Source: Coriobacterium glomerans PW2
GTDB taxonomy: Bacteria; Actinomycetota; Coriobacteriia; Coriobacteriales; Coriobacteriaceae
Assembly: GCF_000195315.1 (NCBI RefSeq)
Contig: NC_015389.1
Span: forward strand, 806,001-870,000
DNA length: 64,000 nucleotides
Direction: 5' to 3'
In this document: positions 1 through 64,000 of the stretch, piece by piece
Numbering within the stretch: the stretch's first letter is position 1
How the letters are laid out: every line of letters starts with the position of its first letter
Position numbers and translations under genes: made by a program
Notes under the pieces: generated by a model
The model's input: the letters and a program-made list of their open reading frames with translations, nothing else
What the model was told of the DNA's origin: nothing
The model's database searches: none

Positions 1-61
1 CGCTCCGATCGCCTACAACTATCTGGCACCGGGCCGCTCGCCCGGCGCGGAAAACAAATAG
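1..61 (+). CDS. PTS ascorbate-type EIIC, C-terminal end (partial)
   Basis: Only the last 19 codons and the TAG stop at 59-61 lie in the window; the frame begins at base 2. The tail ends in a polar Glu-Asn-Lys stretch, as membrane IIC proteins often do. The identity is inferred from the next gene, a small ascorbate/lactose-type IIB, because UlaA-type IIC and UlaB-type IIB genes are usually adjacent. The fragment itself carries no diagnostic motif. Confidence 0.5.
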   Translation, partial: APIAYNYLAPGRSPGAENK

Positions 62-196
62 TTCGAGGTCCATTCCAGGCGTATGTCGGACGTCTTGGAG
101 CTGCGAGGCATTTTCGCTGAGCTCCACCTGACTCCCCATCTAGTCATCCCTGTTGTCTCGCTTCGTCGGAAGCGAGGAGGAAAGGAAGGTCATCGT

Positions 197-508
197 ATGG
201 AATCCATCACTCGGATCATGTGCGCGTGCGGCTCGGGGCTCGGGTCGAGTCTGCTGGTCGAGATGAACATCAAAGAGGTCCTTGGTAAGCTGGGCATCTG
301 TGATGTTCAGGTTTTTCATTCCGTAACGGGCGATATTCGTCTCGGGGCTGCTGATCTCTTTGTTGTCGGGCGCGACCTCGCCTCATTCATTCCCGAAGAG
401 ATCCCCGAGGAGCAGCGCATCATCCTCACGAACATCGTTGACAGAGACGAACTTGAAAACAAGCTTGCTCAAGTGTTCGGATTGCAGCACAAGGCGACCG
501 ATGCCTGA
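197..508 (+). CDS. PTS EIIB component, ascorbate/lactose type
   Basis: This 103-residue cytoplasmic phosphocarrier should pass phosphate from a IIA to the sugar bound by the membrane IIC. The N-terminus holds the IIB phosphate loop CACGSGLGSS after the first strand (residues 8-17), whose first or second Cys is the expected phospho-site. The length fits UlaB-like proteins. The ATG at 197 follows a strong GAGGAAAGGAAGG Shine-Dalgarno; an in-frame upstream extension to 83 has no such site and is not protein-like. It lies 135 bp after the IIC tail and before a TalC-like aldolase, a common sugar-PTS arrangement. The sugar cannot be told from this piece. Confidence 0.85.
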   Translation: MESITRIMCACGSGLGSSLLVEMNIKEVLGKLGICDVQVFHSVTGDIRLGAADLFVVGRDLASFIPEEIPEEQRIILTNIVDRDELENKLAQVFGLQHKATDA

Positions 509-679
509 TACTCGTCAAAGGGGAGCGGATTGAACGAACGAGCAACATCTGACCGCTCATGATCCGTGCGATGTCAGCCTCTCGGTTGAGCTACACTTTC
601 AACAGGTGTACGGGAACCGCAGCGGCAGGAAATCTCCGAACGGCTCTTGGACAGAAGATGCGCGAAAAAGGAGCTGGCT

Positions 680-1357
680 ATGAAGTTCTTCATCGACACG
701 GCCGATCTCGACGAAATCAAAGAGGCGAAGGGCTGGGGTGTGCTGGCAGGGGTGACCACCAATCCGAGTCTGTACATGAAGGTTGGCGGCAAGCTCGCCG
801 ACTTCGAGGATCATATGGTCAAGATCGCCCACCTCTGCGATGGCCTTCCCGTCTCGGCTGAGTCCACAGCCAAAAGTGCGGAGGATATGATCGTCGAGGG
901 TCGCCATCTCTCTTCGCTCGCTCCCAACATCGTCGTGAAGCTGCCGATCTGCGCAGAATCGCTCGCGGCGACGAGAAGACTGTCCGAAGAGGGCGTCCGC
1001 ATCAACATGACCCTCGTATTCTCCGCACCTCAGGCGCTGCTGGCGGCCAATGCCGGCGCGCGCTATATCTCGCCGTTCGTCGGCCGCTTCGACGACATCG
1101 GCGAAGATGGCATCGATGAGCTGTCGACGGTCATCCAGTGCATCGAGAACTACAGCTGGGACAAGAACGTCGACCATGAGGTCGAGATTATCACCGCCTC
1201 GGTGCGCACTCCCAATCATGTGACGCAAGCGGCGCTTCTTGGTGCCGATATCGCGACGGTCCCCTTCGGGGCGCTCAAGAAATGTCTCGCGCATCCACTG
1301 ACCCAGCAGGGCTTGGAACGCTTCGAGGCGGATTGGGAGAAGGTCAAGGGCGCGTAG
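680..1357 (+). CDS. talC: Transaldolase-like fructose-6-phosphate aldolase (TalC/FSA family)
   Basis: A 225-residue TIM-barrel aldolase. Family members either cleave fructose-6-phosphate to dihydroxyacetone and glyceraldehyde-3-phosphate or act as small transaldolases. The start MKFFIDTADLDEI and the TTNPSL motif (residues 26-31) are typical, and the Schiff-base lysine is K87 in IVVKLPI. The ATG at 680 has an AAAAAGGAG site just upstream, preferable to an in-frame ATG at 647. Placement after PTS IIC-IIB suggests that it processes the sugar phosphate made by that transporter. Whether it is an aldolase or a transaldolase cannot be decided by reading. Confidence 0.88.
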   Translation: MKFFIDTADLDEIKEAKGWGVLAGVTTNPSLYMKVGGKLADFEDHMVKIAHLCDGLPVSAESTAKSAEDMIVEGRHLSSLAPNIVVKLPICAESLAATRRLSEEGVRINMTLVFSAPQALLAANAGARYISPFVGRFDDIGEDGIDELSTVIQCIENYSWDKNVDHEVEIITASVRTPNHVTQAALLGADIATVPFGALKKCLAHPLTQQGLERFEADWEKVKGA

Positions 1358-1715
1358 CGCACCCCAGGTGGCGCACGGTTCGTCTTGCAGGGTCCCGCCC
1401 GGCGCCTTCCCGCGCCGAGCGGGGCCCTGTCGCAGGGAGCGGTTCTCGCTGGCCTCCTTCGTGCGCCGATGCCCATCGGGTCTCCTGCGACACCGAGGTC
1501 ATTTTTGCGCAAGCTATCCATTTCATGGAACTTCACCGTCAGAGAGAAGAAAAAGGTAGGCTTTCGTGAGGACAGGCCGCCGCGTCGCGACAAGATGGCG
1601 TTTCAGCCGGATCATCTCGATGCGAACATATCGGTCGCGCGAGCTGGCTGGCGGTCTTGAATGAGCAGATGTCGAGTGAACCTGGACTTGTCATCCGATG
1701 GCTAGGGAGGCAGCG
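1358..1715. other. Intergenic region between talC and the LCP gene
   Basis: About 360 bases with no convincing gene. Several short overlapping frames exist on both strands but none has a good start site or protein-like composition. The clear structure is a long GC-rich hairpin at 1388-1429, described separately. A promoter for the LCP gene must lie in the right half, but no confident -35/-10 pair was found. Confidence 0.6.
1388..1429 (+). terminator. Long GC-rich hairpin after talC
   Basis: Arms starting CAGGG and ending CCCTG pair over about 18 positions with few mismatches round a short TTCC loop, 30 bases after the talC stop. It is followed by TCGCAGGG rather than a T-run, so it is not a canonical intrinsic terminator. 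It may end transcription with help or protect the upstream mRNA 3' end. Confidence 0.45.
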
Positions 1716-3125
1716 TTGCGCAGACAGAATGGTAGGAACACCCAGGATCGCCGGCGCGGCGGCCACGATCGCCAGCCCTCGCGGGGATCTCACGCGCAGC
1801 CCGCGCGGAGACGGGCGCTCGATTCGCGCGCCGGTATCGTTCCGGCGTCGCGGACGACGAGAGGTGCGATGCCGGACAGCTCGTATCAGGCCTACAGTCG
1901 CTATAACCCGCACAACCCGTATCTGGCCGGGAACGGGTCGCGCGCGCGCCGTCCGGCGAATCCGGTCCGGCCCCACCGCGCTCGTCGTCGCATCATCATC
2001 GGTGTGGCCATGGTTTTTCTCATGGCGCTCGCCGGGGTCGCCTATGGAGCATATTATATTGTCAGTGCTGATGGCGGGCTCAAGCGCTCGGATGCGCTCC
2101 CGATCTACGATGGGCCGCAAAGCGAGGACATCGACATGCTCATCATGGGGCTCGATTCGCGCGTCGACGTCAACGGGCAGCCGCTGTCCGAGGAGACCTA
2201 CCAGGCCCTGCACGCCGGCGGCGAGAACGATGGCGGCCTCAATTCGAATGTCTTGATCTATGTACATATCCCCAAGGACGGTTCAGGCATCACCGCGATT
2301 TCGATCCCACGTGACGACTACGTCGATCTGCCCGGCAAACCCTACGGGCAGAGCAAATCCAAGATAAAGGAGGCCTACGGACTGGCGTTCGCTGAGAAGC
2401 AGAACCAGAACGCGAAGGAGGGCAAGTCCGACGACGATGCCTACCAGGCCGCCCGCGATGCCGGACGCAAGGCCGAGATCGCTGCGGTCGACGCGTTTCT
2501 CGGTGTGCGCATCAACCACTTCATCGAGGTGACGATGGGTGCGTTCTACGAGGTCGCCAAGGTTATGGAGCCCATCACCGTCACGGTCAACAACGACACC
2601 GAGGATGTGACCTATGCGGGCATCAAGCTGACCGCGGGCACCCATGAGCTATCTGCCAAAGATGCCATCGCCTTCGTGCGGCAGCGTCGCGACAACGTCC
2701 ACGACATCAACTTCACCGATCTGGATCGCACGCGCCGCCAGCAGGTCTTCATCATCGCCGTGCTGAACAAGTTGAAATCGATGGGCTTGGGCGATGTCGG
2801 CAAGGTCGATCCTTTGGTCAAGATCGCCCAGACGAGCATGGTGTTCGACAAGAATCTCTCTCTATTGAGTCTTTACTCCATGGTGAAGAAGATCGGTGGA
2901 GCGGACATGCGGTTCTACACGTTGCCGGTTGAGAGCTTCGGCAAACAGGACGGCAAGGACGTGAACATCGTCGACGTGAAAAAGATCCAGGAGACGGTGA
3001 AGGATATCTTGGCCGGCGATGATACCTCGACACCCTATGGTGCCGCGAAAAACGCCACCGAGCAGCCTTCGCCCACCGAGCTGTCGCTTCTCAACAGCAG
3101 CGGTGGAACGCCGAGCGTGAAATAG
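1716..3125 (+). CDS. LytR-CpsA-Psr (LCP) family cell-wall polymer transferase
   Basis: LCP proteins attach teichoic acid-like or capsular polymers from lipid carriers to peptidoglycan at the outer face of the membrane. The protein has a long Arg-rich cytoplasmic N-terminus, one membrane helix (IIIGVAMVFLMALAGVAYG), then the LCP domain beginning near DIDMLIMGLDSR, with conserved arginines in ISIPRDDYVDLPG and DLDRTRRQQ. The start is taken as the TTG at 1716 because AGGGAGG at 1704-1710 sits 5 nt upstream; this gives 469 residues. An ATG at 1869 would shorten the tail by 51 residues, and an ATG at 1698 lacks a site. It appears to be a single-gene unit. Confidence 0.88.
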   Translation: MRRQNGRNTQDRRRGGHDRQPSRGSHAQPARRRALDSRAGIVPASRTTRGAMPDSSYQAYSRYNPHNPYLAGNGSRARRPANPVRPHRARRRIIIGVAMVFLMALAGVAYGAYYIVSADGGLKRSDALPIYDGPQSEDIDMLIMGLDSRVDVNGQPLSEETYQALHAGGENDGGLNSNVLIYVHIPKDGSGITAISIPRDDYVDLPGKPYGQSKSKIKEAYGLAFAEKQNQNAKEGKSDDDAYQAARDAGRKAEIAAVDAFLGVRINHFIEVTMGAFYEVAKVMEPITVTVNNDTEDVTYAGIKLTAGTHELSAKDAIAFVRQRRDNVHDINFTDLDRTRRQQVFIIAVLNKLKSMGLGDVGKVDPLVKIAQTSMVFDKNLSLLSLYSMVKKIGGADMRFYTLPVESFGKQDGKDVNIVDVKKIQETVKDILAGDDTSTPYGAAKNATEQPSPTELSLLNSSGGTPSVK

Positions 3126-3190
3126 GCTCTCGGCTCTCGGCTCTGCACGTGCGTCCGTGTTTGCGCTGGGGTCATGTGCTCGACGGCAGC

Positions 3191-3222
3191 GGGCGGCCGC
3201 ACCATGCATGGAGCGGCCGCCC
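3191..3222 (+). terminator. GC-rich hairpin after the LCP gene
   Basis: Perfect 10-bp inverted repeat GGGCGGCCGC / GCGGCCGCCC with a 12-nt loop, starting 65 bases after the LCP stop codon. No T-run follows, so termination is possible but not canonical. Confidence 0.45.
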
Positions 3223-3356
3223 GTCGCACGGGCGCATGTCCGTCGCCCATGACGTTGCCTGCTTGCGGCAGCGAATCCTCATCGCTCGAGGCCGCTTCGC
3301 GACCGCGGCGGCGCATCTCACCTGAGGTTTTCCCCTAGTGCTTATGAGGGAAATAT

Positions 3357-3402
3357 CACAATATATTGTGTTTTTGAATTTTAGTTTTACTCTATATAGT
3401 TA
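3357..3402 (+). promoter_or_regulatory. Tandem NrdR boxes upstream of nrdD
   Basis: Two palindromic AT-rich sites, CACAATATATTGTG (3357-3370) and ACTCTATATAGTTA (3389-3402), have starts 32 bp apart, about three helical turns. This matches the known architecture of NrdR sites, usually two boxes of ACACwATATwTwGTGT type spaced by whole turns in ribonucleotide reductase promoters. The first is a near-perfect match and the second is weaker. They sit 87-132 bp before the nrdD start, around a TATTAT -10-like hexamer at 3414-3419. NrdR-dATP/ATP repression of nrdDG is inferred. Confidence 0.85.
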
Positions 3403-3488
3403 CCTCGCTAGGGTATTATAAAGTCCGGCGGGGCGCGCCCGATAACCGTGCCCCATATGAGACCGTACAACACATGAATGGGGACCGC

Positions 3489-5711
3489 ATGAAGATCATC
3501 AAGCGAAGCGGGGTAGAGGTCGCGTTCGATGTCGATAAGATATCGAGCGCCATCCGAGGTGCCAACAAGGAAGTGAAGGAGGCCGACCGCCTCACCGAGC
3601 GCCAGGTGATCTATGCGTCGCAAAACGTCGCGGAAGCCTGCGAGCGCGCCGGGCACACCGTTTCAGTCGAGGAGATCCAAGATCTCGTCGAGGATGAGAT
3701 CATGGCGCTCGATCGCTTCGAGGTCGCGCGCAGGTACATCATCTACCGCTACCTGCAGGGCCTGAAGCGCCAGAAGAACACGACCGATGACAAGATCCTG
3801 TCGCTCATCGAGCACAACAACGAAGAGGTCAAGCAGGAGAACTCGAATAAGAATCCCACGGTCAACTCTGTGCAGCGCGACTACATGGCCGGTGAGGTCT
3901 CCAAGGATCTCACCGCGCGCGTCCTGCTGCCGCGCGACATCGTGAAAGCGCACAATGAGGGTATCATCCATTTCCATGATTCGGACTACTTCGCGCAGCA
4001 TATGCACAACTGCGATCTCGTCAACCTCGATGATATGCTGCAGAACGGCACCGTCATCTCCGGCACGCTCATCGAGAAGCCGCACGGTTTCTCGACGGCG
4101 TGCAACATCGCCACGCAGATCATCGCGCAGGTCGCTTCGAACCAGTACGGCGGGCAGTCCATCTCGCTGACGCATCTGGCCCCCTTCGTGGAAGTTTCAC
4201 GACGCAAGATCCGCCGCGAGGTCGAGCGCGAGCTCGCCGAGCTCGGTGCGCATGCAGACGAGGACGATATCTCGAAGGTGGTCGAGGATCGGCTGCGCGA
4301 CGAGATCCGTCGCGGCGTTCAGACCATCCAGTACCAGGTCGTCACCCTCATGACCACCAACGGACAAGCGCCGTTCGTGACCGTGTTCATGTACCTCAAC
4401 GAGGCGCGCTCCGCAGACGAGAAGCGCGATCTGGCCATGATCATCGAGGAGACGCTCCGGCAGCGCTACGAGGGTGTGAAAAACGAGGCCGGCGTATGGA
4501 TCACACCGGCGTTTCCCAAGCTCATCTATGTGCTTGAAGAGGATAACGTCGAGGAGGGCGCGCCCTTCTTCTATCTCACGCAGATGGCTGCCAAGTGCAC
4601 CGCCAAGCGCATGGTGCCCGACTACATCTCCGAGAAGAAGATGCGCGAGCTCAAGCTGTCGGCCGGCGAGCAGCCTGGCGAGGGAGACTGCTACACCTGC
4701 ATGGGCTGTCGCAGCTTCCTCACGCCGGATCGCTCCGGCGACGGCTACGGCAACGTGGCGCGCGCGCGCAACCATGTGCCCGGCGCTCCGAAGTACTACG
4801 GGCGCTTCAACCAGGGTGTCGTGACCATCAACCTGCCTGACGTCGCCCTGTCCTCGGGCAAAGATGAGGACGAGTTCTGGCGGATCTTCGACGAGCGGCT
4901 CGAGCTGTGCCACCGGGCGCTGCGTCTGCGCCATGAGCGGCTGCTCGGCACGCCCTCGGATGCCGCGCCGATCCTGTGGCAGTACGGCGCGCTGGCGCGC
5001 CTGTCCAAGGGCGAGACCATCGATCGACTGCTCTTCGGCGGCTACTCCACGATCAGCTTGGGCTACGCCGGCCTCTACGAGTGCGTGAAGTACATGACGG
5101 GCCACAGTCATACCGAGAAGGCCGGCACGCCGTTCGCCATGCGCGTCATGCAGCACATGAACGACAAGTGCTCCGCGTGGAAGCTCGCTGAGGACATCGA
5201 CTACTCGCTGTACGGAACGCCGCTCGAGTCGACGACGTACACGTTCGCGAAAGCCCTCCAGCGCCGCTTCGGCATCATCCCCGGCGTGACGGACAAGGGC
5301 TACATCACGAACAGCTATCACGTGCACGTGAGCGAGGAGATCGATGCGTTCGACAAGCTGAAGTTCGAAAGCGAGTTCCAGGCGCTCTCGCCGGGTGGTG
5401 CGATCTCCTACATCGAGGTGCCCGATATGCAGGACAACCTCAAGGCGGTCGTGAGCGTGATGCGCTATATCTACGACAACATCATGTACGCCGAGCTGAA
5501 CACGAAAAGCGATTACTGCCAGGAGTGCGGCTTCGACGGCGAGATCAAAATCGTCGAGGACGACGGCAAGCTCGTGTGGGAGTGCCCGCGCTGCGGCAAC
5601 CGCGATCAGGAGAAGCTGAACGTCGCCCGGCGCACCTGCGGCTATATCGGCACGCAGTTCTGGAACCAGGGACGCACCGAGGAGATTCGCGACCGGGTCC
5701 TGCATCTGTGA
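3489..5711 (+). CDS. nrdD: Anaerobic ribonucleoside-triphosphate reductase, class III
   Basis: Reduces ribonucleoside triphosphates to deoxy forms without oxygen, using a glycyl radical. The N-terminal 90 or so residues form an ATP-cone (KIIKRSGVEVAFDVDKI), an allosteric dATP/ATP site. The C-terminus carries the zinc site (CQECG ... CPRCGN) and the glycyl radical loop RRTCGYIG near the end. At 740 residues it is full length. The ATG at 3489 has GGGGA 6 nt upstream and is preferred to the ATG at 3474. The nrdG activase follows after 53 bp. NrdR boxes upstream indicate control by nucleotide supply. Confidence 0.97.
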   Translation: MKIIKRSGVEVAFDVDKISSAIRGANKEVKEADRLTERQVIYASQNVAEACERAGHTVSVEEIQDLVEDEIMALDRFEVARRYIIYRYLQGLKRQKNTTDDKILSLIEHNNEEVKQENSNKNPTVNSVQRDYMAGEVSKDLTARVLLPRDIVKAHNEGIIHFHDSDYFAQHMHNCDLVNLDDMLQNGTVISGTLIEKPHGFSTACNIATQIIAQVASNQYGGQSISLTHLAPFVEVSRRKIRREVERELAELGAHADEDDISKVVEDRLRDEIRRGVQTIQYQVVTLMTTNGQAPFVTVFMYLNEARSADEKRDLAMIIEETLRQRYEGVKNEAGVWITPAFPKLIYVLEEDNVEEGAPFFYLTQMAAKCTAKRMVPDYISEKKMRELKLSAGEQPGEGDCYTCMGCRSFLTPDRSGDGYGNVARARNHVPGAPKYYGRFNQGVVTINLPDVALSSGKDEDEFWRIFDERLELCHRALRLRHERLLGTPSDAAPILWQYGALARLSKGETIDRLLFGGYSTISLGYAGLYECVKYMTGHSHTEKAGTPFAMRVMQHMNDKCSAWKLAEDIDYSLYGTPLESTTYTFAKALQRRFGIIPGVTDKGYITNSYHVHVSEEIDAFDKLKFESEFQALSPGGAISYIEVPDMQDNLKAVVSVMRYIYDNIMYAELNTKSDYCQECGFDGEIKIVEDDGKLVWECPRCGNRDQEKLNVARRTCGYIGTQFWNQGRTEEIRDRVLHL

Positions 5712-5764
5712 TCCGGCCGGATCGCAGAGACATCCACCCGAGGACATGAGAGCGTGAGCCGTCT

Positions 5765-6319
5765 ATGAACTTCGCCGCCATCAAGTACTGCGACATCGCC
5801 AACGGAGAGGGGGTCAGGACCTCACTGTTCGTCTCCGGCTGCCGCCGGGGCTGTCCGGAGTGCTTCAACCCCGAGACATGGAGCTTCACGGCGGGCGAGC
5901 CGTTTACCGGCGAGACGGCCGAGCAGATTCTCGAGAGCCTGGATCAGCCCTTCGTCGCGGGGCTGACGGTGCTCGGCGGCGAGCCGATGGAGCCGGAGAA
6001 CCAGAGCGGTCTCGTCGGGTTTCTCGAGTCGGTTCGCGCGCGCTTCCCGATCGGTGGCCCCGAGACGATCTGGTGCTACACGGGCGACACCCTCGAGGAG
6101 CTGCAAGAAGGCGGTCCGCACCGCACCGATGTCACCGATCGCGTGCTGGCGTGCCTGGATGTTCTGGTGGATGGTCCATACGAACGCGAGCTGCACGATA
6201 TCACGCTGCGTTTCCGCGGCTCGTCCAACCAGCGGATCATCGACATGATCCGCACGCGCGATCAGGGTCGCGTCGTGCTGTGGGAAGATGATCGGCTGTA
6301 CGCCAGTCACACGATGTAG
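5765..6319 (+). CDS. nrdG: Anaerobic ribonucleotide reductase activating protein (radical SAM)
   Basis: Radical-SAM activase that generates the glycyl radical on NrdD. The cluster motif CRRGCPEC (C26, C30, C33) has the CxxxCxxC spacing, and GGEP follows at the SAM site in VLGGEPMEPEN. At 184 residues it is of normal length. It follows nrdD in the same operon, and folE begins 26 bp after its stop. Confidence 0.95.
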   Translation: MNFAAIKYCDIANGEGVRTSLFVSGCRRGCPECFNPETWSFTAGEPFTGETAEQILESLDQPFVAGLTVLGGEPMEPENQSGLVGFLESVRARFPIGGPETIWCYTGDTLEELQEGGPHRTDVTDRVLACLDVLVDGPYERELHDITLRFRGSSNQRIIDMIRTRDQGRVVLWEDDRLYASHTM

Positions 6320-6345
6320 CCGCGCGGCGGCCGCGAGAGGAGACC

Positions 6346-6906
6346 ATGATCGACCAGAAGAAGATCGAGCAGGCGGTGGAGCTGCTGCTCGAAGGCATCG
6401 GAGAGGACCCCGGTCGTGCGGGCCTCATAGAGACGCCGGCACGCGTGGCGCGCATGTACGCCGAGCTGTGCGCAGGAAAGCTCGACGACGCGTCGAAGCA
6501 TCTCGCGCGGACGTTTTCGGTTTCCGGCAACGATTTGGTGATCGAGCGAGACATCATGTTCCACTCCCTGTGCGAGCACCATCTGCTGCCCTTTTTCGGC
6601 CACGTGCACATCGGCTACGTGCCGTGTGGCCGCGTGGTGGGGCTCTCCAAGCTCGCTCGGCTCGTCGAGGTGTTCGCGCGCCGTCTGCAGCTGCAGGAGC
6701 GCATGACCGCCCAGATCGCCGATGCGCTCATGGAGCAGCTGGCACCGCAGGGTGTCATTGTCATGATCGAGGCGGAGCACCTGTGCATGGCGATGCGCGG
6801 TGTCGCAAAACCGGGTACATGGACCACGACGCTCGCCGTGCGCGGCATCATCGAGCAAGACCCCGAGATAGAGCAGCGCTTCTTCCGAATGCTCGGACGA
6901 CCCTGA
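6346..6906 (+). CDS. folE: GTP cyclohydrolase I
   Basis: Converts GTP to 7,8-dihydroneopterin triphosphate, the first step of folate synthesis. The zinc ligands C76 and H79 (SLCEHHLLPF) and C147 (HLCMAMRGV) are present, and the 186-residue length is standard for type IA enzymes. The start ATG follows GAGAGGAG. It comes directly after nrdG and is followed by folB, so nucleotide reduction and pterin synthesis may share a transcript. No other folate genes (folP, folK) are in the window. Confidence 0.97.
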   Translation: MIDQKKIEQAVELLLEGIGEDPGRAGLIETPARVARMYAELCAGKLDDASKHLARTFSVSGNDLVIERDIMFHSLCEHHLLPFFGHVHIGYVPCGRVVGLSKLARLVEVFARRLQLQERMTAQIADALMEQLAPQGVIVMIEAEHLCMAMRGVAKPGTWTTTLAVRGIIEQDPEIEQRFFRMLGRP

Positions 6907-6980
6907 TCCTGCTGGCTCGAGGCTTGCACGTGTCGGCGTCTGCCGGCGATCTGAGGAAGCGATGTGAGGAGATCGTTCAC

Positions 6981-7469
6981 ATGACAAAAAGGAATCTGCC
7001 AGAGAGCACGTCGGCGGGGGAGGCACGCGGCCTCGCGCGTCGAAGGAGACCCGGGCTGTCGGAGAGCCGGGCGGCCATCGTGCCCACGGCGGCTGAGCAG
7101 CTCGCCGGCGCGGACAGGATTCGCATCGATGGTCTCGAGGTATTTGCGAAGCACGGGGTGAACCCCGCGGAAAACGAGCTCGGACAGAAGTTCATCGTCT
7201 CGGCGACACTCTATGTGAGCCTTCGTCGCGCGGGCTGCACAGATGATCTTGCCGATACCGTCGACTACGGTGCGGTCTGCCACACGATCGATATGTTTTT
7301 GCGCGCAAGGACCTGCAAGCTCATCGAGGCCGCCGCAGAGGGTCTGGCCACTGAGCTGCTGCGGGCGTATCCGGCTCTGCTGGGCGTACGGCTTGCCATA
7401 GACAAGCCCTGGGCGCCGATCGGTCTGCCGCTGGCTGGCGTTTCAGTCGAGATCGAGCGCACCCGCTGA
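6981..7469 (+). CDS. folB: Dihydroneopterin aldolase
   Basis: Cleaves dihydroneopterin to 6-hydroxymethyl-dihydropterin and glycolaldehyde. The domain begins at ADRIRIDGLEVFAKHGV and includes the conserved NELGQKF segment and the active-site lysine in AIDKPWAPI. The protein has 162 residues, about 40 more than usual, because of a polar Arg-rich N-terminal extension. The ATG at 6981 has GAGGAG about 10 nt upstream; a GTG nearer the domain could be the true start. The same frame runs open far upstream inside folE, but that part is a shadow. The 3' end overlaps the convergent YgjP-like gene by 27 bp. Confidence 0.88.
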   Translation: MTKRNLPESTSAGEARGLARRRRPGLSESRAAIVPTAAEQLAGADRIRIDGLEVFAKHGVNPAENELGQKFIVSATLYVSLRRAGCTDDLADTVDYGAVCHTIDMFLRARTCKLIEAAAEGLATELLRAYPALLGVRLAIDKPWAPIGLPLAGVSVEIERTR

Positions 7470-8165
7470 GCGCGCTCGCGCGATCTCCATCGGCGAGCGC
7501 TTGAGCCAGCTGCGCACGATTCGATTTCGCGGGAAGTGGCGGTCGAGCAGCTTGTGAAAGCGCGCTTTGTGGCTCGGCTCGATGAGATGGATGAGCTCGT
7601 GGGTCACGACGCAATCAAGGCACGCGGGCGGAAACGCCGCGAGAGCCGAGCTTATGCGGATGGCACCGGTTGCCGGGGTGCACGAGCCCCAGCGCGAGGT
7701 CATATCTCGGACGCGCCAGGTGCGCGCCCGCACGCCCACAACGGTCTCGATGCGCGCTGCGACCAAGGGCAGCGCACGGACCAGTTCGTCGTGATAGAGC
7801 GCGTCGAGCCGCGTGCGGCGCGGCCCGACGGACGCGGCTCGGAGAACCTCTTTCGCCTTGACCGGCTCCCCCCACAGCGCTATCAGCTCACCGGCGCCGT
7901 CGGCATGCGCGCATCGGCGAGCCGCGCTGATGCGCTCGAGTCTGTCGACGTGCTTGAGAATCCATATAACGCGCCGATCGATGAAGCGCTGGGCCGCATC
8001 GCGACTTGCTGCAACCGGGATGCTCATGACCGCCGTCGCATCGGAGCGGATTCTGAGATTCAGATTCTTCACGCGTTTTCTCGTCACATGCACCGGGACG
8101 CGCCGGGTATCAGAGGCGGCGTAGAGGGTGTATGTATGATCGTCTATACTTATCTCGGACGACAT
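7443..8165 (-). CDS. YgjP-like (DUF45/WLM) metal-dependent hydrolase
   Basis: A 240-residue cytoplasmic protein of the YgjP family of putative zinc metalloproteases. The signature is in place: SRWGSC (157-162) before the zinc motif HELIH (H189, E190, H193), with a third His at 199 in PSHKARFH. Members are often found with restriction systems, but none is nearby. It is divergent from the isomerase gene at 8299 and convergent with folB, overlapping its end by 27 bp. The substrate is unknown. Confidence 0.85.
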   Translation of the reverse strand: MSSEISIDDHTYTLYAASDTRRVPVHVTRKRVKNLNLRIRSDATAVMSIPVAASRDAAQRFIDRRVIWILKHVDRLERISAARRCAHADGAGELIALWGEPVKAKEVLRAASVGPRRTRLDALYHDELVRALPLVAARIETVVGVRARTWRVRDMTSRWGSCTPATGAIRISSALAAFPPACLDCVVTHELIHLIEPSHKARFHKLLDRHFPRNRIVRSWLKRSPMEIARARSAGALDLD

Positions 8166-8216
8166 CGTGTTTTGTGCTCCACTCGTGTTGCCTCACAACA
8201 GGGCGACGCGCGGCTT

Positions 8217-8244
8217 TTGCCTGTGCGCCTCCATCAACTATAGT
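8217..8244 (+). promoter_or_regulatory. Putative sigma-70-type promoter of the FKBP gene
   Basis: TTGCCT (8217-8222) and TATAGT (8239-8244) are separated by 16 bp, 55 bp before the start codon at 8299. Both hexamers match the vegetative consensus in four or more positions. Confidence 0.6.
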
Positions 8245-8298
8245 GATGCGGACACGTCTGCGCATCCGAGCGGACCAAAGCGACAGAATCGAGGACTG

Positions 8299-8730
8299 AT
8301 GTCAAACGAGGGCAAGAAGGTTCGTGCTCATTACTGCGGCACGCTTGACGATGGGACAAAGTTCGACAGCTCATATGATCGCGGCGAACCGATCGCGTTC
8401 ACCTGCGGCGCGCATCAGATGATAGCCGGTTTCGATCAAGCGGTGGCAGGCATGGCCCAAGGGGAGAAGAAATCAGTGCACATTCCGGCCGCGGAGGCAT
8501 ACGGCGAGAGGCGCGAAGATCTCATCATGCGCTTTCCTGCAGACCAGGTGCCGAATCGCGAGGACTTGAGCGTCGGAGACCAGCTCTATCTCTCCAGTCC
8601 GGAAGGAAGACCGGTCCCCGCCACCGTCACAGCCATAGATGATGCGTTCGTCACGCTCGACGCCAACCATCAGCTTGCGGGATGCGACCTCAACTTTGAC
8701 ATCGAACTCGTTGAGATCGAGGAGAAATAG
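8299..8730 (+). CDS. FKBP-type peptidyl-prolyl isomerase, SlyD-like
   Basis: A 143-residue proline isomerase and chaperone. The FKBP core (VRAHYCGTLDDGTKFDSSYDRGEPIAF) is followed by the inserted-in-flap chaperone domain (EAYGERREDLIMRFPADQV), typical of SlyD, and ends in FDIELVEIEEK. The His-rich metal-binding tail of E. coli SlyD is absent. The ATG at 8299 has GAGGAC upstream; an open frame back to 8167 crosses the promoter and is not used. Confidence 0.92.
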   Translation: MSNEGKKVRAHYCGTLDDGTKFDSSYDRGEPIAFTCGAHQMIAGFDQAVAGMAQGEKKSVHIPAAEAYGERREDLIMRFPADQVPNREDLSVGDQLYLSSPEGRPVPATVTAIDDAFVTLDANHQLAGCDLNFDIELVEIEEK

Positions 8731-8795
8731 CGCCCGCCGTCGTCATTGGATTTCGCCGACAAGGATGAAGGATCTCGAGGTTGAAGGAGTCGCAT

Positions 8796-9587
8796 ATGAT
8801 CAAACTCATCGCATCGGATATGGACGGAACGCTGCTCGACCGTGACGGTCACGTGCCCCCTGAGACGTTCGATCTCATCGTAGCCCTTCGCGAGAAGGGG
8901 GTGCATTTCGTCGCGTCATCGGGCCGCCGCTATGATCGTCTCTGTGAGTTCTTCGCGCCGGTCAAGGATCAGATGGATTACGTCGCCGCCAACGGCGCGC
9001 AGGTTTTTGCCGAGGGCGACCTCGTCGACCGAGAGGTCTACTCGCATCTGGGCATCAAGCGCCTCGCCAAAACGGTATCGATGTTCGCGAATATGCATCT
9101 TGCGCTTTTCGATAGCACGAAGTCGTTTTTGCTGGATGATGAGCACAAGTTCGTTCGCGAGGTCGACAAAGATCTGCCGAATGCCGAGCGCATCTGGGAG
9201 CTTCCCGGAGCGCATATCAACATCATCAAGGCATCGATCTTCTGCGATGACGGCAACGTGATGGATAACGCCTACGTGCTCTCGCGCGAACTCGGTGATG
9301 AGTTCGTCTTCGCGCCATCGGGCAGTTCGTGGATCGACTCGATGCAACGCGGGATCACGAAGGCTTCCGGTATCCGTCAGCTGATGGAGTTCTATGGCAT
9401 CGAGCGCGAGGAGGTCATGGCCTTCGGTGACTCGATGAACGACTACGAGATCATTCGCTTCGTCGGGACCGGTCTCGCCATGGCGAACGGTCGTCCGGCG
9501 CTGCGCGCGGTCGCCGATCGCGTCATCGGTTTCAATTACGAGCAGTCGGTTCAAGCCGAGATGCGCAACGTGCTTGAATCGATCTAG
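8796..9587 (+). CDS. Cof-type HAD-superfamily sugar phosphatase
   Basis: A 263-residue phosphatase with the HAD motifs DMDGTLLD (nucleophile near residue 8), SSGRR (motif II), a lysine in the GITKASG segment, and GDSMNDYEII (motif IV). The large cap is of type IIB, as in Cof/YidA proteins that dephosphorylate sugar phosphates and cofactors. The ATG at 8796 lies 6 nt after GAAGGAGT. It stands alone, before the RpiR regulator. Confidence 0.9.
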   Translation: MIKLIASDMDGTLLDRDGHVPPETFDLIVALREKGVHFVASSGRRYDRLCEFFAPVKDQMDYVAANGAQVFAEGDLVDREVYSHLGIKRLAKTVSMFANMHLALFDSTKSFLLDDEHKFVREVDKDLPNAERIWELPGAHINIIKASIFCDDGNVMDNAYVLSRELGDEFVFAPSGSSWIDSMQRGITKASGIRQLMEFYGIEREEVMAFGDSMNDYEIIRFVGTGLAMANGRPALRAVADRVIGFNYEQSVQAEMRNVLESI

Positions 9588-9698
9588 GTTCACTCGCGAG
9601 CGGTACATAGCGCGTGATGGCTTGACGATGAGGCGCTCTCCATAATGGGCTGCAGACTTCTCATCGATGTGCATTTCGAATCTAGAGAAGGAGAGGAG

Positions 9699-10547
9699 AT
9701 GCAGATGGACAGCAAGTTCATGAGCCGAATTCAAAGTCGCTACGAAGGTATGAACAAAACGGAGACGACGATCGCCGATTACCTTTCCCGCCACGGAGAA
9801 GAGGCTTGCTATCTGTCGATCTCCGATGTGGCCGATAAAATCGGTGTGTCGAAATCCGCTGTTTCCCGGTTTGTTCGCAAGCTCGGATATAAGGGCTATC
9901 GCGAGATGAGGATCGATCTAGCCGCTCCGCCCGATACTACCTCTGCGTTTTTCTTTTCCGATATTGAAGCAAATTCTACGATGGGAATCGCGCAATCGAT
10001 CATCGGCAACGGCATCTCCTCGCTTTCGCTGACCTATGCTGCTCTGAATGAAAAAGGCCTCGATGCCGCTGTTGAAATTCTAAAGAATGCCGATATATGC
10101 GGCCTGTATGGTCTAGGCGGCTCGTTTCCGATCGCAGCGAGCGCCTATCATCGCTTCATGCGGACGTCACTCACCTTTATCTTCCAGCAAGACTATCATC
10201 TGCAACTGCAGACTGCGGCAAGATTGACTAAAGATGATTGCGCCCTGATCATTTCTCATACCGGGCGAAACAAGGATATGCTAAGAGTCGCTAAAATAAT
10301 TCATGAGCGGGATGCGCCCATCGTCACGATCACCGGCAACGTCTTTTCCCCGTTGGCGAAGATGAGTCAAGTTGTTATCCCCTCGATTTCAAGAGAAACC
10401 AAGTTGAGACCAGAGGCGCTGGCATCTTCGGTTTCCCAGATTCTTTTGGTTGACACGCTCTTTGCGCTCTATGCGATAAAAGTCGACAATGAGCCCGAAT
10501 ACTTTTCGAATATTCGCAAAGTTGTAGAGGAAACACGCGCTAAATAG
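9699..10547 (+). CDS. RpiR-family transcriptional regulator
   Basis: A 282-residue regulator with an N-terminal HTH (residues about 1-75; ISDVADKIGVSKSAVSRFVRKLGYKGY) and a C-terminal SIS domain that binds phosphosugars (SHTGRNKDMLRVAKI). It precedes a mannose-family PTS operon and is separated from it by an intrinsic terminator and an AT-rich region with an inverted repeat, its likely operator. The start may be the ATG at 9699 or 9705; both follow GAAGGAGAGG. Its ligand is probably a phosphorylated intermediate of that operon. Base composition is lower in GC than the genes before it. Confidence 0.9.
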   Translation: MQMDSKFMSRIQSRYEGMNKTETTIADYLSRHGEEACYLSISDVADKIGVSKSAVSRFVRKLGYKGYREMRIDLAAPPDTTSAFFFSDIEANSTMGIAQSIIGNGISSLSLTYAALNEKGLDAAVEILKNADICGLYGLGGSFPIAASAYHRFMRTSLTFIFQQDYHLQLQTAARLTKDDCALIISHTGRNKDMLRVAKIIHERDAPIVTITGNVFSPLAKMSQVVIPSISRETKLRPEALASSVSQILLVDTLFALYAIKVDNEPEYFSNIRKVVEETRAK

Positions 10548-10578
10548 CGTAACTGCTCCCGTACAAGCAGGAAGCTGC

Positions 10579-10615
10579 AAACGCGACGAGCCGCTCAGCC
10601 GCTCGCCGCGTTTTT
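10579..10615 (+). terminator. Intrinsic terminator after the RpiR gene
   Basis: Stem AAACGCG-a-CGAGC paired with GCTCG-c-CGCGTTT round a 9-nt loop, followed by TTTTT at 10611-10615. It lies 32 bp after the regulator stop and separates it from the PTS operon. Confidence 0.88.
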
Positions 10616-10633
10616 CATGCCGCTTGTCTATAA

Positions 10634-10682
10634 CTAAAACTTATTCTCAATATTGATATTTAAAAATAAGAAATAGTTTTAG
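10634..10682 (+). promoter_or_regulatory. Inverted repeat in the PTS promoter region, likely RpiR operator
   Basis: CTAAAACTTATTCT (10634-10647) and AGAAATAGTTTTAG (10669-10682) are inverted copies with 12 of 14 positions matching, spaced by 21 bp of AT-rich DNA. A TTGTCT hexamer at 10624 and CAATAT at 10648 could form a promoter that the left arm overlaps. RpiR proteins bind such repeats as dimers. The assignment to the adjacent regulator is inferred. Confidence 0.6.
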
Positions 10683-10753
10683 AATGATCAAACGGATCAG
10701 ATGGAATGCAGATGGGTGCATCCGTCGACAACATGCGGGAAAGGAAGCAAGCC

Positions 10754-11578
10754 ATGGAGGTAACGGTCGTTCAGGCCCTGATAATCGCGATATGGATCGC
10801 AGCGGTCATGTCACGCGCTTTGCTTGGTGGCGCTACGACGACGTTGCGATTCACACCGATGATGACGGGTCTTGTAGTCGGTGTCGTCTTCGGAAGAATT
10901 GCTGAAGCAATGATTGTCACTGCATCTATCCAGTTGATCTATATGGGAGTTTTTTCTCCTGGAGGTCAAATGCCGTCGGAACCGGCTATTGCGGCAGGCG
11001 TTGCGGTGCCAGTTGCGCTGTTGAGTAATATGTCCGCAGAGGCTGCGATTGCAATCGCTGTGCCCGTCGGACTGCTCGGCTCCTATCTCTATCAGCTTCG
11101 TTTCTTCATCAACACACTTGTGCTGAGTCGACTTTCGGACAAATATGCAGCTGAATCAAATAGCAAGATGTTGAGTTTCACCATCATCGGTTTGCCGATC
11201 ATTATCGCATTTATCATCTACGTGCCGTTCATGTTCGTTGCACTCTACTTCGGCGCACCGGTCATCGCAGATATCGTCGGATCTGCTTCGGGTACCGTCA
11301 TCTTTCATGTTCTGACAACGATCGGTGGTGGCTTAGCCGCTATCGGAATCGCTGTAACCGTATATGTGATCGGAAAGAAAAACTATATCGCGTTTTTCCT
11401 GCTTGCATATTTTTGCGCCGTGATCCTGAAAAGTCTCAATGTGACCATGATCACTTACGCTATCGTCGGCGGCATCATAGCATTCATATACGTACTGGTA
11501 AAAACGGAGACCCTCTCCATGGTCAAAGCGACTTCTAGCGCTTCCTCCATCGCCGATGACGACGATGATGACTATTAG
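10754..11578 (+). CDS. PTS mannose/fructose/sorbose-family EIIC
   Basis: Membrane component of a group-translocation system. The 274 residues contain about eight hydrophobic segments and the family start (EVTVVQALIIAIWIAAVMSRALLGG) with the PLVVGVV-like MTGLVVGVVFG segment. The ATG at 10754 has GGAAG upstream, preferable to an in-frame ATG at 10706. The C-terminus ends in an acidic run of Asp residues. First gene of the operon IIC-IID-IIB-IIA. Confidence 0.93.
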   Translation: MEVTVVQALIIAIWIAAVMSRALLGGATTTLRFTPMMTGLVVGVVFGRIAEAMIVTASIQLIYMGVFSPGGQMPSEPAIAAGVAVPVALLSNMSAEAAIAIAVPVGLLGSYLYQLRFFINTLVLSRLSDKYAAESNSKMLSFTIIGLPIIIAFIIYVPFMFVALYFGAPVIADIVGSASGTVIFHVLTTIGGGLAAIGIAVTVYVIGKKNYIAFFLLAYFCAVILKSLNVTMITYAIVGGIIAFIYVLVKTETLSMVKATSSASSIADDDDDDY

Positions 11579-11608
11579 ATTCACTCGAATATAGAAGGGT
11601 CGAACATC

Positions 11609-12496
11609 ATGGCTGAATCGATAGAAAATACTTCGGATGCTGTCACGGAAATAAATTGTGCGACCAATCAGCCCGAGGAGATAACAAAACGGGATGTAGC
11701 AATAGCATGGCTGCGTTTCTATTTCGCAGATGAGATCCCCCACTGCTTCGATCGATACATCGCTCCTGCCCTTACTTGGGCGCTCATGCCGATATTGCGC
11801 AAACTGTACAAGAGCAAGACTGACTTGGCCGCAGCCTACCAGCGTCATCTCCTTTTCTTCAATACGCAGATTTCATGGGGTGGCGGGACGCTGACCGGTA
11901 TCTCCGCTTCCTTGGAGGTTGCTCGCGCCAAGGAAATGGCTGCTGGAGTTGACATTACAATTGATGATGATCTGATTTACAATTCCAAGGCCGGTCTCAT
12001 GGGCGCGCTCTCAGGGATTGGCGATTCAATCGATTCGGGAACGATACAGTACATTTTCATTGCAATCGCTCTGCCATGGGCGCAGGCTGGAAATCCCATC
12101 GGTGCTCTATTCCCATTTATCGGGTTTTCGTTGTACCAGCTTGTGATTGGATGGTACTTTGCGAATCTCGGATTCAAGCTTGGTAAAAGTGCGGCAACCG
12201 AGATTGTCGGCACGCAGATGCAGGTTATCATCGAAGCTCTGTCTATCCTCGGTTTGTTCATGATGGGTATTCTCGCGGCAAATTACGTCACGGTCGCATC
12301 GTCGTTATCCTTCACGCTTTCAGGCAAGGAATTTGTCATCCAAGATATCTTGAATACGATCATGCCCGGCCTTTTACCTCTTCTCACTGTTGGCGGCGTC
12401 TACTTGTATTTTGTCAAGAAGGGCATGAACGTCACAAAGGCACTTCTCGGTCTGACGCTTGTTCTCGGTGTGCTGGCCGCTGTGGGTATTTTATAG
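11609..12496 (+). CDS. PTS mannose/fructose/sorbose-family EIID
   Basis: Second membrane subunit, unique to the mannose PTS family. The 295 residues include the YQRHLLFFNTQ motif, the conserved GxxAGLMGALSGIGDSI segment (written here with SKAGLMG) and a hydrophobic C-terminus. It is 30 bp after IIC. A 104-bp gap with a long hairpin separates it from IIB. Confidence 0.95.
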   Translation: MAESIENTSDAVTEINCATNQPEEITKRDVAIAWLRFYFADEIPHCFDRYIAPALTWALMPILRKLYKSKTDLAAAYQRHLLFFNTQISWGGGTLTGISASLEVARAKEMAAGVDITIDDDLIYNSKAGLMGALSGIGDSIDSGTIQYIFIAIALPWAQAGNPIGALFPFIGFSLYQLVIGWYFANLGFKLGKSAATEIVGTQMQVIIEALSILGLFMMGILAANYVTVASSLSFTLSGKEFVIQDILNTIMPGLLPLLTVGGVYLYFVKKGMNVTKALLGLTLVLGVLAAVGIL

Positions 12497-12519
12497 CGAC
12501 TGCAAGAAAGTACTGCGTC

Positions 12520-12567
12520 GTCGCTGCGTCTCGATGCTGACCTTTCGTTCGTGCTGGACGCAGCGAC
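12520..12567 (+). repeat. Intercistronic hairpin between EIID and EIIB
   Basis: Perfect 11-bp inverted repeat GTCGCTGCGTC (12520-12530) / GACGCAGCGAC (12557-12567) with a 26-nt loop. No T-run follows, so it is unlikely to end transcription alone. It could be an mRNA processing or stability element that sets membrane versus soluble subunit levels. Confidence 0.7.
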
Positions 12568-12600
12568 CTGCAGGTTTAGTTATATTTAAAGGAGGAGAGC

Positions 12601-13104
12601 ATGGGAGAGATCGTTCTCGCGCGCGTTGACGCGCGATTGATTCACGGACAAGTAATGACCAATCTTTCAAAATCTGCTGGAGCAACTGCTATTTTTGTCG
12701 TCGACGATGCGTCGGCTCACGACGATTTCATGAAAAACGTAATCTTGGGTGCGGGTTCTCGCACAGGGTTGAAATGCCGGGTGCTCAAAGAAGAGGGTGC
12801 GATACGATACTGGTGCGACCGTCGCTATGATGACTACAAGGTCATCTTGCTGACGAAGTCTATCGAAAAGATGGCTTATCTCATCGAAGGCGGCGTACCC
12901 ATTAAATCTGTCAACTTGGGAGGTGTTCCGCGCCGTCCAGAAACAACGGAGATTATCAAGGCAGTCGCAATAGACAACGAAGAGTATCAGCTTCTGAGGC
13001 ATCTTGAGCGATCTTTCGGTATAGAGATTTATTTTCAATCAACCCCTTCGCTTCCAAAACTATCGCTTGCGGAAGCAGGCCGGATCATGGAGAAGACACT
13101 ATGA
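12601..13104 (+). CDS. PTS mannose/fructose/sorbose-family EIIB
   Basis: A 167-residue cytoplasmic phosphocarrier. The phosphorylated histidine is H15 in RLIHGQV, and the VDARLIHGQV start is typical of the family. A strong AAAGGAGGAGAG site precedes the ATG. Its last codons overlap the IIA start by 4 bp. It receives phosphate from IIA and passes it to the sugar bound by IIC/IID. Confidence 0.95.
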   Translation: MGEIVLARVDARLIHGQVMTNLSKSAGATAIFVVDDASAHDDFMKNVILGAGSRTGLKCRVLKEEGAIRYWCDRRYDDYKVILLTKSIEKMAYLIEGGVPIKSVNLGGVPRRPETTEIIKAVAIDNEEYQLLRHLERSFGIEIYFQSTPSLPKLSLAEAGRIMEKTL

Positions 13105-13532
13105 TTGGCGTGCTGCTGATCAGCCATGGAAAGATGGCGGAAGGCATGCTTGATACCGTCCAGATGGTATTGGGCGAAGAAGATGGTATCGATTATGTCT
13201 CACTTGAACCTGGTGAGGATTACAACGAATTCAGCATGCGCATCGACGAAAAGATACGTTCCCTCGATGAGGGTGATGGAGTCATCGTGCTCGCGGATCT
13301 ATTTGGGGCCTCTCCGTTCAATATGACGCAAAGAGTCGCTCGAGACCTTGAGAGGCAGGGAATCAGGAGCCGTCTCGTTGCAGGCATGAATTTGGGAATG
13401 ATCGTTGAGATCATGGTTCTGAGGCGGGGGAGTCTGCTGGATGAGTTGACCGATGTCGCCATTTCATGCGGCCGACAGGGTATCGGATGTCCAGTCGAGG
13501 TAACCGACGAGGAAGATGAGGATGATTACTGA
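13101..13532 (+). CDS. PTS mannose/fructose/sorbose-family EIIA
   Basis: A 143-residue IIA domain protein, phosphorylated by HPr at H9 (LLISHGKMAEG). The DLFGASPFN segment (DLxGGSP-like) is conserved. The tail is acidic. It overlaps IIB by 4 bp and the following dehydrogenase by 1 bp, so translation is probably coupled. Confidence 0.94.
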   Translation: MIGVLLISHGKMAEGMLDTVQMVLGEEDGIDYVSLEPGEDYNEFSMRIDEKIRSLDEGDGVIVLADLFGASPFNMTQRVARDLERQGIRSRLVAGMNLGMIVEIMVLRRGSLLDELTDVAISCGRQGIGCPVEVTDEEDEDDY

Positions 13533-14467
13533 TGAAGAAAGTCCTTATAACTCCCCGTTCATTCGCCAAGAACAACCGTGATCAGATCTTTGAGCTTTTG
13601 AGTGAACATGGCATCGCCCCCGTTTTGAATCCATACGGTCGCATCCTTACAGAAGATGACATGATCCGACAGATTCACGACGCCGATGGATTGATAGTGG
13701 GAGTCGATCCAGTGACGCGAGACGTTCTTGAGGCTGCTCCGAAACTTCGGGCGATCGCAAAATACGGTGTGGGAGTCGATAACATAGATATGGAGTGCGC
13801 TCTGTCGCGCGGCGTGAGCGTCTCGCGCACTATTGGGGCCAACGCCGATGCCGTCGCAGATTTCACGATGACGCTTCTGCTCGCAGTGGCCCGTCGTTTG
13901 ACGGAAATCGACTCGGGATGCCACCACGGCGATTGGGCGAAGAAGGAAGCTCTCGATGTTTACGGGAAGCGAATCGGAGTTCTGGGACTCGGCGCGATCG
14001 GGAAAGGTGTGGCAAAGCGCGCGCAGGGCTTCGATATGAGTGTCTTTGCGTATGATATCGTCAAAGATGAGCAATTCATCAAAAGAAACAATATCATATT
14101 CACCGATGTGGAGACGATCGTACGGGAATGCGACTTCATCACCTTGCATCTACCGCTCACTGAGACAACTCGTCATCTGCTCAACAAAAATAGCTTGAAA
14201 GCTGCGAAGCCAAACTTGGTCGTTGTCAATACGGCACGCGGGGCCTTGCTTGATGAGGCTTCGATGTTTGATCTGCTTGCGACAAGACGGATCTATGGTT
14301 TGGGTGTCGATGTGTTCGAGCACGAACCGCCCTGCGATTCGAGGCTCTTGACGCTTCCAAATGTTATTGCCGGTTCTCATACCGCTGCATCTTCACAGGG
14401 CGCTACCGCTGCGATGAGCGAGATGGCATCACGCAACATCATCAGAGCGCTGTCATTATCCAACTGA
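13532..14467 (+). CDS. D-isomer-specific 2-hydroxyacid dehydrogenase (SerA-like)
   Basis: NAD(P)-dependent dehydrogenase of 311 residues. It has the Rossmann motif GLGAIGKG near residue 150, the active-site Arg in NTARGALLDE, a Glu in VFEHEPP, and a His in GSHTAA. It resembles 3-phosphoglycerate dehydrogenase without the ACT domain. Location inside a PTS operon next to a KDPG-type aldolase argues against serine synthesis and for oxidation or reduction at C2 of a sugar acid phosphate. The actual substrate is unknown. The stop of IIA overlaps its start (TGATG). Confidence 0.88.
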   Translation: MKKVLITPRSFAKNNRDQIFELLSEHGIAPVLNPYGRILTEDDMIRQIHDADGLIVGVDPVTRDVLEAAPKLRAIAKYGVGVDNIDMECALSRGVSVSRTIGANADAVADFTMTLLLAVARRLTEIDSGCHHGDWAKKEALDVYGKRIGVLGLGAIGKGVAKRAQGFDMSVFAYDIVKDEQFIKRNNIIFTDVETIVRECDFITLHLPLTETTRHLLNKNSLKAAKPNLVVVNTARGALLDEASMFDLLATRRIYGLGVDVFEHEPPCDSRLLTLPNVIAGSHTAASSQGATAAMSEMASRNIIRALSLSN

Positions 14468-14486
14468 TTCGAGCAAAGGATAGATC

Positions 14487-15137
14487 ATGAGTAGATTCGA
14501 GATCTTCGACAGACTCAAAACGGAAAAGATTGTAGCTGTGATTCGAGGTGAACATGAGAAGCTGGTCGATAGAACGGTCGATGCCGTGCACCGCGGGGGC
14601 ATTCATCTGATGGAGATCACATTTACCGTGCCCAGAGCCGAGCATGTCATATGTGATCTCGTTCAGAGATATGCACAAGACGAAAAAACAGTGATTGGCG
14701 CCGGGACGTGTCTCGATGTCGTGTCCGCGCGGCTTGCAATCTCGGCGGGAGCCAAGTTCGTGGTCTGCCCACATTTGGACATCGAGATTTTAAAGTTGTG
14801 CAACAGCTACGATATACCGTGTATTCCCGGAGCAGCTACTGTGCGAGATATGCATGAGGCTCTGGAATACGGTGCTTATGTAATCAAGCTCTTTCCCGGT
14901 GACATATTCGGTCCAGATGCCATCAGGGCGTTTCACGGGCCCCTTCCGCAGGCTGAGTTTATGCCTACGGGAGGTGTCAACGCATCCAATATCACAACAT
15001 GGCTCGGGGCGGGCGCGATAGCGGTCGGCACCGGTGGAAGCCTCACCAAGGGTGCATCGACGGGAAATTATGAAGCGGTGACCGAAGAAGCCTCTAAACT
15101 GGTCAAATGCGTTTGCGAATTTAAAAATGCTATCTAA
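14487..15137 (+). CDS. KDPG/KHG-family aldolase
   Basis: Class I aldolase of 216 residues that splits 2-keto-3-deoxy-6-phosphogluconate or relatives to pyruvate and an aldehyde. The catalytic E43 (MEITFT) and Schiff-base K134 (VIKLFPG) are visible, with the phosphate-binding MPTGGV segment. It follows the dehydrogenase by 19 bp and overlaps the HAD gene by 11 bp. No Entner-Doudoroff dehydratase (edd) is nearby, so the substrate must come by another route. Confidence 0.92.
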   Translation: MSRFEIFDRLKTEKIVAVIRGEHEKLVDRTVDAVHRGGIHLMEITFTVPRAEHVICDLVQRYAQDEKTVIGAGTCLDVVSARLAISAGAKFVVCPHLDIEILKLCNSYDIPCIPGAATVRDMHEALEYGAYVIKLFPGDIFGPDAIRAFHGPLPQAEFMPTGGVNASNITTWLGAGAIAVGTGGSLTKGASTGNYEAVTEEASKLVKCVCEFKNAI

Positions 15138-15813
15138 GAAAACGGTTTTCATATTCGATCTGGATGGGTTGTTGCTGGACACCGAGTGCATCTACAAGCG
15201 CGGATGGGAGATCGCGTTGCAACGGCTCGGGTTATTTCTGCCCGATTCGGTTCTGAATAGCTGGGCGGGAAAGAGTATAGATCACACGCGTGCCGCCTTC
15301 GACGATTTCTTTCAAGATACTTCTATCTACGATCGGGCTTATGCGATCAGAGAGGAATACATACTGGAAACGCTTCGGAAGGGCCGGCTGATGCCCAAGC
15401 CATACGCCCCCGAGGCGTTGCAGAAGATTTCCGAAGTGGGGTGCAGATCCGGCGTCGTCACATCTTCCCAGCGCAAGCGAGCCATGATTATGCTCACAGC
15501 TTTGGGGCTGATGCATTATTTCGACCACATGGTGAGCGCTGAAGATGTTTCTCGACGAAAACCTGATCCGGAACCATATCACAGAATCGTATCGCTATTT
15601 GAATCGGATTACCGGTCCTGTATCGCCTTTGAAGACTCTCTGACCGGATACCGTTCGGCAGCTGCCGCAGGTGTCGACGTGATTCTTGTGCCGGATTCAA
15701 GCATCTCACAGCAGCTGGAGAGACGTCCATCGGTCCGCGCCGCCCGTGACCTGTCTGTGGTGATGACTATGCTCGGCGAGCCGAAGAATTACAAGAGGGG
15801 GGAACGTCAGTGA
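15127..15813 (+). CDS. HAD-superfamily phosphatase / beta-phosphoglucomutase-like
   Basis: A 228-residue HAD protein with nucleophile motif DLDGLLLDTE, motif II VTSSQ, the RRKPDPE lysine region and IAFEDSLTGYRSA. The cap is helical (type I), as in beta-phosphoglucomutase and YniC-like sugar phosphatases. It overlaps the aldolase at its start and the membrane protein at its end by 4 bp, so it belongs to the PTS operon. Its substrate is likely a pathway intermediate. Confidence 0.88.
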   Translation: MLSKKTVFIFDLDGLLLDTECIYKRGWEIALQRLGLFLPDSVLNSWAGKSIDHTRAAFDDFFQDTSIYDRAYAIREEYILETLRKGRLMPKPYAPEALQKISEVGCRSGVVTSSQRKRAMIMLTALGLMHYFDHMVSAEDVSRRKPDPEPYHRIVSLFESDYRSCIAFEDSLTGYRSAAAAGVDVILVPDSSISQQLERRPSVRAARDLSVVMTMLGEPKNYKRGERQ

Positions 15814-16742
15814 ATGCGGCAGATCGCGAACGTGTGCAGGATTTCATTTTACGATACGGTTACATATTCGGTACACGCTTTTCTTTTGCCCAAAAAAGAA
15901 GGTTCCTGATGATGGCGCGAAGAGAGTTCGAGCTTTGCGATATGCCAGTCGATATCCACAAGGTGCAAATGGGTGGGACGTGGGTTGCGAAAAAAGTCTA
16001 TCGCAATCTGTACGCAGGGGATTTAGACCGGTGCACATGGCTTGTTACGACATACTATGATACGCCGATCAAGTCGTTCTCGCGCCGACGCGCCGAGGCG
16101 TTCACATCCGGTTTCAGATTTCGTGATCTCGTAGCGAGTTCGGTGGTTTCTATGCTGCTGGTCCTTGGCGCTGCTGAGATTCTCTGGTCAACTCTCATTC
16201 CTCCGCTTCGGCAATCGGGTGTCTTCAGCATCTGGGGTCTTGTCTTTGTCATAGTGCTATTCCTCACCTGTGCAGCGGTGATTCGACTGAGGGAGGGTAT
16301 CGCACGACGGGGCAACGTCATTCGTAATTCTTCGAGTCTCATGGTGATTTTTCAACTCGCAAATGTGTTGAGACGGACTAACAGCTTGTCTCATGTGGCG
16401 TTCGCTCTGATCGATGAAGGATGCCGTTGTGAATTGGGAGTAAAGATGCTTTCTGATCGACTGGGTGACAGGCACCCAAGACGTGTCTACCTTGATGCCG
16501 TCGGGGCCGTCGGGAGTGTAATCTGCTTTTCGAGACTGTCAACTCCCTATCGCTGGCCGGCAATCGTTCGGTCATCATCTAGTGAAGAGGAGCTCAGCAA
16601 GGGTGAGTATCTGATCACCGCTGGATCTGAAGACGACTCAAATCGTATCCATATTCATATCGATGAAAAAGGAGAAATTGATACGGATCGAATTCTATCA
16701 AGAGTATCGCTTTTAGAATCATTGCTAGCTATGGAGAGATAG
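15810..16742 (+). CDS. Membrane protein with a degenerate M28-peptidase-like fold
   Basis: A 310-residue protein with two membrane helices (about 107-130 and 138-158). No close family is recognised. Around the helices the sequence follows the order of M28 aminopeptidases: VTTYYDTP (79-86) where the metal-binding HxD would be, RNSSSLMVIFQLANVL (172-187), FALIDEGC (198-205) near the E-E pair, and LDAVGAVG (228-235). His is replaced by Tyr, and the later Asp and Glu ligands are largely lost, so an active zinc site is unlikely. It ends the PTS operon, with a 4-bp overlap. The M28 relation is inference from pattern only. Confidence 0.5.
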   Translation: MNAADRERVQDFILRYGYIFGTRFSFAQKRRFLMMARREFELCDMPVDIHKVQMGGTWVAKKVYRNLYAGDLDRCTWLVTTYYDTPIKSFSRRRAEAFTSGFRFRDLVASSVVSMLLVLGAAEILWSTLIPPLRQSGVFSIWGLVFVIVLFLTCAAVIRLREGIARRGNVIRNSSSLMVIFQLANVLRRTNSLSHVAFALIDEGCRCELGVKMLSDRLGDRHPRRVYLDAVGAVGSVICFSRLSTPYRWPAIVRSSSSEEELSKGEYLITAGSEDDSNRIHIHIDEKGEIDTDRILSRVSLLESLLAMER

Positions 16743-16758
16743 AGAGCGAGGGGTTCTT

Positions 16759-17649
16759 CTACGTGTGGGATAGCATTTCGGAAACGCCATCGCTAGAAAT
16801 GACCGAGCTCTGATGCTCGCTCTCGTCGGATCGGCGGCCGGCTATCAGCGCTTGGATCGCGCGAGCGACGCCGTCCTCCTCGTTCGAGAGGCAGATCTCA
16901 TCAGCCGCCGCGCTCACCTCCTGCTCGGCGTTGCCCATCGCGAAACCGATGCCCGCCGCGCGCACCATCGAGATGTCATTGATGTTGTCACCGAAGGCGA
17001 CGGAGTCCGCCACCGGGATTCCCAGATGGCCGCACAGCCAGAGAAGCGCAGCGCCCTTGGTGGCGCCGGCGTCTGAGACCTCGATGTTGGTCGGGTAGGA
17101 GCGCACGCAGGAGACGCTCGGGTCACTGAGGATGTTCGGCAGCAGGTAATCGCGGTCGTTCGCGTCGTGCCAGTACATCGCGATTCGTTCGATCTGATCG
17201 AGTGAATCGATGAAGGCGGGCACCTCTCCGTCGAAGGGCGTGCGCGACTCGCGCATGGATTGCAGGGTGTAGGGATCGCTGATGAAGACATCGAGGCGCT
17301 CGTAGTTTCTGCGCTCGGTGTAGCACGCTCCATCGGCGAAGATATCGAACGTCACGTCCCGGTCCGCTCTGAGTTCGAGCAGCGCGAGCGCGCGATCGCG
17401 CCCGAGGCATATTCGGCGCAGAAGCCGCCTTTCGACCGTATCATAGATGCTCGCGCCGTTCGCCGATATGATATGGCTCGCCGCGGGGTGCTCGATGAGC
17501 CGGGTGTCTATCCGCGTTGCCGCGCGTCCCGTGCAGGGCACGAATCTGTGGCCGGCGCGCGCGAGAGCATCGAGGGCAGAGAACGTGCGCTCGGTGATGG
17601 TTTTTTCCGCAGTGAGAAGCGTTCCATCCAGATCAGAGAAAACGATCAT
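16759..17649 (-). CDS. Cof-type HAD-superfamily phosphatase
   Basis: A 296-residue sugar-phosphatase-like protein: FSDLDGTLLTAEK (nucleophile), CTGRAATR (motif II), GATKGAAL (lysine) and GDNINDISM (motif IV). The ATG at 17649 follows GAAGGAAG; the frame upstream to 17694 has no site. It lies 59 bp after the ACT-domain gene in the same direction and converges with the PTS operon with a 16-bp gap. Confidence 0.9.
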   Translation of the reverse strand: MIVFSDLDGTLLTAEKTITERTFSALDALARAGHRFVPCTGRAATRIDTRLIEHPAASHIISANGASIYDTVERRLLRRICLGRDRALALLELRADRDVTFDIFADGACYTERRNYERLDVFISDPYTLQSMRESRTPFDGEVPAFIDSLDQIERIAMYWHDANDRDYLLPNILSDPSVSCVRSYPTNIEVSDAGATKGAALLWLCGHLGIPVADSVAFGDNINDISMVRAAGIGFAMGNAEQEVSAAADEICLSNEEDGVARAIQALIAGRRSDESEHQSSVISSDGVSEMLSHT

Positions 17650-17708
17650 AGCCAGGCTTCCTTCGTTTCGCGTCGGGCAAACAGCGCGCATCATGCGCTG
17701 TGCCCCTC

Positions 17709-17996
17709 CTACAGACGGTGCATGAGCGTAAAGACATCCTCGCGCTGGACGCTGATCTCGACGCCGATCTCGCCGGAGAGCGCGGACAACTTGCTCTGAA
17801 GCTCCGTGAAGCCCAACGGGGATGCGCCTATATCCGCGATCATCGTCATCGTGAAGATCTCGCCGATGATGCTCTGGGTGATGTCTCGGATGTCGACATC
17901 GGCTTCGCCCAGCACGCCGGACACGCCCGCGACGATGCCCGGGCGGTTCTTGCCGAGGACCGCGATAACGATGCGCTGGGCCGTGCTCTGTGACAT
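17709..17996 (-). CDS. ACT-domain protein (UPF0237 family)
   Basis: A 95-residue protein made of tandem ACT-like halves (IVIAVLGKNRPGIVAGVSGVL ligand-binding turn written here in parts: GKNRPGIV, DIRDITQSI). UPF0237 members are small ligand-binding proteins of unknown role, often beside a PFL-like (DUF711) gene, which is not seen here. A TACAAT hexamer on the minus strand (18063-18068) may be its -10. Confidence 0.85.
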   Translation of the reverse strand: MSQSTAQRIVIAVLGKNRPGIVAGVSGVLGEADVDIRDITQSIIGEIFTMTMIADIGASPLGFTELQSKLSALSGEIGVEISVQREDVFTLMHRL

Positions 17997-18372
17997 GGTT
18001 CCTCTTTCGATCGAGTGGAGCGCGCGTCGATGCTGATCGGTTCTGCCGCGTGCGGAACCTCTATTGTAGCCGCTCGATCAGACCTCAGATGTCACAACTC
18101 ATCAGAAGCGCCTCGCGCATCGACTCGCAAGGGCTGATCGCCCTCATGCCGGGGCCGGGGTCTCAGGGCCACTTCTCCTCCTCTTCGTCGGCATCTCCCT
18201 TCCGCTTTGTTCGCAGGGTCGCGGTATCGACTCGAAGGGGCGAGGTTTTACGGTATTCAGCGGATCGCGCAACGCTGAGTGCGAGACGCGTTGCGCTGAC
18301 GTTGCAATTCGAGGTGCTCATCAAGGCGTGGTGGTCGTTGTGTGGGGCGATGTCGCGGCTTGCGTCATGTGC
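17997..18372. other. Divergent intergenic region before rpmE
   Basis: About 375 bases. The left part holds a probable -10 (TACAAT, minus strand, 18063-18068) for the ACT gene. A 52-codon open frame on the minus strand (18163-18321) has an acidic DEEEEKWP end and looks somewhat protein-like, but it has no Shine-Dalgarno and remains doubtful. A TAGAAT hexamer at 18373-18378 is the likely -10 of the rpmE transcript. Confidence 0.5.
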
Positions 18373-18392
18373 TAGAATATCACAGCTGTATA

Positions 18393-18441
18393 ATCTTGGT
18401 CGGAAACCAAGATGCCTTATGCTCTGGTCGGAAACCAGAGC
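18393..18441 (+). ncRNA. rpmE leader with two identical-loop hairpins (L31 leader type)
   Basis: Two perfect 8-bp hairpins, ATCTTGGT-CGGAA-ACCAAGAT (18393-18413) and GCTCTGGT-CGGAA-ACCAGAGC (18421-18441), stand 7 nt apart just before rpmE. The loops and closing GGT/ACC pairs are identical while the lower stems differ with compensating bases, a mark of selected RNA structure. A -10 at 18373-18378 places them in the 5' UTR. From memory, computational surveys list L31 leader families, one in Coriobacteria; these would bind L31 for autoregulation. That match was not checked. Confidence 0.8.
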
Positions 18442-18462
18442 ACGATCACAAGGAGCCCTTGT

Positions 18463-18966
18463 ATGAAACCAGGAATTCATCCCGAGTATGTCGAGTGCAC
18501 GGTGCGATGCTCTTGCGGCAACACATTCAAGACGCGCGCCACCGTCCCCGAGATGCACGTCGAGCTGTGCAACGCGTGCCATCCGTTCTATACCGGTCAG
18601 CAGAAGTTCGTTGACACCGGCGGACGCGTCCAGCGCTTCTCGGACAAGTTCGGCGGCGCCGCCCAGGCCGCGATCGAGCGCGAGGCCGCGAAGAAGGCTG
18701 AGCGCGAGGCCAAGGCCGCTGAGCTAGAGGCCGCGCGCAGGGCCGAGCGCGAGAAGAAGGCCGCTGAGAAGGCGAAGCGCGCCGAGAGGTTCGCTGCCGA
18801 GGCCGCCAAGAAGGCTGAGACCGAGGCGGCACAGGCTGCCGCGAAGGCCGCAAAGGCCGCCGAGGAGGACGCGCCGAGCGCGGACGCCGAGCAGCCCGCC
18901 GCGCAAGAGGCTGCATCCGCGTCCTCCGAGGCGCCTGCCGCGCAGGAGAGCGCCGCGACCGAGTAG
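18463..18966 (+). CDS. rpmE: Ribosomal protein bL31 (zinc form) with long charged C-terminal tail
   Basis: Residues 1-70 or so are ordinary bL31 of the zinc-binding type, with C16, C18, C36 and C39 ([16 protein letters not shown]). The start MKPGIHPEY is conserved and has AAGGAG 8 nt upstream. The total of 167 residues is more than twice the usual length: the rest is a Lys/Ala/Glu-rich, helix-prone tail that turns acidic with Ala, Pro, Glu and Ser at the end. The protein sits on the large subunit at the subunit bridge; what the tail does is unknown. A strong terminator follows. Confidence 0.95.
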
Positions 18967-18992
18967 CGCTCCGTTCTCGAGATATGCGCCCG

Positions 18993-19027
18993 AAGCGCCC
19001 CGCAGCGAAGATGCGGGGCGCTTTTTT
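18993..19027 (+). terminator. Intrinsic terminator of rpmE
   Basis: Stem AAGCGCCCCGC / GCGGGGCGCTT with a 9-nt loop and a run of six T at 19022-19027, 26 bp after the rpmE stop. The convergent YolD gene ends 11 bp further on. Confidence 0.93.
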
Positions 19028-19037
19028 CATGCGCCCG

Positions 19038-19532
19038 CTAGACGATGCCTCCGGTGCCCAAGATCTCGATGTCGCGTACATCGTCGAAATCGATGACGGT
19101 CTTCACCAGCTGCAGACGGCGTCGATCGCGATCGATGCCGCCTGCGCAACCGGTGCGCGTCAGATAGGCGTCGCCTGCGTAATAGGTGACGCGCATCATG
19201 TCGCCCGGCCGCAGATCCGCGATGGTCTGCGAGAGCGCGACCGCCTCGTCCTCGGTGAGCTCGTGTCTGGGCTCGATGATCCGCTCCGTGTCGCGGATGA
19301 GATCGTAGTAGCCCTGAAGCGCTGCGAAGGGTGCGAACTGTGCGGCTCGCGGAGCCCGCGGTCTGCCGCTTGCGCACCTCCTCGGCGCGGCGAGAGGGCT
19401 GCGCGGCTTCCATCCGGCATCGCTCGGCGCGGCTCCGCCGTCCCCCGGTTGCTCTCGCCGCGTCGCGGATGACTCGACGAATTCGAAGTCGAGCGCGCCC
19501 CATCCGGTCTCCGGCGACACCCCGTCAGGCAT
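19038..19532 (-). CDS. YolD-like protein
   Basis: A 164-residue protein whose middle matches the YolD family: AAQFAPFAALQGYYDLIRDTERI, here AQFAPFAALQGYYDLI, followed by a small beta-rich domain (GDMMRVTYYAGDAYLTRTG). YolD-like genes are commonly paired with Y-family polymerase genes, as here, where its start overlaps the polymerase stop by 8 bp. The first 60 residues are low-complexity and may contain a later real start. Function is unknown; a role as polymerase partner is inferred from linkage. Confidence 0.8.
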   Translation of the reverse strand: MPDGVSPETGWGALDFEFVESSATRREQPGDGGAAPSDAGWKPRSPLAAPRRCASGRPRAPRAAQFAPFAALQGYYDLIRDTERIIEPRHELTEDEAVALSQTIADLRPGDMMRVTYYAGDAYLTRTGCAGGIDRDRRRLQLVKTVIDFDDVRDIEILGTGGIV

Positions 19533-20895
19533 GGTGGCCCCCGATCTGCTCGTTGCGCTCGCGTCCGGTCGCCTTCTTTGCGAAGTTCGCGCCCGTCAGC
19601 AGGGAGTTCTTGCCGAATCGATGCTTGACGGCGATGACGGCGCGCAGCAGATCGCGTTCGCGCTCCTCGGCCCCTGTATCGCAGAACAGGTCGCTTGCGG
19701 CGAGCTCCTCGGGCAGCAGGTTGCCGAAGCCGATGCTGATGCGTCTGATGTCTCGCGCGGGATCGACCGCCTCCTCGAACAGCTCATCGAAATAGCCGAG
19801 GAGCTTGCGGCGCGAATTCGTGCGCACGGGGATCTTGCGCGATTTCCCACCGTGTTCGGCGGCCGGGCGGCCGCCGATGCGCTTCGGTCCGTGCTCGCCG
19901 ATGAAGCGGGCTCCGCTCAGCCGAGCGCGACGCGCATAGCCCACGTGAAGCGATAGGTGATCGGCGACCTCTCCTCGCTCGACAAGATCGAGCACCGAGA
20001 GCTCGACCATCTCATGGAGCACGTTGCGGGCCTCGTCGCAGGTGTAGTTCTCAGGTAGGACCTGTCCGTTCACCATCGAGGTGGCCGCCGGCCGGTAGCG
20101 CCGTATGTCGGCGATGGTGCATCTCTCTCGGCCGAAAGCGTGGTCGATGAGGTACTCGGCCGTGACGCCGAACTCGCGGTAGAGCACGCCCGGATCGAGC
20201 GCTGCTACGCCCATGAGGTCGCGCACGCCGTATCGGGCGAGCCTCCGCGCGGTGCCGCCGCCGATCCCCCAGATATCGGTGATGGGGCGATGAGGCCAGA
20301 TTATGCGGCGAAACGCCTCCTCGTCCAGGCAGCCGATGTTGTCCGCTACGTGCTTGGCCGTGATATCGAGTGCGACCTTTGCCAGAAAGAGGTTGGGGCC
20401 GATGCCCACAGTGGCGCAGATGCCGGTGCGGCCTCTCACGGCGGCCATGAGCCTGCGAGCCAGCTCGCGCGCCGATGTGCGATACAGCCTGAGGTAGGGG
20501 GCCACGTCGATGAAGCACTCATCCACCGAGTACACGTGGACGTCCTGCGGGCTGACGTACTCCAGGTATATACCGTATATCTGCGCGGACACCTCCATGT
20601 AGTGGCGCATGTTCGGACGGGCTGTGCGGTACTCGACATCTGCGGGTATCTCGAACAGACGGCAGCGGTTGCGCACGCCGAGCGCTTTCATCGCCGGGGT
20701 GATGGCCAGACAGATGGTGGAGCGTCCGCGCGAGGGATCCGCGACGACGAGGTTGGTCTTGAAGGGGTCGAACCCGCGGTCGACGCATTCGACGGAGGCG
20801 TAGAACGATTTGAGATCGATGCACAGATACAGATGCTCGGGTTCTCGGTCGCTCGCCGTCGCGTCCTCGCGTCCGTCGGGCTCATGTGCTGTCAT
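19525..20895 (-). CDS. Y-family translesion DNA polymerase (UmuC/DinB type)
   Basis: A 456-residue error-prone polymerase. Catalytic carboxylates are D27 (LCIDLKSFYASVE) and D125-E126 (VYSVDECFIDV); a helix-hairpin-helix follows (DIWGIGGGTARRL) and then the little-finger domain. It resembles the UvrX/YqjW group of Gram-positive UmuC-like polymerases. The start ATG at 20895 has GAGGTGG upstream; frames starting further up would run through the LexA box. SOS promoter elements lie directly upstream. Repair role under DNA damage is inferred. Confidence 0.93.
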   Translation of the reverse strand: MTAHEPDGREDATASDREPEHLYLCIDLKSFYASVECVDRGFDPFKTNLVVADPSRGRSTICLAITPAMKALGVRNRCRLFEIPADVEYRTARPNMRHYMEVSAQIYGIYLEYVSPQDVHVYSVDECFIDVAPYLRLYRTSARELARRLMAAVRGRTGICATVGIGPNLFLAKVALDITAKHVADNIGCLDEEAFRRIIWPHRPITDIWGIGGGTARRLARYGVRDLMGVAALDPGVLYREFGVTAEYLIDHAFGRERCTIADIRRYRPAATSMVNGQVLPENYTCDEARNVLHEMVELSVLDLVERGEVADHLSLHVGYARRARLSGARFIGEHGPKRIGGRPAAEHGGKSRKIPVRTNSRRKLLGYFDELFEEAVDPARDIRRISIGFGNLLPEELAASDLFCDTGAEERERDLLRAVIAVKHRFGKNSLLTGANFAKKATGRERNEQIGGHHA

Positions 20896-20934
20896 CCGAC
20901 CACCTCGATCACTCGCCATATAACAGAACATATG

Positions 20935-20948
20935 TTCGATCATAGGAG
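20935..20948 (-). promoter_or_regulatory. LexA (SOS) box of the Y-family polymerase gene
   Basis: Read on the minus strand, CGAACATATGTTCT matches the Gram-positive LexA consensus CGAACRNRYGTTYC in 13 of 14 positions. It starts immediately after the -10 hexamer and covers the predicted transcription start, so bound LexA would block the promoter. Confidence 0.92.
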
Positions 20949-20977
20949 ACGCCGAGCTTTTTGTCAAACATGCGAAA
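20949..20977 (-). promoter_or_regulatory. Strong sigma-70-type promoter of the Y-family polymerase gene
   Basis: On the minus strand, TTGACA (20977-20972) and TATGAT (20954-20949) are separated by exactly 17 bp. This is the best consensus promoter seen in the window and adjoins the LexA box. Confidence 0.9.
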
Positions 20978-21097
20978 GGCATCGAGAAAGCAGGGCGTCA
21001 GGCGATGATGGCCGCCCGGATGCGTCGGACCGCTACAATAAGCGGACATCGCGGCACGGGTGCTCGACACCCGCGTCGAAGGAAAAAAAGGAGCATC

Positions 21098-21811
21098 ATG
21101 ACAGACAGACGCACCTCCGAACCGGGTGGGCGCTCGGTGAGAGATCGAGGCGTCTCACCGCGCTCAGGTGGCCCCATGCGGTCGAACGCGTGGCTTGTCG
21201 TGGCCGTGGCGAGTCTGGCGGTTTTTGCGCTGCTGCTCCTCGATGTGCTTCAAGGAGATGTCATTCGCATCGATTCGGGAGCCTACCGGTTGTTCGTTCA
21301 GGCGATCCGCTCGGATGCGCTCACGGTCGTCATGAGGAGCTTCTCGGCGCTCTCGGAGCCAGTCGTGCTCGCGGTCATGCTGCTCGTGCTCGCCGCATTC
21401 GCGCCCGGCAGACGGCCGGGGTGGTGCTGTGCGGTGAACCTGGCGCTTGTAGGCGTGCTGAACCATGTGATCAAGGTGCTCGTCTGCCGGGCGCGTCCAG
21501 AGGGGTTTCGGCTCGCCGTCGAGTCGGGTTTCAGCTTCCCATCGGCTCACTCGATGGTGGCCATGGCGTTTTTCGGTCTCATCATCTGGCTGATCTGGCA
21601 CTACCAGCGCGACCGCATCTTGCGCTGGCTCCTCTGCGCCGGATTCTGCCTTGTCATCGTGATGATCGGCGTCAGTCGCATCTATCTCGGAGTCCATTTC
21701 GCCACGGATGTCCTGGGTGGTTTCTTCCTTTCTCTTGCTTGGCTGGCTCTATACACGCGCTTCGCGGTGCCTGTCTTCCTTGGGGATGCGCCCATGCCGG
21801 CGGCCAGATAG
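21098..21811 (+). CDS. PAP2-family membrane phosphatase
   Basis: A 237-residue phosphatidate phosphatase-like protein with five or six membrane helices. All three motifs are present: KVLVCRARP, PSAHS, and SRIYLGVHFATD, whose His residues form and break the phospho-enzyme. Likely substrates are lipid phosphates such as undecaprenyl pyrophosphate. The ATG at 21098 has AAAAAGGAG upstream. The N-terminal 27 residues are polar and cytoplasmic. It is divergent from the polymerase gene. Confidence 0.92.
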   Translation: MTDRRTSEPGGRSVRDRGVSPRSGGPMRSNAWLVVAVASLAVFALLLLDVLQGDVIRIDSGAYRLFVQAIRSDALTVVMRSFSALSEPVVLAVMLLVLAAFAPGRRPGWCCAVNLALVGVLNHVIKVLVCRARPEGFRLAVESGFSFPSAHSMVAMAFFGLIIWLIWHYQRDRILRWLLCAGFCLVIVMIGVSRIYLGVHFATDVLGGFFLSLAWLALYTRFAVPVFLGDAPMPAAR

Positions 21812-21994
21812 AAACGCAAGGCAGATTATTTTTTTGTCCAGCTGATCCGAGATCCGACGACAACGCGATTGTTCCGATCAGCGCCGAGGAAGCAGTGTGA
21901 ATCTGCGATACTATATATCGTATAAGGTCATCTGCGCGGCTCACGCATGGTCGCATCGTGTCCGAAGCCGCGTCCTCATGCCTAGGAGGCTGTC

Positions 21995-23689
21995 ATGTCA
22001 CATGTTCCCGCTCCGGTCGATGCCACCCGAACCTCCGCTTGGAAGGCGCTCCGCAGACACCACGACGAGCTGGTCGAGCAGGGGATCGATCTTCGCGCGT
22101 GGTTCGCAGCCGACCCCGATCGCGCCTCATCGCTCAGCTATGAGGCGGGAGGGCTGCACTTCGACCTCTCGAAGAACATCGTCACCGCCGAGACGCTTGA
22201 TCTGCTGGTCGATCTCGCCCGTCAGGTCGGCGTCGAGGAGCGCAGGGACGCGATGTATCGCGGCGAGCACATCAACACCACAGAGGATCGCGCCGTGCTT
22301 CACACCGCTTTGCGCCGTCCTAAAGAGCAGACCGGCGAGCTCATCGTAGACGGTCAGGACGTGGTCGCAGACGTGCACGAGGTGCTTGATCGCATGTACG
22401 CCTTCGCCGAGCGCGTGCGCTCCGGTGAATGGAAAGGGGTCAGCGGCTGCCGCATCGAGCACTTGGTGAGCATCGGCATCGGCGGGTCCGATCTCGGTCC
22501 CGTCATGGCGTATGAGGCCATGAGGCCCTTCGCCGATGCGGGCATAGACTGTCGCTATATCTCAAACATCGATCCCAATGATATGGCGGCAAAGGTGGCG
22601 GGGCTCGATCCGCAGACCACGCTCGTGATCATCGTCTCGAAGACATTCACCACGCTGGAGACCCTCACGAACGCACGTGAGGTCAAGGAATGGATGCTCA
22701 CCGAGCTTCAGAGGAGCGGCGCCATCGACGGCACGGCCGCGAGCCGAGCCGATGCCATCCGCGCGCACTTCGTGGCCGTCTCCACGGCACTCGATCACGT
22801 CGAGGAGTTCGGCATCGATCCGAAGAACGCCTTCGGCTTCTGGAGATGGGTGGGAGGCCGCTACTCGGTTGACTCCGCGGTGGGGCTGTCGCTCATCATC
22901 GTGTTCGGCCCGGATCGCTTCAAGAGCTTTCTCGCGGGCTTTCACGAGATGGACGAGTACTTTCAGCAGACGCCGCTCGAGCGCAACGTCATCGCTCTCA
23001 TGGGATTGCTCAACGTATGGTATGTCAACTTCTTTCACACGCAGAGCCATGCCGTGCTGCCGTACTGCCAGTACTTGCACCGCTTTCCGGCCTATCTGCA
23101 ACAGCTCACCATGGAGTCGAACGGCAAATCTGTTCGCTGGGATGGCGAGGTCGTCACATCGGCGACCGGCGAGGTCTTCTGGGGCGAGCCGGGCACGAAT
23201 GGCCAGCATGCCTTCTACCAGTTGCTCCATCAGGGAACGGTCATCGTCCCGGCTGATTTCATCGCCTTCGCGAATACGGCGAACCCGGCGGTGGACGCTG
23301 GTCAAGATGTGCACGAGCTGCTCCTCGGCAACTTTTTGGCGCAGACCAAGGCGCTTGCATTCGGCAAGACCGCCGAAGAGGTGCGCGCCGAGGGCACTCC
23401 GGAGCAGATCGTGCCCGCGAGGATCTTCACGGGCAATCGACCGACCACCTCGATCATGGCAGATGAGCTCACGCCATTCGCACTTGGTGAACTCATCGCG
23501 CTCTATGAGCACATCACGTTCGTGCAGGGCACGATATGGGGTATCGACTCGTTCGATCAGTGGGGCGTTGAACTGGGCAAGCAGCTCGCGAAGGAGATCA
23601 CGCCGGCTTTCCACGACGACGACGCCCTCAGACGTCAAGATGCCTCGACCCAGGCGCTCATCCGTTTCTACCGTGATCATCGCAGATGA
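21995..23689 (+). CDS. pgi: Glucose-6-phosphate isomerase
   Basis: Interconverts glucose-6-phosphate and fructose-6-phosphate. At 564 residues it is of the long bacterial type. The phosphate-binding SKTFTTLET and the signatures [15 protein letters not shown] (shown here from residue 395 or so) and [10 protein letters not shown] are intact. The ATG at 21995 follows AGGAGG. The upstream 180 bp includes an AT-rich TACTATATATCGTATAA stretch that probably holds the promoter. A HAD gene follows in the same direction 52 bp later. Confidence 0.97.
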
Positions 23690-23741
23690 TTGCATTTGTT
23701 ATGAGAGGTTATGCGCCCCCATCCGATGGAAGGAAGACCGC

Positions 23742-24416
23742 GTGCTGAACGCAAGTCTTGTATCGTTTCCCTTCAAGGCCGTCATCTTCGATATGGACGG
23801 CGTCATCGTTGACACGGAGGCGTTCTATCTGACAGAGCAACGCGCCTTCTTGAACGATATCGGAGCCGAGGTGTCTGATGAGGAGCTCAACGCCCTCGTA
23901 GGTACGTCTCACCAGGAGTTTCAGCGCACGCTTGTCAGATGGTGGGAACTCGCCGGCGCGGGCAGACTCAGCATCGAGTCGGCGCAGGCGAGATATCATG
24001 AATGGGCCCGGGGCCGCGTCTGCGACTATCGAGGGCTTCTGAATCCCGGCGTGCACAAGACGCTCGCCGCGCTCAAGCGGCGCGGTATCAGGGTGGCGCT
24101 CGCGTCCTCATCACCCCTTGACAACATTCAAGAGGTGCTTGCCGCATGTGATCTGACGGGTGCGTTCGAAGTGACGGTGAGCGGCGAGCAGTTCAAAGAG
24201 AGCAAGCCCGACCCGGAGATATATCGGCACACCGTGGCCGCACTCGCGCTCCCGGTCGATCAGTGCTGCTGCATCGAGGATTCCGCAGTCGGCATCACCG
24301 CGGGCAAGCGCGCGGGGCTGACCGTGTTTGCCAAGCGCGAGGAGCGCTTCGGCTTCTCTCAGGCTGAGGCGGACGCGATCATCGATCAGGTGTCTGATAT
24401 CTTGAGCATCGGCTGA
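23742..24416 (+). CDS. HAD-superfamily hydrolase, beta-phosphoglucomutase-like
   Basis: A 224-residue HAD protein: FDMDGVIVDTE, ASSSPLDN (motif II), ESKPDPE and CIEDSAVG. The helical cap and DxDGV/IxDTE nucleophile loop are those of the beta-phosphoglucomutase/phosphatase group. The start is a GTG at 23742 with GGAAGGA upstream; the open frame running back into pgi is a shadow. Activity (mutase or phosphatase) cannot be told apart by reading. Confidence 0.88.
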   Translation: MLNASLVSFPFKAVIFDMDGVIVDTEAFYLTEQRAFLNDIGAEVSDEELNALVGTSHQEFQRTLVRWWELAGAGRLSIESAQARYHEWARGRVCDYRGLLNPGVHKTLAALKRRGIRVALASSSPLDNIQEVLAACDLTGAFEVTVSGEQFKESKPDPEIYRHTVAALALPVDQCCCIEDSAVGITAGKRAGLTVFAKREERFGFSQAEADAIIDQVSDILSIG

Positions 24417-24619
24417 TGAGCGTAGGCACAGCAATGCTATGTGCGATGGCAGTACGAAAATCGCTCGTCGTAACTTGGCGGTGATTGCCATGCCCGCATG
24501 TGTCTTGGTGAAACAGTCCATAACGCCACAAAATAGGTTACCGCAGCTCAAGAAAGCATCTCTTAAGGTATCATATTGTCTATGAGGGAGAACGAATCTA
24601 AGCGCTAGGAACGAAGTCG

Positions 24620-25354
24620 ATGGCAACAAAGATCAGCAGTGACGCCTCCATCTCTCTGTATCAGCAGGTAATGGTGGAACTAAAAAAAGAAATAGAGATC
24701 GGGACCTATGAGCCTGGTTCTCAGATACCGACTGAAGCAGAGCTTACTAGGATCTATTCTGTAGGTCGCGTTACGGTTCGCCGTGCTGTGGACGAATTGG
24801 TTTGTCAAGGATATTTGACAAAGCAGCAGGGGCGAGGTACGTTCGTAAATGCTGGGAAAATGACTCGGAAAGTACATCAAAAAGATGACATACAGAGCTT
24901 CAGCTGTGTATGTCGGGCAAACGGCATGAAGGCGGGCGGCAGGCTGATATCTCGAAAAGTGATCTCAGCAGACAATGAACTCGCGAACCTATTGAGCACC
25001 GCCAAGGGTGATGAACTCGTTCTCGTCGAACGTGTGCGGACTGCAGATGGCATTCCGGTGATGCTTGAAAACGATTACTTTATACGGAGTGAGTTTTCGT
25101 TTCTGGAGCGCGAAAAGCTGAATGGCGCATCGATTTTTGAACTCGTGTCTGATAGAACGGGAAGGACACCGCAAGGTTCAGATCCCTGTACGTTGGAAGT
25201 TGTTCGAGCAAATGCAGAGGTGGCGAAGCATCTTTCAATTCCAGCAGGCGAACCGATGTTTTTCATGAACGTTCGCTTTCTTGATGCGAAGGGCCTCCCA
25301 TTGTTCGTGGGACATCAGTATATCGTCGGTTCCAGATATATTTTTGATATCTGA
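24620..25354 (+). CDS. GntR-family (HutC/UTRA) transcriptional regulator, FrlR-like by context
   Basis: A 244-residue regulator: winged-helix GntR domain at residues 10-75 (SLYQQVMVELKKEI, TEAELTRIYSVGRVTVRRA, QGRGTFV) and a UTRA ligand-binding domain after residue 95. FrlR of E. coli and B. subtilis, which controls fructoselysine genes, belongs to this group. It stands before the frl-like operon, separated by 234 bp that contain a promoter and a palindromic operator. The effector is probably a phosphorylated sugar adduct. Confidence 0.9.
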   Translation: MATKISSDASISLYQQVMVELKKEIEIGTYEPGSQIPTEAELTRIYSVGRVTVRRAVDELVCQGYLTKQQGRGTFVNAGKMTRKVHQKDDIQSFSCVCRANGMKAGGRLISRKVISADNELANLLSTAKGDELVLVERVRTADGIPVMLENDYFIRSEFSFLEREKLNGASIFELVSDRTGRTPQGSDPCTLEVVRANAEVAKHLSIPAGEPMFFMNVRFLDAKGLPLFVGHQYIVGSRYIFDI

Positions 25355-25377
25355 TTGCCTGCACCTTATTCAGGCAA
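25355..25377 (+). terminator. Hairpin after the GntR gene
   Basis: Inverted repeat TTGCCTG / CAGGCAA with a 9-nt loop directly overlapping the stop-codon region. No T-run follows, so it is at best a weak terminator. Confidence 0.4.
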
Positions 25378-25476
25378 TAGAGATCCTGTTGCAAAATTTG
25401 CATCTAGCTTTATTTACCGTTCGTCGGCCTGCTCCTGCCGCTCGCATAATCAGTCACATGTCTGAATGCGAAATGC

Positions 25477-25505
25477 TTGACGGGGAAAAAATCAGCTGTT
25501 AAATA
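25477..25505 (+). promoter_or_regulatory. Promoter of the frl-like operon
   Basis: TTGACG (25477-25482) and TAAATA (25500-25505) are 17 bp apart, 84 bp before the transporter start. The predicted start of transcription falls at about 25512, inside the palindrome. Confidence 0.7.
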
Positions 25506-25510
25506 ATAGG

Positions 25511-25524
25511 ATGTTCTAGAACAT
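25511..25524 (+). promoter_or_regulatory. Perfect palindrome, likely GntR operator
   Basis: ATGTTCTAGAACAT is a perfect 14-bp palindrome at the predicted transcription start of the transporter-amidohydrolase-frl operon. GntR/HutC dimers bind palindromes of this size, so the adjacent regulator is the obvious candidate. No second copy was found upstream of the regulator itself. Confidence 0.7.
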
Positions 25525-25588
25525 TTGCATTATAGCTTTAGGAGGGCGATTGGTGTCGTCCTGCATTTCCATGCGTTCGGAGGTTAGT

Positions 25589-27052
25589 ATGTCCGGATCC
25601 AAGAAGAACAAGATGAAAAAACGACTTCGTTTTAGACTGCCTCATGTCTATACCATCGCCTTTCTGCTCATCGTTTTTTTCGCAGCGCTCACTTGGGTTG
25701 TTCCTTCGGGTCAGTTTGATAGAAAGATGATCAGCACCGCTGCAGGGGAGCGAGAGGTGGCTGTCGCAGGCACCTACCATGAGGTTGACAAACTAGAAAC
25801 AGATGCGAGTTCCGGCGAGACGGTGGATTACCGACAAGGTGTGCCAGCAATTCTGCAGGCTCCGACGAAGGGAATTCAGGCGGCTGCCGATGTTGTTGCG
25901 TTCGTGTTGCTCATCGGTGGTTCATTTGCCGTGATAGCAAAAACAAACGCACTCAATGCAGGGATGAGCCGCGTTGTGAAAAAGCTCAAGAACAGAGACG
26001 TGCTCATCGTTCCGATTATGATGACACTGTTTTCCATCTGCGGAACCACCTTTGGCATGTCTGAGGAAGCCCTACCGTTCTATGCGGTTTTCATCCCCGT
26101 CATGATGGGTCTCGGCTACGATTCGATGACGGCATTCATCATTTGCTTTCTTGCTCCGAACATCGGTTACGCAGCTTCGACAATCGATCCGTTCAACGTT
26201 TTGATTTCACAGGGCATCATCGGGATAGAGGGCAATCCCCAGCTTTGGTTGCGCTTCATCGCATGGCTGGTGATGACCGGTGCCGGAATCGCCTGGGCAA
26301 TGCGCTATGCACATCGTGTGAAAGCAGCACCTGCTACATCGATCACCTACGAAGATGACAAGGACAAGCGCGTTGAGTTCGCTGTCAGCGATTCCTCCAT
26401 CGAGCAGGAGTTCACACTTCGCCAAAAGCTCGTTGTGATCGAATTCGTCATGGGCATGGGTGTCATCGTTTGGGGTCTGGTGACACAGGGCTGGTACATG
26501 GATCAGATTTCGATGGTGTTTACCGGTATGGGGCTTTTTGCCGGCGTTCTCGGCGGACTTGACCAAGAGACGATCGCGGATGAGTTCGTCAAAGGCATTT
26601 CGGATTTCGCCTACGCCGCCTGCATTATTGGGATCGCACGCGGTATTTTGGTTGTAGCCGAAAGCGGTCTGATCATAGACACCATTCTCAACAGCCTTGC
26701 CGGGGTGCTCTCCGGTGCCCCTGCTGCGGTGTACACGACTTTTATGTACATAGTACTCGGCCTGCTTTCATTTTTGGTCCCCTCCAGCTCGGGGCTGGCA
26801 GCGCTGACGATGCCCGTCATGGGACCCTTGACAGAACTCGTGGGTCTGAATCCGGAGTCCGCTGTCACCGCGCTGCAGTTCGCCAATCAGACGATCAACA
26901 CTATCAGTCCGGTCGCCGGCATGACGGTAGCGGGGTTGGCCGTCTGCAGGATCTCCTTCGCTCAGTGGTGGAAAACCATATGGAAATTTTTCCTGTTCAT
27001 GGTGGCGACCGGGATCGTTCTGACGGCCGTCTCTGGCGTATTGCCGAATTAG
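25589..27052 (+). CDS. YfcC-family membrane transporter
   Basis: A 487-residue carrier with about twelve membrane helices. The start KRLRFRLPHVYTIAFLLIVFFAALTWVVPSG is typical of YfcC/ArcD-like anaerobic carriers, here RLPHVYTIAFLL. Family members carry amino acids, peptides or dicarboxylates. The ATG at 25589 has GGAGG 6 nt upstream; earlier in-frame codons lack a site. As first gene of the operon it should import the substrate, taking the place of FrlA. A transporter usually linked to amino acids fits an amino acid-sugar adduct. Confidence 0.87.
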   Translation: MSGSKKNKMKKRLRFRLPHVYTIAFLLIVFFAALTWVVPSGQFDRKMISTAAGEREVAVAGTYHEVDKLETDASSGETVDYRQGVPAILQAPTKGIQAAADVVAFVLLIGGSFAVIAKTNALNAGMSRVVKKLKNRDVLIVPIMMTLFSICGTTFGMSEEALPFYAVFIPVMMGLGYDSMTAFIICFLAPNIGYAASTIDPFNVLISQGIIGIEGNPQLWLRFIAWLVMTGAGIAWAMRYAHRVKAAPATSITYEDDKDKRVEFAVSDSSIEQEFTLRQKLVVIEFVMGMGVIVWGLVTQGWYMDQISMVFTGMGLFAGVLGGLDQETIADEFVKGISDFAYAACIIGIARGILVVAESGLIIDTILNSLAGVLSGAPAAVYTTFMYIVLGLLSFLVPSSSGLAALTMPVMGPLTELVGLNPESAVTALQFANQTINTISPVAGMTVAGLAVCRISFAQWWKTIWKFFLFMVATGIVLTAVSGVLPN

Positions 27053-27062
27053 GAGGAGTTTT

Positions 27063-28634
27063 ATGAGAAAACGGAAGCTCGTCTTATTGTCACGATGCGT
27101 TTTCACCGGAACTCAGGAGCAACCGTTCAACGGGTTCGTTTCACTATGCGGCAACCTGATCGAAGCAGTCGGACCGGCAGCCGAGGCACCGTCGTTCATT
27201 GCAGCGGCCGATGAAACCCGCGATCTCGGGAACTGCACGCTCATGCCCGGCCTGATTGACGTCCACACATTCTTTTCCGGTTGGTTGCTACGCAGGCTTG
27301 GCGCAGATTGCGCACCAGCGACCGATGCTGAACAAATCATTCAATCGTTGAAATGCTGGGCGGCAGATCATGAGCGATCCATGGCAGCCATCGGTCATGA
27401 TCTTCCAAATGATCTGTTGCAAGGGGACGGGAGAACAACACTAGAGACAGCTCTTGAAGAGGGTTTCGGCGATAAGCCGGCAGTTGTCTTCGCATCAAAC
27501 GGCACGACATGCGCTATGAATGCTGCGGCTGTCTCACGCTACGGCTTCTCGCCGGAATGCTGTTACTCAGAAAAGCTATGGCGTCTGATCGCTGAGTGCC
27601 TCGCGCTGCCGGAGGCTGGATCAGTGTATTCGAAATACATGCGAATGCTGAATGCTCGAGGAGTCACCTCGATCAAGGAGATGTCGTTTGATGACTATTA
27701 CGGCTTTGCAACCGAAATGAAAAAAAAGGAGGACGATGACGATCTCTCAATACGCGTATCGATGATGAGCCAGCCGGTGGGGCGCGGGTTGGATCTTGCA
27801 TATGCACGAGACGCTCAGCAGAGATTCAGTGGGTCGTTTGTCCGATTTTCAGGTTTCAATCGTATGATCGACCGCGGCGTAGCTGCTGGTCTCGCAGAGA
27901 TGATACAGCCTTATGAAAAGAGCGCGGTCGCGGGGGCGGCTGGCCGAACCGTTATCGAAAATCCGGATTGGCCGCTTATCGAACAGGAGGTTCGAGCTGG
28001 CGACGCTGAGGGATTTCGCTTTTCACTTCACTGCCAAGGGGACGGCGCCGTGCGTCATACGGTCGGTCTGCTTGATTCGCTGACGAAAAACAGCGCAGGT
28101 CGTCTCAGGTGCCGTCATGCGATCACAGATCTGGAGAACACGGATCCTCGCGACCTTGTCCGGTTCGGGAGAATGGGTGGAATCTGCGAAGTGTATCCGC
28201 AGATATTCATGCTCGATCCTCGAGAGGAATGCGTTGCAATGATGCGTCGGCAGATCGGTGAGCAACGCCTGCGGCGCAGCTGGAATCGACGTGCGATGTT
28301 TGATAGCGGATGCGTCGTATGTTGTGGAACCGATCTGCCGTTGCTGCTCCCTGATATCGGGGATTCGATTTACTGTGCGTGCGGAGGACGCTTTGCGGAC
28401 GGACGTTCCTTCAATTCTCAGAACACCTGCTCGATTTCGGAATTGCTCGGAGCATGGACGGCCGGCGGCGCATATGATCTCGAGCGCGAGCATGATATCG
28501 GAACGCTCGAGTCCGGAAAGCTCGCCGATATCTGCGTGCTTGATCGGAATCTGTTCGCATTGGATTCTACTGCTGCCAGAGAAGCCCGGATCGTCCTTAC
28601 GATCTCGGATGGTCGAATCGTATATGAGTCATAG
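27063..28634 (+). CDS. YtcJ-like amidohydrolase with altered metal site
   Basis: A 523-residue amidohydrolase of the YtcJ/AepA type, ending in the usual beta-sandwich segment (LESGKLADICVLDRNLF). The expected HxH is HTF here (H68, F70), and the DGHsxWVN segment reads NGTTCAMN, while later ligands H323, H352 and D424 are kept. The metal centre is therefore incomplete or different. It starts 10 bp after the transporter with AGGAGG upstream. It might cleave an amide or cyclic form of the imported compound, but loss of ligands makes activity uncertain. Confidence 0.8.
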   Translation: MRKRKLVLLSRCVFTGTQEQPFNGFVSLCGNLIEAVGPAAEAPSFIAAADETRDLGNCTLMPGLIDVHTFFSGWLLRRLGADCAPATDAEQIIQSLKCWAADHERSMAAIGHDLPNDLLQGDGRTTLETALEEGFGDKPAVVFASNGTTCAMNAAAVSRYGFSPECCYSEKLWRLIAECLALPEAGSVYSKYMRMLNARGVTSIKEMSFDDYYGFATEMKKKEDDDDLSIRVSMMSQPVGRGLDLAYARDAQQRFSGSFVRFSGFNRMIDRGVAAGLAEMIQPYEKSAVAGAAGRTVIENPDWPLIEQEVRAGDAEGFRFSLHCQGDGAVRHTVGLLDSLTKNSAGRLRCRHAITDLENTDPRDLVRFGRMGGICEVYPQIFMLDPREECVAMMRRQIGEQRLRRSWNRRAMFDSGCVVCCGTDLPLLLPDIGDSIYCACGGRFADGRSFNSQNTCSISELLGAWTAGGAYDLEREHDIGTLESGKLADICVLDRNLFALDSTAAREARIVLTISDGRIVYES

Positions 28635-28652
28635 AGAAACGAGGTGCTTGAG

Positions 28653-29507
28653 ATGAGATCAACTTCGAAACCGCACCTGCGGCGCGAGCAGATTGCGGGA
28701 ATGAACATCCACTACATCATGTGGTCGCTGGATTACTTTTTGAATGCTCAGCAACGCTTGGGCTTCAGATCTTTGGAGCTGTGGTGCGCAGAGCCGCATG
28801 TGACACTCGATCATACGGGGTATTTCGAAGCTTCAGATATCGCACGGAAAGCGGAGCAGCGAGGACTTCGCATCAGGACGCTGTGTCCGGAAAATGTTGT
28901 CTATCCATGGCAGTATTGTGCGCGAAAGCCACTTCATGAGCAGCGCAGCCTCGCATATTTCAAGCATGGCATCGAGCTCGCCGAGGTCCTCGGTTGCGAG
29001 CGGATGTCGATCAATTCTGGCTGGGGGGATTTTGATGAGGACCGACAGGATGCTTGGAAGCGCAGCAGAGAACACCTGTCTATCTTAGCCGCATATGCCG
29101 GAGAGCACGGTTTGACCCTTGCTATGGAGAGCTTGAGACCTGAGGAGAGCAATCTCGTCACGACGCTTGCTGATGCGAGGCGCATGATCGATGAGGTGAA
29201 CAGCCCATTTCTTGAACCGATGGTTGACACGACGGCGATGGGGGTGGCGGGTGAGACTCTTGAGATGTGGTTCTCTGAATTCGGCAACGATGTGATCCAT
29301 GAGATGCATTTCATTGATGGAGATCCCTACGGTCATCTCGTATGGGGCGACGGAACGCATGATCTGGCGTCTTTCATCCGCATTTTGGGCGAGCACAGCT
29401 TCGAGGGCATGCTCGGACAAGAGATTACCGACGCCCGCTATCTCGAAGATCCGGTTGCGGCAGATGAGCGCAACATGAAGGCGTTAGAAACCTTCTTCAG
29501 CGAATAG
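28653..29507 (+). CDS. frlC: Sugar phosphate isomerase/epimerase, FrlC-like
   Basis: A 284-residue TIM barrel of the xylose isomerase-like family. It parallels E. coli FrlC (fructoselysine 3-epimerase): LELWCAEPH, LCPENVVYPW, ESLRPEESNLV and the metal ligands in MVDTTAMG, EMHFIDGD and GQEITD. The ATG at 28653 follows GAGG by 8 nt. Together with FrlB and FrlD homologues next to it, an epimerase acting on an Amadori adduct is the simplest reading; the exact substrate is open. Confidence 0.75.
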   Translation: MRSTSKPHLRREQIAGMNIHYIMWSLDYFLNAQQRLGFRSLELWCAEPHVTLDHTGYFEASDIARKAEQRGLRIRTLCPENVVYPWQYCARKPLHEQRSLAYFKHGIELAEVLGCERMSINSGWGDFDEDRQDAWKRSREHLSILAAYAGEHGLTLAMESLRPEESNLVTTLADARRMIDEVNSPFLEPMVDTTAMGVAGETLEMWFSEFGNDVIHEMHFIDGDPYGHLVWGDGTHDLASFIRILGEHSFEGMLGQEITDARYLEDPVAADERNMKALETFFSE

Positions 29508-29541
29508 ACAGATATCAGAGAACGTGAGGGAGTGATTCAGT

Positions 29542-30510
29542 ATGAATGCACACGAGATCATCGCGGACGTGCTTCGGAGAAAGACCAAGGTGGACAACAT
29601 CTGGTGGGTTGCTTGTGGTGGGTCTCTTATTGATCTTATGCCGGCGAACTCGCTGCTTCAACGGGAGGGGACGACACTGTCTTCTCATGCCTGCACTGCG
29701 CGCGAATTCACCATTATGATTCCGAAAAAACTCGGTGCCCACTCGCTCGTTATCGCTTGCAGTCACAGCGGCAACACTCCTGAGGTTGTCGGCGCGTGCC
29801 GCCTTGCACGAGAAACCGGTGCCTATGTGATCGCGCTGACCGATGCCAAAGGTTCAAAGATCGACACCGGTGAGTGGCCTGTCTGGGTCTATCCATGGGG
29901 CGAGGGCGTTCCAGCAGCGGAGGTTCCCGCTGGTATATCTCTATGGCTCGCCGCCGAGCTTCTCGATCAGCAGGAGAGATACGCAGATTTTGGAAACATG
30001 ACGTCGGGTATCGCCGCGATGGACGAAATCATCCGCAGCGCGCGCGTGCGGGTGCGCAATGGTCTCGCAGATCGCTTTGCATCAATGTGCCGCGATCATG
30101 AATTCCTCTATATCGTGGGATCGGGTCCGAACTTTAGCCAGACATATGGCTTCGCTATCTGCTCGCTCATGGAGATGCAGTGGCAGAACTGTTGCTACAT
30201 CCACTCAGGTGAGTACTTCCACGGACCGCTCGAGGTCACCGAGCCAGGCGTGTTTTACTTTCTTCAGATGGGTTCTTCCGAATTTAGAACGATGGATGAG
30301 CGCGCACGTGGCTTTCTCAAGACCCACACGGATTCTCTGATCGTTCTCGACGCGCTTGAATACGGTATGAAAGCGATTCCCGAGAGTGTTCGAGCATATC
30401 TCGATCCCGTTTTGTTCTATGCCATGAACTGCGAGATGCGCTCAGCACGCGGAAGGTTGTTCAAGCACGATCCGGACGTGCGGCGTTATATGGGCGTCGA
30501 GAGCTATTAG
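29542..30510 (+). CDS. frlB: SIS-domain deglycase, FrlB-like
   Basis: A 322-residue protein with two SIS domains. FrlB cleaves fructoselysine-6-phosphate to lysine and glucose-6-phosphate. Shared features are VACGGSLID near the start, SHSGNTPEV, and the strongly conserved SGEYFHGPLEVTEPGV with the final PDVRRYMGVESY-like tail. Product glucose-6-phosphate would enter glycolysis through pgi at 21995. The start has GAGGGAG upstream. Specificity for the amine part cannot be read. Confidence 0.82.
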   Translation: MNAHEIIADVLRRKTKVDNIWWVACGGSLIDLMPANSLLQREGTTLSSHACTAREFTIMIPKKLGAHSLVIACSHSGNTPEVVGACRLARETGAYVIALTDAKGSKIDTGEWPVWVYPWGEGVPAAEVPAGISLWLAAELLDQQERYADFGNMTSGIAAMDEIIRSARVRVRNGLADRFASMCRDHEFLYIVGSGPNFSQTYGFAICSLMEMQWQNCCYIHSGEYFHGPLEVTEPGVFYFLQMGSSEFRTMDERARGFLKTHTDSLIVLDALEYGMKAIPESVRAYLDPVLFYAMNCEMRSARGRLFKHDPDVRRYMGVESY

Positions 30511-30523
30511 AAGGGATGGCCAG

Positions 30524-31384
30524 ATGGGCTTCAATGTGCAGGCTCTCGGATTCGGTGACAATGTGGTAGACCGCTACGAGCACTTGAAAACGATGTATCC
30601 GGGAGGCAACGCAGCGAACTTCGCTGTATATGCGAAGCGATGCGGGGCCGCACGCGCCGCATATATGGGTATTTTCGGTAATGATATCGCCGGCGAGCAT
30701 GTTATCTCCAGTCTTTGCGCAGAGGGCATCGAGTGCGTGGCATGCAAACAGATGATCGGAGAAAATGGAGCGGCGAGTGTGACAGTTGTTGATGGTGATC
30801 GGATCTTTCTCGGATCGAATGAGGGGGGCATACGCGGGGACGCTCGTTTCGTGCTCGACCGTTTCGATTTGGAATACATCAGGCAGTTCGATGTCGTGCA
30901 CACGGGAAGCTATTGTTTCACCGAACGCGAACTACCGAAGATCAGAAAGGTCGGCGTTCCGGTGAGCTTCGACTTTTCGGATGATTCAGCATCCGATTAT
31001 ATCCGCGATGTCGCCCCTCTAGTGGACTTCGCGTTCCTTTCGCTACCCGAGGATATGCAAGACGATGAGGTGCGAACGCGTTTGGAAGCGCTTCAAGCAC
31101 TCGGACCACGGTTTGCATCGGCGACGCGCGGTGCTGCCGGCTGCATCGCCTTTGACGGGCGGACCTTCTACACGCAACGGGCAAAATCTGTTTCCGAACT
31201 GAAAGATTCCATGGGTGCCGGCGATTCTTTTCTGACGGCGTTCCTAATGAGTTTTCTTGACGCGGAAAAGCGCGGCATTACTCAAAAAGAGGCGATTACT
31301 GATGCGCTTGATTCTTCGGCTGCGTTCGCAGCGACAATTTGCGGCATGGAAGGTTCGTGGGGCCATGGGAAGAGCTATGAATAG
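30524..31384 (+). CDS. frlD: PfkB-family kinase, fructoselysine 6-kinase-like
   Basis: A 286-residue sugar kinase. It parallels FrlD: FGDNVVDRY, PGGNAANFAVYAKR, VHTGSYCF, SFDFSDD, DFAFLS and the catalytic DSMGAGDSF. FrlD phosphorylates the adduct on the sugar 6-OH before FrlB cleaves it. It starts 13 bp after frlB. It is one of two FrlD-like kinases in the operon and keeps the standard GGN substrate motif. Confidence 0.8.
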   Translation: MGFNVQALGFGDNVVDRYEHLKTMYPGGNAANFAVYAKRCGAARAAYMGIFGNDIAGEHVISSLCAEGIECVACKQMIGENGAASVTVVDGDRIFLGSNEGGIRGDARFVLDRFDLEYIRQFDVVHTGSYCFTERELPKIRKVGVPVSFDFSDDSASDYIRDVAPLVDFAFLSLPEDMQDDEVRTRLEALQALGPRFASATRGAAGCIAFDGRTFYTQRAKSVSELKDSMGAGDSFLTAFLMSFLDAEKRGITQKEAITDALDSSAAFAATICGMEGSWGHGKSYE

Positions 31385-31443
31385 CTAATTCTCGTGGTCT
31401 CGGGCACGGTTCTGGGGCACATCACTGAAAACTGGAGGTAGAT

Positions 31444-32244
31444 ATGTCTGTGCATGCATGTGCAGCTGGATTTTGCTGTGCGGATGTTTATGAAAAGCTG
31501 GGAATCATCTATCCGACTGGCAATGGAATCGATTGGGGCATCCACCTTCAGCGGATGGGAGTGCCGACCTCAATTGTCTCCGTAGTCGGCGAAGATGTGT
31601 ACGGCAGACGTATGCGAGAGCAGCTTGATAGGGAGGGCCTTGATACCTCTCATCTGAGAAGTGATGAGGGACAGACCTCGGTGATGCTCATGGATCTCAA
31701 AAACGGCATCGATCGGGTCCATCTCGAGGCGATCGATGGCGTCATGGCGACATTTGCCCTTACTGATGAGGATGAGGCGTTCGTACTGACACACGATGTC
31801 ATTCACACCGATCTGTTTGGGAATTGTCTTTCGCATCTCGCTGAATGGAGCGAGTACCAAAAGACAGTCATCATGGATTTCTCCACGTTCAGCCAAGATC
31901 CCGAGTATGAATGCGAGCGCTATATCCCCTTTGTGGATTATGCATTTATGTCGTTTGAGAAGGATACCCCTGATCTGCGCGAATGGCTGCATCATGTTCA
32001 ATCGCTCGGTCCAAAGGTAGCCACGGCGACGCTGGGCGAGCTGGGTAGCGTCGCTTACGACGGCGACAGGTTTTTCACATGCGGCATAGTTGATGCCCCT
32101 GCTGTTGTGAACACGGTGGGAGCTGGTGATTCCTATATCGCGGGATTTACGAATGGTGTCATCGAAGGACTTGATATCAGATCTTGCATGCAAGCAGGCG
32201 CATCGCTGTCAGCGCGGGTCGTCAGTGCGTTCGAACCGTATTAA
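31444..32244 (+). CDS. Second FrlD-like PfkB-family kinase
   Basis: A 266-residue paralogue of the preceding kinase, closer to E. coli FrlD in its middle (GVMATFALTDEDEAF, DVIHTDLFG) and with NTVGAGDSYIAGF at the active site. The usual GGN substrate motif is TGN (YPTGNGIDWG), which suggests a different sugar or adduct. It has GGAGG before the ATG. A 59-bp gap separates it from frlD, with no visible terminator. Confidence 0.78.
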   Translation: MSVHACAAGFCCADVYEKLGIIYPTGNGIDWGIHLQRMGVPTSIVSVVGEDVYGRRMREQLDREGLDTSHLRSDEGQTSVMLMDLKNGIDRVHLEAIDGVMATFALTDEDEAFVLTHDVIHTDLFGNCLSHLAEWSEYQKTVIMDFSTFSQDPEYECERYIPFVDYAFMSFEKDTPDLREWLHHVQSLGPKVATATLGELGSVAYDGDRFFTCGIVDAPAVVNTVGAGDSYIAGFTNGVIEGLDIRSCMQAGASLSARVVSAFEPY

Positions 32245-32255
32245 GGAGAGCTCGA

Positions 32256-33119
32256 ATGGTTATCGACATGCATGTTCATCCGCTGCTTTATCAAGAGATC
32301 TACCAGTCTGGATCTGGCCCGACAGGTTTTGAAACATGGGAGAGCGAATTCGGTATGGGCCACATGGGCCCCATGGGATTCGATGAGCTTGAAGCGGAAA
32401 TGAATGCAGGTGATATTTCAAGAAGCGTATTGCTTCCGATCGATCTTACTGCAACGACCGGTTCGGCGCTTGCAACAAACGAGCAGATCGCTCACCTGGT
32501 TGAGGCCCATCCGGACAGATTGTGGGGTTTTGCAAGCGTCGATCCCCATCGCGCCGATGCAGCGAACGTGCTGGAACAATCGTTTCTCGAGCTGGGAGCT
32601 AAAGGACTCTGCCTGCATCCCGCCAAGCAATGTTTTGATCCGAGTGACCCTGAACTCGAATCACTCTACAAGCTCTGTGAGGAGCACAATAGACCGGTTC
32701 TGTTTGAAGCAGGGTTATCTTGGGAGCCCGCCGCTCCTCTGAACAACAGCAATCCGCTCACGTTTGAGCGAGCGATCATGATGCATCCCGATGTTCGATT
32801 CTGCCTTGCACACTTTGCCTGGCCTTGGGTTCGCGAGATGGTTGCCCTGATGTTGAAATATCCGAATTGTTATACGGACACCTCCATAACCTATCTTGAT
32901 GCACCCAAGGAGATGATGCTTCGTCTGTTCACTGTGGATATGGGGCCCCTCTGGTATGAGCGAAGCCTGCTTCATCAGGTGATGTTCGGAAGCAACACGC
33001 CGAGGTTCCGTGCTTTCAAGTTAAAGGGCGCATTGGATGCCGTGCCGATGAGCAAGGAGGCGCGCGAAAACCTCTACTGGCGTACAGCGCTGCGGTTTCT
33101 GGAAGGGGAGGGGGCCTGA
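32256..33119 (+). CDS. Amidohydrolase-2 family TIM-barrel hydrolase
   Basis: A 287-residue metal-dependent hydrolase or decarboxylase-like enzyme. The HxH ligands are in MVIDMHVHP (residues 6 and 8), with later candidates in CLHPAK, LAHFAWPW and FGSNTPR (where Asp is more usual). The ATG at 32256 follows AAGGAGAG; the frame upstream overlaps the kinase end and is not used. Relatives act on lactones, aromatic acids or amides. Its role here is unknown. Confidence 0.8.
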   Translation: MVIDMHVHPLLYQEIYQSGSGPTGFETWESEFGMGHMGPMGFDELEAEMNAGDISRSVLLPIDLTATTGSALATNEQIAHLVEAHPDRLWGFASVDPHRADAANVLEQSFLELGAKGLCLHPAKQCFDPSDPELESLYKLCEEHNRPVLFEAGLSWEPAAPLNNSNPLTFERAIMMHPDVRFCLAHFAWPWVREMVALMLKYPNCYTDTSITYLDAPKEMMLRLFTVDMGPLWYERSLLHQVMFGSNTPRFRAFKLKGALDAVPMSKEARENLYWRTALRFLEGEGA

Positions 33120-33120
33120 A

Positions 33121-33549
33121 ATGGTGGAGTTCAAGACGTTGAGCTATCTGAGCACCAAGCCGACGCAGTTCATCGATATCACGGGTGACATCCACGATGC
33201 GGTAGAGGCCAGCGGGATCGATAAGGGTCTCGTCGCCATCATCTTGGCCCATACTACCTGCGGTATCGTGGTGAACGAGGGCCTGTCATGCGTCGAGCTG
33301 GATCTGTCGGCAGCGTTGGACCGGATCGCGCCCGCGGAGGAGATCTATGCGCACGCTCATTTCCTGCCCAGCTATGGGGCGACGGGTAACAACTCGTGCG
33401 GTCATATCAAAAGTATGATCACCGGGAACAGCTGCTTGTTTCCGGTGATGGATGGACGCGTGATCTGTGGAAGCGCGCAAAACATATACCTGGCGGAGTT
33501 CGATGGACCGCAAAAAAGAAACGTCTTCGTCGAGATTATAGGTGAATGA
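33121..33549 (+). CDS. yjbQ: YjbQ-family protein (UPF0047)
   Basis: A 142-residue protein of the YjbQ family. It has the conserved HTTCGIVVNEG, HIKSMITGNS, and a C-terminal RNVFVEIIGE segment. Family members show weak thiamine phosphate synthase activity in vitro, but their true function is unclear. It begins 1 bp after the amidohydrolase stop. Its place in a sugar operon is notable; YjbQ genes are seen in some sugar operons with BtpA/SgcQ. Confidence 0.88.
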   Translation: MVEFKTLSYLSTKPTQFIDITGDIHDAVEASGIDKGLVAIILAHTTCGIVVNEGLSCVELDLSAALDRIAPAEEIYAHAHFLPSYGATGNNSCGHIKSMITGNSCLFPVMDGRVICGSAQNIYLAEFDGPQKRNVFVEIIGE

Positions 33550-33609
33550 TACGACCAGTCGTCGCCATACATCGTGAAAACTCGGCGAAAGATGAGAATG
33601 GAGTTTGCA

Positions 33610-34434
33610 ATGTCATTCTTGGCAAAGTTGTTCGGCACTGAGAAGCCGGTCATCGGCTTGCTTCATCTGAGGCCGCTTCCGGGAGATCCGCGCTACTATC
33701 CAGACGGCAGTGTCTCTCGCGTATGCGAGGCGGCAAAGCGAGATCTCGCTGCGCTGCAAGACGGCGGAGTCGATGGCATCCTCGTTACAAACGAATTCAG
33801 TCTGCCCTATGAGCGGCGCGTCTCCCCGGTGACGATCGCAGCCATGGCTCACGTGATCGGCACCTTGCAGTCGGAGCTGTCTACACCGTGGGGAGCTGAG
33901 GCGATCTATGACGGGGACGCGACGATAGAGCTGTGCGCTGCGGTGAATGCGAAGTTCAGCAGATGTCTGTTCGCAGGAGCTTGGGTCGGAGATCTTGGAG
34001 TCATTGATCGAGATGTTGCAGCTACGATGCGACTGAAAAGCGCCTTGCGATTGGACGGGCTCAGGCTATTTCATTTTGTGACCAGCGAGGGCGAGGTTTA
34101 TCTCAACGACCGCACAACTTCTGAGATCACCGAGTCCCTGATGTTCAATTGCTCGCCCGACGCTCTGGTGGTCGGAGGTTCTGCTGCGGGAAAGGGGCCG
34201 AGTGGCTTGCTAGTCGATGGGGTCAGGAAAGCTGCCTGCGGTGTTCCCGTGCTCTGCGGGACCGGTTGTCGTGAATCAACCATCGCCGAGGTCTTCTGCG
34301 ACTTCGATGGCGCTTTCGTGGGAACGTGCTTAAAAAGAGACGGCCGCTTTGACGCGCCGATTGATCCCGTTCGAGTTGGGTCATTCATGGCTGCGGCACG
34401 TTCGGCCCGGCGGGAGAAAATGAGGAAGAATTGA
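33610..34434 (+). CDS. BtpA/SgcQ-family TIM-barrel protein
   Basis: A 274-residue protein of the BtpA/SgcQ family, named after a photosystem biogenesis factor but widespread in sugar operons of non-phototrophs. Typical parts are VIGLLHLRPLPGDPRY, the GVDGILVTNEFS segment, and VLCGTGCRESTI near the end. The ATG at 33610 has GGAG upstream; two earlier ATGs (33592, 33598) are possible. Its stop overlaps the FGGY kinase start (TGATG). An aldolase- or epimerase-like role is only suspected. Confidence 0.82.
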   Translation: MSFLAKLFGTEKPVIGLLHLRPLPGDPRYYPDGSVSRVCEAAKRDLAALQDGGVDGILVTNEFSLPYERRVSPVTIAAMAHVIGTLQSELSTPWGAEAIYDGDATIELCAAVNAKFSRCLFAGAWVGDLGVIDRDVAATMRLKSALRLDGLRLFHFVTSEGEVYLNDRTTSEITESLMFNCSPDALVVGGSAAGKGPSGLLVDGVRKAACGVPVLCGTGCRESTIAEVFCDFDGAFVGTCLKRDGRFDAPIDPVRVGSFMAAARSARREKMRKN

Positions 34435-35966
34435 TGCGTTACTATATGGGAATCGACGTCGGCACGGGAGAATCAAAAGGGGTGATCATCGACGAGAGCT
34501 GCACGATTGTCGCTCAGAAGACGCTCGCGCATGAAACGCAGAACCCGCGGCCCGGTTGGTATCAACATGACGCGGATGCGATCTGGTGGGGTGATTTCTG
34601 CCAGTTGTCACGCGAGCTGATCGCTGCCGCCAAAATCCCGGCCGAGCGCATAAGATGCGTGGGACTTTCAGCTCTGGGTTCTGACTGCGTTGCCGTTGAT
34701 GCGGATGGAGCAGCTCTCGCGCCTGCGATATTATATGGGATCGATGCACGAAGCGCACCGCAGATCAAAGAGCTTATCGCGGAGTACGGTGAGGACCGCG
34801 CGCGCGAGCTCATCGGCCACGATCCGTGTTCCTCGGATGTTTCGCCGAAGGTGCTCTGGTACAAAGAGAACATGCCTGACATACATGATCGTGCTGCAAA
34901 GTTTCTCACCGCTTCTTCCTTCTTGTGCGCGAAGCTCACCGGTAGATTCACGATCGACCGCTATCTCGCAGAGGACTTTCTGCCGATGTACGATCCCGTC
35001 AGCTGGCGCGTGGATTCAGAGCACATCTCGCGGTTTTGTCGTTCGGATCAGATGGCCGAAGTCTGCTCGGCGACCGATATAGCCGGATCGGTCACCGAGA
35101 TCGCCGCGAAGGCAACTGGACTTACAAAGGGGACGCCGGTTCTAGTGGGAACCGGCGACTCGGGTGCCGAGGCCATATCCACCGGTGTGTGCCGTCCCGG
35201 AGATCTCATGGTTCAACTGGGAAGTACGTGCTATATCATCTGCGTCACCGATCATCTGATCAACGATTCGAGGCTCTGGCCGGGATCATTCATCATTCCA
35301 GATCAGTTTGCCGTCTGCGCGGGCACGAACACGGCCGGATCTCTCACCGGGTGGCTGGGAGACGAACTCTATCGGGACGCCGTGGCAAGTGAGCGAACAG
35401 GCGGTCCGAATGTCTTTGAAGCTATGGCTTCAGAAGCGAAACGCATACCTCCCGGGTCCGAGGGTCTGATCTGTCTACCGTATTTTGCCGGCGAGCGCAC
35501 GCCGATCAATGATCCGGATGCGCGCGGTGTCTTCTTCGGTCTCACGCTGAGACATACGCGCGCCCACATGGTCAGAGCCGCGCTCGAGGGTATCGCATTT
35601 TCGATTGCCGCGCATATCTCGATTCTGGAACACGATCACGGCCTGCGGATCAATCGTATCGTTGCCGCCGGCGGCGGAACGAAGAATCCCGTGTGGCTGC
35701 AGGCGATCTCGGATGCGTGCTGCAAGGAAGTTTCGACGGCATCGGTCAGCATCGGCGCCAGCTATGGAGACGCATTGATGGCGGCACTTGCCGATGGTGC
35801 ATGCTCCAGTTGGAATGATCTCGCAGCTCGGGTCGGGAAGGGGATGACATTTGAACCCGATCGTGCAGCGAGCGCGCTCTTCACCGAACGAAAAGATCTC
35901 TTCGACAATCTATATCGGCGAAACAGTGATCTCATGCATGCCTTGGGATCAAATCGCACTTCGTGA
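34434..35966 (+). CDS. FGGY-family carbohydrate kinase (xylulokinase-like)
   Basis: A 510-residue kinase with the two actin-like domains: MGIDVGTGESKGVIIDE at the N-terminus and VAAGGGTKNPVWLQAISD near residue 405, both ATP-site motifs. It most resembles xylulokinase-type members. The start overlaps the BtpA stop by one base, so translation is coupled. As last gene of the frl-like operon it supplies a third kinase, which implies that the pathway handles more than one sugar. Substrate unknown. Confidence 0.87.
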   Translation: MRYYMGIDVGTGESKGVIIDESCTIVAQKTLAHETQNPRPGWYQHDADAIWWGDFCQLSRELIAAAKIPAERIRCVGLSALGSDCVAVDADGAALAPAILYGIDARSAPQIKELIAEYGEDRARELIGHDPCSSDVSPKVLWYKENMPDIHDRAAKFLTASSFLCAKLTGRFTIDRYLAEDFLPMYDPVSWRVDSEHISRFCRSDQMAEVCSATDIAGSVTEIAAKATGLTKGTPVLVGTGDSGAEAISTGVCRPGDLMVQLGSTCYIICVTDHLINDSRLWPGSFIIPDQFAVCAGTNTAGSLTGWLGDELYRDAVASERTGGPNVFEAMASEAKRIPPGSEGLICLPYFAGERTPINDPDARGVFFGLTLRHTRAHMVRAALEGIAFSIAAHISILEHDHGLRINRIVAAGGGTKNPVWLQAISDACCKEVSTASVSIGASYGDALMAALADGACSSWNDLAARVGKGMTFEPDRAASALFTERKDLFDNLYRRNSDLMHALGSNRTS

Positions 35967-35989
35967 TGATACCGAGTATCGATGTCCGC

Positions 35990-36754
35990 TCACATGCCGA
36001 GAACCTCAGAGCTCGTCGACTCGATACGTGCCTCCAGGTCTGCTGCCGGGATCCCTCGAAGCGTTGATATCGATGCCAGGCTCCTGGCAAGCGATTCGTC
36101 GATCAGCTCGGCTGCATAGGTCTCTCCGAGCACGGGAGGCGCATCGGTTTCGAGCAGCAAGCTGCCCACGGGAATGGTGCGCGCGTACTCCCGCCCGCGC
36201 TTCGTCGCGAGCATGCGCTCGTTGATGGAAAAATAGCACCCTGCGCTGCGTGCGCGCACCAGCTCATCGGAGCTGCCGGTGAACCAGTGAAAAATGCAGG
36301 CGTGTCGCGAGGTCAGCTCGAATCTCTCGAGCACATCGAGAACGGCCCCGGCCGAGCGGACCGCATGAATCGATAGCACCCGGCGACCGATGTCGCGATC
36401 GCGCACTGCGGCGGCCATGCGCGTCAGGACATCGAGCTGCATCTCCTGGGTGCCGGCGCACTTCCTGCCGGCATCCACTCCGATCTCCCCGATGAAGCGT
36501 GCATCGCGTACGGCTTCCATGAACCGTGCGATCTCGGTCTCGCCGCAGCGACCGTCAGCGAGCCACCAAGGGTGCAGACCGAGCCCTGTGCGAACGCGCG
36601 CGCATCCATCGAGCTGACGGTGGGCCGCCGCGGCGTCCGCGGGTGTCACTGAGACCGCGAGCATGTTGATATCGCGCTCCTGCGCTCCCTCGGCGACCTC
36701 GCGGCTGTTCGCCATGAGACTCAGATGGCAATGCATGTCATAGCGCCCCGTCAT
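35990..36754 (-). CDS. TatD-family metal-dependent hydrolase
   Basis: A 254-residue TatD-like nuclease or hydrolase. It has YDMHCHLSL (HxH), GLHPWW, GEIGVD (metal Glu), IHAVRS, FHWFTGS and LLETDAP. The start at 36754 overlaps the tcdA stop by 4 bp, and the open frame further upstream is a shadow of tcdA. It converges with the FGGY kinase gene with a 23-bp gap. Members have DNase or RNA-end processing activity. Confidence 0.9.
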   Translation of the reverse strand: MTGRYDMHCHLSLMANSREVAEGAQERDINMLAVSVTPADAAAAHRQLDGCARVRTGLGLHPWWLADGRCGETEIARFMEAVRDARFIGEIGVDAGRKCAGTQEMQLDVLTRMAAAVRDRDIGRRVLSIHAVRSAGAVLDVLERFELTSRHACIFHWFTGSSDELVRARSAGCYFSINERMLATKRGREYARTIPVGSLLLETDAPPVLGETYAAELIDESLARSLASISTLRGIPAADLEARIESTSSEVLGM

Positions 36755-37608
36755 CGGCGTGCGCTTCCCTGCGCTCGTCCGCTGCCGGAGCGGCGAGCGA
36801 GCGCGAGATGACTCCCATTGGCCGCTCGAACTCCGACACCGGAGATCTGTCGGATCACCTCGCCGGCGATCATCTGGCCCATGATGGGCGGCATGAAGCT
36901 CGCGGTGCCGAGATCGGATCGGTCCCGCCTGGTTGCACCCGCCCTCGCCCGGGTGGGCACCGGCACCTCGCATGAGTACAGGACGCGCAGATGATGGATG
37001 CCGCGGCGGCGGCATTCCTTTCGCATCACGCGCGACAGCGGGCAGTTGAGCGTCTCGTGAATATCGGCGATGCGCAGGCACTCCGGATGCAGCTTGTTGC
37101 CTCCGCCCATGCTGCTGATCAGATTGAGACCGCTGCGCTGGGCGAAGTCGGCGATGGCGAGCTTTGTGGAGACGGTGTCGAAGGCATCGACCGCGAAGTC
37201 GATCCGTCCTGCGGATGCATCGACCGCGTGCTCGATGAGCGCCTCGAGGTTGTCGGCGAGTACGAATGTGTCGAAGGCGACCACGTCTATGGAAGGATTG
37301 ATGTCTCTTATCATGTCGGCCATGACATCGATCTTGCGTCTGCCGATCGTGCTGTGAAATGCTATGGCCTGCCTGTTGATGTTGCTCGCGGATACCACAT
37401 CGCGATCCACGATCACAAGTCTGCCGACGCCGCCGCGCGCGAGCGCCTCGATGCAGTTGGACCCCACCCCTCCGCAGCCGAAGACCATGACGGTGGCGTC
37501 ATGCAGCCGCGCAAGCCCCTCGACGCCCATGATGATCTCGAGTTTCGATGTGGCGCTCTCTTGGATCGCCGTCTGCGGCTGAATGGTATTCGTTTCCCGC
37601 TTGCTCAT
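36751..37608 (-). CDS. tcdA: tRNA threonylcarbamoyladenosine dehydratase (ThiF/MoeB fold)
   Basis: A 285-residue E1-like enzyme that uses ATP to cyclise t6A37 of tRNA. The nucleotide loop GCGGVGS (44-50), DRDVVSASNINRQ and the DAFDTVSTK segment are typical of TcdA/CsdL. The ATG at 37608 gives a start consistent with the family; the Shine-Dalgarno is weak. It is the first gene of a two-gene unit with tatD and is divergent from ettA. Confidence 0.88.
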   Translation of the reverse strand: MSKRETNTIQPQTAIQESATSKLEIIMGVEGLARLHDATVMVFGCGGVGSNCIEALARGGVGRLVIVDRDVVSASNINRQAIAFHSTIGRRKIDVMADMIRDINPSIDVVAFDTFVLADNLEALIEHAVDASAGRIDFAVDAFDTVSTKLAIADFAQRSGLNLISSMGGGNKLHPECLRIADIHETLNCPLSRVMRKECRRRGIHHLRVLYSCEVPVPTRARAGATRRDRSDLGTASFMPPIMGQMIAGEVIRQISGVGVRAANGSHLALARRSGSGRAQGSARR

Positions 37609-37860
37609 GTCGTCGCGCTCAGCTTTCTCCCAGGTGCACCCGAGGGCCATTATAGAGGGTCCGCAGCTGCGAGCGGGGATTCGCCACATCTTGTCCGAAA
37701 CTCCGCTCACGGTGCGCAAACACCGCTGCGCAAACATGGTTTCGCCATGGAAATGCACGTGCGATCTCGTGCGGGCGCGCCCGGGTTTGAGACGATAGCC
37801 CGGCGCTGCGCCTGCTTCCACCATTCGGGTTCGCGCGCGCAATCAGATGTGAGGAGAGCC

Positions 37861-39540
37861 ATGGCGGAGTTCATCTATCAGATGTATCAGGCGCGCAAGG
37901 CGCACGGCGACAAGGTCATCTTGGACGATGTGACGCTGTCATTTTATCCGGGAGCCAAGATCGGCGTTGTCGGTCCCAACGGAATGGGCAAGTCCACGCT
38001 GCTCAAGATCATGGCGGGGATCGAGGACGTATCGAACGGCGATGCCCGACTGAGTCCTGGCTATACCGTCGGGATCCTGGAGCAGGAACCGGCGCTCGAT
38101 GAGGAGAAGACCGTCATCGAGAACGTGCGGATGGCTTTTTCAGACATGCTCGCCAACATCGAGCGCTTCAACCGCATCGGCGAGGAGATGTCTGAGCCCG
38201 ACGCGGACTTCGACGCCCTCATGGCCGAGATGGGTTCCCTGCAAGATGAGATCGATGCCGCCGACGCATGGGATATCGACAGCAGGCTCGGCGTCGCCAT
38301 GGACGCTCTGCAGCTTCCCGATTCCGATGCTCGCGTGCACCAGCTCTCGGGCGGTGAGCGTCGCCGTGTGGCACTATGTCGGCTGCTGCTCGAAGCACCC
38401 GACCTGCTGCTGCTTGACGAGCCCACGAACCATCTCGACGCCGAGTCGGTGCTCTGGCTCGAACACTTCTTGCAGGGCTACGCCGGCGCGGTGCTCGCCG
38501 TCACCCATGATCGATATTTTCTGGACAATGTCGCCGAGTGGATCTGCGAGGTCGATCGAGGCCATCTGTTCCCCTACAAGGGCAATTATTCGACCTACCT
38601 GGAGACGAAGGCGGCGCGCATCGCCGCGCAGGGCAAGCGCGACGCCCGTCTCGCCAAGCGCATGGAGGCGGAGCTGGAGTGGGTAAGATCGAGCCCCAGA
38701 GCTCGTCAGGCGAAGAGCCGAGCGCGCTTGGAGCGCTACGAGCAGATGGAGGCCGCGGCCAGGGAGTCCCAGAAGCTCGACTACGCGGATATCCGGATCC
38801 CCGTGGGGCCGCGCCTCGGCTCGAAGGTGCTCGTCGCCGAGCATCTCGTCTGCGCCGTCGGCGATCGCGTTCTTATCGATGATCTGAGCTTCTCGCTGCC
38901 GCGCAACGGCATCGTGGGTGTGATCGGCCCCAACGGCGTCGGCAAGACCACGCTGTTCAAGACGATCATGGGTCTGGTGCCCATGAGCGCGGGCACCCTC
39001 GACATCGGGGAGACGGTCAAGATCTCCTATGTGGATCAGATGCGCGAGGGGATCGATCCGAATCTCAGCCTGTGGGAGGTCGTCTCCAACGGAGATGACT
39101 TCATGATGGTCGGCGAGACGGAGGTACCGAGTCGCGCCTATGTCGCGAGCTTCGGCTTCAAAGGGCCCGACCAGCAGAAATCTGCCGGAGTGCTGTCCGG
39201 AGGGGAGCGCAACCGCTTGAATCTCGCGCTCACCCTGAAGCAGGGCGGCAACCTGCTCCTGCTTGACGAGCCCACCAACGACCTCGATGTCGAGACGCTC
39301 TCCTCGCTCGAGGCGGCGCTGCTGGAGTTTCCCGGCTGCTCGGTCGTCATCAGTCATGATCGCATGTTTCTGGATCGTGTGGCGACGCATATCCTCGCTT
39401 GGGAGGGCACCGATGAGCGTCCCGGGTCGTGGCACTGGTTCGAGGGCAACTTCCAAGCGTATCAGGAGAATCGCATCGAGCGCTTGGGTGAGGACGCCGC
39501 ACGTCCCCATCGGATCCATCGCAAGCTCACGAGGGACTAA
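37861..39540 (+). CDS. ettA: ABC-F translation factor, EttA-like
   Basis: A 559-residue soluble protein with two ABC ATPase domains: Walker A GPNGMGKST and GPNGVGKTT, signatures LSGGERRR and LSGGERNR, and Walker B LLLDEPTN in both. The linker is rich in Arg and Lys (RQAKSRARLERYEQ). EttA gates entry into elongation according to ATP/ADP. The start MAEFIYQMYQARKAHGDKVI is very close to EttA. Single-gene unit. Confidence 0.95.
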   Translation: MAEFIYQMYQARKAHGDKVILDDVTLSFYPGAKIGVVGPNGMGKSTLLKIMAGIEDVSNGDARLSPGYTVGILEQEPALDEEKTVIENVRMAFSDMLANIERFNRIGEEMSEPDADFDALMAEMGSLQDEIDAADAWDIDSRLGVAMDALQLPDSDARVHQLSGGERRRVALCRLLLEAPDLLLLDEPTNHLDAESVLWLEHFLQGYAGAVLAVTHDRYFLDNVAEWICEVDRGHLFPYKGNYSTYLETKAARIAAQGKRDARLAKRMEAELEWVRSSPRARQAKSRARLERYEQMEAAARESQKLDYADIRIPVGPRLGSKVLVAEHLVCAVGDRVLIDDLSFSLPRNGIVGVIGPNGVGKTTLFKTIMGLVPMSAGTLDIGETVKISYVDQMREGIDPNLSLWEVVSNGDDFMMVGETEVPSRAYVASFGFKGPDQQKSAGVLSGGERNRLNLALTLKQGGNLLLLDEPTNDLDVETLSSLEAALLEFPGCSVVISHDRMFLDRVATHILAWEGTDERPGSWHWFEGNFQAYQENRIERLGEDAARPHRIHRKLTRD

Positions 39541-39675
39541 AGAGCTTCGTTTCGATGCGGTCGATCCGAGTCGGCCACATCGAGATCTCAGGTTCGATTC
39601 TGCCACCGGGGAGGCGAGAATCTCAGCTTCGCGGCGGCAGACTCGAGCGATGCCGAGCACCCTCGGTCCGTGTGC

Positions 39676-40662
39676 TCATTGCTGCGCGCCGGCTCCGGGG
39701 GAGTCGGCGGCCCCGCTTTTGCCCGAGGCCCCGCTTTTGCCCGAGGCCCCGCTTTTGCCCGAGGCGTCGTTCTCGTCCGCGTTGCCGCTCTCGGTGTGGG
39801 GCCCTGTCCCATCGGGCGCGTCATTCGACGAGGCGTCTGAGGAGCCACCGCCCTTTTTGCCGGTGTCGGCTTTGCCGGTGTCGGGCGATTTCGGTGCCTT
39901 CGGCGATGCCTGGTTGTCGGTATCCGGTGCGACGGCGTCGTCGCGATCGGTTTTCGGGGGCGTCGCGGCCGCATCCTTTCCCCCCGTCAACTGCTTGGGT
40001 TCTTGTCGATCGGAGCGCTTGAAGATAGGCTCGGTCCTGTAACCGAGGCCGCTGCCGCGCGTCGCGAAGATGATGGCCGCTGCGCATAGCGCCACGGCGG
40101 CGATGGCGATGACGATCGAGAAGAGCGCGACTCGTCGTTGCGTCCTCGCGCGCTGCGCGGCCGCTTGGGATCGCAGCGTTGGGGGCGCGATGCGTCTCCC
40201 GCGCTCGGCTGCGTCTCCCGCGCTCTCATCGGTCCCCATCAGCGGCGCGCGCGGACCGTCCGGCCGAGACATCCCCGGCTCGCGATGCGCGTCCGCGCCG
40301 AAACCGATTGCGGCTCCGGCCGGCTCGCCGTTCTCGGCCGGGTTCTCGTCCTTCAGTCCCAGTGCCTTGGCTCCGCCCTTCAGCCTCTCGGCGCTCGCCG
40401 TGAGGAATCGCCGATAGAGCTGGGAGCAGATGATGGTCACAGCCGAGCTGATCGCGGCGCCGATGACCGAGCCGGCGATACCGATCTGCGACGCGAGCAC
40501 CACCGAGGTCGCCGCTGCAGCTGCTCCGGCGATGATCTGCGAGATCGAGATGCCATCGAACAGGCCCTCCTTCGGCTTCATCTGCCGGCCATCCGCACCG
40601 CTCGATCCGCTGTCCTCGCCTCGCCGGTCACCGGTCACATCGTAGTCTTGATCGCGCTTCAT
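39676..40662 (-). CDS. Uncharacterised membrane protein with Ser/Gly/Lys-repeat tail
   Basis: A 328-residue protein not assigned to a family. It has a hydrophobic Ala-rich stretch at about 38-75 (IIAGAAAAATSVVLASQIG), a second helix at about 178-200 (VALFSIVIAIAAVALCAAAIIF), and an extracellular low-complexity tail of about 120 residues rich in Asp, Lys, Gly and Ser. The tail ends in three copies of ASGKSG. The start at 40662 overlaps the glycosyltransferase stop by 4 bp, so the two are co-expressed. A role in the cell envelope is likely by context. Confidence 0.75.
   Translation of the reverse strand: MKRDQDYDVTGDRRGEDSGSSGADGRQMKPKEGLFDGISISQIIAGAAAAATSVVLASQIGIAGSVIGAAISSAVTIICSQLYRRFLTASAERLKGGAKALGLKDENPAENGEPAGAAIGFGADAHREPGMSRPDGPRAPLMGTDESAGDAAERGRRIAPPTLRSQAAAQRARTQRRVALFSIVIAIAAVALCAAAIIFATRGSGLGYRTEPIFKRSDRQEPKQLTGGKDAAATPPKTDRDDAVAPDTDNQASPKAPKSPDTGKADTGKKGGGSSDASSNDAPDGTGPHTESGNADENDASGKSGASGKSGASGKSGAADSPGAGAQQ
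39711..39764 (-). repeat. Three 18-bp tandem repeats
   Basis: Three identical 18-bp units (CCCCGCTTTTGCCCGAGG on the plus strand) encode repeated ASGKSG in the tail of the membrane protein. Exact identity at DNA level suggests recent expansion by slippage. Confidence 0.95.
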
Positions 40663-41786
40663 GACCGGATCCCCGTACGCTGCTGCTCGCCGGGCTGCTC
40701 GTCTGCGGCCGGCGTGGCGAGAGGCGGCATCGCCTCCCACGTCCGGTCACGGTATATCCTGCGCGCATCGCGCATGCCCTTGAGCAGTGCTGTAAGGCCG
40801 CTTTTGAACGTGCGGTCGACGGCGACGAGACGGATGATCTCCTTGGCGAAGGTGGCTGCCGTGCCCACGCCGAACAGGAGGCGATTGTAGTCGCCGTGCT
40901 CTCGAAAGTAACGCGCCATGTAGCCCCGGTTGCGCATGATGTGGTAGCGGTTCATATCCGAGGTGCCGTTGAGCTGCCTCACGTTGGCGATGTTCCAGTG
41001 CGCGATGTCGCGCGTTCGCTGCAGGATCAAATCGGCGCACACGATGGGGTCGGTGACCTTCGAGGCCAAATAGCCGTAGATCGCATCATCGAAGTAGATG
41101 AAGAAGCGCGGGTCGGGCAGACCGATTCTGTCGACGATGCACCGGGCGAACAGCCCCCCTTCGAAGCACAGGGTGTTCATAGGGCGGTAGCCCTCCGGAC
41201 CGAAGGCCGCCGGTGCGATCGGGTTGGGGATGCCCAGACTGTTGATGAAGCGGTACTGCCAGTAGAACGGACTGCCGTCATAGTCCAGCCGTGAGCCCTG
41301 TATGACAAGGTGCTCCCGGGTCCAGGGGGCGAGCAGCTCTATGGCATCGGGCATGACTGAAACATCGTCGTCCATGACCCAGAACCATCTCGCTCCGAGC
41401 TCCCAGGCCAGCCCGATGCCGGCTGAGAAGCCGCCCGCGCCACCGAGATTGTCCCTTTGCGGCGCGTAGACGACCCGGTCGGTGCCACCCGCCTCATCGG
41501 GGTGCTCGACATCTGTGCCCCAGCGGGCGCAGGCGCGCGCGGCGAGGTCCGCTACCATTGCTCGCGTCTGCTCGGAGTGCTCATTGTCCACCACGATGAT
41601 GCGCCAAGGGGCTCGGTTGAGAGCACAGATGCTGTCGATGAGCTTCGCGAGCAGCTCCTGTCGCTTGTACGTGACGACGATGAGGGCCAAGCCCTCGATG
41701 GAGTCGGTGCGACTCGGCATGTCCGATACCGTCTGCGAATCTGCGTCCGGCTGCGTGCCGTCGATGGAGGTCGTGGTCTCACTCAC
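40659..41786 (-). CDS. Family 2 glycosyltransferase (galactofuranosyltransferase-like)
   Basis: A 375-residue cytoplasmic GT-A enzyme. VVTYKRQELLAKLIDSI begins the fold, RDNLGGAGGFSAGI is typical of GlfT-like and rhamnosyl/galactofuranosyl transferases, and DDDV (residues in WVMDDDVSV) is the metal/sugar-nucleotide motif. The start is taken as the GTG at 41786; a start at 41720 is possible and the frame upstream is poor. It is divergent from nadE and overlaps the membrane protein gene. It likely builds a cell-surface glycan. Confidence 0.85.
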   Translation of the reverse strand: MSETTTSIDGTQPDADSQTVSDMPSRTDSIEGLALIVVTYKRQELLAKLIDSICALNRAPWRIIVVDNEHSEQTRAMVADLAARACARWGTDVEHPDEAGGTDRVVYAPQRDNLGGAGGFSAGIGLAWELGARWFWVMDDDVSVMPDAIELLAPWTREHLVIQGSRLDYDGSPFYWQYRFINSLGIPNPIAPAAFGPEGYRPMNTLCFEGGLFARCIVDRIGLPDPRFFIYFDDAIYGYLASKVTDPIVCADLILQRTRDIAHWNIANVRQLNGTSDMNRYHIMRNRGYMARYFREHGDYNRLLFGVGTAATFAKEIIRLVAVDRTFKSGLTALLKGMRDARRIYRDRTWEAMPPLATPAADEQPGEQQRTGIRS

Positions 41787-41997
41787 AGGATCTCGCTGCC
41801 TTTCTCCTCTGCGCGGCGCACGTTTCACGAAAAGTTCCGTCCCATTATAGGGTGCATCGTGCTTTCTGCATAAAGAAGCGGCGCAAAGTCTGCATCGAGC
41901 ACACAAGCGGGCGCGGGTGCGTATATAAAGAAGACTTGGCTACAATAATGTCAAAGGATCGATGCGCGCCGCGCGCGCCGTTGATGAGGAGCATGAG

Positions 41998-44079
41998 ATG
42001 GACCAGCGGGTTGGCGGAAGCACGCGCAACGGTGTGCGCGACCGCGCACATGACGGTTTCTTCCGCGTCGCCGCAGCGACGCCGGCGATCCGCGTCGCCG
42101 ATGTCGAGGCCAATGCCGCAGCGGCGCTGGCGCACATCCGCGCGGCGGCACGGCAGGGCGCGGGTGCGCTGGCCCTGCCCGAGCTGTGCCTCACGGGATA
42201 CACCTGTCAGGATCTCTTTTTGGACCGGACGCTCATCGACGCCGCCGAGCGCTCGCTGCGAGACATCCTCGCGCAGACGCGAGATCTTCCCCTCCTGTTC
42301 ACGATCGGTCTGCCCGTGGCGCACGGATCGGCGCTCTACAACTGCTGCGCCGTCTGCTGCGCAGGCCGCCTGCTCGGTCTTAGCGCCAAGAGGAACCTGC
42401 CCAACCACGGTGAGTTCTACGAGGCGCGCTGGTTTTCCCCCGCTCCCGCTGACGCCGTGCTCTCGGTTCGCCTCGCCGGGCAATCGGCCCCGCTTGGCTG
42501 GGGACTCGTCTTTTGCTGTTCAGATGACGGTATGGATGAGGTCGCGATCGGTGTGGAGATATGCGAGGATCTGTGGGTGGCCGATCCGCCCTCTGTCGAG
42601 ATGGCCCTCGCGCGGGGTGCCGCGGTCGTGTTGAACGCCTCGGCCAGCGATGAGATCATCGGCAAGGCGGATTATCGCTCGAGCCTCGTGAGCGCTCAGA
42701 GCGCCCGGCTCTTTTGCGCCTACGTCTACGCGGACGCGGGGGAGGGCGAGTCCACGACCGATCTCGTGTTCGCCGGAGAGAATCTGATCGCGGAGAACGG
42801 TCGCACGATCGCCGAGACCGATCTGTTCACGACGGACATGGCGAGCGCCGATATCGATCTCGACCGCCTTTGCGCGGAACGCCGCCGCTCGAGCACGTGG
42901 ACGGCGCGTGTCGCCGAAGGATCGGATGCGCGGAGCGTGCCGTTCTCATTCACCGGTTCCGCGCGCGCGCTCGCGAGCGACTCCCGGGCTCCTGCTGAAG
43001 CGCTGATGCGATCCGGTCTCACCACGTCGCGAATCTTTCCCCGCCTTCCGTTCGTACCAGCCGATACCGACGATCTGGCAGCGCGTTGCGAGCTGATCCT
43101 CGGCCTTCAGGCGGCCGGCCTCAAGACCCGACTTTCCCACACGCACGCCGAGCGGATCGTGATCGGCGTTTCCGGAGGGCTCGATTCCACTCTGGCGCTT
43201 CTCGTGTGCGCGCGCGCCTTCGATGATCTCGGACTCGCTCGCGCGGGCATCGTCGCCGTTTCCATGCCGGGCTTCGGTACGACGGGTCGCACGAAGGGTA
43301 ACGCCGAGCGACTCGCGCGCTCGCTGGACGCGACGTTTCGCGAGATCCCGATCGACGCGGCCGTACGGCAGCATTTCCGCGACATCGGCCACGACGCGCG
43401 CCTCACCGATGTGACCTACGAGAACAGTCAGGCTCGGGAGCGCACCCAGATCCTCATGGATCTGGCGAACCAGCTCGGCGCCCTCGTCATCGGCACAGGG
43501 GATCTCTCCGAGCTCGCGCTCGGATGGGCGACCTACAACGGCGACCATATGAGCATGTACGGTGTGAACGCGAGCGTGCCCAAGACGCTCGTCCGCCACC
43601 TCGTCGGATATGTCGCCGAGGCCTCAGCGGGAGAGATCGCCGACACGCTGAGCGACATTCTGGACACGCCCGTATCGCCCGAGCTGCTGCCGCCGGAGCC
43701 CGACGGAGCGATCGCGCAGCGAACCGAGGAACTCGTCGGACCCTATGAGCTGCATGACTATTTCCTCTATTATCTCCTGCGATTCGGTCTGTCGCCGGGC
43801 CGCATCTTCAGAACGGCGTGTCGCTCCTTCGATGGAACCTACGACCCTTCGACCATTCTATCTTGGCTCAGGGTCTTCTACAGGCGCTTCTTCTCCCAGC
43901 AGTTCAAGCGCAGCGCGCTGCCCGATGGTCCCAAGGTGGGTTCGGTGAGCCTGTCGCCGCGGGGGGACTGGCGCATGCCCAGCGATGCGAGCGCGCGGAT
44001 GTGGCTCGACGAGATCGACCGTCTCACCGAGACCCTCGCGAACGAAGTATCGATAGAATCTGCAGATTCGCAGATTTAA
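41998..44079 (+). CDS. nadE: Glutamine-hydrolysing NAD+ synthase
   Basis: A 693-residue two-domain enzyme. The N-terminal nitrilase-like glutaminase has its Glu-Lys-Cys triad at E62, K131 and C189 (GVEICEDLW). The C-terminal synthetase has the PP-loop SGGLDST at 392-398. It converts nicotinic acid adenine dinucleotide to NAD+ with ammonia from glutamine. The ATG at 41998 follows GAGGAGC by a short spacer. A TACAAT at 41941-41946 may be the -10. Confidence 0.96.
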
Positions 44080-44158
44080 ATCGCGCGGAATGGATATATG
44101 CTACTGGAGGACAAACGTACGGCTGCCCGAGCGGCCGATAAGAGGTTGGGAGAGCATC

Positions 44159-45109
44159 ATGGTAAATGATAGAAAAGTGGGCATCGTGGGAACGGGTTTC
44201 GTAGGTTCCTCCTCGGCGTTCGCGCTCATGCAGAGTGATCTGTTCTCAGAGATGGTCCTTGTGGACGTGGATCGCGACCGCGCGGAGGGGGAGGCCCTCG
44301 ATATCCTGCACGGTTCTCCGTTTGGGACGCCGATGAAGATCTACGCGGGCGACTATGCTGATCTGGCGGATGCGGCGATGGTCGTCGTGACGGCCGGTGC
44401 GGCGCAGAAGCCCGGCGAGACGAGACTCGATCTGGTGAACAAGAACGTGGCGATCTTCCGCTCGATCATCCCAGCGATCCGACACTGCGGGTTCGATGGC
44501 ATCCTGCTCATCGTCTCAAACCCGGTGGACGTGCTCACCTATGCCGCGATCAAGATGTCCGGTCTGCCGGAGGGTCATGTGTTCGGAAGCGGTACCGTGC
44601 TCGATTCGGCCCGCCTGAAGACGATGCTCAGCGAGAGACTCGGCGTGGACGCGCGCAACGTCCATGCATACATCATCGGTGAACATGGCGACTCCGAACT
44701 AGCGGTATGGTCGAGCGCGAACGTCTCGGGTGTGTCTCTCACGGATTTTTGCGACATGCTCGGCCATCGCGATCACGTGAGGGCGGAGCGCGAGATCGCC
44801 GAGCAGGTGAAGAACGCCGCCTATGAGATCATCGAGAAGAAGAAGGCCACCTACTACGGCGTGGCCATGGCGGTCAAGCGTATCTGCACCGCTGTCATGC
44901 GCGACGAACGTCACATTCTGCCCATCTCGAGTCTGATGGTGGGGGAGTACGATCTCAACGACATCGCGATCTCGATGCCGGCGATCGTGGGCCGCGACGG
45001 GATCGTGTGTCGTGTGCCGATATCGCTGGATGAAGACGAGCTCTCAGAGCTCAGGCGATCTGCGGCGTCGCTCAGAAAGATCATGGATCAGATCGATTTC
45101 AAGGCGTGA
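44159..45109 (+). CDS. ldh: L-lactate dehydrogenase
   Basis: A 316-residue enzyme that reduces pyruvate to L-lactate and regenerates NAD+. The Rossmann loop is GTGFVGSS. Q83 and R89 in AAQKPGETR mark lactate rather than malate specificity, and the catalytic H176 is in GEHGDSE. The ATG at 44159 has GGGAG upstream. It lies 79 bp after nadE in the same direction. The presence of this gene agrees with a fermentative lifestyle. Confidence 0.95.
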   Translation: MVNDRKVGIVGTGFVGSSSAFALMQSDLFSEMVLVDVDRDRAEGEALDILHGSPFGTPMKIYAGDYADLADAAMVVVTAGAAQKPGETRLDLVNKNVAIFRSIIPAIRHCGFDGILLIVSNPVDVLTYAAIKMSGLPEGHVFGSGTVLDSARLKTMLSERLGVDARNVHAYIIGEHGDSELAVWSSANVSGVSLTDFCDMLGHRDHVRAEREIAEQVKNAAYEIIEKKKATYYGVAMAVKRICTAVMRDERHILPISSLMVGEYDLNDIAISMPAIVGRDGIVCRVPISLDEDELSELRRSAASLRKIMDQIDFKA

Positions 45110-45559
45110 GCGCTTCGGTGCGCGATCGCGGATGTATGCGCGCGGCTCCCTTCGTCTCGATGCGCGCCTCTGATCTTCCTCAGATCTTCGTGGCACCTTA
45201 GCGGCGAGCTAATGAATTGTCTCTCCTGTTTGCGTAGGATACGTCCTGATGCGAGAATGCCGCGATCAGAGGGAGCATGACATGGGAGTCCGACTGTGCA
45301 GTCCGTCGCCGCGTGACGGCCGATCTGAGCGGACTCACCCGTGCTAGGGCTGCGCAGCAAAGACCCTTCGTCGCGAAGCGGCAAAATCGGTGATTCGCGA
45401 ATCGGCCTCACGCGGCCCCGATGCGAGGAGCGCAGTCTCAATCGGCAAACCGGCTCGCGAGTTGCGGCACGTGTGCGCAGACGCTGGATTTGCGATAGGG
45501 TCGAGCGGGATGGTTCACAGCGCGCAGCGGTTGCGCGGAGGCGACTGATGGAGGAGCGC
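45110..45559. other. Intergenic region between ldh and the HTH gene
   Basis: About 450 bases without a convincing gene. Open frames on both strands are Arg/Ser-rich shadows. A small hairpin TTAGC-ggcga-GCTAA lies at 45198-45212. The frame of the HTH gene stays open leftwards to 45341 but has no start site there and is not protein-like. No confident promoter was found. Confidence 0.5.
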
Positions 45560-46042
45560 ATGGGTTGGCGAGCGCGCGATGCAACGAAGCGATCAGAGAC
45601 AGCGACCATCGGGGACTCCGATCGACCGCTCACCGAGGAGCTCCTTCATGAGCTGCTCTCCTCACCGGATCCCGAGACCTATCTGAATGCGCATGAGCTG
45701 CTCGATACCACGGTGTCGAGATACCTGGGTGAACTGCTGGCGAGCAAGGGCATGAAGCGCATCGACGTCGTGCGCTCCTCCGGCATCAACGAGACATTCG
45801 GCTATCAGATCTTCAAGGGCCAGCGCAACGCCTCGCGCAACAAGCTGCTCCAGATCGCGATCGCCATGGGCTGCGATCTCATGGAGGTCAACCGGCTGCT
45901 CAAGATCGCCGGTGTAAACGAGCTGTACTGCAGAAACCGACGCGACGCCATCATCATCTTCTGCATCGATCGCGGTGACAGCCTCCAGAAGATCAACGAG
46001 GAGCTCTTTGTTCGGGATGAGGAGACGATCTATAACCCCTGA
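45560..46042 (+). CDS. Helix-turn-helix (XRE-like) protein
   Basis: A 160-residue protein with an XRE-type HTH in its middle (VSRYLGELLASKGMKRIDVVRSSGINETFGYQIFKG, here residues 55-90; key parts are RIDVVRSSG and YQIFKGQRNASR). The ATG at 45560 follows GGAGGAG; an ATG at 45548 is the alternative. It is followed 26 bp later by a Ser/Thr kinase gene. Pairs of this kind suggest that the HTH protein is a kinase substrate or part of one signalling unit; that is inference. Confidence 0.78.
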   Translation: MGWRARDATKRSETATIGDSDRPLTEELLHELLSSPDPETYLNAHELLDTTVSRYLGELLASKGMKRIDVVRSSGINETFGYQIFKGQRNASRNKLLQIAIAMGCDLMEVNRLLKIAGVNELYCRNRRDAIIIFCIDRGDSLQKINEELFVRDEETIYNP

Positions 46043-46068
46043 GCCGAGGCAGCTGCTATGATATTCCC

Positions 46069-47367
46069 ATGATGGAAGATGATCTGACAGATTACCTGGC
46101 GTCACTCGGCCGCGACGAGGCCTTCCGCGTCGAGCGCGTGCTCAAGACGACTGCCTGCGAGTGCACCGAGGTCGTCTACTTCAGGGGGCTCAACGGAGCC
46201 GAGATGGGGCCGTTTCTGCGGAAACGGATCGATCGCGCAGCACAGCTCGGCTGCGTCTACGAGCGCATCTTCGAGACGCAGCGCGCCGGGCGGCGTTTTT
46301 TGCACCTGCCTCGATTGAGCGACGTCTACAGGACGGAGCGCGAGCTCATCATCGTGAGCGAGTACGTCCCCGGACGTTCCCTGTCGGAGGTGATCGATGA
46401 GGAGGGACCCTCCGAGCGGCTCGCCCGCCGCATGTTCCCGGTGCTGTGCGATGCGGTCGCAGAGCTGCACGAGTGCTTCGATCCCCCTGTCATTCATCGA
46501 GACCTCACGCCGGCCAACATCATCATGGCCGACTCTGATGGCGCCACAGAGGTCACCCTTATAGACTTCGGCATCTCTCGCGTCTTTCGCGCGACCGCTC
46601 GCTGCGATACCACGCATTACGGCACGCGGCCCTATGCTTCGCCCGAGCAGTTCGGCTTCGGTCAGACCGATGTGAGAAGCGATGTCTATTCCCTGGGTGC
46701 CATCCTGCGCCTTTGCTTCACCGGTCATCCGGAGCAGACGGACGCCGCAGGTTTTGAGAGCATCGCCGACGCGCCCGCCTCGATCTCGGCGGTCATCGAG
46801 CGGGCCTGCTCGCTCGACCCGCGGGGACGCTACGCGACGGCGCGTGAGCTGCGCCGCGCCTTCGAGCGCGCACTGGAACCGCCTCATTCGACGAGAACAG
46901 CAGCCGACGCCGCGCGCCCACCCATGCATCTTGCAGCCGAAGGCCTCGTGCGCGCCCCTGTACTCGCAGGAACGTTCGCGCTTGAGACCGACGATCAAGC
47001 CGGGGGCGAATCTCCCGCGACGTCCGCGGCCTCCCATCGCGATCTGTCCTCCATCTTGGGATCGATTTGGAACACCGCGATCGTGACGTCTCTGGTTCTG
47101 TTCGTCATCGGTGCGATCGAGTTGTTGATCAATCCGTCCTCGAGTGCGAACGATGGCCCGCTTTGGTATCGAGCGACCATGGAGTTCGTGTTCATCCTGC
47201 CCAACCTGTGCGGTATCGGCTATCTCTTGCTCGACAGAAGACGTCTGCGTTCGCGCTTTCGCTTCCTCGCGCATCGAAGCCGTCTGCTCGACCTGCGCGC
47301 CCTGGGCATCCTGTTCGCCTCGACGCTGATCATGATCATAGTCGCGCGTGCACTCGTCGATATGTGA
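46069..47367 (+). CDS. Membrane-bound Hanks-type Ser/Thr protein kinase
   Basis: A 432-residue protein. The catalytic loop is HRDLTPANI (143-151), the metal motif DFGIS (166-170), with APE-like SPEQ and the D in DVRSDVYSLG. The N-lobe is short, and no GxGxxG loop is seen; K52 is the likely ATP lysine. After a linker come three hydrophobic segments from about 320 to 432, which anchor it to the membrane. No PASTA or other extracellular domain is present. It is paired with the HTH gene and followed by a bidirectional terminator. Confidence 0.88.
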   Translation: MMEDDLTDYLASLGRDEAFRVERVLKTTACECTEVVYFRGLNGAEMGPFLRKRIDRAAQLGCVYERIFETQRAGRRFLHLPRLSDVYRTERELIIVSEYVPGRSLSEVIDEEGPSERLARRMFPVLCDAVAELHECFDPPVIHRDLTPANIIMADSDGATEVTLIDFGISRVFRATARCDTTHYGTRPYASPEQFGFGQTDVRSDVYSLGAILRLCFTGHPEQTDAAGFESIADAPASISAVIERACSLDPRGRYATARELRRAFERALEPPHSTRTAADAARPPMHLAAEGLVRAPVLAGTFALETDDQAGGESPATSAASHRDLSSILGSIWNTAIVTSLVLFVIGAIELLINPSSSANDGPLWYRATMEFVFILPNLCGIGYLLLDRRRLRSRFRFLAHRSRLLDLRALGILFASTLIMIIVARALVDM

Positions 47368-47395
47368 TCTCGCCGAAGCGATGAGCGTCAGACAA

Positions 47396-47424
47396 AAAGC
47401 CCCGGCGCTCTGGGCCGGGGCTTT
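47396..47424. terminator. Bidirectional intrinsic terminator
   Basis: Perfect 11-bp stem AAAGCCCCGGC / GCCGGGGCTTT with a 7-nt loop between the converging kinase and wall-hydrolase genes. Read leftwards it is followed by TTTTT (minus strand, 47398-47394), so it is strongest for the hydrolase transcript. Read rightwards the T-run is shorter. Confidence 0.9.
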
Positions 47425-47457
47425 GTTCGCGTATGCGATCGAATCTCGATCGAGATG

Positions 47458-48579
47458 CTAGATCCGACTCATCTGAGAGCCGACCTTGTTGTACCAGTCC
47501 TGCCACGTAGGGGGGCAGTACTTGCGCGCCGCACTCGGCGTGAGAGCCCCTCCGTAGACGCTCTTCAAAAAGGATACGTGAGCCGGAATCGCCTCTTCCC
47601 AGCTGCCGAAGCTCCTGCTGCCCCAGCCCCAAGCGTTATGGGACCTGAAGCAATGCGCGCCCTTGCTGCTTTCGATGCAGGCGATGGCCGGTGAGAATCG
47701 CGGATCGCAACCGGAGTTCCATGCGGACTCGGCAAATAGCTGACCGTATCCGGCTAAAGGCGAGCCGGCGAGAAAGTTGTTGATGCGACCCGACCACTCG
47801 GCCACGAACTGATCTCTGCTGAGATTCCAGTTGACGGTCCCGTCACCGGCTGAGGGGTCGATGGACTGCCCGCTTTGGTTCGCGCTCGACTGGGTGTTGC
47901 CCGCATCGGCGCCTTCTCCGGTGGCCGGTTGCATTGCGGCTGCTTGGTCTGCTGCAAGCTGAGCCAACTCGGAGGCGCGCTCCTGATCGGCGGCGGCCTG
48001 AGCGCTCTGACGCAGCTGCTGGGCTTTCGTCAGAGCATCAGCCGCATCTTGCTTCACCTGTTCAAGTTGCGGCTTGGCCTGCTCGAGTTCGGTCTTCTCC
48101 TGCTCGAGTTGAGCTTGCATGCTGTTCAGCTTCTCGATCTCCTTGAGGTTTTGAGACTGAATCTCGTTCATGTACACGCAGGTCGTGATGAAGTCACTGA
48201 GACTCTGAGAGTTGAGCACGAAGCTCGCAAGTGGATTCGTGCTCTTCTTGAACTTGTACTGCTCGCGAATGGCATCGCGTGCCTTTTCCTGCTGAGCTGG
48301 GAGCTTCGCCTCGATATCGGCTATGCTCGCGGTGTTGCTCTCTATCTTCTTCTGAAGCTCATCGAGCTTGGCGGTGGCATCGTTGTACGCCGCGGCGCTC
48401 GCCTCCACCTGTTGCTGGGAGCTGTCAAGATCCGCCTGCGTCTTGTTTGAGACGGCGTACGCCGCGCGGGGAAACACCGCTGGCGTCACCGTGAGCGCCG
48501 CAGCAAGCGCCGCGCAGGTGACGATGCGACCGGGCCGCTGAGCCAATCTCGCGATAAGCGAACGATCTAAATGATGCAT
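47458..48579 (-). CDS. Secreted coiled-coil peptidoglycan hydrolase-like protein
   Basis: A 373-residue exported protein. A signal peptide ends near A42 (PRAAYA). Residues 45-220 are a long coiled coil of the PcsB/CwlO type, and a Gln/Ser-rich linker leads to a C-terminal lysozyme-like domain (about 255-373: FAESAWNSGCDPRFSPAIACIES shortened as PRFSPAIACIES, then HNAWGWGSRSF). Such proteins are activated by FtsEX at division. The ATG at 48579 has GAGGG upstream. On the minus strand a TATAAT at 48624-48619 is the likely -10. Confidence 0.85.
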   Translation of the reverse strand: MHHLDRSLIARLAQRPGRIVTCAALAAALTVTPAVFPRAAYAVSNKTQADLDSSQQQVEASAAAYNDATAKLDELQKKIESNTASIADIEAKLPAQQEKARDAIREQYKFKKSTNPLASFVLNSQSLSDFITTCVYMNEIQSQNLKEIEKLNSMQAQLEQEKTELEQAKPQLEQVKQDAADALTKAQQLRQSAQAAADQERASELAQLAADQAAAMQPATGEGADAGNTQSSANQSGQSIDPSAGDGTVNWNLSRDQFVAEWSGRINNFLAGSPLAGYGQLFAESAWNSGCDPRFSPAIACIESSKGAHCFRSHNAWGWGSRSFGSWEEAIPAHVSFLKSVYGGALTPSAARKYCPPTWQDWYNKVGSQMSRI

Positions 48580-48999
48580 ATGAGCCCTCGACATTCTTCT
48601 CGTACGAAACGCGAGATGATTATAGTACGCATAATCCGGCTCTCTCGACCCCTCCCATCCTTAAGGCTCAAGTTGAAGGTTTAGGATAGCTGGATACCTG
48701 CAGATTTAACCATTCGTTAAGAATCCATGGAGTTTAAAGTTCATGTTTAAGGTTAGGGATATGCACACTGTCGATACGCGGCTCCAGGATTCGAACCGAA
48801 AGGTGAGCTGGTTGCAATATGTCCTGATACCCCGAAATGGCCGGCGCGCGCGCGAGGTCTCCTTGTTCGAAGAGAATGTGTGACACATGATGCCGGAACC
48901 TCGGCTGCGCGGCACCCGGTGCCCGCGCACGGTATACTCAGCTGACGTGCAGCGCCGGCGCGCCCGGCGAATGATTCGACAGAAGGCGAGACGGCGAAC
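48580..48999. other. Divergent intergenic region, AT-rich in the middle
   Basis: About 420 bases. TATAAT on the minus strand (48619-48624) is the -10 of the hydrolase gene, and TATACT (48933-48938) is a likely -10 for the ligase gene. The stretch 48640-48780 is unusually AT-rich with several TTTAAGG/TTAGGG-like words. A 40-codon frame at 48761-48883 is open and polar but lacks a good ribosome site. A T-loop-like GGATTCGAACC at 48785-48797 does not fold into a tRNA. Confidence 0.5.
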
Positions 49000-50247
49000 A
49001 TGGACTTTGCGGAGCGGGAATTCATCCCGGTGCTTCTGGGCGGAGACATCAACGTGTACTCCATGGCGCGGGCGTTCTTCGAGCGATATGCGGTGCGGAG
49101 CCGCGCGTTCGGGAAGTTTCGATCGGGTCCGGCGAACAGAAGCGGGATCATCGAGTACACGCCGAATCCCGCCATCGACACCGATGAGACGTTTCTGCGC
49201 CTCGTCAACGGGTTCGCGCGCGCGCATTCAAACAAAAAAATCCTTCTCATGGGTTGCGGCGACAATTATGTCTCCCTCATCGTGCGCCATCGCGATGCCG
49301 GAGACCTCGAGCGCAATATCGTGGCACCCTACAGCGATCTCGACCTCATCGAGAGCTGTCAGAAGAAGGAGGTGTTCTATCATCTGTGCGAGCAGCACGG
49401 AGTGGCTTTTCCCCGTACGTTCACGTTCAGGCAATCCATGCTGAACACATCCGACGGGCTCATCAGCGCTCTGGACGCCCTGAAGTTCCCGTTTCCGGTG
49501 ATTCTCAAACCCTCTGACGGCATCATGTATTGGGAGCACCCCTTCGCCACGCAGAAGAAAGCCTACTCGATCTCAACGCGCGAAGAGCTCGAGCGCACCA
49601 TCAGAGACATCTACCGATCCGGTTACACCGATGAGCTGATCATCCAGGACAAGGTTCCCGGCGGCGACGAGCGCATGCGCGTGCTCACGAGCTATTCGGG
49701 CGCCGACGGTCGCGTGCGCATGATGTGCCTCGGTCACGTTCTGCTCGAGGAGCACTCGCCTCATGCGGTCGGCAATCATGCGGCGATCATCACCGAGTCG
49801 AATGAGAGCCTCGCCGCCGGGGTGAGAAAGCTGCTCGAGGATCTGCGCTACGTGGGATTCGCGAACTTCGATGTGAAGTACGACGAACGGGATGCGACAT
49901 TCAGGTTTCTGGATTTCAATACGCGGCAGGGCCGCAGCAACTATTATGTTACCGCTTCCGGCTTGAACCTCGCTTCCTATGTGGTCGACGAGTACGTTTA
50001 CGAAGCAGCGTTCTCCGGTGAGCCGGCCGGTCCCTCCACGGAGTGCCTGTGGCACGTTGTGCCCAAAGGTGTGATCTCGACCTACGTCGGCGATGATCGG
50101 CTCAAGGAGCGCGCGCGCGAGCTCGCTCGTTCCGGCAGATCAGTGAACCCGGTGTTCATGAGAGGGGATTTCGATCTGAACCGCTGGCTTCATGCCATGC
50201 ACACCTATATGGGGCAATATAAGATGTTCAGGAGGTATTACGGCTGA
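49000..50247 (+). CDS. ATP-grasp ligase, D-aspartate ligase type
   Basis: A 415-residue ATP-grasp enzyme. The start FIPVLLGGDINVYSMARAF closely resembles D-aspartate ligases of enterococci and lactococci, which join D-Asp to the peptidoglycan stem peptide. ATP-grasp motifs are FPVILKPSDG (ATP lysine), DELIIQDKVPGGDE and FLDFNTRQGRSNYY (metal and phosphate site). The next gene encodes an aspartate racemase-like protein, supporting D-Asp as substrate. Some Coriobacteriia are reported to have D-Asp in the wall bridge, consistent with this. Confidence 0.85.
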   Translation: MDFAEREFIPVLLGGDINVYSMARAFFERYAVRSRAFGKFRSGPANRSGIIEYTPNPAIDTDETFLRLVNGFARAHSNKKILLMGCGDNYVSLIVRHRDAGDLERNIVAPYSDLDLIESCQKKEVFYHLCEQHGVAFPRTFTFRQSMLNTSDGLISALDALKFPFPVILKPSDGIMYWEHPFATQKKAYSISTREELERTIRDIYRSGYTDELIIQDKVPGGDERMRVLTSYSGADGRVRMMCLGHVLLEEHSPHAVGNHAAIITESNESLAAGVRKLLEDLRYVGFANFDVKYDERDATFRFLDFNTRQGRSNYYVTASGLNLASYVVDEYVYEAAFSGEPAGPSTECLWHVVPKGVISTYVGDDRLKERARELARSGRSVNPVFMRGDFDLNRWLHAMHTYMGQYKMFRRYYG

Positions 50248-50249
50248 GA

Positions 50250-50268
50250 GCGGACCCTGCGGGTCCGC
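50250..50268 (+). repeat. Short intercistronic hairpin
   Basis: Perfect 8-bp repeat GCGGACCC-tgc-GGGTCCGC just after the ligase stop, without a T-run. It may adjust the ratio of ligase to racemase or protect the mRNA. Confidence 0.7.
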
Positions 50269-50292
50269 AGCGGAAGGATTGGGAGCGCGAAC

Positions 50293-51045
50293 ATGAGAAA
50301 GCTCGGCGTGATCGGCGGCATGGGGCCCGAGGCGACGGCCTACTTCTACGAGCAGGTCATCCGGCACACCGTTGCCACGCGCGATCAGGATCACGTCGAT
50401 ATGGTCATCTTGTCCTGCGCATCGATGCCGGATCGCACTCGTTCGATCAGATCGGGGGATTCATCTGAGCTGCTCGCGCTCATGCGCTCCTGCACGGGTG
50501 CGCTCGAGAGCCTCGGCTGCGCCAACATCGCGATTCCATGCAACACCTCGCATTACTATTACGATCAGATCCGCGCCTCGACGAACGTGCCGATCATACA
50601 TATGGTGCGCGAAGCGGTGCGCTACGCTGTTTTCGGCGTGCTGCCCGACACGGCGTCCATCGATCCGGCATGCGCTCCGCGAGCACCGCGCATGCCGCCG
50701 CGACGCATCGGCATCATGGCCACCGATGGCACGATCATGTCCGGCGTATATCACCGCGCGTGCAGAGCATTCGGCGTCGAGCCAATCGAGCCCGACGAGA
50801 GCCGGCAGCGCGATGTCATGTCCCTGATCTATGACGATGTGAAGGCGGGCCGCGATCCGGATATGGACAAGTTCGATCGCGTCGTGCGCGCATTTCGCGC
50901 CGACGGGTGCGATCGCGTGATTCTGGCGTGCACCGAGTTGTCGGTGATCAGTCGTTCGCGCGCGATGCCCGCCTATGTGCTCGATGCGATGGATGCGCTC
51001 GTGCGCGAGGCGATCGTCCGCTCGGGCGCGCGCTACCGGGTGTGA
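50293..51045 (+). CDS. Aspartate/glutamate racemase family protein
   Basis: A 250-residue cofactor-independent racemase. The two catalytic cysteines are C83 (PCNTSH) and C213 (ACTEL), and the start KLGVIGGMGPEAT is typical of aspartate racemases. It lies 45 bp after the D-Asp ligase gene, so it most likely supplies D-aspartate for that enzyme. A short Pro/Ala-rich insert (residues 118-137) is unusual. Confidence 0.9.
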   Translation: MRKLGVIGGMGPEATAYFYEQVIRHTVATRDQDHVDMVILSCASMPDRTRSIRSGDSSELLALMRSCTGALESLGCANIAIPCNTSHYYYDQIRASTNVPIIHMVREAVRYAVFGVLPDTASIDPACAPRAPRMPPRRIGIMATDGTIMSGVYHRACRAFGVEPIEPDESRQRDVMSLIYDDVKAGRDPDMDKFDRVVRAFRADGCDRVILACTELSVISRSRAMPAYVLDAMDALVREAIVRSGARYRV

Positions 51046-51150
51046 TCTCCGCTATCCGGCTGACGTGATACCATGGTCGCCACAGTTTCAAGCTCGGTGC
51101 CGGCTTCGATCGCATCCGCGGCATCCGCTCTCAGATAGGAGGGACGCGAT

Positions 51151-52257
51151 ATGGTCCGAGCCACAGGGGGCTCGAAACCGATGGGATCCCGCGCGGCGAG
51201 GAAGCCCTCGACGGTCCGGACTGAGAGCCTGGGACCGATCTTGACCATCGTCGTCGCGTGCTTCGACGAGGAGAATGCCCTGCCTCTGACGATTCCCGCA
51301 CTGCTCGTGGAGCTCGACCGCATGGTCGATGCCGGTCTCTGCTCGCCGGACAGCCGGTTGCTGCTCGTTGATGACGGCAGCTCAGATGATACATGGCAGA
51401 TCATCACCAGCGCCGCGGCGATCGATTCGCGTGTGCTGGGTATCTCCCTGTCGCGCAACACAGGGTTTCAATGCGCGTTGCTCGCCGGCCTCATGGAGGC
51501 CAGAAGCTGCAGCGATGTGGTGGTGAGCATAGACGCGGACGGACAGGACGACGAGCGCGCCATAGAAGCGATGGTTCGTTCGTATCGCGCGGGTTCGGAT
51601 ATCGTCTACGGCGTCAGATCGAGTCGCGAAGCCGACACCTGCCCGAAGCGCGTGGCGGCTCAGGCTTTCTATCGATTCATGCAGGTCATGGGAGTCAAGA
51701 CCGTCTACAATCATGCTGATTTCCGCCTCATGTCCAAACGCGTCCTCGATGAGCTGTCATGCTACTCCGAGGTCAATCTCTATCTGCGCGGTCTCATCCC
51801 GCTGATCGGGTTTCCCTCGACTGAGGTCCGCTACGAACGTCGTGCCAGATGCGCCGGAACGAGCCATTACACGTGGCCGGCCATGGTCGCGCTCGCTCTG
51901 GATGGCATCACGAGTCTCACCGTCAAGCCCATACACATGATCGCCGCCGCGGGAGCGCTCATCGCGGCACTGAGCGGCATCGGCATCATCTGGGCGATCG
52001 CCGTGATGCTCGCGGGCATGTCTGTTCCCGGTTGGACGAGCATCGTGTGCATCATCTGTCTCATAGGGGGGCTGCAACTCTTTGCGCTGGGGCTGATCGG
52101 GGAGTACGTGGGACGAATCTATCTGGAGGTGAAGGGTCGTCCGCGCTACACGATCGTCGAGCGGACGGGCGCGATCAGCCGCGCGCCCGCGCATCGGGGC
52201 CCGATGGCTCGTCGCCCTCGAGCAGAATCTTGCGCGTCGCGAAGTTCCAGACCATGA
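51151..52257 (+). CDS. GT2 polyprenyl-phosphate glycosyltransferase (GtrB/DPM-like)
   Basis: A 368-residue membrane enzyme. The GT-A domain carries TIVVACFDEENALP, LLVDDGSSDDT and SIDADGQDD (metal site), followed by two C-terminal membrane helices (about 270-295 and 305-330), as in GtrB. It transfers a sugar from a nucleotide to bactoprenyl phosphate. The ATG at 51151 follows AGGAGGG. Its end overlaps the convergent GtrA gene by 83 bp; the last 28 or so residues are Arg-rich and poorly conserved in look. Confidence 0.9.
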   Translation: MVRATGGSKPMGSRAARKPSTVRTESLGPILTIVVACFDEENALPLTIPALLVELDRMVDAGLCSPDSRLLLVDDGSSDDTWQIITSAAAIDSRVLGISLSRNTGFQCALLAGLMEARSCSDVVVSIDADGQDDERAIEAMVRSYRAGSDIVYGVRSSREADTCPKRVAAQAFYRFMQVMGVKTVYNHADFRLMSKRVLDELSCYSEVNLYLRGLIPLIGFPSTEVRYERRARCAGTSHYTWPAMVALALDGITSLTVKPIHMIAAAGALIAALSGIGIIWAIAVMLAGMSVPGWTSIVCIICLIGGLQLFALGLIGEYVGRIYLEVKGRPRYTIVERTGAISRAPAHRGPMARRPRAESCASRSSRP

Positions 52258-52594
52258 CGACGGCGGTCGCCGCGATCTTGACGATGCGGTAGTCTATGAG
52301 CGCGAGAGCTGTGCCCGCCCACATCATCGCATCGTTGATCCCGAGGCCGAGTGCCGAGAGCACGACGAAGATGACGAACTCGCGCCGCCGGCTCATGCCC
52401 GGGCGATGTCGGAACACGTATCGCATGCTCGCGAGGTAATTGAAGATGACCGACACGGTAAACGAGATCGTTGCCGATAGCACGGGAGGGATGCCGTAGA
52501 CCTCGGTCAGAAAGACCAAGATCGCGTAGTCGATGCCGAAGGCGATCACGCCGACGACGCCGAACTTCATGATCTGTGCAGGCAGGTTGCGCAT
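52175..52594 (-). CDS. GtrA-family membrane protein
   Basis: A 139-residue protein with four membrane helices and the GtrA start (LPAQIMKFGVVGVIAFGIDYAI, here KFGVVGVIAFGIDY). GtrA proteins are thought to flip sugar-linked bactoprenol. The ATG at 52594 has GGAAAGG upstream. It faces the GT2 gene tail to tail with an 83-bp overlap, although the two would be expected to work together. Confidence 0.88.
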   Translation of the reverse strand: MRNLPAQIMKFGVVGVIAFGIDYAILVFLTEVYGIPPVLSATISFTVSVIFNYLASMRYVFRHRPGMSRRREFVIFVVLSALGLGINDAMMWAGTALALIDYRIVKIAATAVVMVWNFATRKILLEGDEPSGPDARARG

Positions 52595-52653
52595 GGGGGA
52601 TCGCCTTTCCGGAATCGAGCGCATCAAAGTGTAGCGAAATCATCCCTCGATGG

Positions 52654-54555
52654 CTAGCATCGAGCCTGAAGCAGTCCGCATCGGTAGGCATCCAGCAGCT
52701 GACGAAGGTCTGAGATCTGGTCTCGTATCACCTTGCCGGTGTCCGTGTCGCTCACCATGATGCGGCGCTCGGCGTCGCCGAAGCGATCGGTCTCGCTCCG
52801 GATATCGGCGTTCTGCTCGAGTGCGGCCTCGACGCTCTTGAAGGCTTCGTGCGCCTTGAGGCGCATACCGCGGGAGCTGGAGATGAGCGTGTAGCCCGCG
52901 ATACCGGTCGTCGGATGATAGGCGCGACAGAACCCTCCGTCGATGACGAGCAACCGCCCGCCGGCACGTATCGGCTTCTCTCCGTCCATGGTCTTCACCG
53001 GCGTGTGACCGTTGATGATATGTCCGCTGTCCGGGTTCACACCGAATTCGCGCATGACGGCGTCGCAGGCATCCTGGGAGCGCGTGAGCGTGAAGTACGG
53101 GTCCATCGGTTCATCCCACGTCGAGGGGTCTTCGAGATAGGCGCGCTCGAAGGTCTTCACGAGTCGGCCGGATACCGGGGATGCGAAGCCGATCCAGAGA
53201 TACCACATCCAGTCGAGCGCCTCTCGGTCGCGCTCGGACCAGGCGCGACGGGCGATGGCGTCACAGAAGTCGAGATAATCTCGCCCCGATCTCCACACGC
53301 CGTCGCACTCCATGCATGTGAACGTCCCATCTTCTCTCATGGGTACGCAGCCGTGGAACAGCAGGTTGTTGTTATTGACGAGATAGATCGATCCGTGAGT
53401 GTAAAGAAAGTTCATGTGCTCGCGGAGCCGGTCCGCCGCCGTGAACTCCGCAACGAGCCTCTCGACGATGCGCTGCTCGGGGAAGCTGAGCTCAAAGGGA
53501 TGCTCGGGATCGAGGGTCGGGAAGTCGCGTGTGCTCAAGGTATGCTCGACCCCGTCGATGCGCACGGTGCCGCCGACCGGATCGATCTTGTCGAGAAGCA
53601 GACGATCTTCCATGTCGAACTCTGGGTGACGCAGGATGATCTGGCCCTCGAGCTTGAACAGCAGCACGTTCACCGCCTTCATGAGCGGGGTCAGACGGCC
53701 GGCGTCGCGGTAGGTGCGATCAGCGAAGTAGACGAGCTCGCGCAGGGAGATTCCGTAGTCGTTCTCGAGGATCTTGTAGTTGTTGTAGCGCAGGTTGTTG
53801 CGCAGCACCGAGATGATGCATGCGGGCTCGCCGGCAGCCGCTCCCATCCATAGGATATCGTGGTTGCCCCATTGTATGTCGAGCGAGTGGTACCGCATGA
53901 GGCGCCCGATGATGTCCGCCGCGCCTCCACCGCGATCGAAGATATCGCCGACCAGATGGAGGTGGTCTACGGCCAGTCGCTTGATCAGCGCGGCGAGCGA
54001 ATGAATGAAATCGGGCGCAGAGGCGGTCTCGAGTATGGAGTCCAAGATGCGCTCGTGGTACCGGACGCGATAGTTGTTCTCGTCTGGATGCGTGTGAAGC
54101 AGCTCATCGATGATGTAGGCGAAATCATGCGGGATGGCCTTTCGAACCTTGGAGCGCGTATAGCGGCTCGAAAGCGCGCGGGTGATGGTGATGAGGCGGT
54201 TGAGCGTGGTCCTGTACCATGTGGGCGAGTCGAGCCGGGCCTCGTGCACGCGCGAGAGCTTCTCGCGCGGGTAGTAGATCAGCGTGCACAGATCGCCCTT
54301 CTCCGCATCGGAGAGCTCATCTTCGAAGATCTCGTCGACGTGCTCGCGGATCACACCGGAGCAGTTGTTCAGGATGTGCATGAACGCGGCGTACTCCCCA
54401 TGCAGATCGCTCATGAAGTGCTCGGTTCCCTTCGGCAGGTTCAGGATCGCCTGGAGGTTGATGATCTCCGTGAAGACCGCCTGCTGGTTGGGGAACTGCT
54501 GTGACAGCAGTTTCAGGTACTTGCGCGTCTGATCGGAGCGCTCTGCTGTGACCAT
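52654..54555 (-). CDS. fbp: Fructose-1,6-bisphosphatase, class III (firmicute type)
   Basis: A 633-residue metallophosphatase of gluconeogenesis. Metal motifs are DLHGEY (50-55), GDIFDRGGG, and WGNHD, in the calcineurin-like order. The C-terminus keeps GHTPVK and IDGGFCRAY. The ATG at 54555 has AAAGGAGAGG upstream. Gene length is normal for the family. Single-gene unit between GtrA and a nitroreductase on the same strand. Confidence 0.96.
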   Translation of the reverse strand: MVTAERSDQTRKYLKLLSQQFPNQQAVFTEIINLQAILNLPKGTEHFMSDLHGEYAAFMHILNNCSGVIREHVDEIFEDELSDAEKGDLCTLIYYPREKLSRVHEARLDSPTWYRTTLNRLITITRALSSRYTRSKVRKAIPHDFAYIIDELLHTHPDENNYRVRYHERILDSILETASAPDFIHSLAALIKRLAVDHLHLVGDIFDRGGGAADIIGRLMRYHSLDIQWGNHDILWMGAAAGEPACIISVLRNNLRYNNYKILENDYGISLRELVYFADRTYRDAGRLTPLMKAVNVLLFKLEGQIILRHPEFDMEDRLLLDKIDPVGGTVRIDGVEHTLSTRDFPTLDPEHPFELSFPEQRIVERLVAEFTAADRLREHMNFLYTHGSIYLVNNNNLLFHGCVPMREDGTFTCMECDGVWRSGRDYLDFCDAIARRAWSERDREALDWMWYLWIGFASPVSGRLVKTFERAYLEDPSTWDEPMDPYFTLTRSQDACDAVMREFGVNPDSGHIINGHTPVKTMDGEKPIRAGGRLLVIDGGFCRAYHPTTGIAGYTLISSSRGMRLKAHEAFKSVEAALEQNADIRSETDRFGDAERRIMVSDTDTGKVIRDQISDLRQLLDAYRCGLLQARC

Positions 54556-54692
54556 CGGCCTCTCCTTTGCGGGATCCGCTGCCAAGCGGGTGCGGCGTGC
54601 ATTCACAACGCGGATCATTATGCGCGAAATCTGTAGAGGGCGCATGGAGAGCCGCCTACTCGCAGGTGGCGCGTCAGGGGCCTCCCGGCACC

Positions 54693-55238
54693 TCAGCTCG
54701 CCGTGCCGGACCGTTTCGTCGATTGGTATCGCTCGTAGGCGACCAGCTTCTCGATCGGCAGAGACGTCTCGTGCAGAGCAGAGGCGCAGCTTCCGTCAGC
54801 GGGATATCCCATCGGCATGACCGAGATGATGCGCTGGGTGCCCGGGATATTGAACCGTCGACGAAGCTCGCTGGGATCGATCATGCCCACCCAGCAGCTG
54901 TGGACACCAAGCTGCTGCGCTTCGAGCATCATGTGCGTGGCGACGATCGTGGTATCGACGATGCCGAACTCCACGACGTCGGGGTTGTAGGCTTGGCACG
55001 TGATGTCGTAGCCGAGCACGAGTACGAGCGGCGCGCCGAAGCGGCAGGGCGTGCATCGGTCCATCTCCTTGAGACCCTTCGGGGATTGGATGACCAAGAT
55101 GCGCTGGGGCTGGCTGTTTCGTGCCGTGGGCGCGAGCCTGCCGGCCTCCAGGATCGCTTCGAGCTTTTCGGTCTCTACGGGCTTCGGCGCGAAGCGACGT
55201 TCCGAGTAGCGCTCACGCGCGAGATCGAGAAATGACAT
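54693..55238 (-). CDS. Nitroreductase-family flavoprotein
   Basis: A 181-residue FMN-dependent oxidoreductase of the short type: ARERYSERRFAP binds the FMN phosphate, APTARNSQPQRI and the GMIDPSELRRRF segment follow. Its role could be reduction of nitro compounds or quinones. The ATG at 55238 follows AAGGAG; the frame to 55337 is not used. Confidence 0.9.
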   Translation of the reverse strand: MSFLDLARERYSERRFAPKPVETEKLEAILEAGRLAPTARNSQPQRILVIQSPKGLKEMDRCTPCRFGAPLVLVLGYDITCQAYNPDVVEFGIVDTTIVATHMMLEAQQLGVHSCWVGMIDPSELRRRFNIPGTQRIISVMPMGYPADGSCASALHETSLPIEKLVAYERYQSTKRSGTAS

Positions 55239-55369
55239 GGGAAGGCTCCTTATCTGTTGTGCGAAACGCCGATGGGATCGGCGGATCCGGTAAGCTCTGC
55301 ACTCGATGATAGTGCTATATTCTAAAGCCGGTACCATATTTTGAAAATTCGAGGAGAGATGGCGGACGA

Positions 55370-55525
55370 ATGGGAGACTGGGGCGTCTCGGAATCTGTAT
55401 TTTTGTGCATCACGGCGATTGCGGTCGCCGGTGTCCTGTATGCGATCGTCGTGAACCTGAAGGAGCTCGGATCGCGCGGGCGCATCGATCGCCGCGATGA
55501 TGACAGCGATGATCATTTCTGCTGA
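55370..55525 (+). CDS. Candidate small single-pass membrane protein
   Basis: A 51-codon frame: a short acidic start (MGDWGVSES), one hydrophobic helix (VFLCITAIAVAGVLYAIVV), then a charged cytoplasmic tail rich in Arg and Asp. The layout follows the positive-inside rule. GAGGAG at 55351-55356 is rather far (13 nt) from the ATG, and another ATG at 55359 opens a non-protein-like frame. It overlaps the convergent methyltransferase gene by 13 bp. No family is recognised. Confidence 0.5.
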   Translation: MGDWGVSESVFLCITAIAVAGVLYAIVVNLKELGSRGRIDRRDDDSDDHFC

Positions 55526-56490
55526 GCAGAACCCTTTTTAATTTTAGCCAGATAGAATCCCTCATATGTCTCGGTCGGGCAGACGGTGAGCGTGCCGGCA
55601 AGCCCGACCGAAAGTTCGGGGATCCCCATGGCGCTCTTTGGCTGCCCGGTTGAGATGAAATCATCCAGCGGCACCAGCTTGCAGTCGCGGTGCCGCTGGA
55701 TAGCGCGGCGAATCTGGTCCTCGTTCTCCGCGGGCAGCACCGAACAGGTCGAGTAGATCAGCGTACCGCCGGTCTTGAGTACGGTGAGCGCCCGGTCCAG
55801 CAGGGCGGCCTGCGCACGTGAGACCTTGGCGAGCAGCATCGGCGTGATCCGGGCGAGTCCGCGTGAGTCACCCGCTGCCACCGTACCCGATCCGGTGCAG
55901 GGAGCGTCCAGAAGGATCTGATCGAAGGAGAAGAGCGGATCGAGTCTCCTGGCATCGCATCGCATGAGCGTGACACCAGAAACCTTGAGCTTGGCGAGGT
56001 TGTGCTCGAGTCGCGCCGCCCTCGGCGCGTGCAGCTCGCAGGCGCAGATCCGCGCGGTTCCCTTCGTCAGCGCCGCGATCTGCGAGGTCTTGCCGCCGGG
56101 TGCGGCGCACATGTCGAGCACGTCGGCACCGGGCATCGGCGCGAGTGCGAGCGGCGGCAGCATCGATGACAGGCTTTGCAGATACACGCCTCCGTTTTCA
56201 TAGATCGGCAGCCCTTGCACCTCATGTTTGTCGCTCTCCGGAAGAACGAAAGCATCACGGTACCAAGGCACCGCCTCCCACCTGATACCGTGCTCGGAGA
56301 GCTCCGCGCCAACCTCATCGCCCGTGGCGATCAGCGTATTGGCCCGCAGCGTCACCGGTCGGCGATCCGCAGCGGAGAGACCCGCCAGGATACGAGACAG
56401 CTCGCCGCCGCGGTAGGCGTCGCTCAGCTGGCGCGCGAGAAACGTGTTCGCAAGCGCTGGCGACTCGCCGCGCTCTTCCGACTCGTCCAT
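55513..56490 (-). CDS. RsmB/RsmF-type (NOL1/NOP2/Sun) RNA cytosine-5 methyltransferase
   Basis: A 325-residue enzyme that methylates cytosine in RNA with SAM. It has MCAAPGGKT (127-135, SAM site) and the two catalytic cysteines C198 (DAPCTGSG) and C249 (YSTCSV). It lacks the NusB-like domain of RsmB, which is closer to RsmF/YebU. The start at 56490 lies 23 bp after the ecfT stop, so it may be transcribed with the ECF operon. Confidence 0.9.
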   Translation of the reverse strand: MDESEERGESPALANTFLARQLSDAYRGGELSRILAGLSAADRRPVTLRANTLIATGDEVGAELSEHGIRWEAVPWYRDAFVLPESDKHEVQGLPIYENGGVYLQSLSSMLPPLALAPMPGADVLDMCAAPGGKTSQIAALTKGTARICACELHAPRAARLEHNLAKLKVSGVTLMRCDARRLDPLFSFDQILLDAPCTGSGTVAAGDSRGLARITPMLLAKVSRAQAALLDRALTVLKTGGTLIYSTCSVLPAENEDQIRRAIQRHRDCKLVPLDDFISTGQPKSAMGIPELSVGLAGTLTVCPTETYEGFYLAKIKKGSAQQK

Positions 56491-56513
56491 CGGGTGGCCC
56501 TTCCGCGCGCTGT

Positions 56514-57260
56514 TCACAGCAGGACACCCGAGACGAGAAGGGCGAGCGCGCAAACGAGGACGGCTGCGTCTCGTGACTTCATGGGATAGCGACAAAAGGA
56601 GGAGGATCGCGTCCTCAGGTAGAATCCGCGTTGCTCGGCGGCGAGCGCGATCGAGTCGGTTTTGCCAACCGAGATCACGAGCAACGGGATGCAGACGGGC
56701 AGCATCAATCGGAGCTTTTTCAACGGCATCGCCGTGTCGAATCGAGCGCCGCGTGCGGTCTGCGCCTCCATGATGGCGTTCATCTCACGCGTCAGCAACG
56801 GGATGAAGCGCAACGCCGTCGTGAACGCGAAGGCGTATCTGTAGGGCACATGCAGATTCTCCACGCACGAGTTCGCCAGATCGGTCAGTCTGGTGACGCT
56901 CAGCATGACGATGAGCGGCAAGGCGACCCCGATGAGACGCAGGGACGCCTTCGAGCCGCTGATCAGCCCGTCATCTGTAATGAAACCGATGACCGGAGAG
57001 CCCGTGCGCACAAACGCAAGCTGCAAGACGAGCATGACGATCGCGACCGGAGCGATGAGTTTCAGCAGATCTTTCAGGCGGCGGCCGGCGCGCACCCGCA
57101 GTCCCAGAGCGATCGTGAGAGCTATCAGCGACACCAGCATCGGATAGGTGCTCGCGAGAAGCGTCGCGAGGATGATCGCGACGGCGAAGGCGAGCTTTGC
57201 GACCGGGTTCAGCCGGTGCGGCAACGTGGTGCCGGGAATATAATCGATGACATCAAGCAC
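56514..57260 (-). CDS. ecfT: ECF transporter T component
   Basis: A 248-residue membrane scaffold with about five helices (TLLASTYPMLVSLIALTIAL and others in part). The two Ala-Arg-Gly-like coupling motifs, QTARGARF and AEQRGFY, bind the ATPases. Its start overlaps the fused ATPase gene by 8 bp. Together with the S and A genes it forms a self-contained (group I) ECF system. Substrate is inferred to be tryptophan from the leader. Confidence 0.92.
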   Translation of the reverse strand: MLDVIDYIPGTTLPHRLNPVAKLAFAVAIILATLLASTYPMLVSLIALTIALGLRVRAGRRLKDLLKLIAPVAIVMLVLQLAFVRTGSPVIGFITDDGLISGSKASLRLIGVALPLIVMLSVTRLTDLANSCVENLHVPYRYAFAFTTALRFIPLLTREMNAIMEAQTARGARFDTAMPLKKLRLMLPVCIPLLVISVGKTDSIALAAEQRGFYLRTRSSSFCRYPMKSRDAAVLVCALALLVSGVLL

Positions 57261-59052
57261 GGGAAATCAGCTCCTCTACGGTATCGATGATATCGCATGG
57301 CTCGCGCGCGCCCGCGAAGTCCGGCATACCGGCCTGTGCAAGGGAATCGGCGAGATCGACGATCTGAGGCGGGATGACGCGCGAGCGAGCGAGGGCGGTG
57401 CGATCCGCGAGGACATCCGCAGCAGCATCGTCGCGCGCGATCGATCCGTCCGCCATGACGATCACACGGTCAGCGATATCGGAGACGACCTCCATGTCGT
57501 GGCAGACCATGAGGACGGCCGAGCCGCGTCGCGCCATCCGGCGCACCGATTCCATCACGATCATGCGCGCGCGCCGGTCGAGCCCGCTCGTCGGCTCATC
57601 CAGAACGATCAGCTTCGATGCCATGACGATAACCGAGGCCAGCGCTACCATCTGGCGACTCCCTCTCGGCAAGGAGAAGGGGTTCGCCGTCTCGACCAGA
57701 TCGAGGTCGCCGATGACCTCGCGGGCGCGTCTGTGAGCCTCCCTTTTGGATATGCCGCGCAGCTCCAGACCGAAGCAGACCTCTGCGAGCACGGTGTTTC
57801 TGCATATCTGATGATCGGGATTCTGGAAGAGGGTCGCCGCATAACCCGCGATCTGGGAGACGGCCATGTCCCTCGTGTCGTGGCCCGCGAGAACGATTCT
57901 GCCCGATTTCGGTCTGATCAGGCCGGACACCAGCTTGGTGAGCGTCGTCTTGCCCGCGCCGTTTCGACCCACGATCGCCGCGATCTCGCCCGGGTGCACT
58001 TCGAGGTCGAGATCGCGCACCAGAGCACCGGTTGACGGATATGAATAGCTGACGCCCTCGAGGACGAGCACGGGAGCCGAGGCGGATTTCGCCGGCGCGT
58101 CCCGCCGGGCCTTCTTTTCCTCGCTTTCCCGCTCGCTGCGAGTCCTGCGCCGCCGGTGCTCGCTCGAGAGCCTCATCGGCTCGCGTTCGGCACCAGCCGC
58201 GATGCGCTCGATCATAGAGCGCGCCTCCGCGACACTCAGGCACACGTCCTCAGGGTGACACAGACCTCGCTTCGCAAGGCCGCTGAAGACCCGGGTGACT
58301 CGAGGACTTTCCACCCCGATGCGCCGCAGCTCGGCCTCGCGGGCGAAGACCTCTCGGGTGGTTCCGGCGAGTGCGATGCGCCCGGCGTCCATGACGAGGA
58401 TGCTTCGGCAGAACTCCGAGAGCGTCGCGACCGCCTGCTCGATGACCGCTACGGTGACGCCCGCCTCTCGGTTGATCTCGGCGAGCGCGCCGAAGACCTC
58501 GCGCGCGCTCGCCGGATCCAGCGCCGCGCAGGGCTCGTCGAGCACGAGCACGCGTGGACGCAGAGCCAAAATCGAGGCGATGGCGACCTTTTGCAGCTGC
58601 CCGCCCGACAGCGTCGCGATCTCGCGCCCTCGCAGATCGACGATGCCGACGAGCTCGAGCGCCCACTGGATGCGCGTCTCGATCTCATCACGCGCGACGG
58701 CGAAGTTCTCAAGGCCGAACAGCATCTCGTCCTCGACGCTGGTCGCGACCATCTGAGCATCGACATCTTCAGAGACGCTGCCCACCGTCCTGGAGATGTC
58801 GGTAAGGCTGATCTCGCAGCTGTCCGACCCATCGATGAGGGCGGCACCGTAGAAATCACCGTCGAAGTGGTGGGGTATCGCGCCGGACATGACCCGGGCG
58901 AGCGTGGACTTGCCCGAACCCGAGGGCCCGACGATCCCGACGAAGTCACCGGGATCGATCGCGAGGTCAACGGCGTCGAGTGCTCGGGTGTCTTGCCCGG
59001 CGTAGGAGTATGAGACGCGATTGAGGGATATGACCGGTTGCATGTTCGCCAT
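57253..59052 (-). CDS. ECF transporter ATPase, two A domains fused
   Basis: A 599-residue fusion of two ABC ATPases. Domain 1: Walker A GPSGSGKST (42-50), signature LSGGQ (148-152), Walker B LVLDEP (169-174). A charged linker of about 35 residues (residues 288-324) follows. Domain 2: Walker A GRNGAGKTT (362-370), Walker B IVLDEPT (482-488), but the signature reads LPRGSRQ (461-467), a clear departure. Only one fully consensus ATP site may therefore form. It lies 6 bp after the S gene. Confidence 0.93.
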   Translation of the reverse strand: MANMQPVISLNRVSYSYAGQDTRALDAVDLAIDPGDFVGIVGPSGSGKSTLARVMSGAIPHHFDGDFYGAALIDGSDSCEISLTDISRTVGSVSEDVDAQMVATSVEDEMLFGLENFAVARDEIETRIQWALELVGIVDLRGREIATLSGGQLQKVAIASILALRPRVLVLDEPCAALDPASAREVFGALAEINREAGVTVAVIEQAVATLSEFCRSILVMDAGRIALAGTTREVFAREAELRRIGVESPRVTRVFSGLAKRGLCHPEDVCLSVAEARSMIERIAAGAEREPMRLSSEHRRRRTRSERESEEKKARRDAPAKSASAPVLVLEGVSYSYPSTGALVRDLDLEVHPGEIAAIVGRNGAGKTTLTKLVSGLIRPKSGRIVLAGHDTRDMAVSQIAGYAATLFQNPDHQICRNTVLAEVCFGLELRGISKREAHRRAREVIGDLDLVETANPFSLPRGSRQMVALASVIVMASKLIVLDEPTSGLDRRARMIVMESVRRMARRGSAVLMVCHDMEVVSDIADRVIVMADGSIARDDAAADVLADRTALARSRVIPPQIVDLADSLAQAGMPDFAGAREPCDIIDTVEELISRA

Positions 59053-59058
59053 CTCGAA

Positions 59059-59646
59059 TCACTGGTCGCCGAGCTTCAAAGTGAATCTGATCGGCAGGTA
59101 GAGCGCGGCTGCGAGCACCGAGTTGAACACAGCTGTGGCGACGACGACCGGAAGCATCACAAGGACGATATTCTGTGCGAATCCCATGATCGCCATCTTG
59201 ATGAGCATGAAGATGACCCCGGATGCGGCGGTCGCGATGAACGTGCCCCCAGCGGGAATGATCCATTTGACAGGCGATGACATTCCCGCTCTCACGATGA
59301 GCGCCATGACGACTGCACCGACGCTCTCCGCAGCGAAGTCGACAAGAGGGGAGGCGGTCGTGATCTGGATGATCGCAGCGGATATGAGACCGATCACGAG
59401 CGCATGGCCGATACCCGGGCGCACGACCAGTATGGTCAGGCAATACGCTGCGATCACGAACTCGGGGTTGATCGCACCGCCGCTCAGGGCGCCGATAGCT
59501 TTGCCGATTGTGAAATCCAAGATGAAGCCGGCGGCGATGAGAGCTGCCAGCAAGACGAGCGACCTTAAATCGAGGCCGCCTCGATCGATGCGTGTGACGC
59601 TGCGGGGCCCGCAGGCGGGATCGGGCACGTGGGTGCTCTGAGACAT
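59059..59646 (-). CDS. ECF transporter S component, TrpP-like (predicted tryptophan)
   Basis: A 195-residue substrate-binding membrane protein with about six helices after a 30-residue polar N-terminus. INPEFVIAAYCLTILVVRP and IGLISAAIIQITTASP recall the GxKPD...IGxxxGxxxALTTxFP pattern of TrpP. The ATG at 59646 has AAAGGA upstream. It is preceded by an apparent tryptophan attenuator, the main reason for assigning Trp as substrate. The rest of the operon is the fused ATPase and EcfT. Confidence 0.85.
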   Translation of the reverse strand: MSQSTHVPDPACGPRSVTRIDRGGLDLRSLVLLAALIAAGFILDFTIGKAIGALSGGAINPEFVIAAYCLTILVVRPGIGHALVIGLISAAIIQITTASPLVDFAAESVGAVVMALIVRAGMSSPVKWIIPAGGTFIATAASGVIFMLIKMAIMGFAQNIVLVMLPVVVATAVFNSVLAAALYLPIRFTLKLGDQ

Positions 59647-59749
59647 GGAAGACATCCTTTCTTGAGGAGCGCGATGAGGTGAAGGCGGAATCGCCGAGCT
59701 CGCGGATTCGATCAGGTTCGGACCAATCGGTAAAAAGAGGCCTCGACGC

Positions 59750-59777
59750 AAAAAGGCCCCCGGTCCAACCGGAGGCC
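59750..59777 (-). terminator. Attenuator terminator of the Trp-ECF operon
   Basis: On the minus strand, GGCCTCCGGT-tgg-ACCGGGGGCC forms a 10-bp stem with one T-G pair, followed by TTTTT. It lies 34 bases after the leader-peptide stop and 104 bases before the S-component start. The 5' arm is also complementary to a segment in the end of the leader frame, which gives the alternative antiterminator. Confidence 0.9.
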
Positions 59778-59810
59778 ATCAGAATGCCGATGTGGCAGTT
59801 GCGTGAGGGG

Positions 59811-59824
59811 CTCAGTCTCGACCG
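59811..59824 (-). promoter_or_regulatory. Antiterminator segment
   Basis: CGGTCGAGACTGAG on the minus strand can pair with CTCCGGTTGGACCG of the terminator (10 of 14 plain matches and at least one wobble). It spans the last codons and the stop of the leader peptide. A ribosome reaching the stop would mask it; one stalled at the Trp codons, about 20-30 bases earlier, would leave it free. Confidence 0.7.
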
Positions 59825-59880
59825 AGGGGGCATGCATCTCGCCAGGCCCAAGCTGCGATCGTGTCACTCAAGGTATCCAT
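59812..59880 (-). CDS. Tryptophan leader peptide
   Basis: A 22-codon frame with Trp codons 11 and 13 (AAWAWRD). The ATG has AGGAG 9 nt upstream. It begins about 45 bases after a probable extended -10 promoter (TGCTACAGT, minus strand, -10 at 59937-59932). Its arrangement before the antiterminator and terminator is that of classical trp attenuators: starvation for charged tRNA-Trp stalls the ribosome and lets transcription continue into the transporter genes. Confidence 0.85.
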   Translation of the reverse strand: MDTLSDTIAAWAWRDACPLGRD

Positions 59881-60032
59881 AATGCCCTGCTCCTCTCTGT
59901 CGCGTGATGCGACTCGCTGTCGACGAGGACCACTGTAGCACAGCCGGAACGCAGCGAGGCGCTCTCCTTGAAAGATCGCGAATCTGTTTCAGCTGCTCGA
60001 CACTCGCTGCGGCGCAGGTGCTTCGCCGCGTT

Positions 60033-60950
60033 CTATCCTTGCAACTTCGAGAACTCGTCGACGATGATGTCTATGCATCTGGGCAGCACGCGCGCGCTGA
60101 ACACCCCCGAGTTCGTGGGGATGAGCTCGCCGTCGTATTGCATGCCGAGCGAGGGGGTGCACGTGACGCGAACCTCCGTCGTCTGAAACATCGTGAACTG
60201 GGGTCGACCGAGTCCCTTGCCGGCCGGGTCGAACGCGGCAGCCAAAAGGGTCGGTAAAAGCTGTACGGTCGTAGCGGGTTCAACGACGGCGACATCGATC
60301 AGGCCATCATCCATGCGGCAGTCTGGAAACAGATTGATCTCATTTTGAATCAAGGCGGTGTTGCCCACCATGCATGCGATGCCGTCGAGTGTGTCCACCT
60401 TGCCGTCATGCTCGATCGTGAACCGCGCGACCTGCGGCTCCGGGGTCGATAGGGCTGACAGAACGTAGGCGATCTCGCCGATGTCGCTCTTTGAGGGAGC
60501 GGCCTTCTTCATGATCGTCGCATCATAGCCCGATCCGGCGATGATGATGAAGCCGTGTCGCAAGCAGGTGCCCCGCTCATCGCGCCATGACAGCTCGCCC
60601 ATGTCGACTTGGACGGTGCGGCCCGCCCGACACGCTCGCGCGAGCGCTGCGGCGTCAGGAGCATTGCCGATGTTGTTGAAGAACAGATTCGCCGTGCCGG
60701 AGGGGAAGACGAGCACGGGTACGCCGGAGTCGCGCAGACAGTCAAGCACATTCGAGACCGTTCCGTCACCGCCGGAGACCACCACGCGATCGAATGAGCG
60801 CACATCGGTCACGGCGGCAGCCGGCTCCAGATGCGCCCCTATGAAACGCAAGACGAACTCGTCGCCGCCCCGGGCGAGCTGGTGGCAGAACGTGAAGACC
60901 TCGTCGGTCCTGGGACCGGAGGCGAGGTTGTGGAGGATGAGGCAGCGCAT
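60033..60950 (-). CDS. Diacylglycerol/lipid kinase family protein
   Basis: A 305-residue kinase of the DagK/YegS group: SGGDGTVSNVLD (ATP site), FPSGTANLFFNN, and DDGLIDVAVVEP in the C-terminal domain. It probably phosphorylates a membrane lipid. The start has GGGAG upstream. Located before the Trp leader on the same strand, with 150 bp between; it is probably a separate unit since the leader has its own promoter. Confidence 0.88.
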   Translation of the reverse strand: MRCLILHNLASGPRTDEVFTFCHQLARGGDEFVLRFIGAHLEPAAAVTDVRSFDRVVVSGGDGTVSNVLDCLRDSGVPVLVFPSGTANLFFNNIGNAPDAAALARACRAGRTVQVDMGELSWRDERGTCLRHGFIIIAGSGYDATIMKKAAPSKSDIGEIAYVLSALSTPEPQVARFTIEHDGKVDTLDGIACMVGNTALIQNEINLFPDCRMDDGLIDVAVVEPATTVQLLPTLLAAAFDPAGKGLGRPQFTMFQTTEVRVTCTPSLGMQYDGELIPTNSGVFSARVLPRCIDIIVDEFSKLQG

Positions 60951-61045
60951 ATCCGGGCTCCCTGTTCCGTCGAAGCAAGGTATAGTAGCTCATGACGATA
61001 TCCTACTCCAGACGAACCAGAAGGGAACGACCGCATAAGGTGAGT

Positions 61046-62179
61046 ATGTACATCTCCACACATGAGCAGCTGGCGGCTCTATGCGATGCCGCACGTTCGT
61101 TTTCCATCGTCGCGATCGATACCGAGTTTCTTCGCGAGCGCACCTACCATCCTCGCCTGTGCCTCGTGCAGGTCGCCACGCCGGAGGTCTCAGCGCTCGT
61201 TGATCCCTTGGAGATCGAAGACCTGTCTCCCTTGGCGGCTCTGATGGCCGACGAGGGAACGCGCAAGATCTTCCATGCCTGCTCTCAGGATATGGAGGTC
61301 CTGCTCAACGCGCTGGACGTGCTGCCGAATCCGATCTTCGACACGCAGGTCGCCGCCGCGTTTCTCGGCGAGCGGGTCCAGATGTCCTACGATGGCCTCG
61401 TGAAGGCGTTCTGCGGTGTCTCGCTGCCCAAGACGGCATCGCTCACCGACTGGTCGCACCGTCCTCTCACCGCAGAGCAGATGGACTACGCCGAAGACGA
61501 CGTCCGCTATCTCATCTGCGCCTATGAGGTGATGGCCGAGCGCCTCGAGCAGCGCGGACGCATGTCATGGGCTCTGGATGAGATGCGCCCCCTGGCGGAT
61601 GAATCCCATTACCGGCATGATCGGCGCCTGGCGTACAAGCGAGTCAAACGCATCGGCTCGTGCACGCGGCGCCAGCTCGGCGTCGCACGCGAGCTGGCCG
61701 CTTGGCGCGAGGGCCGCGCGGAGAGCCACGACATACCGCGCAAATGGATCATGTCAGACGAGGTCCTGCTCGCGTTGGCGAAGCGAGCCCCGCACAGTGT
61801 CGCGGAACTGCGACAGGTCCGGGGAACCGAGCAGCTCGGTGAGGCCGAGGCGGCATCCGCCCTGATCGCCATCGGCCGCGGCGCGCGCTGTCCTCAGGCG
61901 AATCTTCCCTCGATCCGACATGGGCACAAGATCTCCGGCGGGGAGCTGGACAGCGTGACGGATCTGATGTACGCCCTGATCAGGCTCGTCTCCGAGCGCA
62001 GCGGCGTCGCGGCGGCGATGATCTGCTCGCGCGACGATCTGGTAGACTACATCACCCATCCCACGAGGAGCCGGTTGCGCGAGGGCTGGAGATTCGAGTT
62101 GGTGGGATCGCTCCTCGATGATCTTCTCGCGGGCAATATGGGTCTTACCGTGAAGGATCGAGGGGTGGAGATCTTGTAG
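61046..62179 (+). CDS. rnd: Ribonuclease D
   Basis: A 377-residue 3'-5' exoribonuclease. DEDDy residues are D25, E27 (AIDTEFLRE), D82 (SQDMEVL), and Y148/D152 (MDYAEDDVRYL). One or two HRDC domains follow from about 210. It trims tRNA precursors. The ATG at 61046 has AAGGTGAG upstream; the frame to 60992 is not used. It is divergent from the lipid kinase. Confidence 0.94.
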   Translation: MYISTHEQLAALCDAARSFSIVAIDTEFLRERTYHPRLCLVQVATPEVSALVDPLEIEDLSPLAALMADEGTRKIFHACSQDMEVLLNALDVLPNPIFDTQVAAAFLGERVQMSYDGLVKAFCGVSLPKTASLTDWSHRPLTAEQMDYAEDDVRYLICAYEVMAERLEQRGRMSWALDEMRPLADESHYRHDRRLAYKRVKRIGSCTRRQLGVARELAAWREGRAESHDIPRKWIMSDEVLLALAKRAPHSVAELRQVRGTEQLGEAEAASALIAIGRGARCPQANLPSIRHGHKISGGELDSVTDLMYALIRLVSERSGVAAAMICSRDDLVDYITHPTRSRLREGWRFELVGSLLDDLLAGNMGLTVKDRGVEIL

Positions 62180-62245
62180 CCAGCGCGCATGCGTCGAGAC
62201 GGGTAAAATGCTACCGAATGCAACCGAGTGCTGAGGAGCCACCTG

Positions 62246-62944
62246 ATGCCCATGTATTTCGCATACGGATTCGGTCTCGATCCGGTTTATCTGGTCTTGG
62301 TCGTCGTCTCCCTGGCCATGGGACTTCTCACGCAGTCCTATATCAACAAGACCTACCGAACGTGGTCGAAAGTCCGCTCGGATGGTGCCACCGGTGCCGA
62401 TGTCGCTCGTCGCATGCTCGACTCGAGCGGCTGCACGCAGGTTGGTATCAAAAGCGTCGCCGGCCGACTCACCGACCATTACGACCCCAGGGACAACAAC
62501 CTCTACCTGAGTGATGAGAATCTTCGCGGCGGCTCGGTCGCCAGCATCGCGGTGGCCTGCCATGAGGCGGGCCATGCGATTCAGCGCGAGAGGGGATACG
62601 CGTTGATGCGCGTTCGCACGGCGCTCGTGCCTGTTGTCAACTTCACGCAGGGGGCGTGGATGTTCGTGTTCATCTTCGGGGTGATGCTCAGCGCCGTGAA
62701 CCTGCAGATGCTCGCTATCGTCCTGTTCGCGTTCTCCGTCGTCTTCCAAGTCGTGACGCTTCCTGTCGAGATCGATGCGAGCCGCCGCGCGGTCGCCTAC
62801 ATCGAGGGCTCCGGTATGAGCGAGCTCAACGTCTCCGGCGCGCGCAGCGTGCTCACCGCGGCGGCTCTCACCTATGTCGCAGCCGCGCTCAGCTCGATCA
62901 TGCAATTGATCTATCTGCTCAGCCGCTCCTCTCGCAGGAATTGA
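62246..62944 (+). CDS. YugP-family membrane zinc metallopeptidase
   Basis: A 232-residue membrane protein with the zinc motif HEAGH (106-110) between an N-terminal helix and two or three C-terminal helices. The NxYDPRDNNLYLSDENL region, here YDPRDNNLYLSD, is typical of the family. The role is unclear. The ATG at 62246 has GAGGAG upstream. Confidence 0.92.
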   Translation: MPMYFAYGFGLDPVYLVLVVVSLAMGLLTQSYINKTYRTWSKVRSDGATGADVARRMLDSSGCTQVGIKSVAGRLTDHYDPRDNNLYLSDENLRGGSVASIAVACHEAGHAIQRERGYALMRVRTALVPVVNFTQGAWMFVFIFGVMLSAVNLQMLAIVLFAFSVVFQVVTLPVEIDASRRAVAYIEGSGMSELNVSGARSVLTAAALTYVAAALSSIMQLIYLLSRSSRRN

Positions 62945-63057
62945 GTCGCGCGCCGGCGCTTCACAGGAGGCGCTCGTCGTCGTTCGCGTCGCGCCGGCAT
63001 CTCGGCTCGCGGCCACGGCACCCGTAGTCACGCAGGCGTCGCAAGGGAGGTCTGGCA

Positions 63058-64000
63058 ATGAGCGGTTGGGATCTGACAGGTGGGGTACGTGATGCGGGCG
63101 AGGGGGCGCTCACGGTGTCGCAGGCGGTTCAGCGAGCATCCGATGCGCTGGAGACCATTCCCTCGCTCACCGTTATCGGCGAGGTCACAGGGTTTCGCGG
63201 ACCGAATGCGCGAAGCGGACACTGTTACTTTCAGATCAAGGACGAGGCTGCCGCCGTCGACTGCATAATATGGCGCGGCGCCTACGCGAAGAGGCCGGTC
63301 GATCTCCGTGATGGCATGCAGGCGCAGTTCACCGGCGCGTTCAATCTGTACAAACCTCAGGGACGCATGAGCTTCGTGGCTCGCTCGTTCGCACTCGCCG
63401 GAGAGGGGCTTTTGCGTCAGCAGGTCGCTGCGCTCGCAGAGAAGCTCCGGCGCGAGGGACTCATGGAGGAGGCGCGAAAGCGGCCCATTGCGGCGTTCTG
63501 CTCACGAGTGGCGGTGGTGACCTCGCTTTCCGGGGCGGTGATCGATGACGTAAAACGCACGCTGCGTCGACGCAACCCGCTTGTGGAGCTCATCTGCGTC
63601 GGCGCCAAGGTGCAAGGGGAGGGCGCCGCCGACGAGCTCATCGAGGGCCTTCGACGCGCCGCGTCAACGAGACCGGCACCCGATTGCATTCTGCTGGTGA
63701 GAGGCGGCGGTTCGTTCGAGGACCTCATGACATTCAATGACGAGCGGCTCGCGCGCGCCGTAGCTGGAAGTCCCGTGCCGGTGGTGACCGGTATCGGACA
63801 TGAACCGGATACCTCGATCTGCGACATGGTGAGCGATCGGCGCGCCTCGACGCCCACGGCGGCGGCCGAATCCGTCGCACCGGACATGAGCGACCTCATC
63901 GAGGTCCTGAGCAGCCGTGAGCATCGCATCGCGCTCGCGATGGCGGCGCGCGTGCGCACGGCGGCCAAGGAGTGCGCGATGCTCGAGCAGCGGGACCGTC
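63058..64000 (+). CDS. xseA: Exodeoxyribonuclease VII large subunit (3' end outside window)
   Basis: The first 314 codons are present. An OB-fold (SLTVIGEVTGFRGPNARSGH shortened as IGEVTGFRGP, then YFQIKDEAAAVDC) is followed by the catalytic domain (VAVVTSLSGAVIDDV, RGGGSFEDLMTFND, TGIGHEPDTSICD). XseA with XseB degrades single-stranded DNA. AGGGAGG lies 7 nt before the ATG at 63058. It runs off the right edge; nothing seen suggests damage. Confidence 0.95.
   Translation, partial: MSGWDLTGGVRDAGEGALTVSQAVQRASDALETIPSLTVIGEVTGFRGPNARSGHCYFQIKDEAAAVDCIIWRGAYAKRPVDLRDGMQAQFTGAFNLYKPQGRMSFVARSFALAGEGLLRQQVAALAEKLRREGLMEEARKRPIAAFCSRVAVVTSLSGAVIDDVKRTLRRRNPLVELICVGAKVQGEGAADELIEGLRRAASTRPAPDCILLVRGGGSFEDLMTFNDERLARAVAGSPVPVVTGIGHEPDTSICDMVSDRRASTPTAAAESVAPDMSDLIEVLSSREHRIALAMAARVRTAAKECAMLEQRDR

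Follow-up and report, generated by a model that had tools for sequence, protein, structure and literature searches.

The window analysed here, a 64,000-nucleotide stretch of the Coriobacterium glomerans PW2 genome, encompasses a gene cluster (positions 10754-16742) that, on a tentative reading, may well be an RpiR-regulated operon through which six-carbon sugar acids are taken up and degraded. The substrates, all of which we infer, would be gluconate, 2-ketogluconate and, probably, 2-keto-3-deoxygluconate (KDG). This reading is built on sequence comparisons, namely, the gene identities, the conservation of the core, the partner enzymes of relatives and the absence of Edd, and hexonates are indicated because the partner enzymes encoded beside the same PTS core all act on hexonates. 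Judging from its gene content, the cluster is a distinct form, without a dehydratase, of the gluconate/mannonate-route operons of enterococci.

In enterococci, the Entner-Doudoroff route was reported decades ago, yet Edd is absent, a “long-standing enigma” in the excerpts of a 2020 mBio paper cited here (PMC7701990), which leave open how the product of the PTS-linked mannonate dehydratase becomes the aldolase substrate. PTSclin is a hospital-associated E. faecium PTS whose substrate, as the excerpted source puts it, “remains to be elucidated” (PMC9040824). The cluster and its counterpart in one Bacillota genome (G639) are the smallest version of apparently the same kind of operon, with a PTS, one dehydrogenase and one aldolase, and such a minimal cluster could help to identify the acid handled by PTSs of this type and to decide if a dehydratase is required.

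Genes of the cluster

Eight co-directional, densely packed genes, all on the + strand, were delineated from open reading frames (ORFs) and Pfam matches. They encode a mannose-family PTS (IIC-IID-IIB-IIA), a D-2-hydroxyacid dehydrogenase (DH), a KDPG-type aldolase, a HAD phosphatase and the protein P310, and are preceded by a regulatory gene:

9645-10547, +, MurR/RpiR-family regulator (HTH_6 and SIS; Pfam HTH_6 77 bits, SIS 61 bits)
10754-11578, +, PTS IIC, mannose family (EII-Sor; PF03609, 175 bits, 2e-51)
11609-12496, +, PTS IID, mannose family (EIID-AGA; PF03613, 252 bits, 5e-75)
12601-13104, +, PTS IIB, mannose/sorbose family (PTSIIB_sorb; PF03830, 138 bits, 5e-40)
13101-13532, +, PTS IIA, mannose family (EIIA-man; PF03610, 84 bits, 9e-24)
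13532-14467, +, D-2-hydroxyacid dehydrogenase, phosphoglycerate-dehydrogenase-like (PF02826, 2-Hacid_dh_C, 176 bits, 8e-52)
14487-15137, +, KDPG-type aldolase (PF01081, 142 bits, 2e-41)
15127-15813, +, HAD phosphatase, beta-phosphoglucomutase-like subfamily (PF13419, HAD_2, 102 bits, 7e-29)
15810-16742, +, P310, conserved protein with a central hydrophobic pair and a GTG start (homologues at related loci)

The ORFs, Pfam matches and spacing bear out the first-pass annotation, which had described eight close genes joining a mannose-family PTS to a 2-hydroxyacid dehydrogenase and a KDPG-type aldolase. The intergenic distances are 30 and 104 nt within the PTS and, thereafter, -4, -1, +19, -11 and -4 nt. 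The longest ORF of IIC begins at 10706, and the start at 10754 given in the first-pass annotation is consistent with the starts in relatives. The RpiR gene, directly upstream of the cluster and overlooked in the first-pass annotation, possibly has its true start at ~9702; its product is 49% identical to the RpiR adjoining the G639 operon and 51-52% identical to those of two coriobacterial loci, L222 and L223. A search of the regions upstream of IIC for a common operator motif yielded weak AT-rich similarities only.

The PTS is complete, with IIA, IIB, IIC and IID each scoring above the Pfam cut-off, and missed the NCBIfam equivalog cut-offs for the known mannose, galactosamine and GalNAc PTS (e.g., AgaW 87/300, AgaF 92/130, PRK15088 89/400). 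Identity to the G639 counterparts is 73% for IIC, 78% for IID, 67% for IIB, 44% for IIA and 42% for the HAD protein; the IIC and IID encoded by an E. faecium plasmid are both 59% identical to those of the cluster, the IIC of L222 is 79% identical, and the HAD protein of L223 is 45% identical. P310, a predicted two-helix membrane protein, matched no Pfam or NCBIfam family above the curated cut-off, and its profile found only chance-level matches, and no solved relative, in the PDB. A single-sequence AlphaFold2 model reached a mean pLDDT of 46, which made the fold unusable.

No dehydratase, isomerase or deaminase was found within the cluster among the ORFs and Pfam matches, as the first-pass annotation had maintained, and its exclusion of the standard gluconate and glucosaminate routes within the cluster holds as well: the genes required for a glucosaminate or gluconate-kinase route are absent by Pfam. 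The IlvD/Edd family (PF00920) has no match genome-wide, with 14 of 14 controls detected, and a canonical Entner-Doudoroff pathway with an Edd of this family encoded elsewhere was accordingly dismissed. One scan of genome contigs had a SerA-like gene as its only find. Elsewhere in the genome lies a second PTS-DH-aldolase cluster, also overlooked at first, with SIS, DapA-family, DH and aldolase genes, for which a KDO- or ulosonate-type pathway was considered; the present cluster lacks both the SIS enzyme and the DapA family, and such a pathway was rejected for it.

The PTS type and known systems

The PTS core belongs to a subfamily encoded within operons for sugar acids, both in Bacillota and in Coriobacteria. 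Across the 42 loci compared, drawn from a non-random set of genomes (41 of 65 with a match, mostly the best-scoring, G639 included), P310 homologues are present in 38, a DH of either type in 37, the mannonate dehydratase UxuA in 34, an aldolase in 31, Fe-ADH in 28 and a short 6-phosphogluconate dehydrogenase (6PGDH) in 20. Coriobacterial relatives carry an IlvD/Edd-family dehydratase (L222 and L223) or UxaA (L224-L228). The frequency of UxuA and 6PGDH, together with these coriobacterial dehydratases, indicates gluconate-/mannonate-type acids, and it is well supported by these comparisons that the PTS of the cluster would serve an acid sugar rather than a neutral hexose. In L174, 6PGDH is the sole enzyme partner of the PTS, HAD and P310 genes, which would be a minimal set for gluconate.

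The cluster shares with the enterococcal gluconate/PTSclin-type operons the PTS core, P310, HAD and RpiR; UxuA, found in most of these loci, is absent from the cluster and from L095, the G639 operon. Lack of a dehydratase is thus atypical of this PTS type. The cluster and the G639 operon also depart together from this PTS type in carrying another DH type and an aldolase of another clade. Only two other PTS loci, L095 and L152, lack a dehydratase and combine a DH with an aldolase from this superclade, and both have 6PGDH in the operon.

The E. faecalis operon EF3134-EF3142, for which the cited excerpts (PMC2766626, PMC7701990) predict a gluconate PTS and speak of a “mannonate route”, probably belongs to the same operon kind. 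As excerpted there, its PTS lies beside a KDPG aldolase in an organism with no known Edd, and the published gene order would agree, by description rather than by sequence, with loci such as L171. Unlike the cluster, E. faecalis has a mannonate dehydratase, EF3135, and the DH and aldolase types of the cluster differ from those of the UxuA-bearing loci compared. The initial statement that the pathway is largely undescribed is therefore half right, a gluconate PTS with this route having already been predicted for the E. faecalis relative (PMC2766626, in the part cited). The operon on the E. faecium plasmid pVB3378_p4, by gene content probably of the PTSclin kind, shares RpiR, IIC, IID, IIB, IIA, a P310 homologue, a 2-hydroxyacid DH and HAD with the cluster; it differs in the presence of a short Gnd, ADH and UxuA, no aldolase being annotated between UxuA and HAD, and its DH is merely 30% identical to that of the cluster. 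The P310 homologue on this plasmid is annotated as two ORFs, and L169 has a full-length copy.

The G639 operon has an identical eight-gene content and order, plus RpiR, but contains an additional short NAD-type 6PGDH and a divergent RpiR. The coriobacterial L222 (genome G328) and L223 (G124) share the RpiR-PTS-HAD-P310 core (IIC 76-79% identical; IID 78% in L222), but no DH was found in either; an IlvD/Edd-family dehydratase comes next, along with an Eda-type aldolase in L222 and with Fe-ADH and UxuA in L223. The Salmonella D-glucosaminate system (Dga) likewise combines a mannose-family PTS for an acid sugar with a KDPG-type aldolase as the last enzyme, but it employs an ammonia-lyase, for which the cluster has no gene. 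In the Pseudomonas kgu route for 2-ketogluconate, KguD converts 2-keto-6-phosphogluconate to 6-phosphogluconate, the reduction proposed below for the DH, but that route is not PTS-based and Edd follows.

Dehydrogenase, aldolase and candidate routes

The DH passed the superfamily profiles PF02826 (176 bits) and PF00389 (83 bits) and reached no NCBIfam equivalog cut-off, with 247 of 454 bits for 3-phosphoglycerate dehydrogenase (TIGR01327), 225 of 455 for glyoxylate reductase and 183 of 492 for the GhrB-type 2-ketoacid reductase (NF011938); assignment as SerA, glyoxylate reductase or GhrB was dismissed on these grounds. The solved structures closest to it come from phosphoglycerate dehydrogenases and glyoxylate reductases, which would suit an enzyme acting, for redox balance, on 3-phosphoglycerate or on a product or side product of the aldolase (pyruvate, hydroxypyruvate, glyoxylate). 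Such a role is very unlikely given the clear misses at all three equivalog cut-offs and the conserved pairing of the DH with sugar-acid genes. Arg236, Glu265, His283 and Asp175, presumably the catalytic and NAD-binding residues, with the Asp of the NAD type, are identical in the genome's second DH. The G639 DH is 59% identical; the nearest DH outside the PTS type (50%, L096) has as its neighbours a kinase resembling gluconokinase and a short 6PGDH above the TIGR00872 cut-off, a setting that favours a 2-keto-acid reductase. We propose, from these sequence contexts, that the DH is a 2-keto-6-phosphogluconate/6-phosphogluconate oxidoreductase.

The aldolase scores above the curated cut-offs of PF01081 (142 vs 27.8 bits), NF005119 (264 vs 238) and TIGR01182 (175 vs 156) and is 64% identical to that of G639. 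Its closest solved relative is the T. maritima KDPG aldolase 1wa3, with which K134, E43 and R20 align, presumably as Schiff-base lysine, catalytic glutamate and strand-1 arginine, respectively.

Under the preferred explanation, the PTS would import the acid and phosphorylate it at the C6 hydroxyl, and the NAD-type DH would reduce 2-keto-6-phosphogluconate, yielding 6-phosphogluconate. The latter could be converted to ribulose-5-phosphate by a short 6PGDH, whose gene lies outside the cluster in this genome and within the operon in relatives. KDG would hypothetically become KDPG directly on PTS uptake, to be cleaved by the aldolase to pyruvate and glyceraldehyde-3-phosphate, and the HAD protein would dephosphorylate toxic or stalled sugar-acid phosphates. 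Several observations count against this explanation: the DH fits no NCBIfam equivalog, the DH and the aldolase are adjacent, yet would be linked by shared uptake alone, and the only short 6PGDH gene of the genome is not at the cluster, its neighbours being ascorbate-type PTS genes.

DH relatives gave 53 matches in 398 Bacillota genomes. Among the 36 loci examined, mostly the best-scoring, a KDPG-family aldolase is encoded on the DH strand in 11 and is the immediate neighbour of the DH in five. A rough chance estimate, made from 1-3 aldolase genes in ~2.5 Mb and with no matched control set, is a few per cent, so that, against this rough expectation, the pairing recurs more often than by chance. 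In 10 of 12 DH-aldolase loci, UxuA, UxaA and IlvD are all absent from the same strand, and a DH feeding the aldolase directly would fit this pattern, which likewise counts against the preferred explanation.

The first-pass annotation's route, in which the PTS imports a 3-deoxyhexonate (e.g., metasaccharinic acid), the DH oxidises its C2 hydroxyl to yield KDPG or an isomer and the aldolase cleaves the product, draws on these loci, on the adjacency of the two genes and on the NAD-type Asp. A LarA-family gene (the family presumably comprising 2-hydroxyacid racemases and epimerases), suited to mixtures of C2 epimers, is moreover present in three of these ten loci (L104, L106 and L156). The acid-sugar class proposed there stands, but the C2 oxidation finds no direct support, and we consider the route unlikely: the L096 context speaks for a reductase, relatives with the same PTS use dehydratases that yield 2-keto-3-deoxy acids from ordinary hexonates, IlvD-family dehydratases accompany the DH in 5 of 36 loci, the oxidation would be senseless where the DH accompanies 6PGDH or gluconokinase-like genes, and the supply of 3-deoxyhexonate is hypothetical.

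The same two enzymes would also suffice if the DH oxidised 6-phosphogluconate to 2-keto-6-phosphogluconate and the aldolase split the latter into hydroxypyruvate and glyceraldehyde-3-phosphate. This would account for both the adjacency and the missing dehydratase, and the solved relatives of the DH are compatible with it, but the aldolase positions compared are of the KDPG-aldolase type, with no altered C3 pocket seen, and we know of no such reaction in this family; its probability is accordingly slight. More broadly, either reaction would amount to a dehydratase-free Entner-Doudoroff-type shunt, in which a C2 dehydrogenase makes the aldolase substrate directly and a mobile DH-aldolase module, common to Coriobacteria and Bacillota, replaces the dehydratase and the Eda-type aldolase, a doubtful but appreciable possibility.

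A dehydratase could, finally, act in trans, with the DH oxidising 6-phosphogluconate to 2-keto-6-phosphogluconate, another dehydrogenase reducing the latter to mannonate-6-phosphate, and a dehydratase, whether the UxuA encoded in the hexuronate cluster or a different one, producing KDPG for the aldolase. The frequency of UxuA and Fe-ADH beside this PTS agrees with such a route, as do the 51% identity of the genomic UxuA to that of the E. faecium operon and the gluconate “mannonate route” named in the excerpted literature (PMC2766626). It is nonetheless rather improbable. The genomic UxuA gene is flanked by UxuB-like and UxaC genes and probably serves glucuronate, and, in a tree of 35 hand-picked sequences, the aldolase of the cluster falls outside the clade found with UxuA, UxaA or IlvD in PTS operons. 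A scan for the enolase superfamily, with a query that matched the genome's own distant member weakly, found members in 2 of 79 loci, neither a DH-aldolase locus. L203 is a long-branch exception in the aldolase tree, with UxuA present and an aldolase that is not of the Eda type.

Gene content of the operon

The genome of Coriobacterium glomerans PW2 is a single contig of 2.1 Mb, of which the window covers bases 806001-870000. The operon and its presumed regulator are laid out as follows:

9645-10547: RpiR-family regulator gene, directly upstream of PTS IIC
10754-16742, plus strand: eight-gene operon encoding mannose-family PTS IIC, IID, IIB and IIA, a D-2-hydroxyacid dehydrogenase (DH), a KDPG-type aldolase, a HAD phosphatase and P310

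The observation of this cluster is confirmed: ORFs and Pfam profiles bear out the gene list of the first-pass annotation, and the eight genes include, as had been claimed, no dehydratase, isomerase or deaminase. The spacing of the genes fits a single operon, with intergenic distances of -4, -1, 19, -11 and -4 nt from IIB to P310. The aldolase exceeds the NCBIfam NF005119 cut-off (264 bits vs 238), also passes TIGR01182, and has as its nearest solved structure the T. maritima KDPG aldolase, 1wa3. The DH belongs to the D-2-hydroxyacid dehydrogenase family by profile match and scores under every NCBIfam equivalog cut-off, including those for phosphoglycerate dehydrogenase (247/454 bits), glyoxylate reductase (225/455) and GhrB (183/492). 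P310 (15810-16742; 310 residues) has a TYYDTP-type motif and a hydrophobic centre, where two stretches probably lie in the membrane; it matches no Pfam or NCBIfam family over cut-off and has no relative among solved structures. Genes for Cof-type HAD-IIB-like phosphatases lie on both sides of the operon, at 8781-9587 (assigned by Pfam search) and 16759-17694 (assigned from the look of the sequence alone).

Relatives of the transporter and the aldolase

In a search with the IID alignment A3, 65 of 395 genomes sampled from the order of G639, a Bacillota genome, carry IID of this type at E <= 1e-110; for the order of C. glomerans the figure is 13 of 395, at E <= 1e-90. We compared 42 loci, namely the window, G639 and 40 from other genomes with IID matches in the order of G639, within 9.5 kb of IID. 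These encode RpiR (39 loci), P310 (38), DH of either type (37), UxuA (34), aldolase (31), Fe-ADH (28), HAD (23) and short 6PGDH (20), with the IlvD/Edd family found at none of the 42 over this distance. Among the 42, an aldolase without UxuA is present only in the window and G639, whose operon has the same gene order plus a 6PGDH over the TIGR00872 cut-off; at one locus, L174, the PTS core is paired with 6PGDH alone. The PTS most likely imports gluconate-type acids, phosphorylating them, because all partner enzymes of this PTS type belong to families that act on hexonates or hexonate phosphates, and because of the L174 pairing.

The operon of the E. faecium plasmid pVB3378_p4 contains RpiR, short Gnd, 2-hydroxyacid dehydrogenase, an ADH piece, IIC, IID (59% identical to that of the window), IIB, P310, IIA, UxuA and HAD. 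Its P310 homologue (2990-3856 of locus L094) is annotated as a pair of short ORFs; in L169, a near-identical operon, it is a single frame. Judging by gene content, this operon is probably PTSclin, the substrate of which is described as still unknown in a passage of PMC9040824. For E. faecalis, PMC2766626, citing an earlier source, presents EF3142-EF3134 as a PTS predicted to take up gluconate, which is then catabolised 'via the mannonate route' (see also PMC4528170); PMC7701990 describes this bacterium as lacking Edd, with EF3134 an Eda homologue, EF3135 mannonate dehydratase and EF3136-3139 the PTS. The kind of operon is known, its function being putative, and the form in the window is new; titles and abstract openings in the open-licence literature yielded no description of an operon joining PTS, 2-hydroxyacid dehydrogenase and KDPG aldolase.

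Among Coriobacteria, L222 and L223 have a window-like PTS-HAD-P310 core and, after it, an IlvD/Edd-family dehydratase, together with an Eda-type aldolase in L222 and with Fe-ADH and UxuA in L223; DH was not found at either locus. L224-L228 encode a related PTS (IID 54-55% identical to that of G639) with E. faecium-type DH, HAD, UxaA-type dehydratase, aldolase and Fe-ADH.

In a tree of 35 selected aldolases, those from 11 of the 12 PTS operons with a UxuA, UxaA or IlvD-family dehydratase group in a single supported clade, which shows the E. coli-like pattern; the exception is L203, on a long branch. An Eda-type protein is the best match for 27 UxuA-operon aldolases and not for that of L203; the L176 aldolase was detected by tblastn only. 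In the other superclade, the window aldolase pairs, with support, with that of G639; the aldolase of L152, a PTS-DH-aldolase-6PGDH operon with no dehydratase detected, belongs there too. Because the aldolase belongs to this other superclade and the DH is of another type (30% identity to the E. faecium plasmid DH), the DH-aldolase pair looks like a substitute for the dehydratase-aldolase pair rather than its remnant.

Dehydrogenase relatives and the proposed route

Identity between the DHs of the window and G639 is 59-60%; the second-nearest DH (50%, L096) is accompanied by another 6PGDH over cut-off and a gluconokinase-like FGGY kinase that scores under the cut-off of its family. Of the 53 DH matches, 36 loci were compared, with FGGY kinase at 17, KDPG-family aldolase at 11, 6PGDH, IlvD/Edd family and PTS IID at 5 each, DapA family at 4 and UxuA at 2. 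Seven of the 36, all in Bacillota (L100-L103, L159, L165 and L166), carry tungsten-type aldehyde oxidoreductases. LarA-family (lactate racemase-like) genes, which might epimerise sugar acids at C2, occur near DH relatives at 7 of 37 loci (L104, L106, L108, L156, L166, L167 and L168) and at 5 of the 12 DH-aldolase loci, counting the window.

The first-pass annotation had the DH oxidise an imported 3-deoxy acid and pass the product to the aldolase. This interpretation is partly supported. The strongest point for coupling of this kind is the high share of DH-aldolase loci without a detected dehydratase: 10 of 12 show no same-strand UxuA, UxaA or IlvD, an absence that is weak where flanks are short (for example 1.6 kb on one side at L099), and no enolase-superfamily dehydratase was seen at the 12. 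The strongest point against it is the presence of 6PGDH and gluconokinase-like genes near the closest DH genes, and we consider the 3-deoxy oxidation unlikely. Our tentative proposal, to which we give a little less than an even chance, is that a hexonate PTS would supply a DH that interconverts 2-keto-6-phosphogluconate and 6-phosphogluconate; together with an NAD-type 6PGDH this would make the use of 2-ketogluconate redox-neutral. In the same proposal, the aldolase would cleave KDPG generated by uptake of KDG. Two further rivals rate lower: a mannonate route operating in trans to the operon, which seems improbable, and a hydroxypyruvate-forming split by the aldolase, which seems very improbable.

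Other sugar-acid genes in the genome

The IlvD/Edd family (PF00920) has no match in the genome and matches in all 14 control genomes. Three KDPG-type aldolases, one altronate/galactarate-dehydratase-family gene, two enolase-superfamily genes over cut-off and one UxuA, within a hexuronate cluster holding UxuB-like and UxaC genes, are present. Given UxuA and the other dehydratase-family genes and the absence of IlvD/Edd, the cell has other ways of making KDPG, though not the classical one through Edd.

The only short 6PGDH, of NAD type, lies in L116 (3847-8980 within 1770000-1787000) with an RpiR regulator and, judging by sequence, ascorbate-type PTS genes and a lactonase-like protein, an unusual pairing. 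A second PTS-dehydrogenase-aldolase cluster is found elsewhere in the genome:

L019, 7909-15242 within 1796000-1813000, minus strand: LacI regulator, SIS-domain protein, PTS IIB, IIC, IID, 2-hydroxyacid dehydrogenase, IIA, DapA-family protein, KDPG-type aldolase

Its dehydrogenase is 33% identical to the window DH. An E. gilvus plasmid combines SIS, DapA and aldolase with an ascorbate-type PTS. The stretch of L019 from IIB to the aldolase is conserved in two other genomes, G278 and G128, at about 47-78% identity.

Follow-up and report, generated by a model that had tools for sequence, protein, structure and literature searches.

On the strength of sequence comparison, we are highly confident that the region upstream of a three-gene ECF operon in Coriobacterium glomerans is a ribosome-mediated transcription attenuator, which would sense charged tRNA-Trp and control a self-contained ECF importer whose substrate is very probably tryptophan. 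The leader, its control codons, the terminator, the spacing from the Trp codons to the stop and the potential for alternative pairing are conserved at most of the related loci analysed. Stalling, termination and readthrough in the cell are what we infer from these conserved features.

The leader, the terminator and their conservation

All positions below refer to the window, i.e., the whole 64-kb stretch of DNA that was analysed. The leader is an open reading frame of 22 codons, MDTLSDTIAAWAWRDACPLGRD*, at 59812..59880 on the minus strand. It is preceded by the ribosome-binding site AGAGGAG (59890..59896, minus strand), which is separated by 9 nt from the ATG, and the leaders of the relatives also follow a ribosome-binding site. 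Codons 11-13 are TGG-GCC-TGG (Trp-Ala-Trp; 59842..59850, minus strand), with the individual Trp codons at 59850-59848 and 59844-59842. Behind the leader lies an intrinsic terminator hairpin of 10 pairs with a 3-nt loop (59755..59777, minus strand; GGCCTCCGGT TGG ACCGGGGGCC), and the T tract TTTTT follows directly at 59750..59754 of the same strand. The original prediction had named a 22-codon leader with Trp-Ala-Trp at codons 11-13 and a good ribosome site, as well as a 10-bp terminator stem with TTTTT before the S component gene, and both are indeed present, at 59880..59812 and 59777..59750 of the minus strand, respectively.

The gene upstream on the same strand is YegS/diacylglycerol-kinase-like (60033-60950, minus strand), and its place is kept in about 20 relatives. 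No sigma-70-like promoter was found by consensus search between this kinase gene and the leader. No Rfam family, including the T-box and the Rfam Trp leader, matched at the leader either at the gathering threshold or at E up to 5. A T-box or another known RNA family was also considered for the relatives that have no Trp leader and was discarded, again with no Rfam match. Elsewhere in the window, the L31-Coriobacteria ribosomal protein leader (RF03128) matches at 18421-18455 on the plus strand with 41 bits.

The chance frequency of W-rich leaders was counted within the 64-kb window, in which five short open reading frames with a ribosome-binding site contain WW or WxW, and only this leader has a terminator behind it. 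A search with the S protein over 298 Coriobacteriia genomes found homologues in 166 of them, and 110 loci, oriented by tblastn, were analysed. At 92 of the 110 loci a short open reading frame with a ribosome-binding site and with WWW or WAW lies upstream of the S gene, and each is followed by a hairpin and a T run. Under a strict terminator criterion the count was 83/110 for the real loci and 0/2200 for dinucleotide-shuffled upstream regions, for which WW or WxW was already accepted as sufficient. By these counts the combination of leader and terminator is beyond chance, because it is unique in the 64-kb window and was never obtained by shuffling, as compared to 83 of the real loci.

Conservation of the Trp codons across Coriobacteriia leaders was among the checks that the original prediction had proposed, and it came out in favour: the control codons are TGG-TGG-TGG in 91 of the 92 leaders (WWW) and TGG-GCC-TGG (WAW) in C. 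glomerans alone. The WAW of C. glomerans, judged against its relatives, is a degenerate run in which the middle Trp codon was lost. The distance from the last Trp codon to the stop is exactly 30 nt in 88 of the 92 leaders, including that of C. glomerans, despite leader lengths of 19 to 34 codons among the relatives. The typical leader follows the pattern M(variable)NNWWWRD....GR[RSQW]*.

Leaders were also found in a second genome collection by an alignment-based scan, after a single-protein scan had given no matches; the hosts are Collinsella, Olsenella, Thermophilibacter, Tractidigestivibacter, Parafannyhessea, Atopobium and Lancefieldella, and the Gardnerella leaders of this collection have quite different sequences. 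In Gardnerella and other Bifidobacteriaceae (L168-L174, L179), Trp-rich leaders of unrelated sequence (..RMWWWQTSLW..) and a terminator stand before a TrpP-like S gene. A tRNA near two of the Gardnerella loci was considered as a possible tRNA-Trp and was identified as tRNA-Arg. No comparable leader was found at the S homologues of Clostridia and Treponema, nor at most of those of the Eggerthellaceae-like family. A covariance model built on helix A (described below) and the terminator, R1, matches 114 of the 298 Coriobacteriia genomes and all 54 genomes of the family to which C. glomerans belongs, the family of Collinsella, with exactly one place in the C. glomerans genome.

The ECF operon and its probable substrate

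The leader is followed by genes for an ECF S component of 195 aa (59059..59646), assigned from homology and from its size and position, a fused double ECF ATPase of 599 aa (57253..59052; TIGR04520 and TIGR04521 above their cut-offs) and a CbiQ-type T component of 248 aa (56514..57260; PF02361 above its cut-off). The three genes share the minus strand and are nearly contiguous, and the ATPase gene is directly downstream of the S gene in 107 of the 110 loci. An operon with S, ATPase and T together is predicted to encode a self-contained (group I) ECF transporter, as had been proposed from the C. glomerans sequence at the outset.

The only match of the C. glomerans S protein is TrpP (PF17099), at 10.3 bits against a cut-off of 27.2, i.e., below the gathering threshold. 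A scan of 25 members of the S family gave a TrpP match for 18 of them at E up to 1 (4.8e-13 for the best), and relatives from Clostridia, Gardnerella and Raoultibacter exceed the TrpP cut-off. The protein is therefore called TrpP-like here and is not filed as a member of PF17099, because its own score is below the cut-off, though some of its relatives exceed it. S components have one common fold, and no solved structure matches this S family by sequence. Tryptophan is very probably the imported substrate, and the Trp leader is better evidence for this than the similarity of the S protein. In many relatives (e.g. L002, L017, L019, L032, L046 and L072) a second S gene is located right behind the first one, and its product is about 40-45% identical to the C. 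glomerans protein.

Some of the R1 hits elsewhere, with WWW leaders, precede genes for Na+-dependent NSS transporters (NF037979, PF00209) and for TrpB-like enzymes (TIGR01415), therefore tryptophan is indicated independently of the S protein. In one genus (g18 of family f3; L196-L200, L206) the WWW leader and terminator stand before an NSS gene, whose product (NF037979, PF00209) is a candidate second tryptophan importer. The WWW leaders of L201-L205 and L207 stand before TrpB-like genes (TIGR01415), and their antiterminator core is CGGATTA or CGGGTTA facing TAATCCG. In the C. glomerans genome itself, profile searches found no TrpA (PF00290), no chorismate-binding protein of the anthranilate synthase type (PF00425), no IGPS (PF00218), no TrpB-like enzyme (TIGR01415) and no NSS transporter (PF00209); TrpA is found in 3 of the 54 genomes of its family. 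C. glomerans is probably unable to make Trp and would need to import it, because the synthesis genes that were sought are absent from its genome.

It is unlikely that the attenuator senses Trp and the importer carries a Trp-related compound instead, such as indole, kynurenine or another aromatic. The S protein of C. glomerans is only weakly TrpP-like, and the tandem S genes in many relatives may differ in their substrates, both of which would fit such a transporter; on the other hand, relatives of the S protein exceed the TrpP cut-off, and the genome has none of the Trp synthesis genes searched for, among them one for a TrpB-like enzyme, by which imported indole could be used. We keep tryptophan as the very probable substrate.

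Long-range pairings and the predicted folding switch

Two long-range helices were identified by pairing tests. In helix A, the last Trp codon and the next codons (59837..59844, minus strand) pair with a strand just past the stop (59799..59806, minus strand), and the helix is weak in C. glomerans, with two non-standard pairs. Helix B joins the antiterminator segment at the leader end, CCTCGGTCGA (59818..59827, minus strand), to the apex and the start of the 3' arm of the terminator, where folding places the partner GACCG at 59765-59761 of the same strand; at the sequence level, CGGTCGA in the last leader codons faces TTGACCG in the terminator. The original prediction had an antiterminator segment spanning the leader stop. 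The segment does span the stop, from the final codons to the nucleotides directly behind it, and is aimed chiefly at the terminator apex.

When partner strands were swapped among 38 representatives, the native value was -12.88 for helix A, as compared to -11.35 (sd 0.32) for permuted partners, and -12.94 for helix B, as compared to -11.96 (sd 0.24), and native partners were better in 300 of 300 permutations for both helices. Alignment A2 gave the best pairing of each helix at its own register, with covariation scores above those of all 500 shuffles. With partners taken from the nearest relative as the control, the native advantage was small (p=0.13 for helix A and p=0.036 for helix B). The covarying stems expected by the original prediction therefore held against the permutation and register controls, but against nearest relatives helix B was just above the control and helix A was not; fine-scale covariation is modest, because nearest-relative partners pair almost as well. 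Stronger support for helix B than covariation comes from its recurrence with unrelated sequences and a similar spacing from the Trp codons: the leader end is complementary to the terminator loop as CGGTCGA/TTGACCG, as CGGATTA/TAATCCG and, in Gardnerella, as GTTTACTC/GGGTAAAC, and the median distance from the last Trp codon to the start of the segment is 19 nt (5th-95th percentile 15 to 26). Other pairings were tried and set aside, and none was clearly above permuted partners. The 5' arm of the terminator was paired alone with the sequence behind the stop, and also with the leader end, and the Trp codons were paired with each of the two parts of the terminator. The classical 1:2, 2:3 and 3:4 numbering was likewise set aside as having no exact transfer, with the partner of the Trp codons located after the stop and the antiterminator core before it.

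The RNA of 87 leaders was folded with the ribosome-covered part masked. For a ribosome placed at the Trp codons, on a transcript that stops just past the terminator loop, the antiterminator was the minimum in 77/87 leaders, versus a terminator minimum in 86/87 with the ribosome at the stop; with no ribosome the terminator was the minimum in 84/87. The alternative pairing that the original prediction depended on thus exists, and it switches with the assumed position of the ribosome. In C. glomerans the stalled masking gave the antiterminator fold (-34.1 kcal/mol) even with the complete terminator present, and the at-stop masking gave the terminator fold (-25.0). The finished terminator wins at equilibrium in 69 of the 87 leaders, being more stable there than the antiterminator; readthrough in most relatives would have to be kinetic, as is usual for attenuators.

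The following mechanism is proposed from these pairings. When Trp-tRNA is plentiful, the ribosome would reach the leader stop, 30 nt past the last Trp codon, and would hide the antiterminator segment at the leader end, so that the terminator forms and transcription ends. When Trp-tRNA is scarce, the ribosome would stall on the Trp codons and the segment would be exposed, since its start lies some 19 nt beyond the last of these codons. Before the hairpin closes, the exposed segment would then engage its apex and the first part of its 3' arm, and the importer genes would be transcribed. In many members the segment may also pair with parts of the terminator 5' arm. Helix A is the likely counterpart of helix 1:2 of E. 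coli trpL, with a possible role in pausing or in default termination without translation.

It is quite improbable that the leader of C. glomerans is decaying and regulates poorly. Such decay would account for WAW in place of WWW, the only case among the 92 leaders, for the weak helix A, and for the R1 score of 65.9 bits, as compared to about 80 to 105 bits for most relatives. However, the ribosome-binding site, the reading frame, the 30-nt spacing, the terminator and helix B are all intact, and with the Trp codons masked the antiterminator is the minimum even at full length in C. glomerans.

A second way to use the same parts would be for the leader and terminator to act on translation or by another route, with the nascent peptide stalling the ribosome in response to free tryptophan, as TnaC does. 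The conserved leader tail R-D-x-x-x-V-G-R would be consistent with this, but the conservation of the tail coincides with the RNA pairing of helix B, other groups keep this pairing plan although their leader tails are unrelated, and three consecutive Trp codons with an intrinsic terminator indicate codon sensing. TnaC-type control acts via Rho and a boxA-like region. We regard peptide sensing as very improbable, and codon sensing by attenuation is the reading that we retain. That the short reading frame and the hairpin arose by chance, the hairpin being merely the terminator of the upstream kinase gene, would suit its place between two same-strand genes, but the idea has next to no credibility and is refuted by the comparative data (92/110 loci, fixed spacing and 0/2200 shuffles).

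Relation to known attenuators and meaning for the family

The element is similar to E. coli trpL in its Trp-codon leader, nearby stop and terminator, and in an antiterminator that would be free only during a Trp stall. In E. coli trpL the antiterminator lies after the stop and targets the terminator 5' arm. In C. glomerans the antiterminator is mostly within the final codons of the leader and is directed at the apex and 3' arm of the hairpin; moreover, trpL controls a biosynthetic operon, whereas the present element precedes an importer. When TrpE leaders were sought across the phylum, one was of use for comparison, a trpE leader (L209) in which the post-stop CGGCGAG is complementary to the terminator 5' arm CTCGCCG, the textbook arrangement, and no leader was found within the stretch examined in Streptomyces-like regions. 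Bacillus TrpP belongs to the same transporter family as the C. glomerans S protein by weak similarity. Its regulation is by TRAP, which binds tryptophan and RNA repeats, and is not known to involve codon sensing by a leader peptide.

Corynebacterium and Streptomyces have known or predicted attenuators of trp and trpS, with two to three UGG codons, a GC-rich terminator and a U tract (PMC1262725). They are actinobacterial like the present one, but stand before trp biosynthesis genes or trpS, and the passages on them in PMC1262725 name neither a transporter nor Coriobacteriia. A 2015 report on Trp attenuators in Actinobacteria is cited in PMC4833913. A uORF motif before cysS in Rhodobacterales and a trpB motif in Firmicutes and Fusobacteria, the latter with no leader peptide mentioned, have been described (PMC8632094, PMC11109978); like the present element, they are leader-peptide or terminator-linked motifs before amino-acid genes that were discovered comparatively, and Coriobacteriia are unmentioned in both papers. 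No description of the element was found in searches of the open full-text literature on leader peptides, Trp attenuation, ECF/TrpP and Coriobacteriia, nor do the papers on related motifs include it. As far as Rfam and the open literature searched go, it is a lineage-specific element matched in neither, and its mechanism as read from sequence is classical ribosome-mediated Trp attenuation, with a target and a lineage that are new within that literature.

A broader picture can be offered tentatively, at somewhat less than even confidence. Coriobacteriia, and separately Gardnerella, may have a Trp regulon of attenuators built on a non-textbook plan, in which a ruler of about 19 nt sets the distance between the last Trp codon and a segment whose sequence complements the apical loop of the terminator. 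Such a ribosome-gated, loop-directed antiterminator would be free in sequence as long as leader and loop match, and it would control ECF import, Na+-dependent uptake and a TrpB-like enzyme.

The leader would assign a function, tryptophan import, to an importer whose substrate is undecided from its sequence alone, and the covariance model also finds other Trp genes, including those for TrpB-like enzymes and Na+-dependent transporters. Collinsella and related bacteria are common in the gut, where tryptophan is in demand. All sampled genomes of the family carry the element, and it suggests how the relatives of Collinsella may decide when to take up tryptophan.
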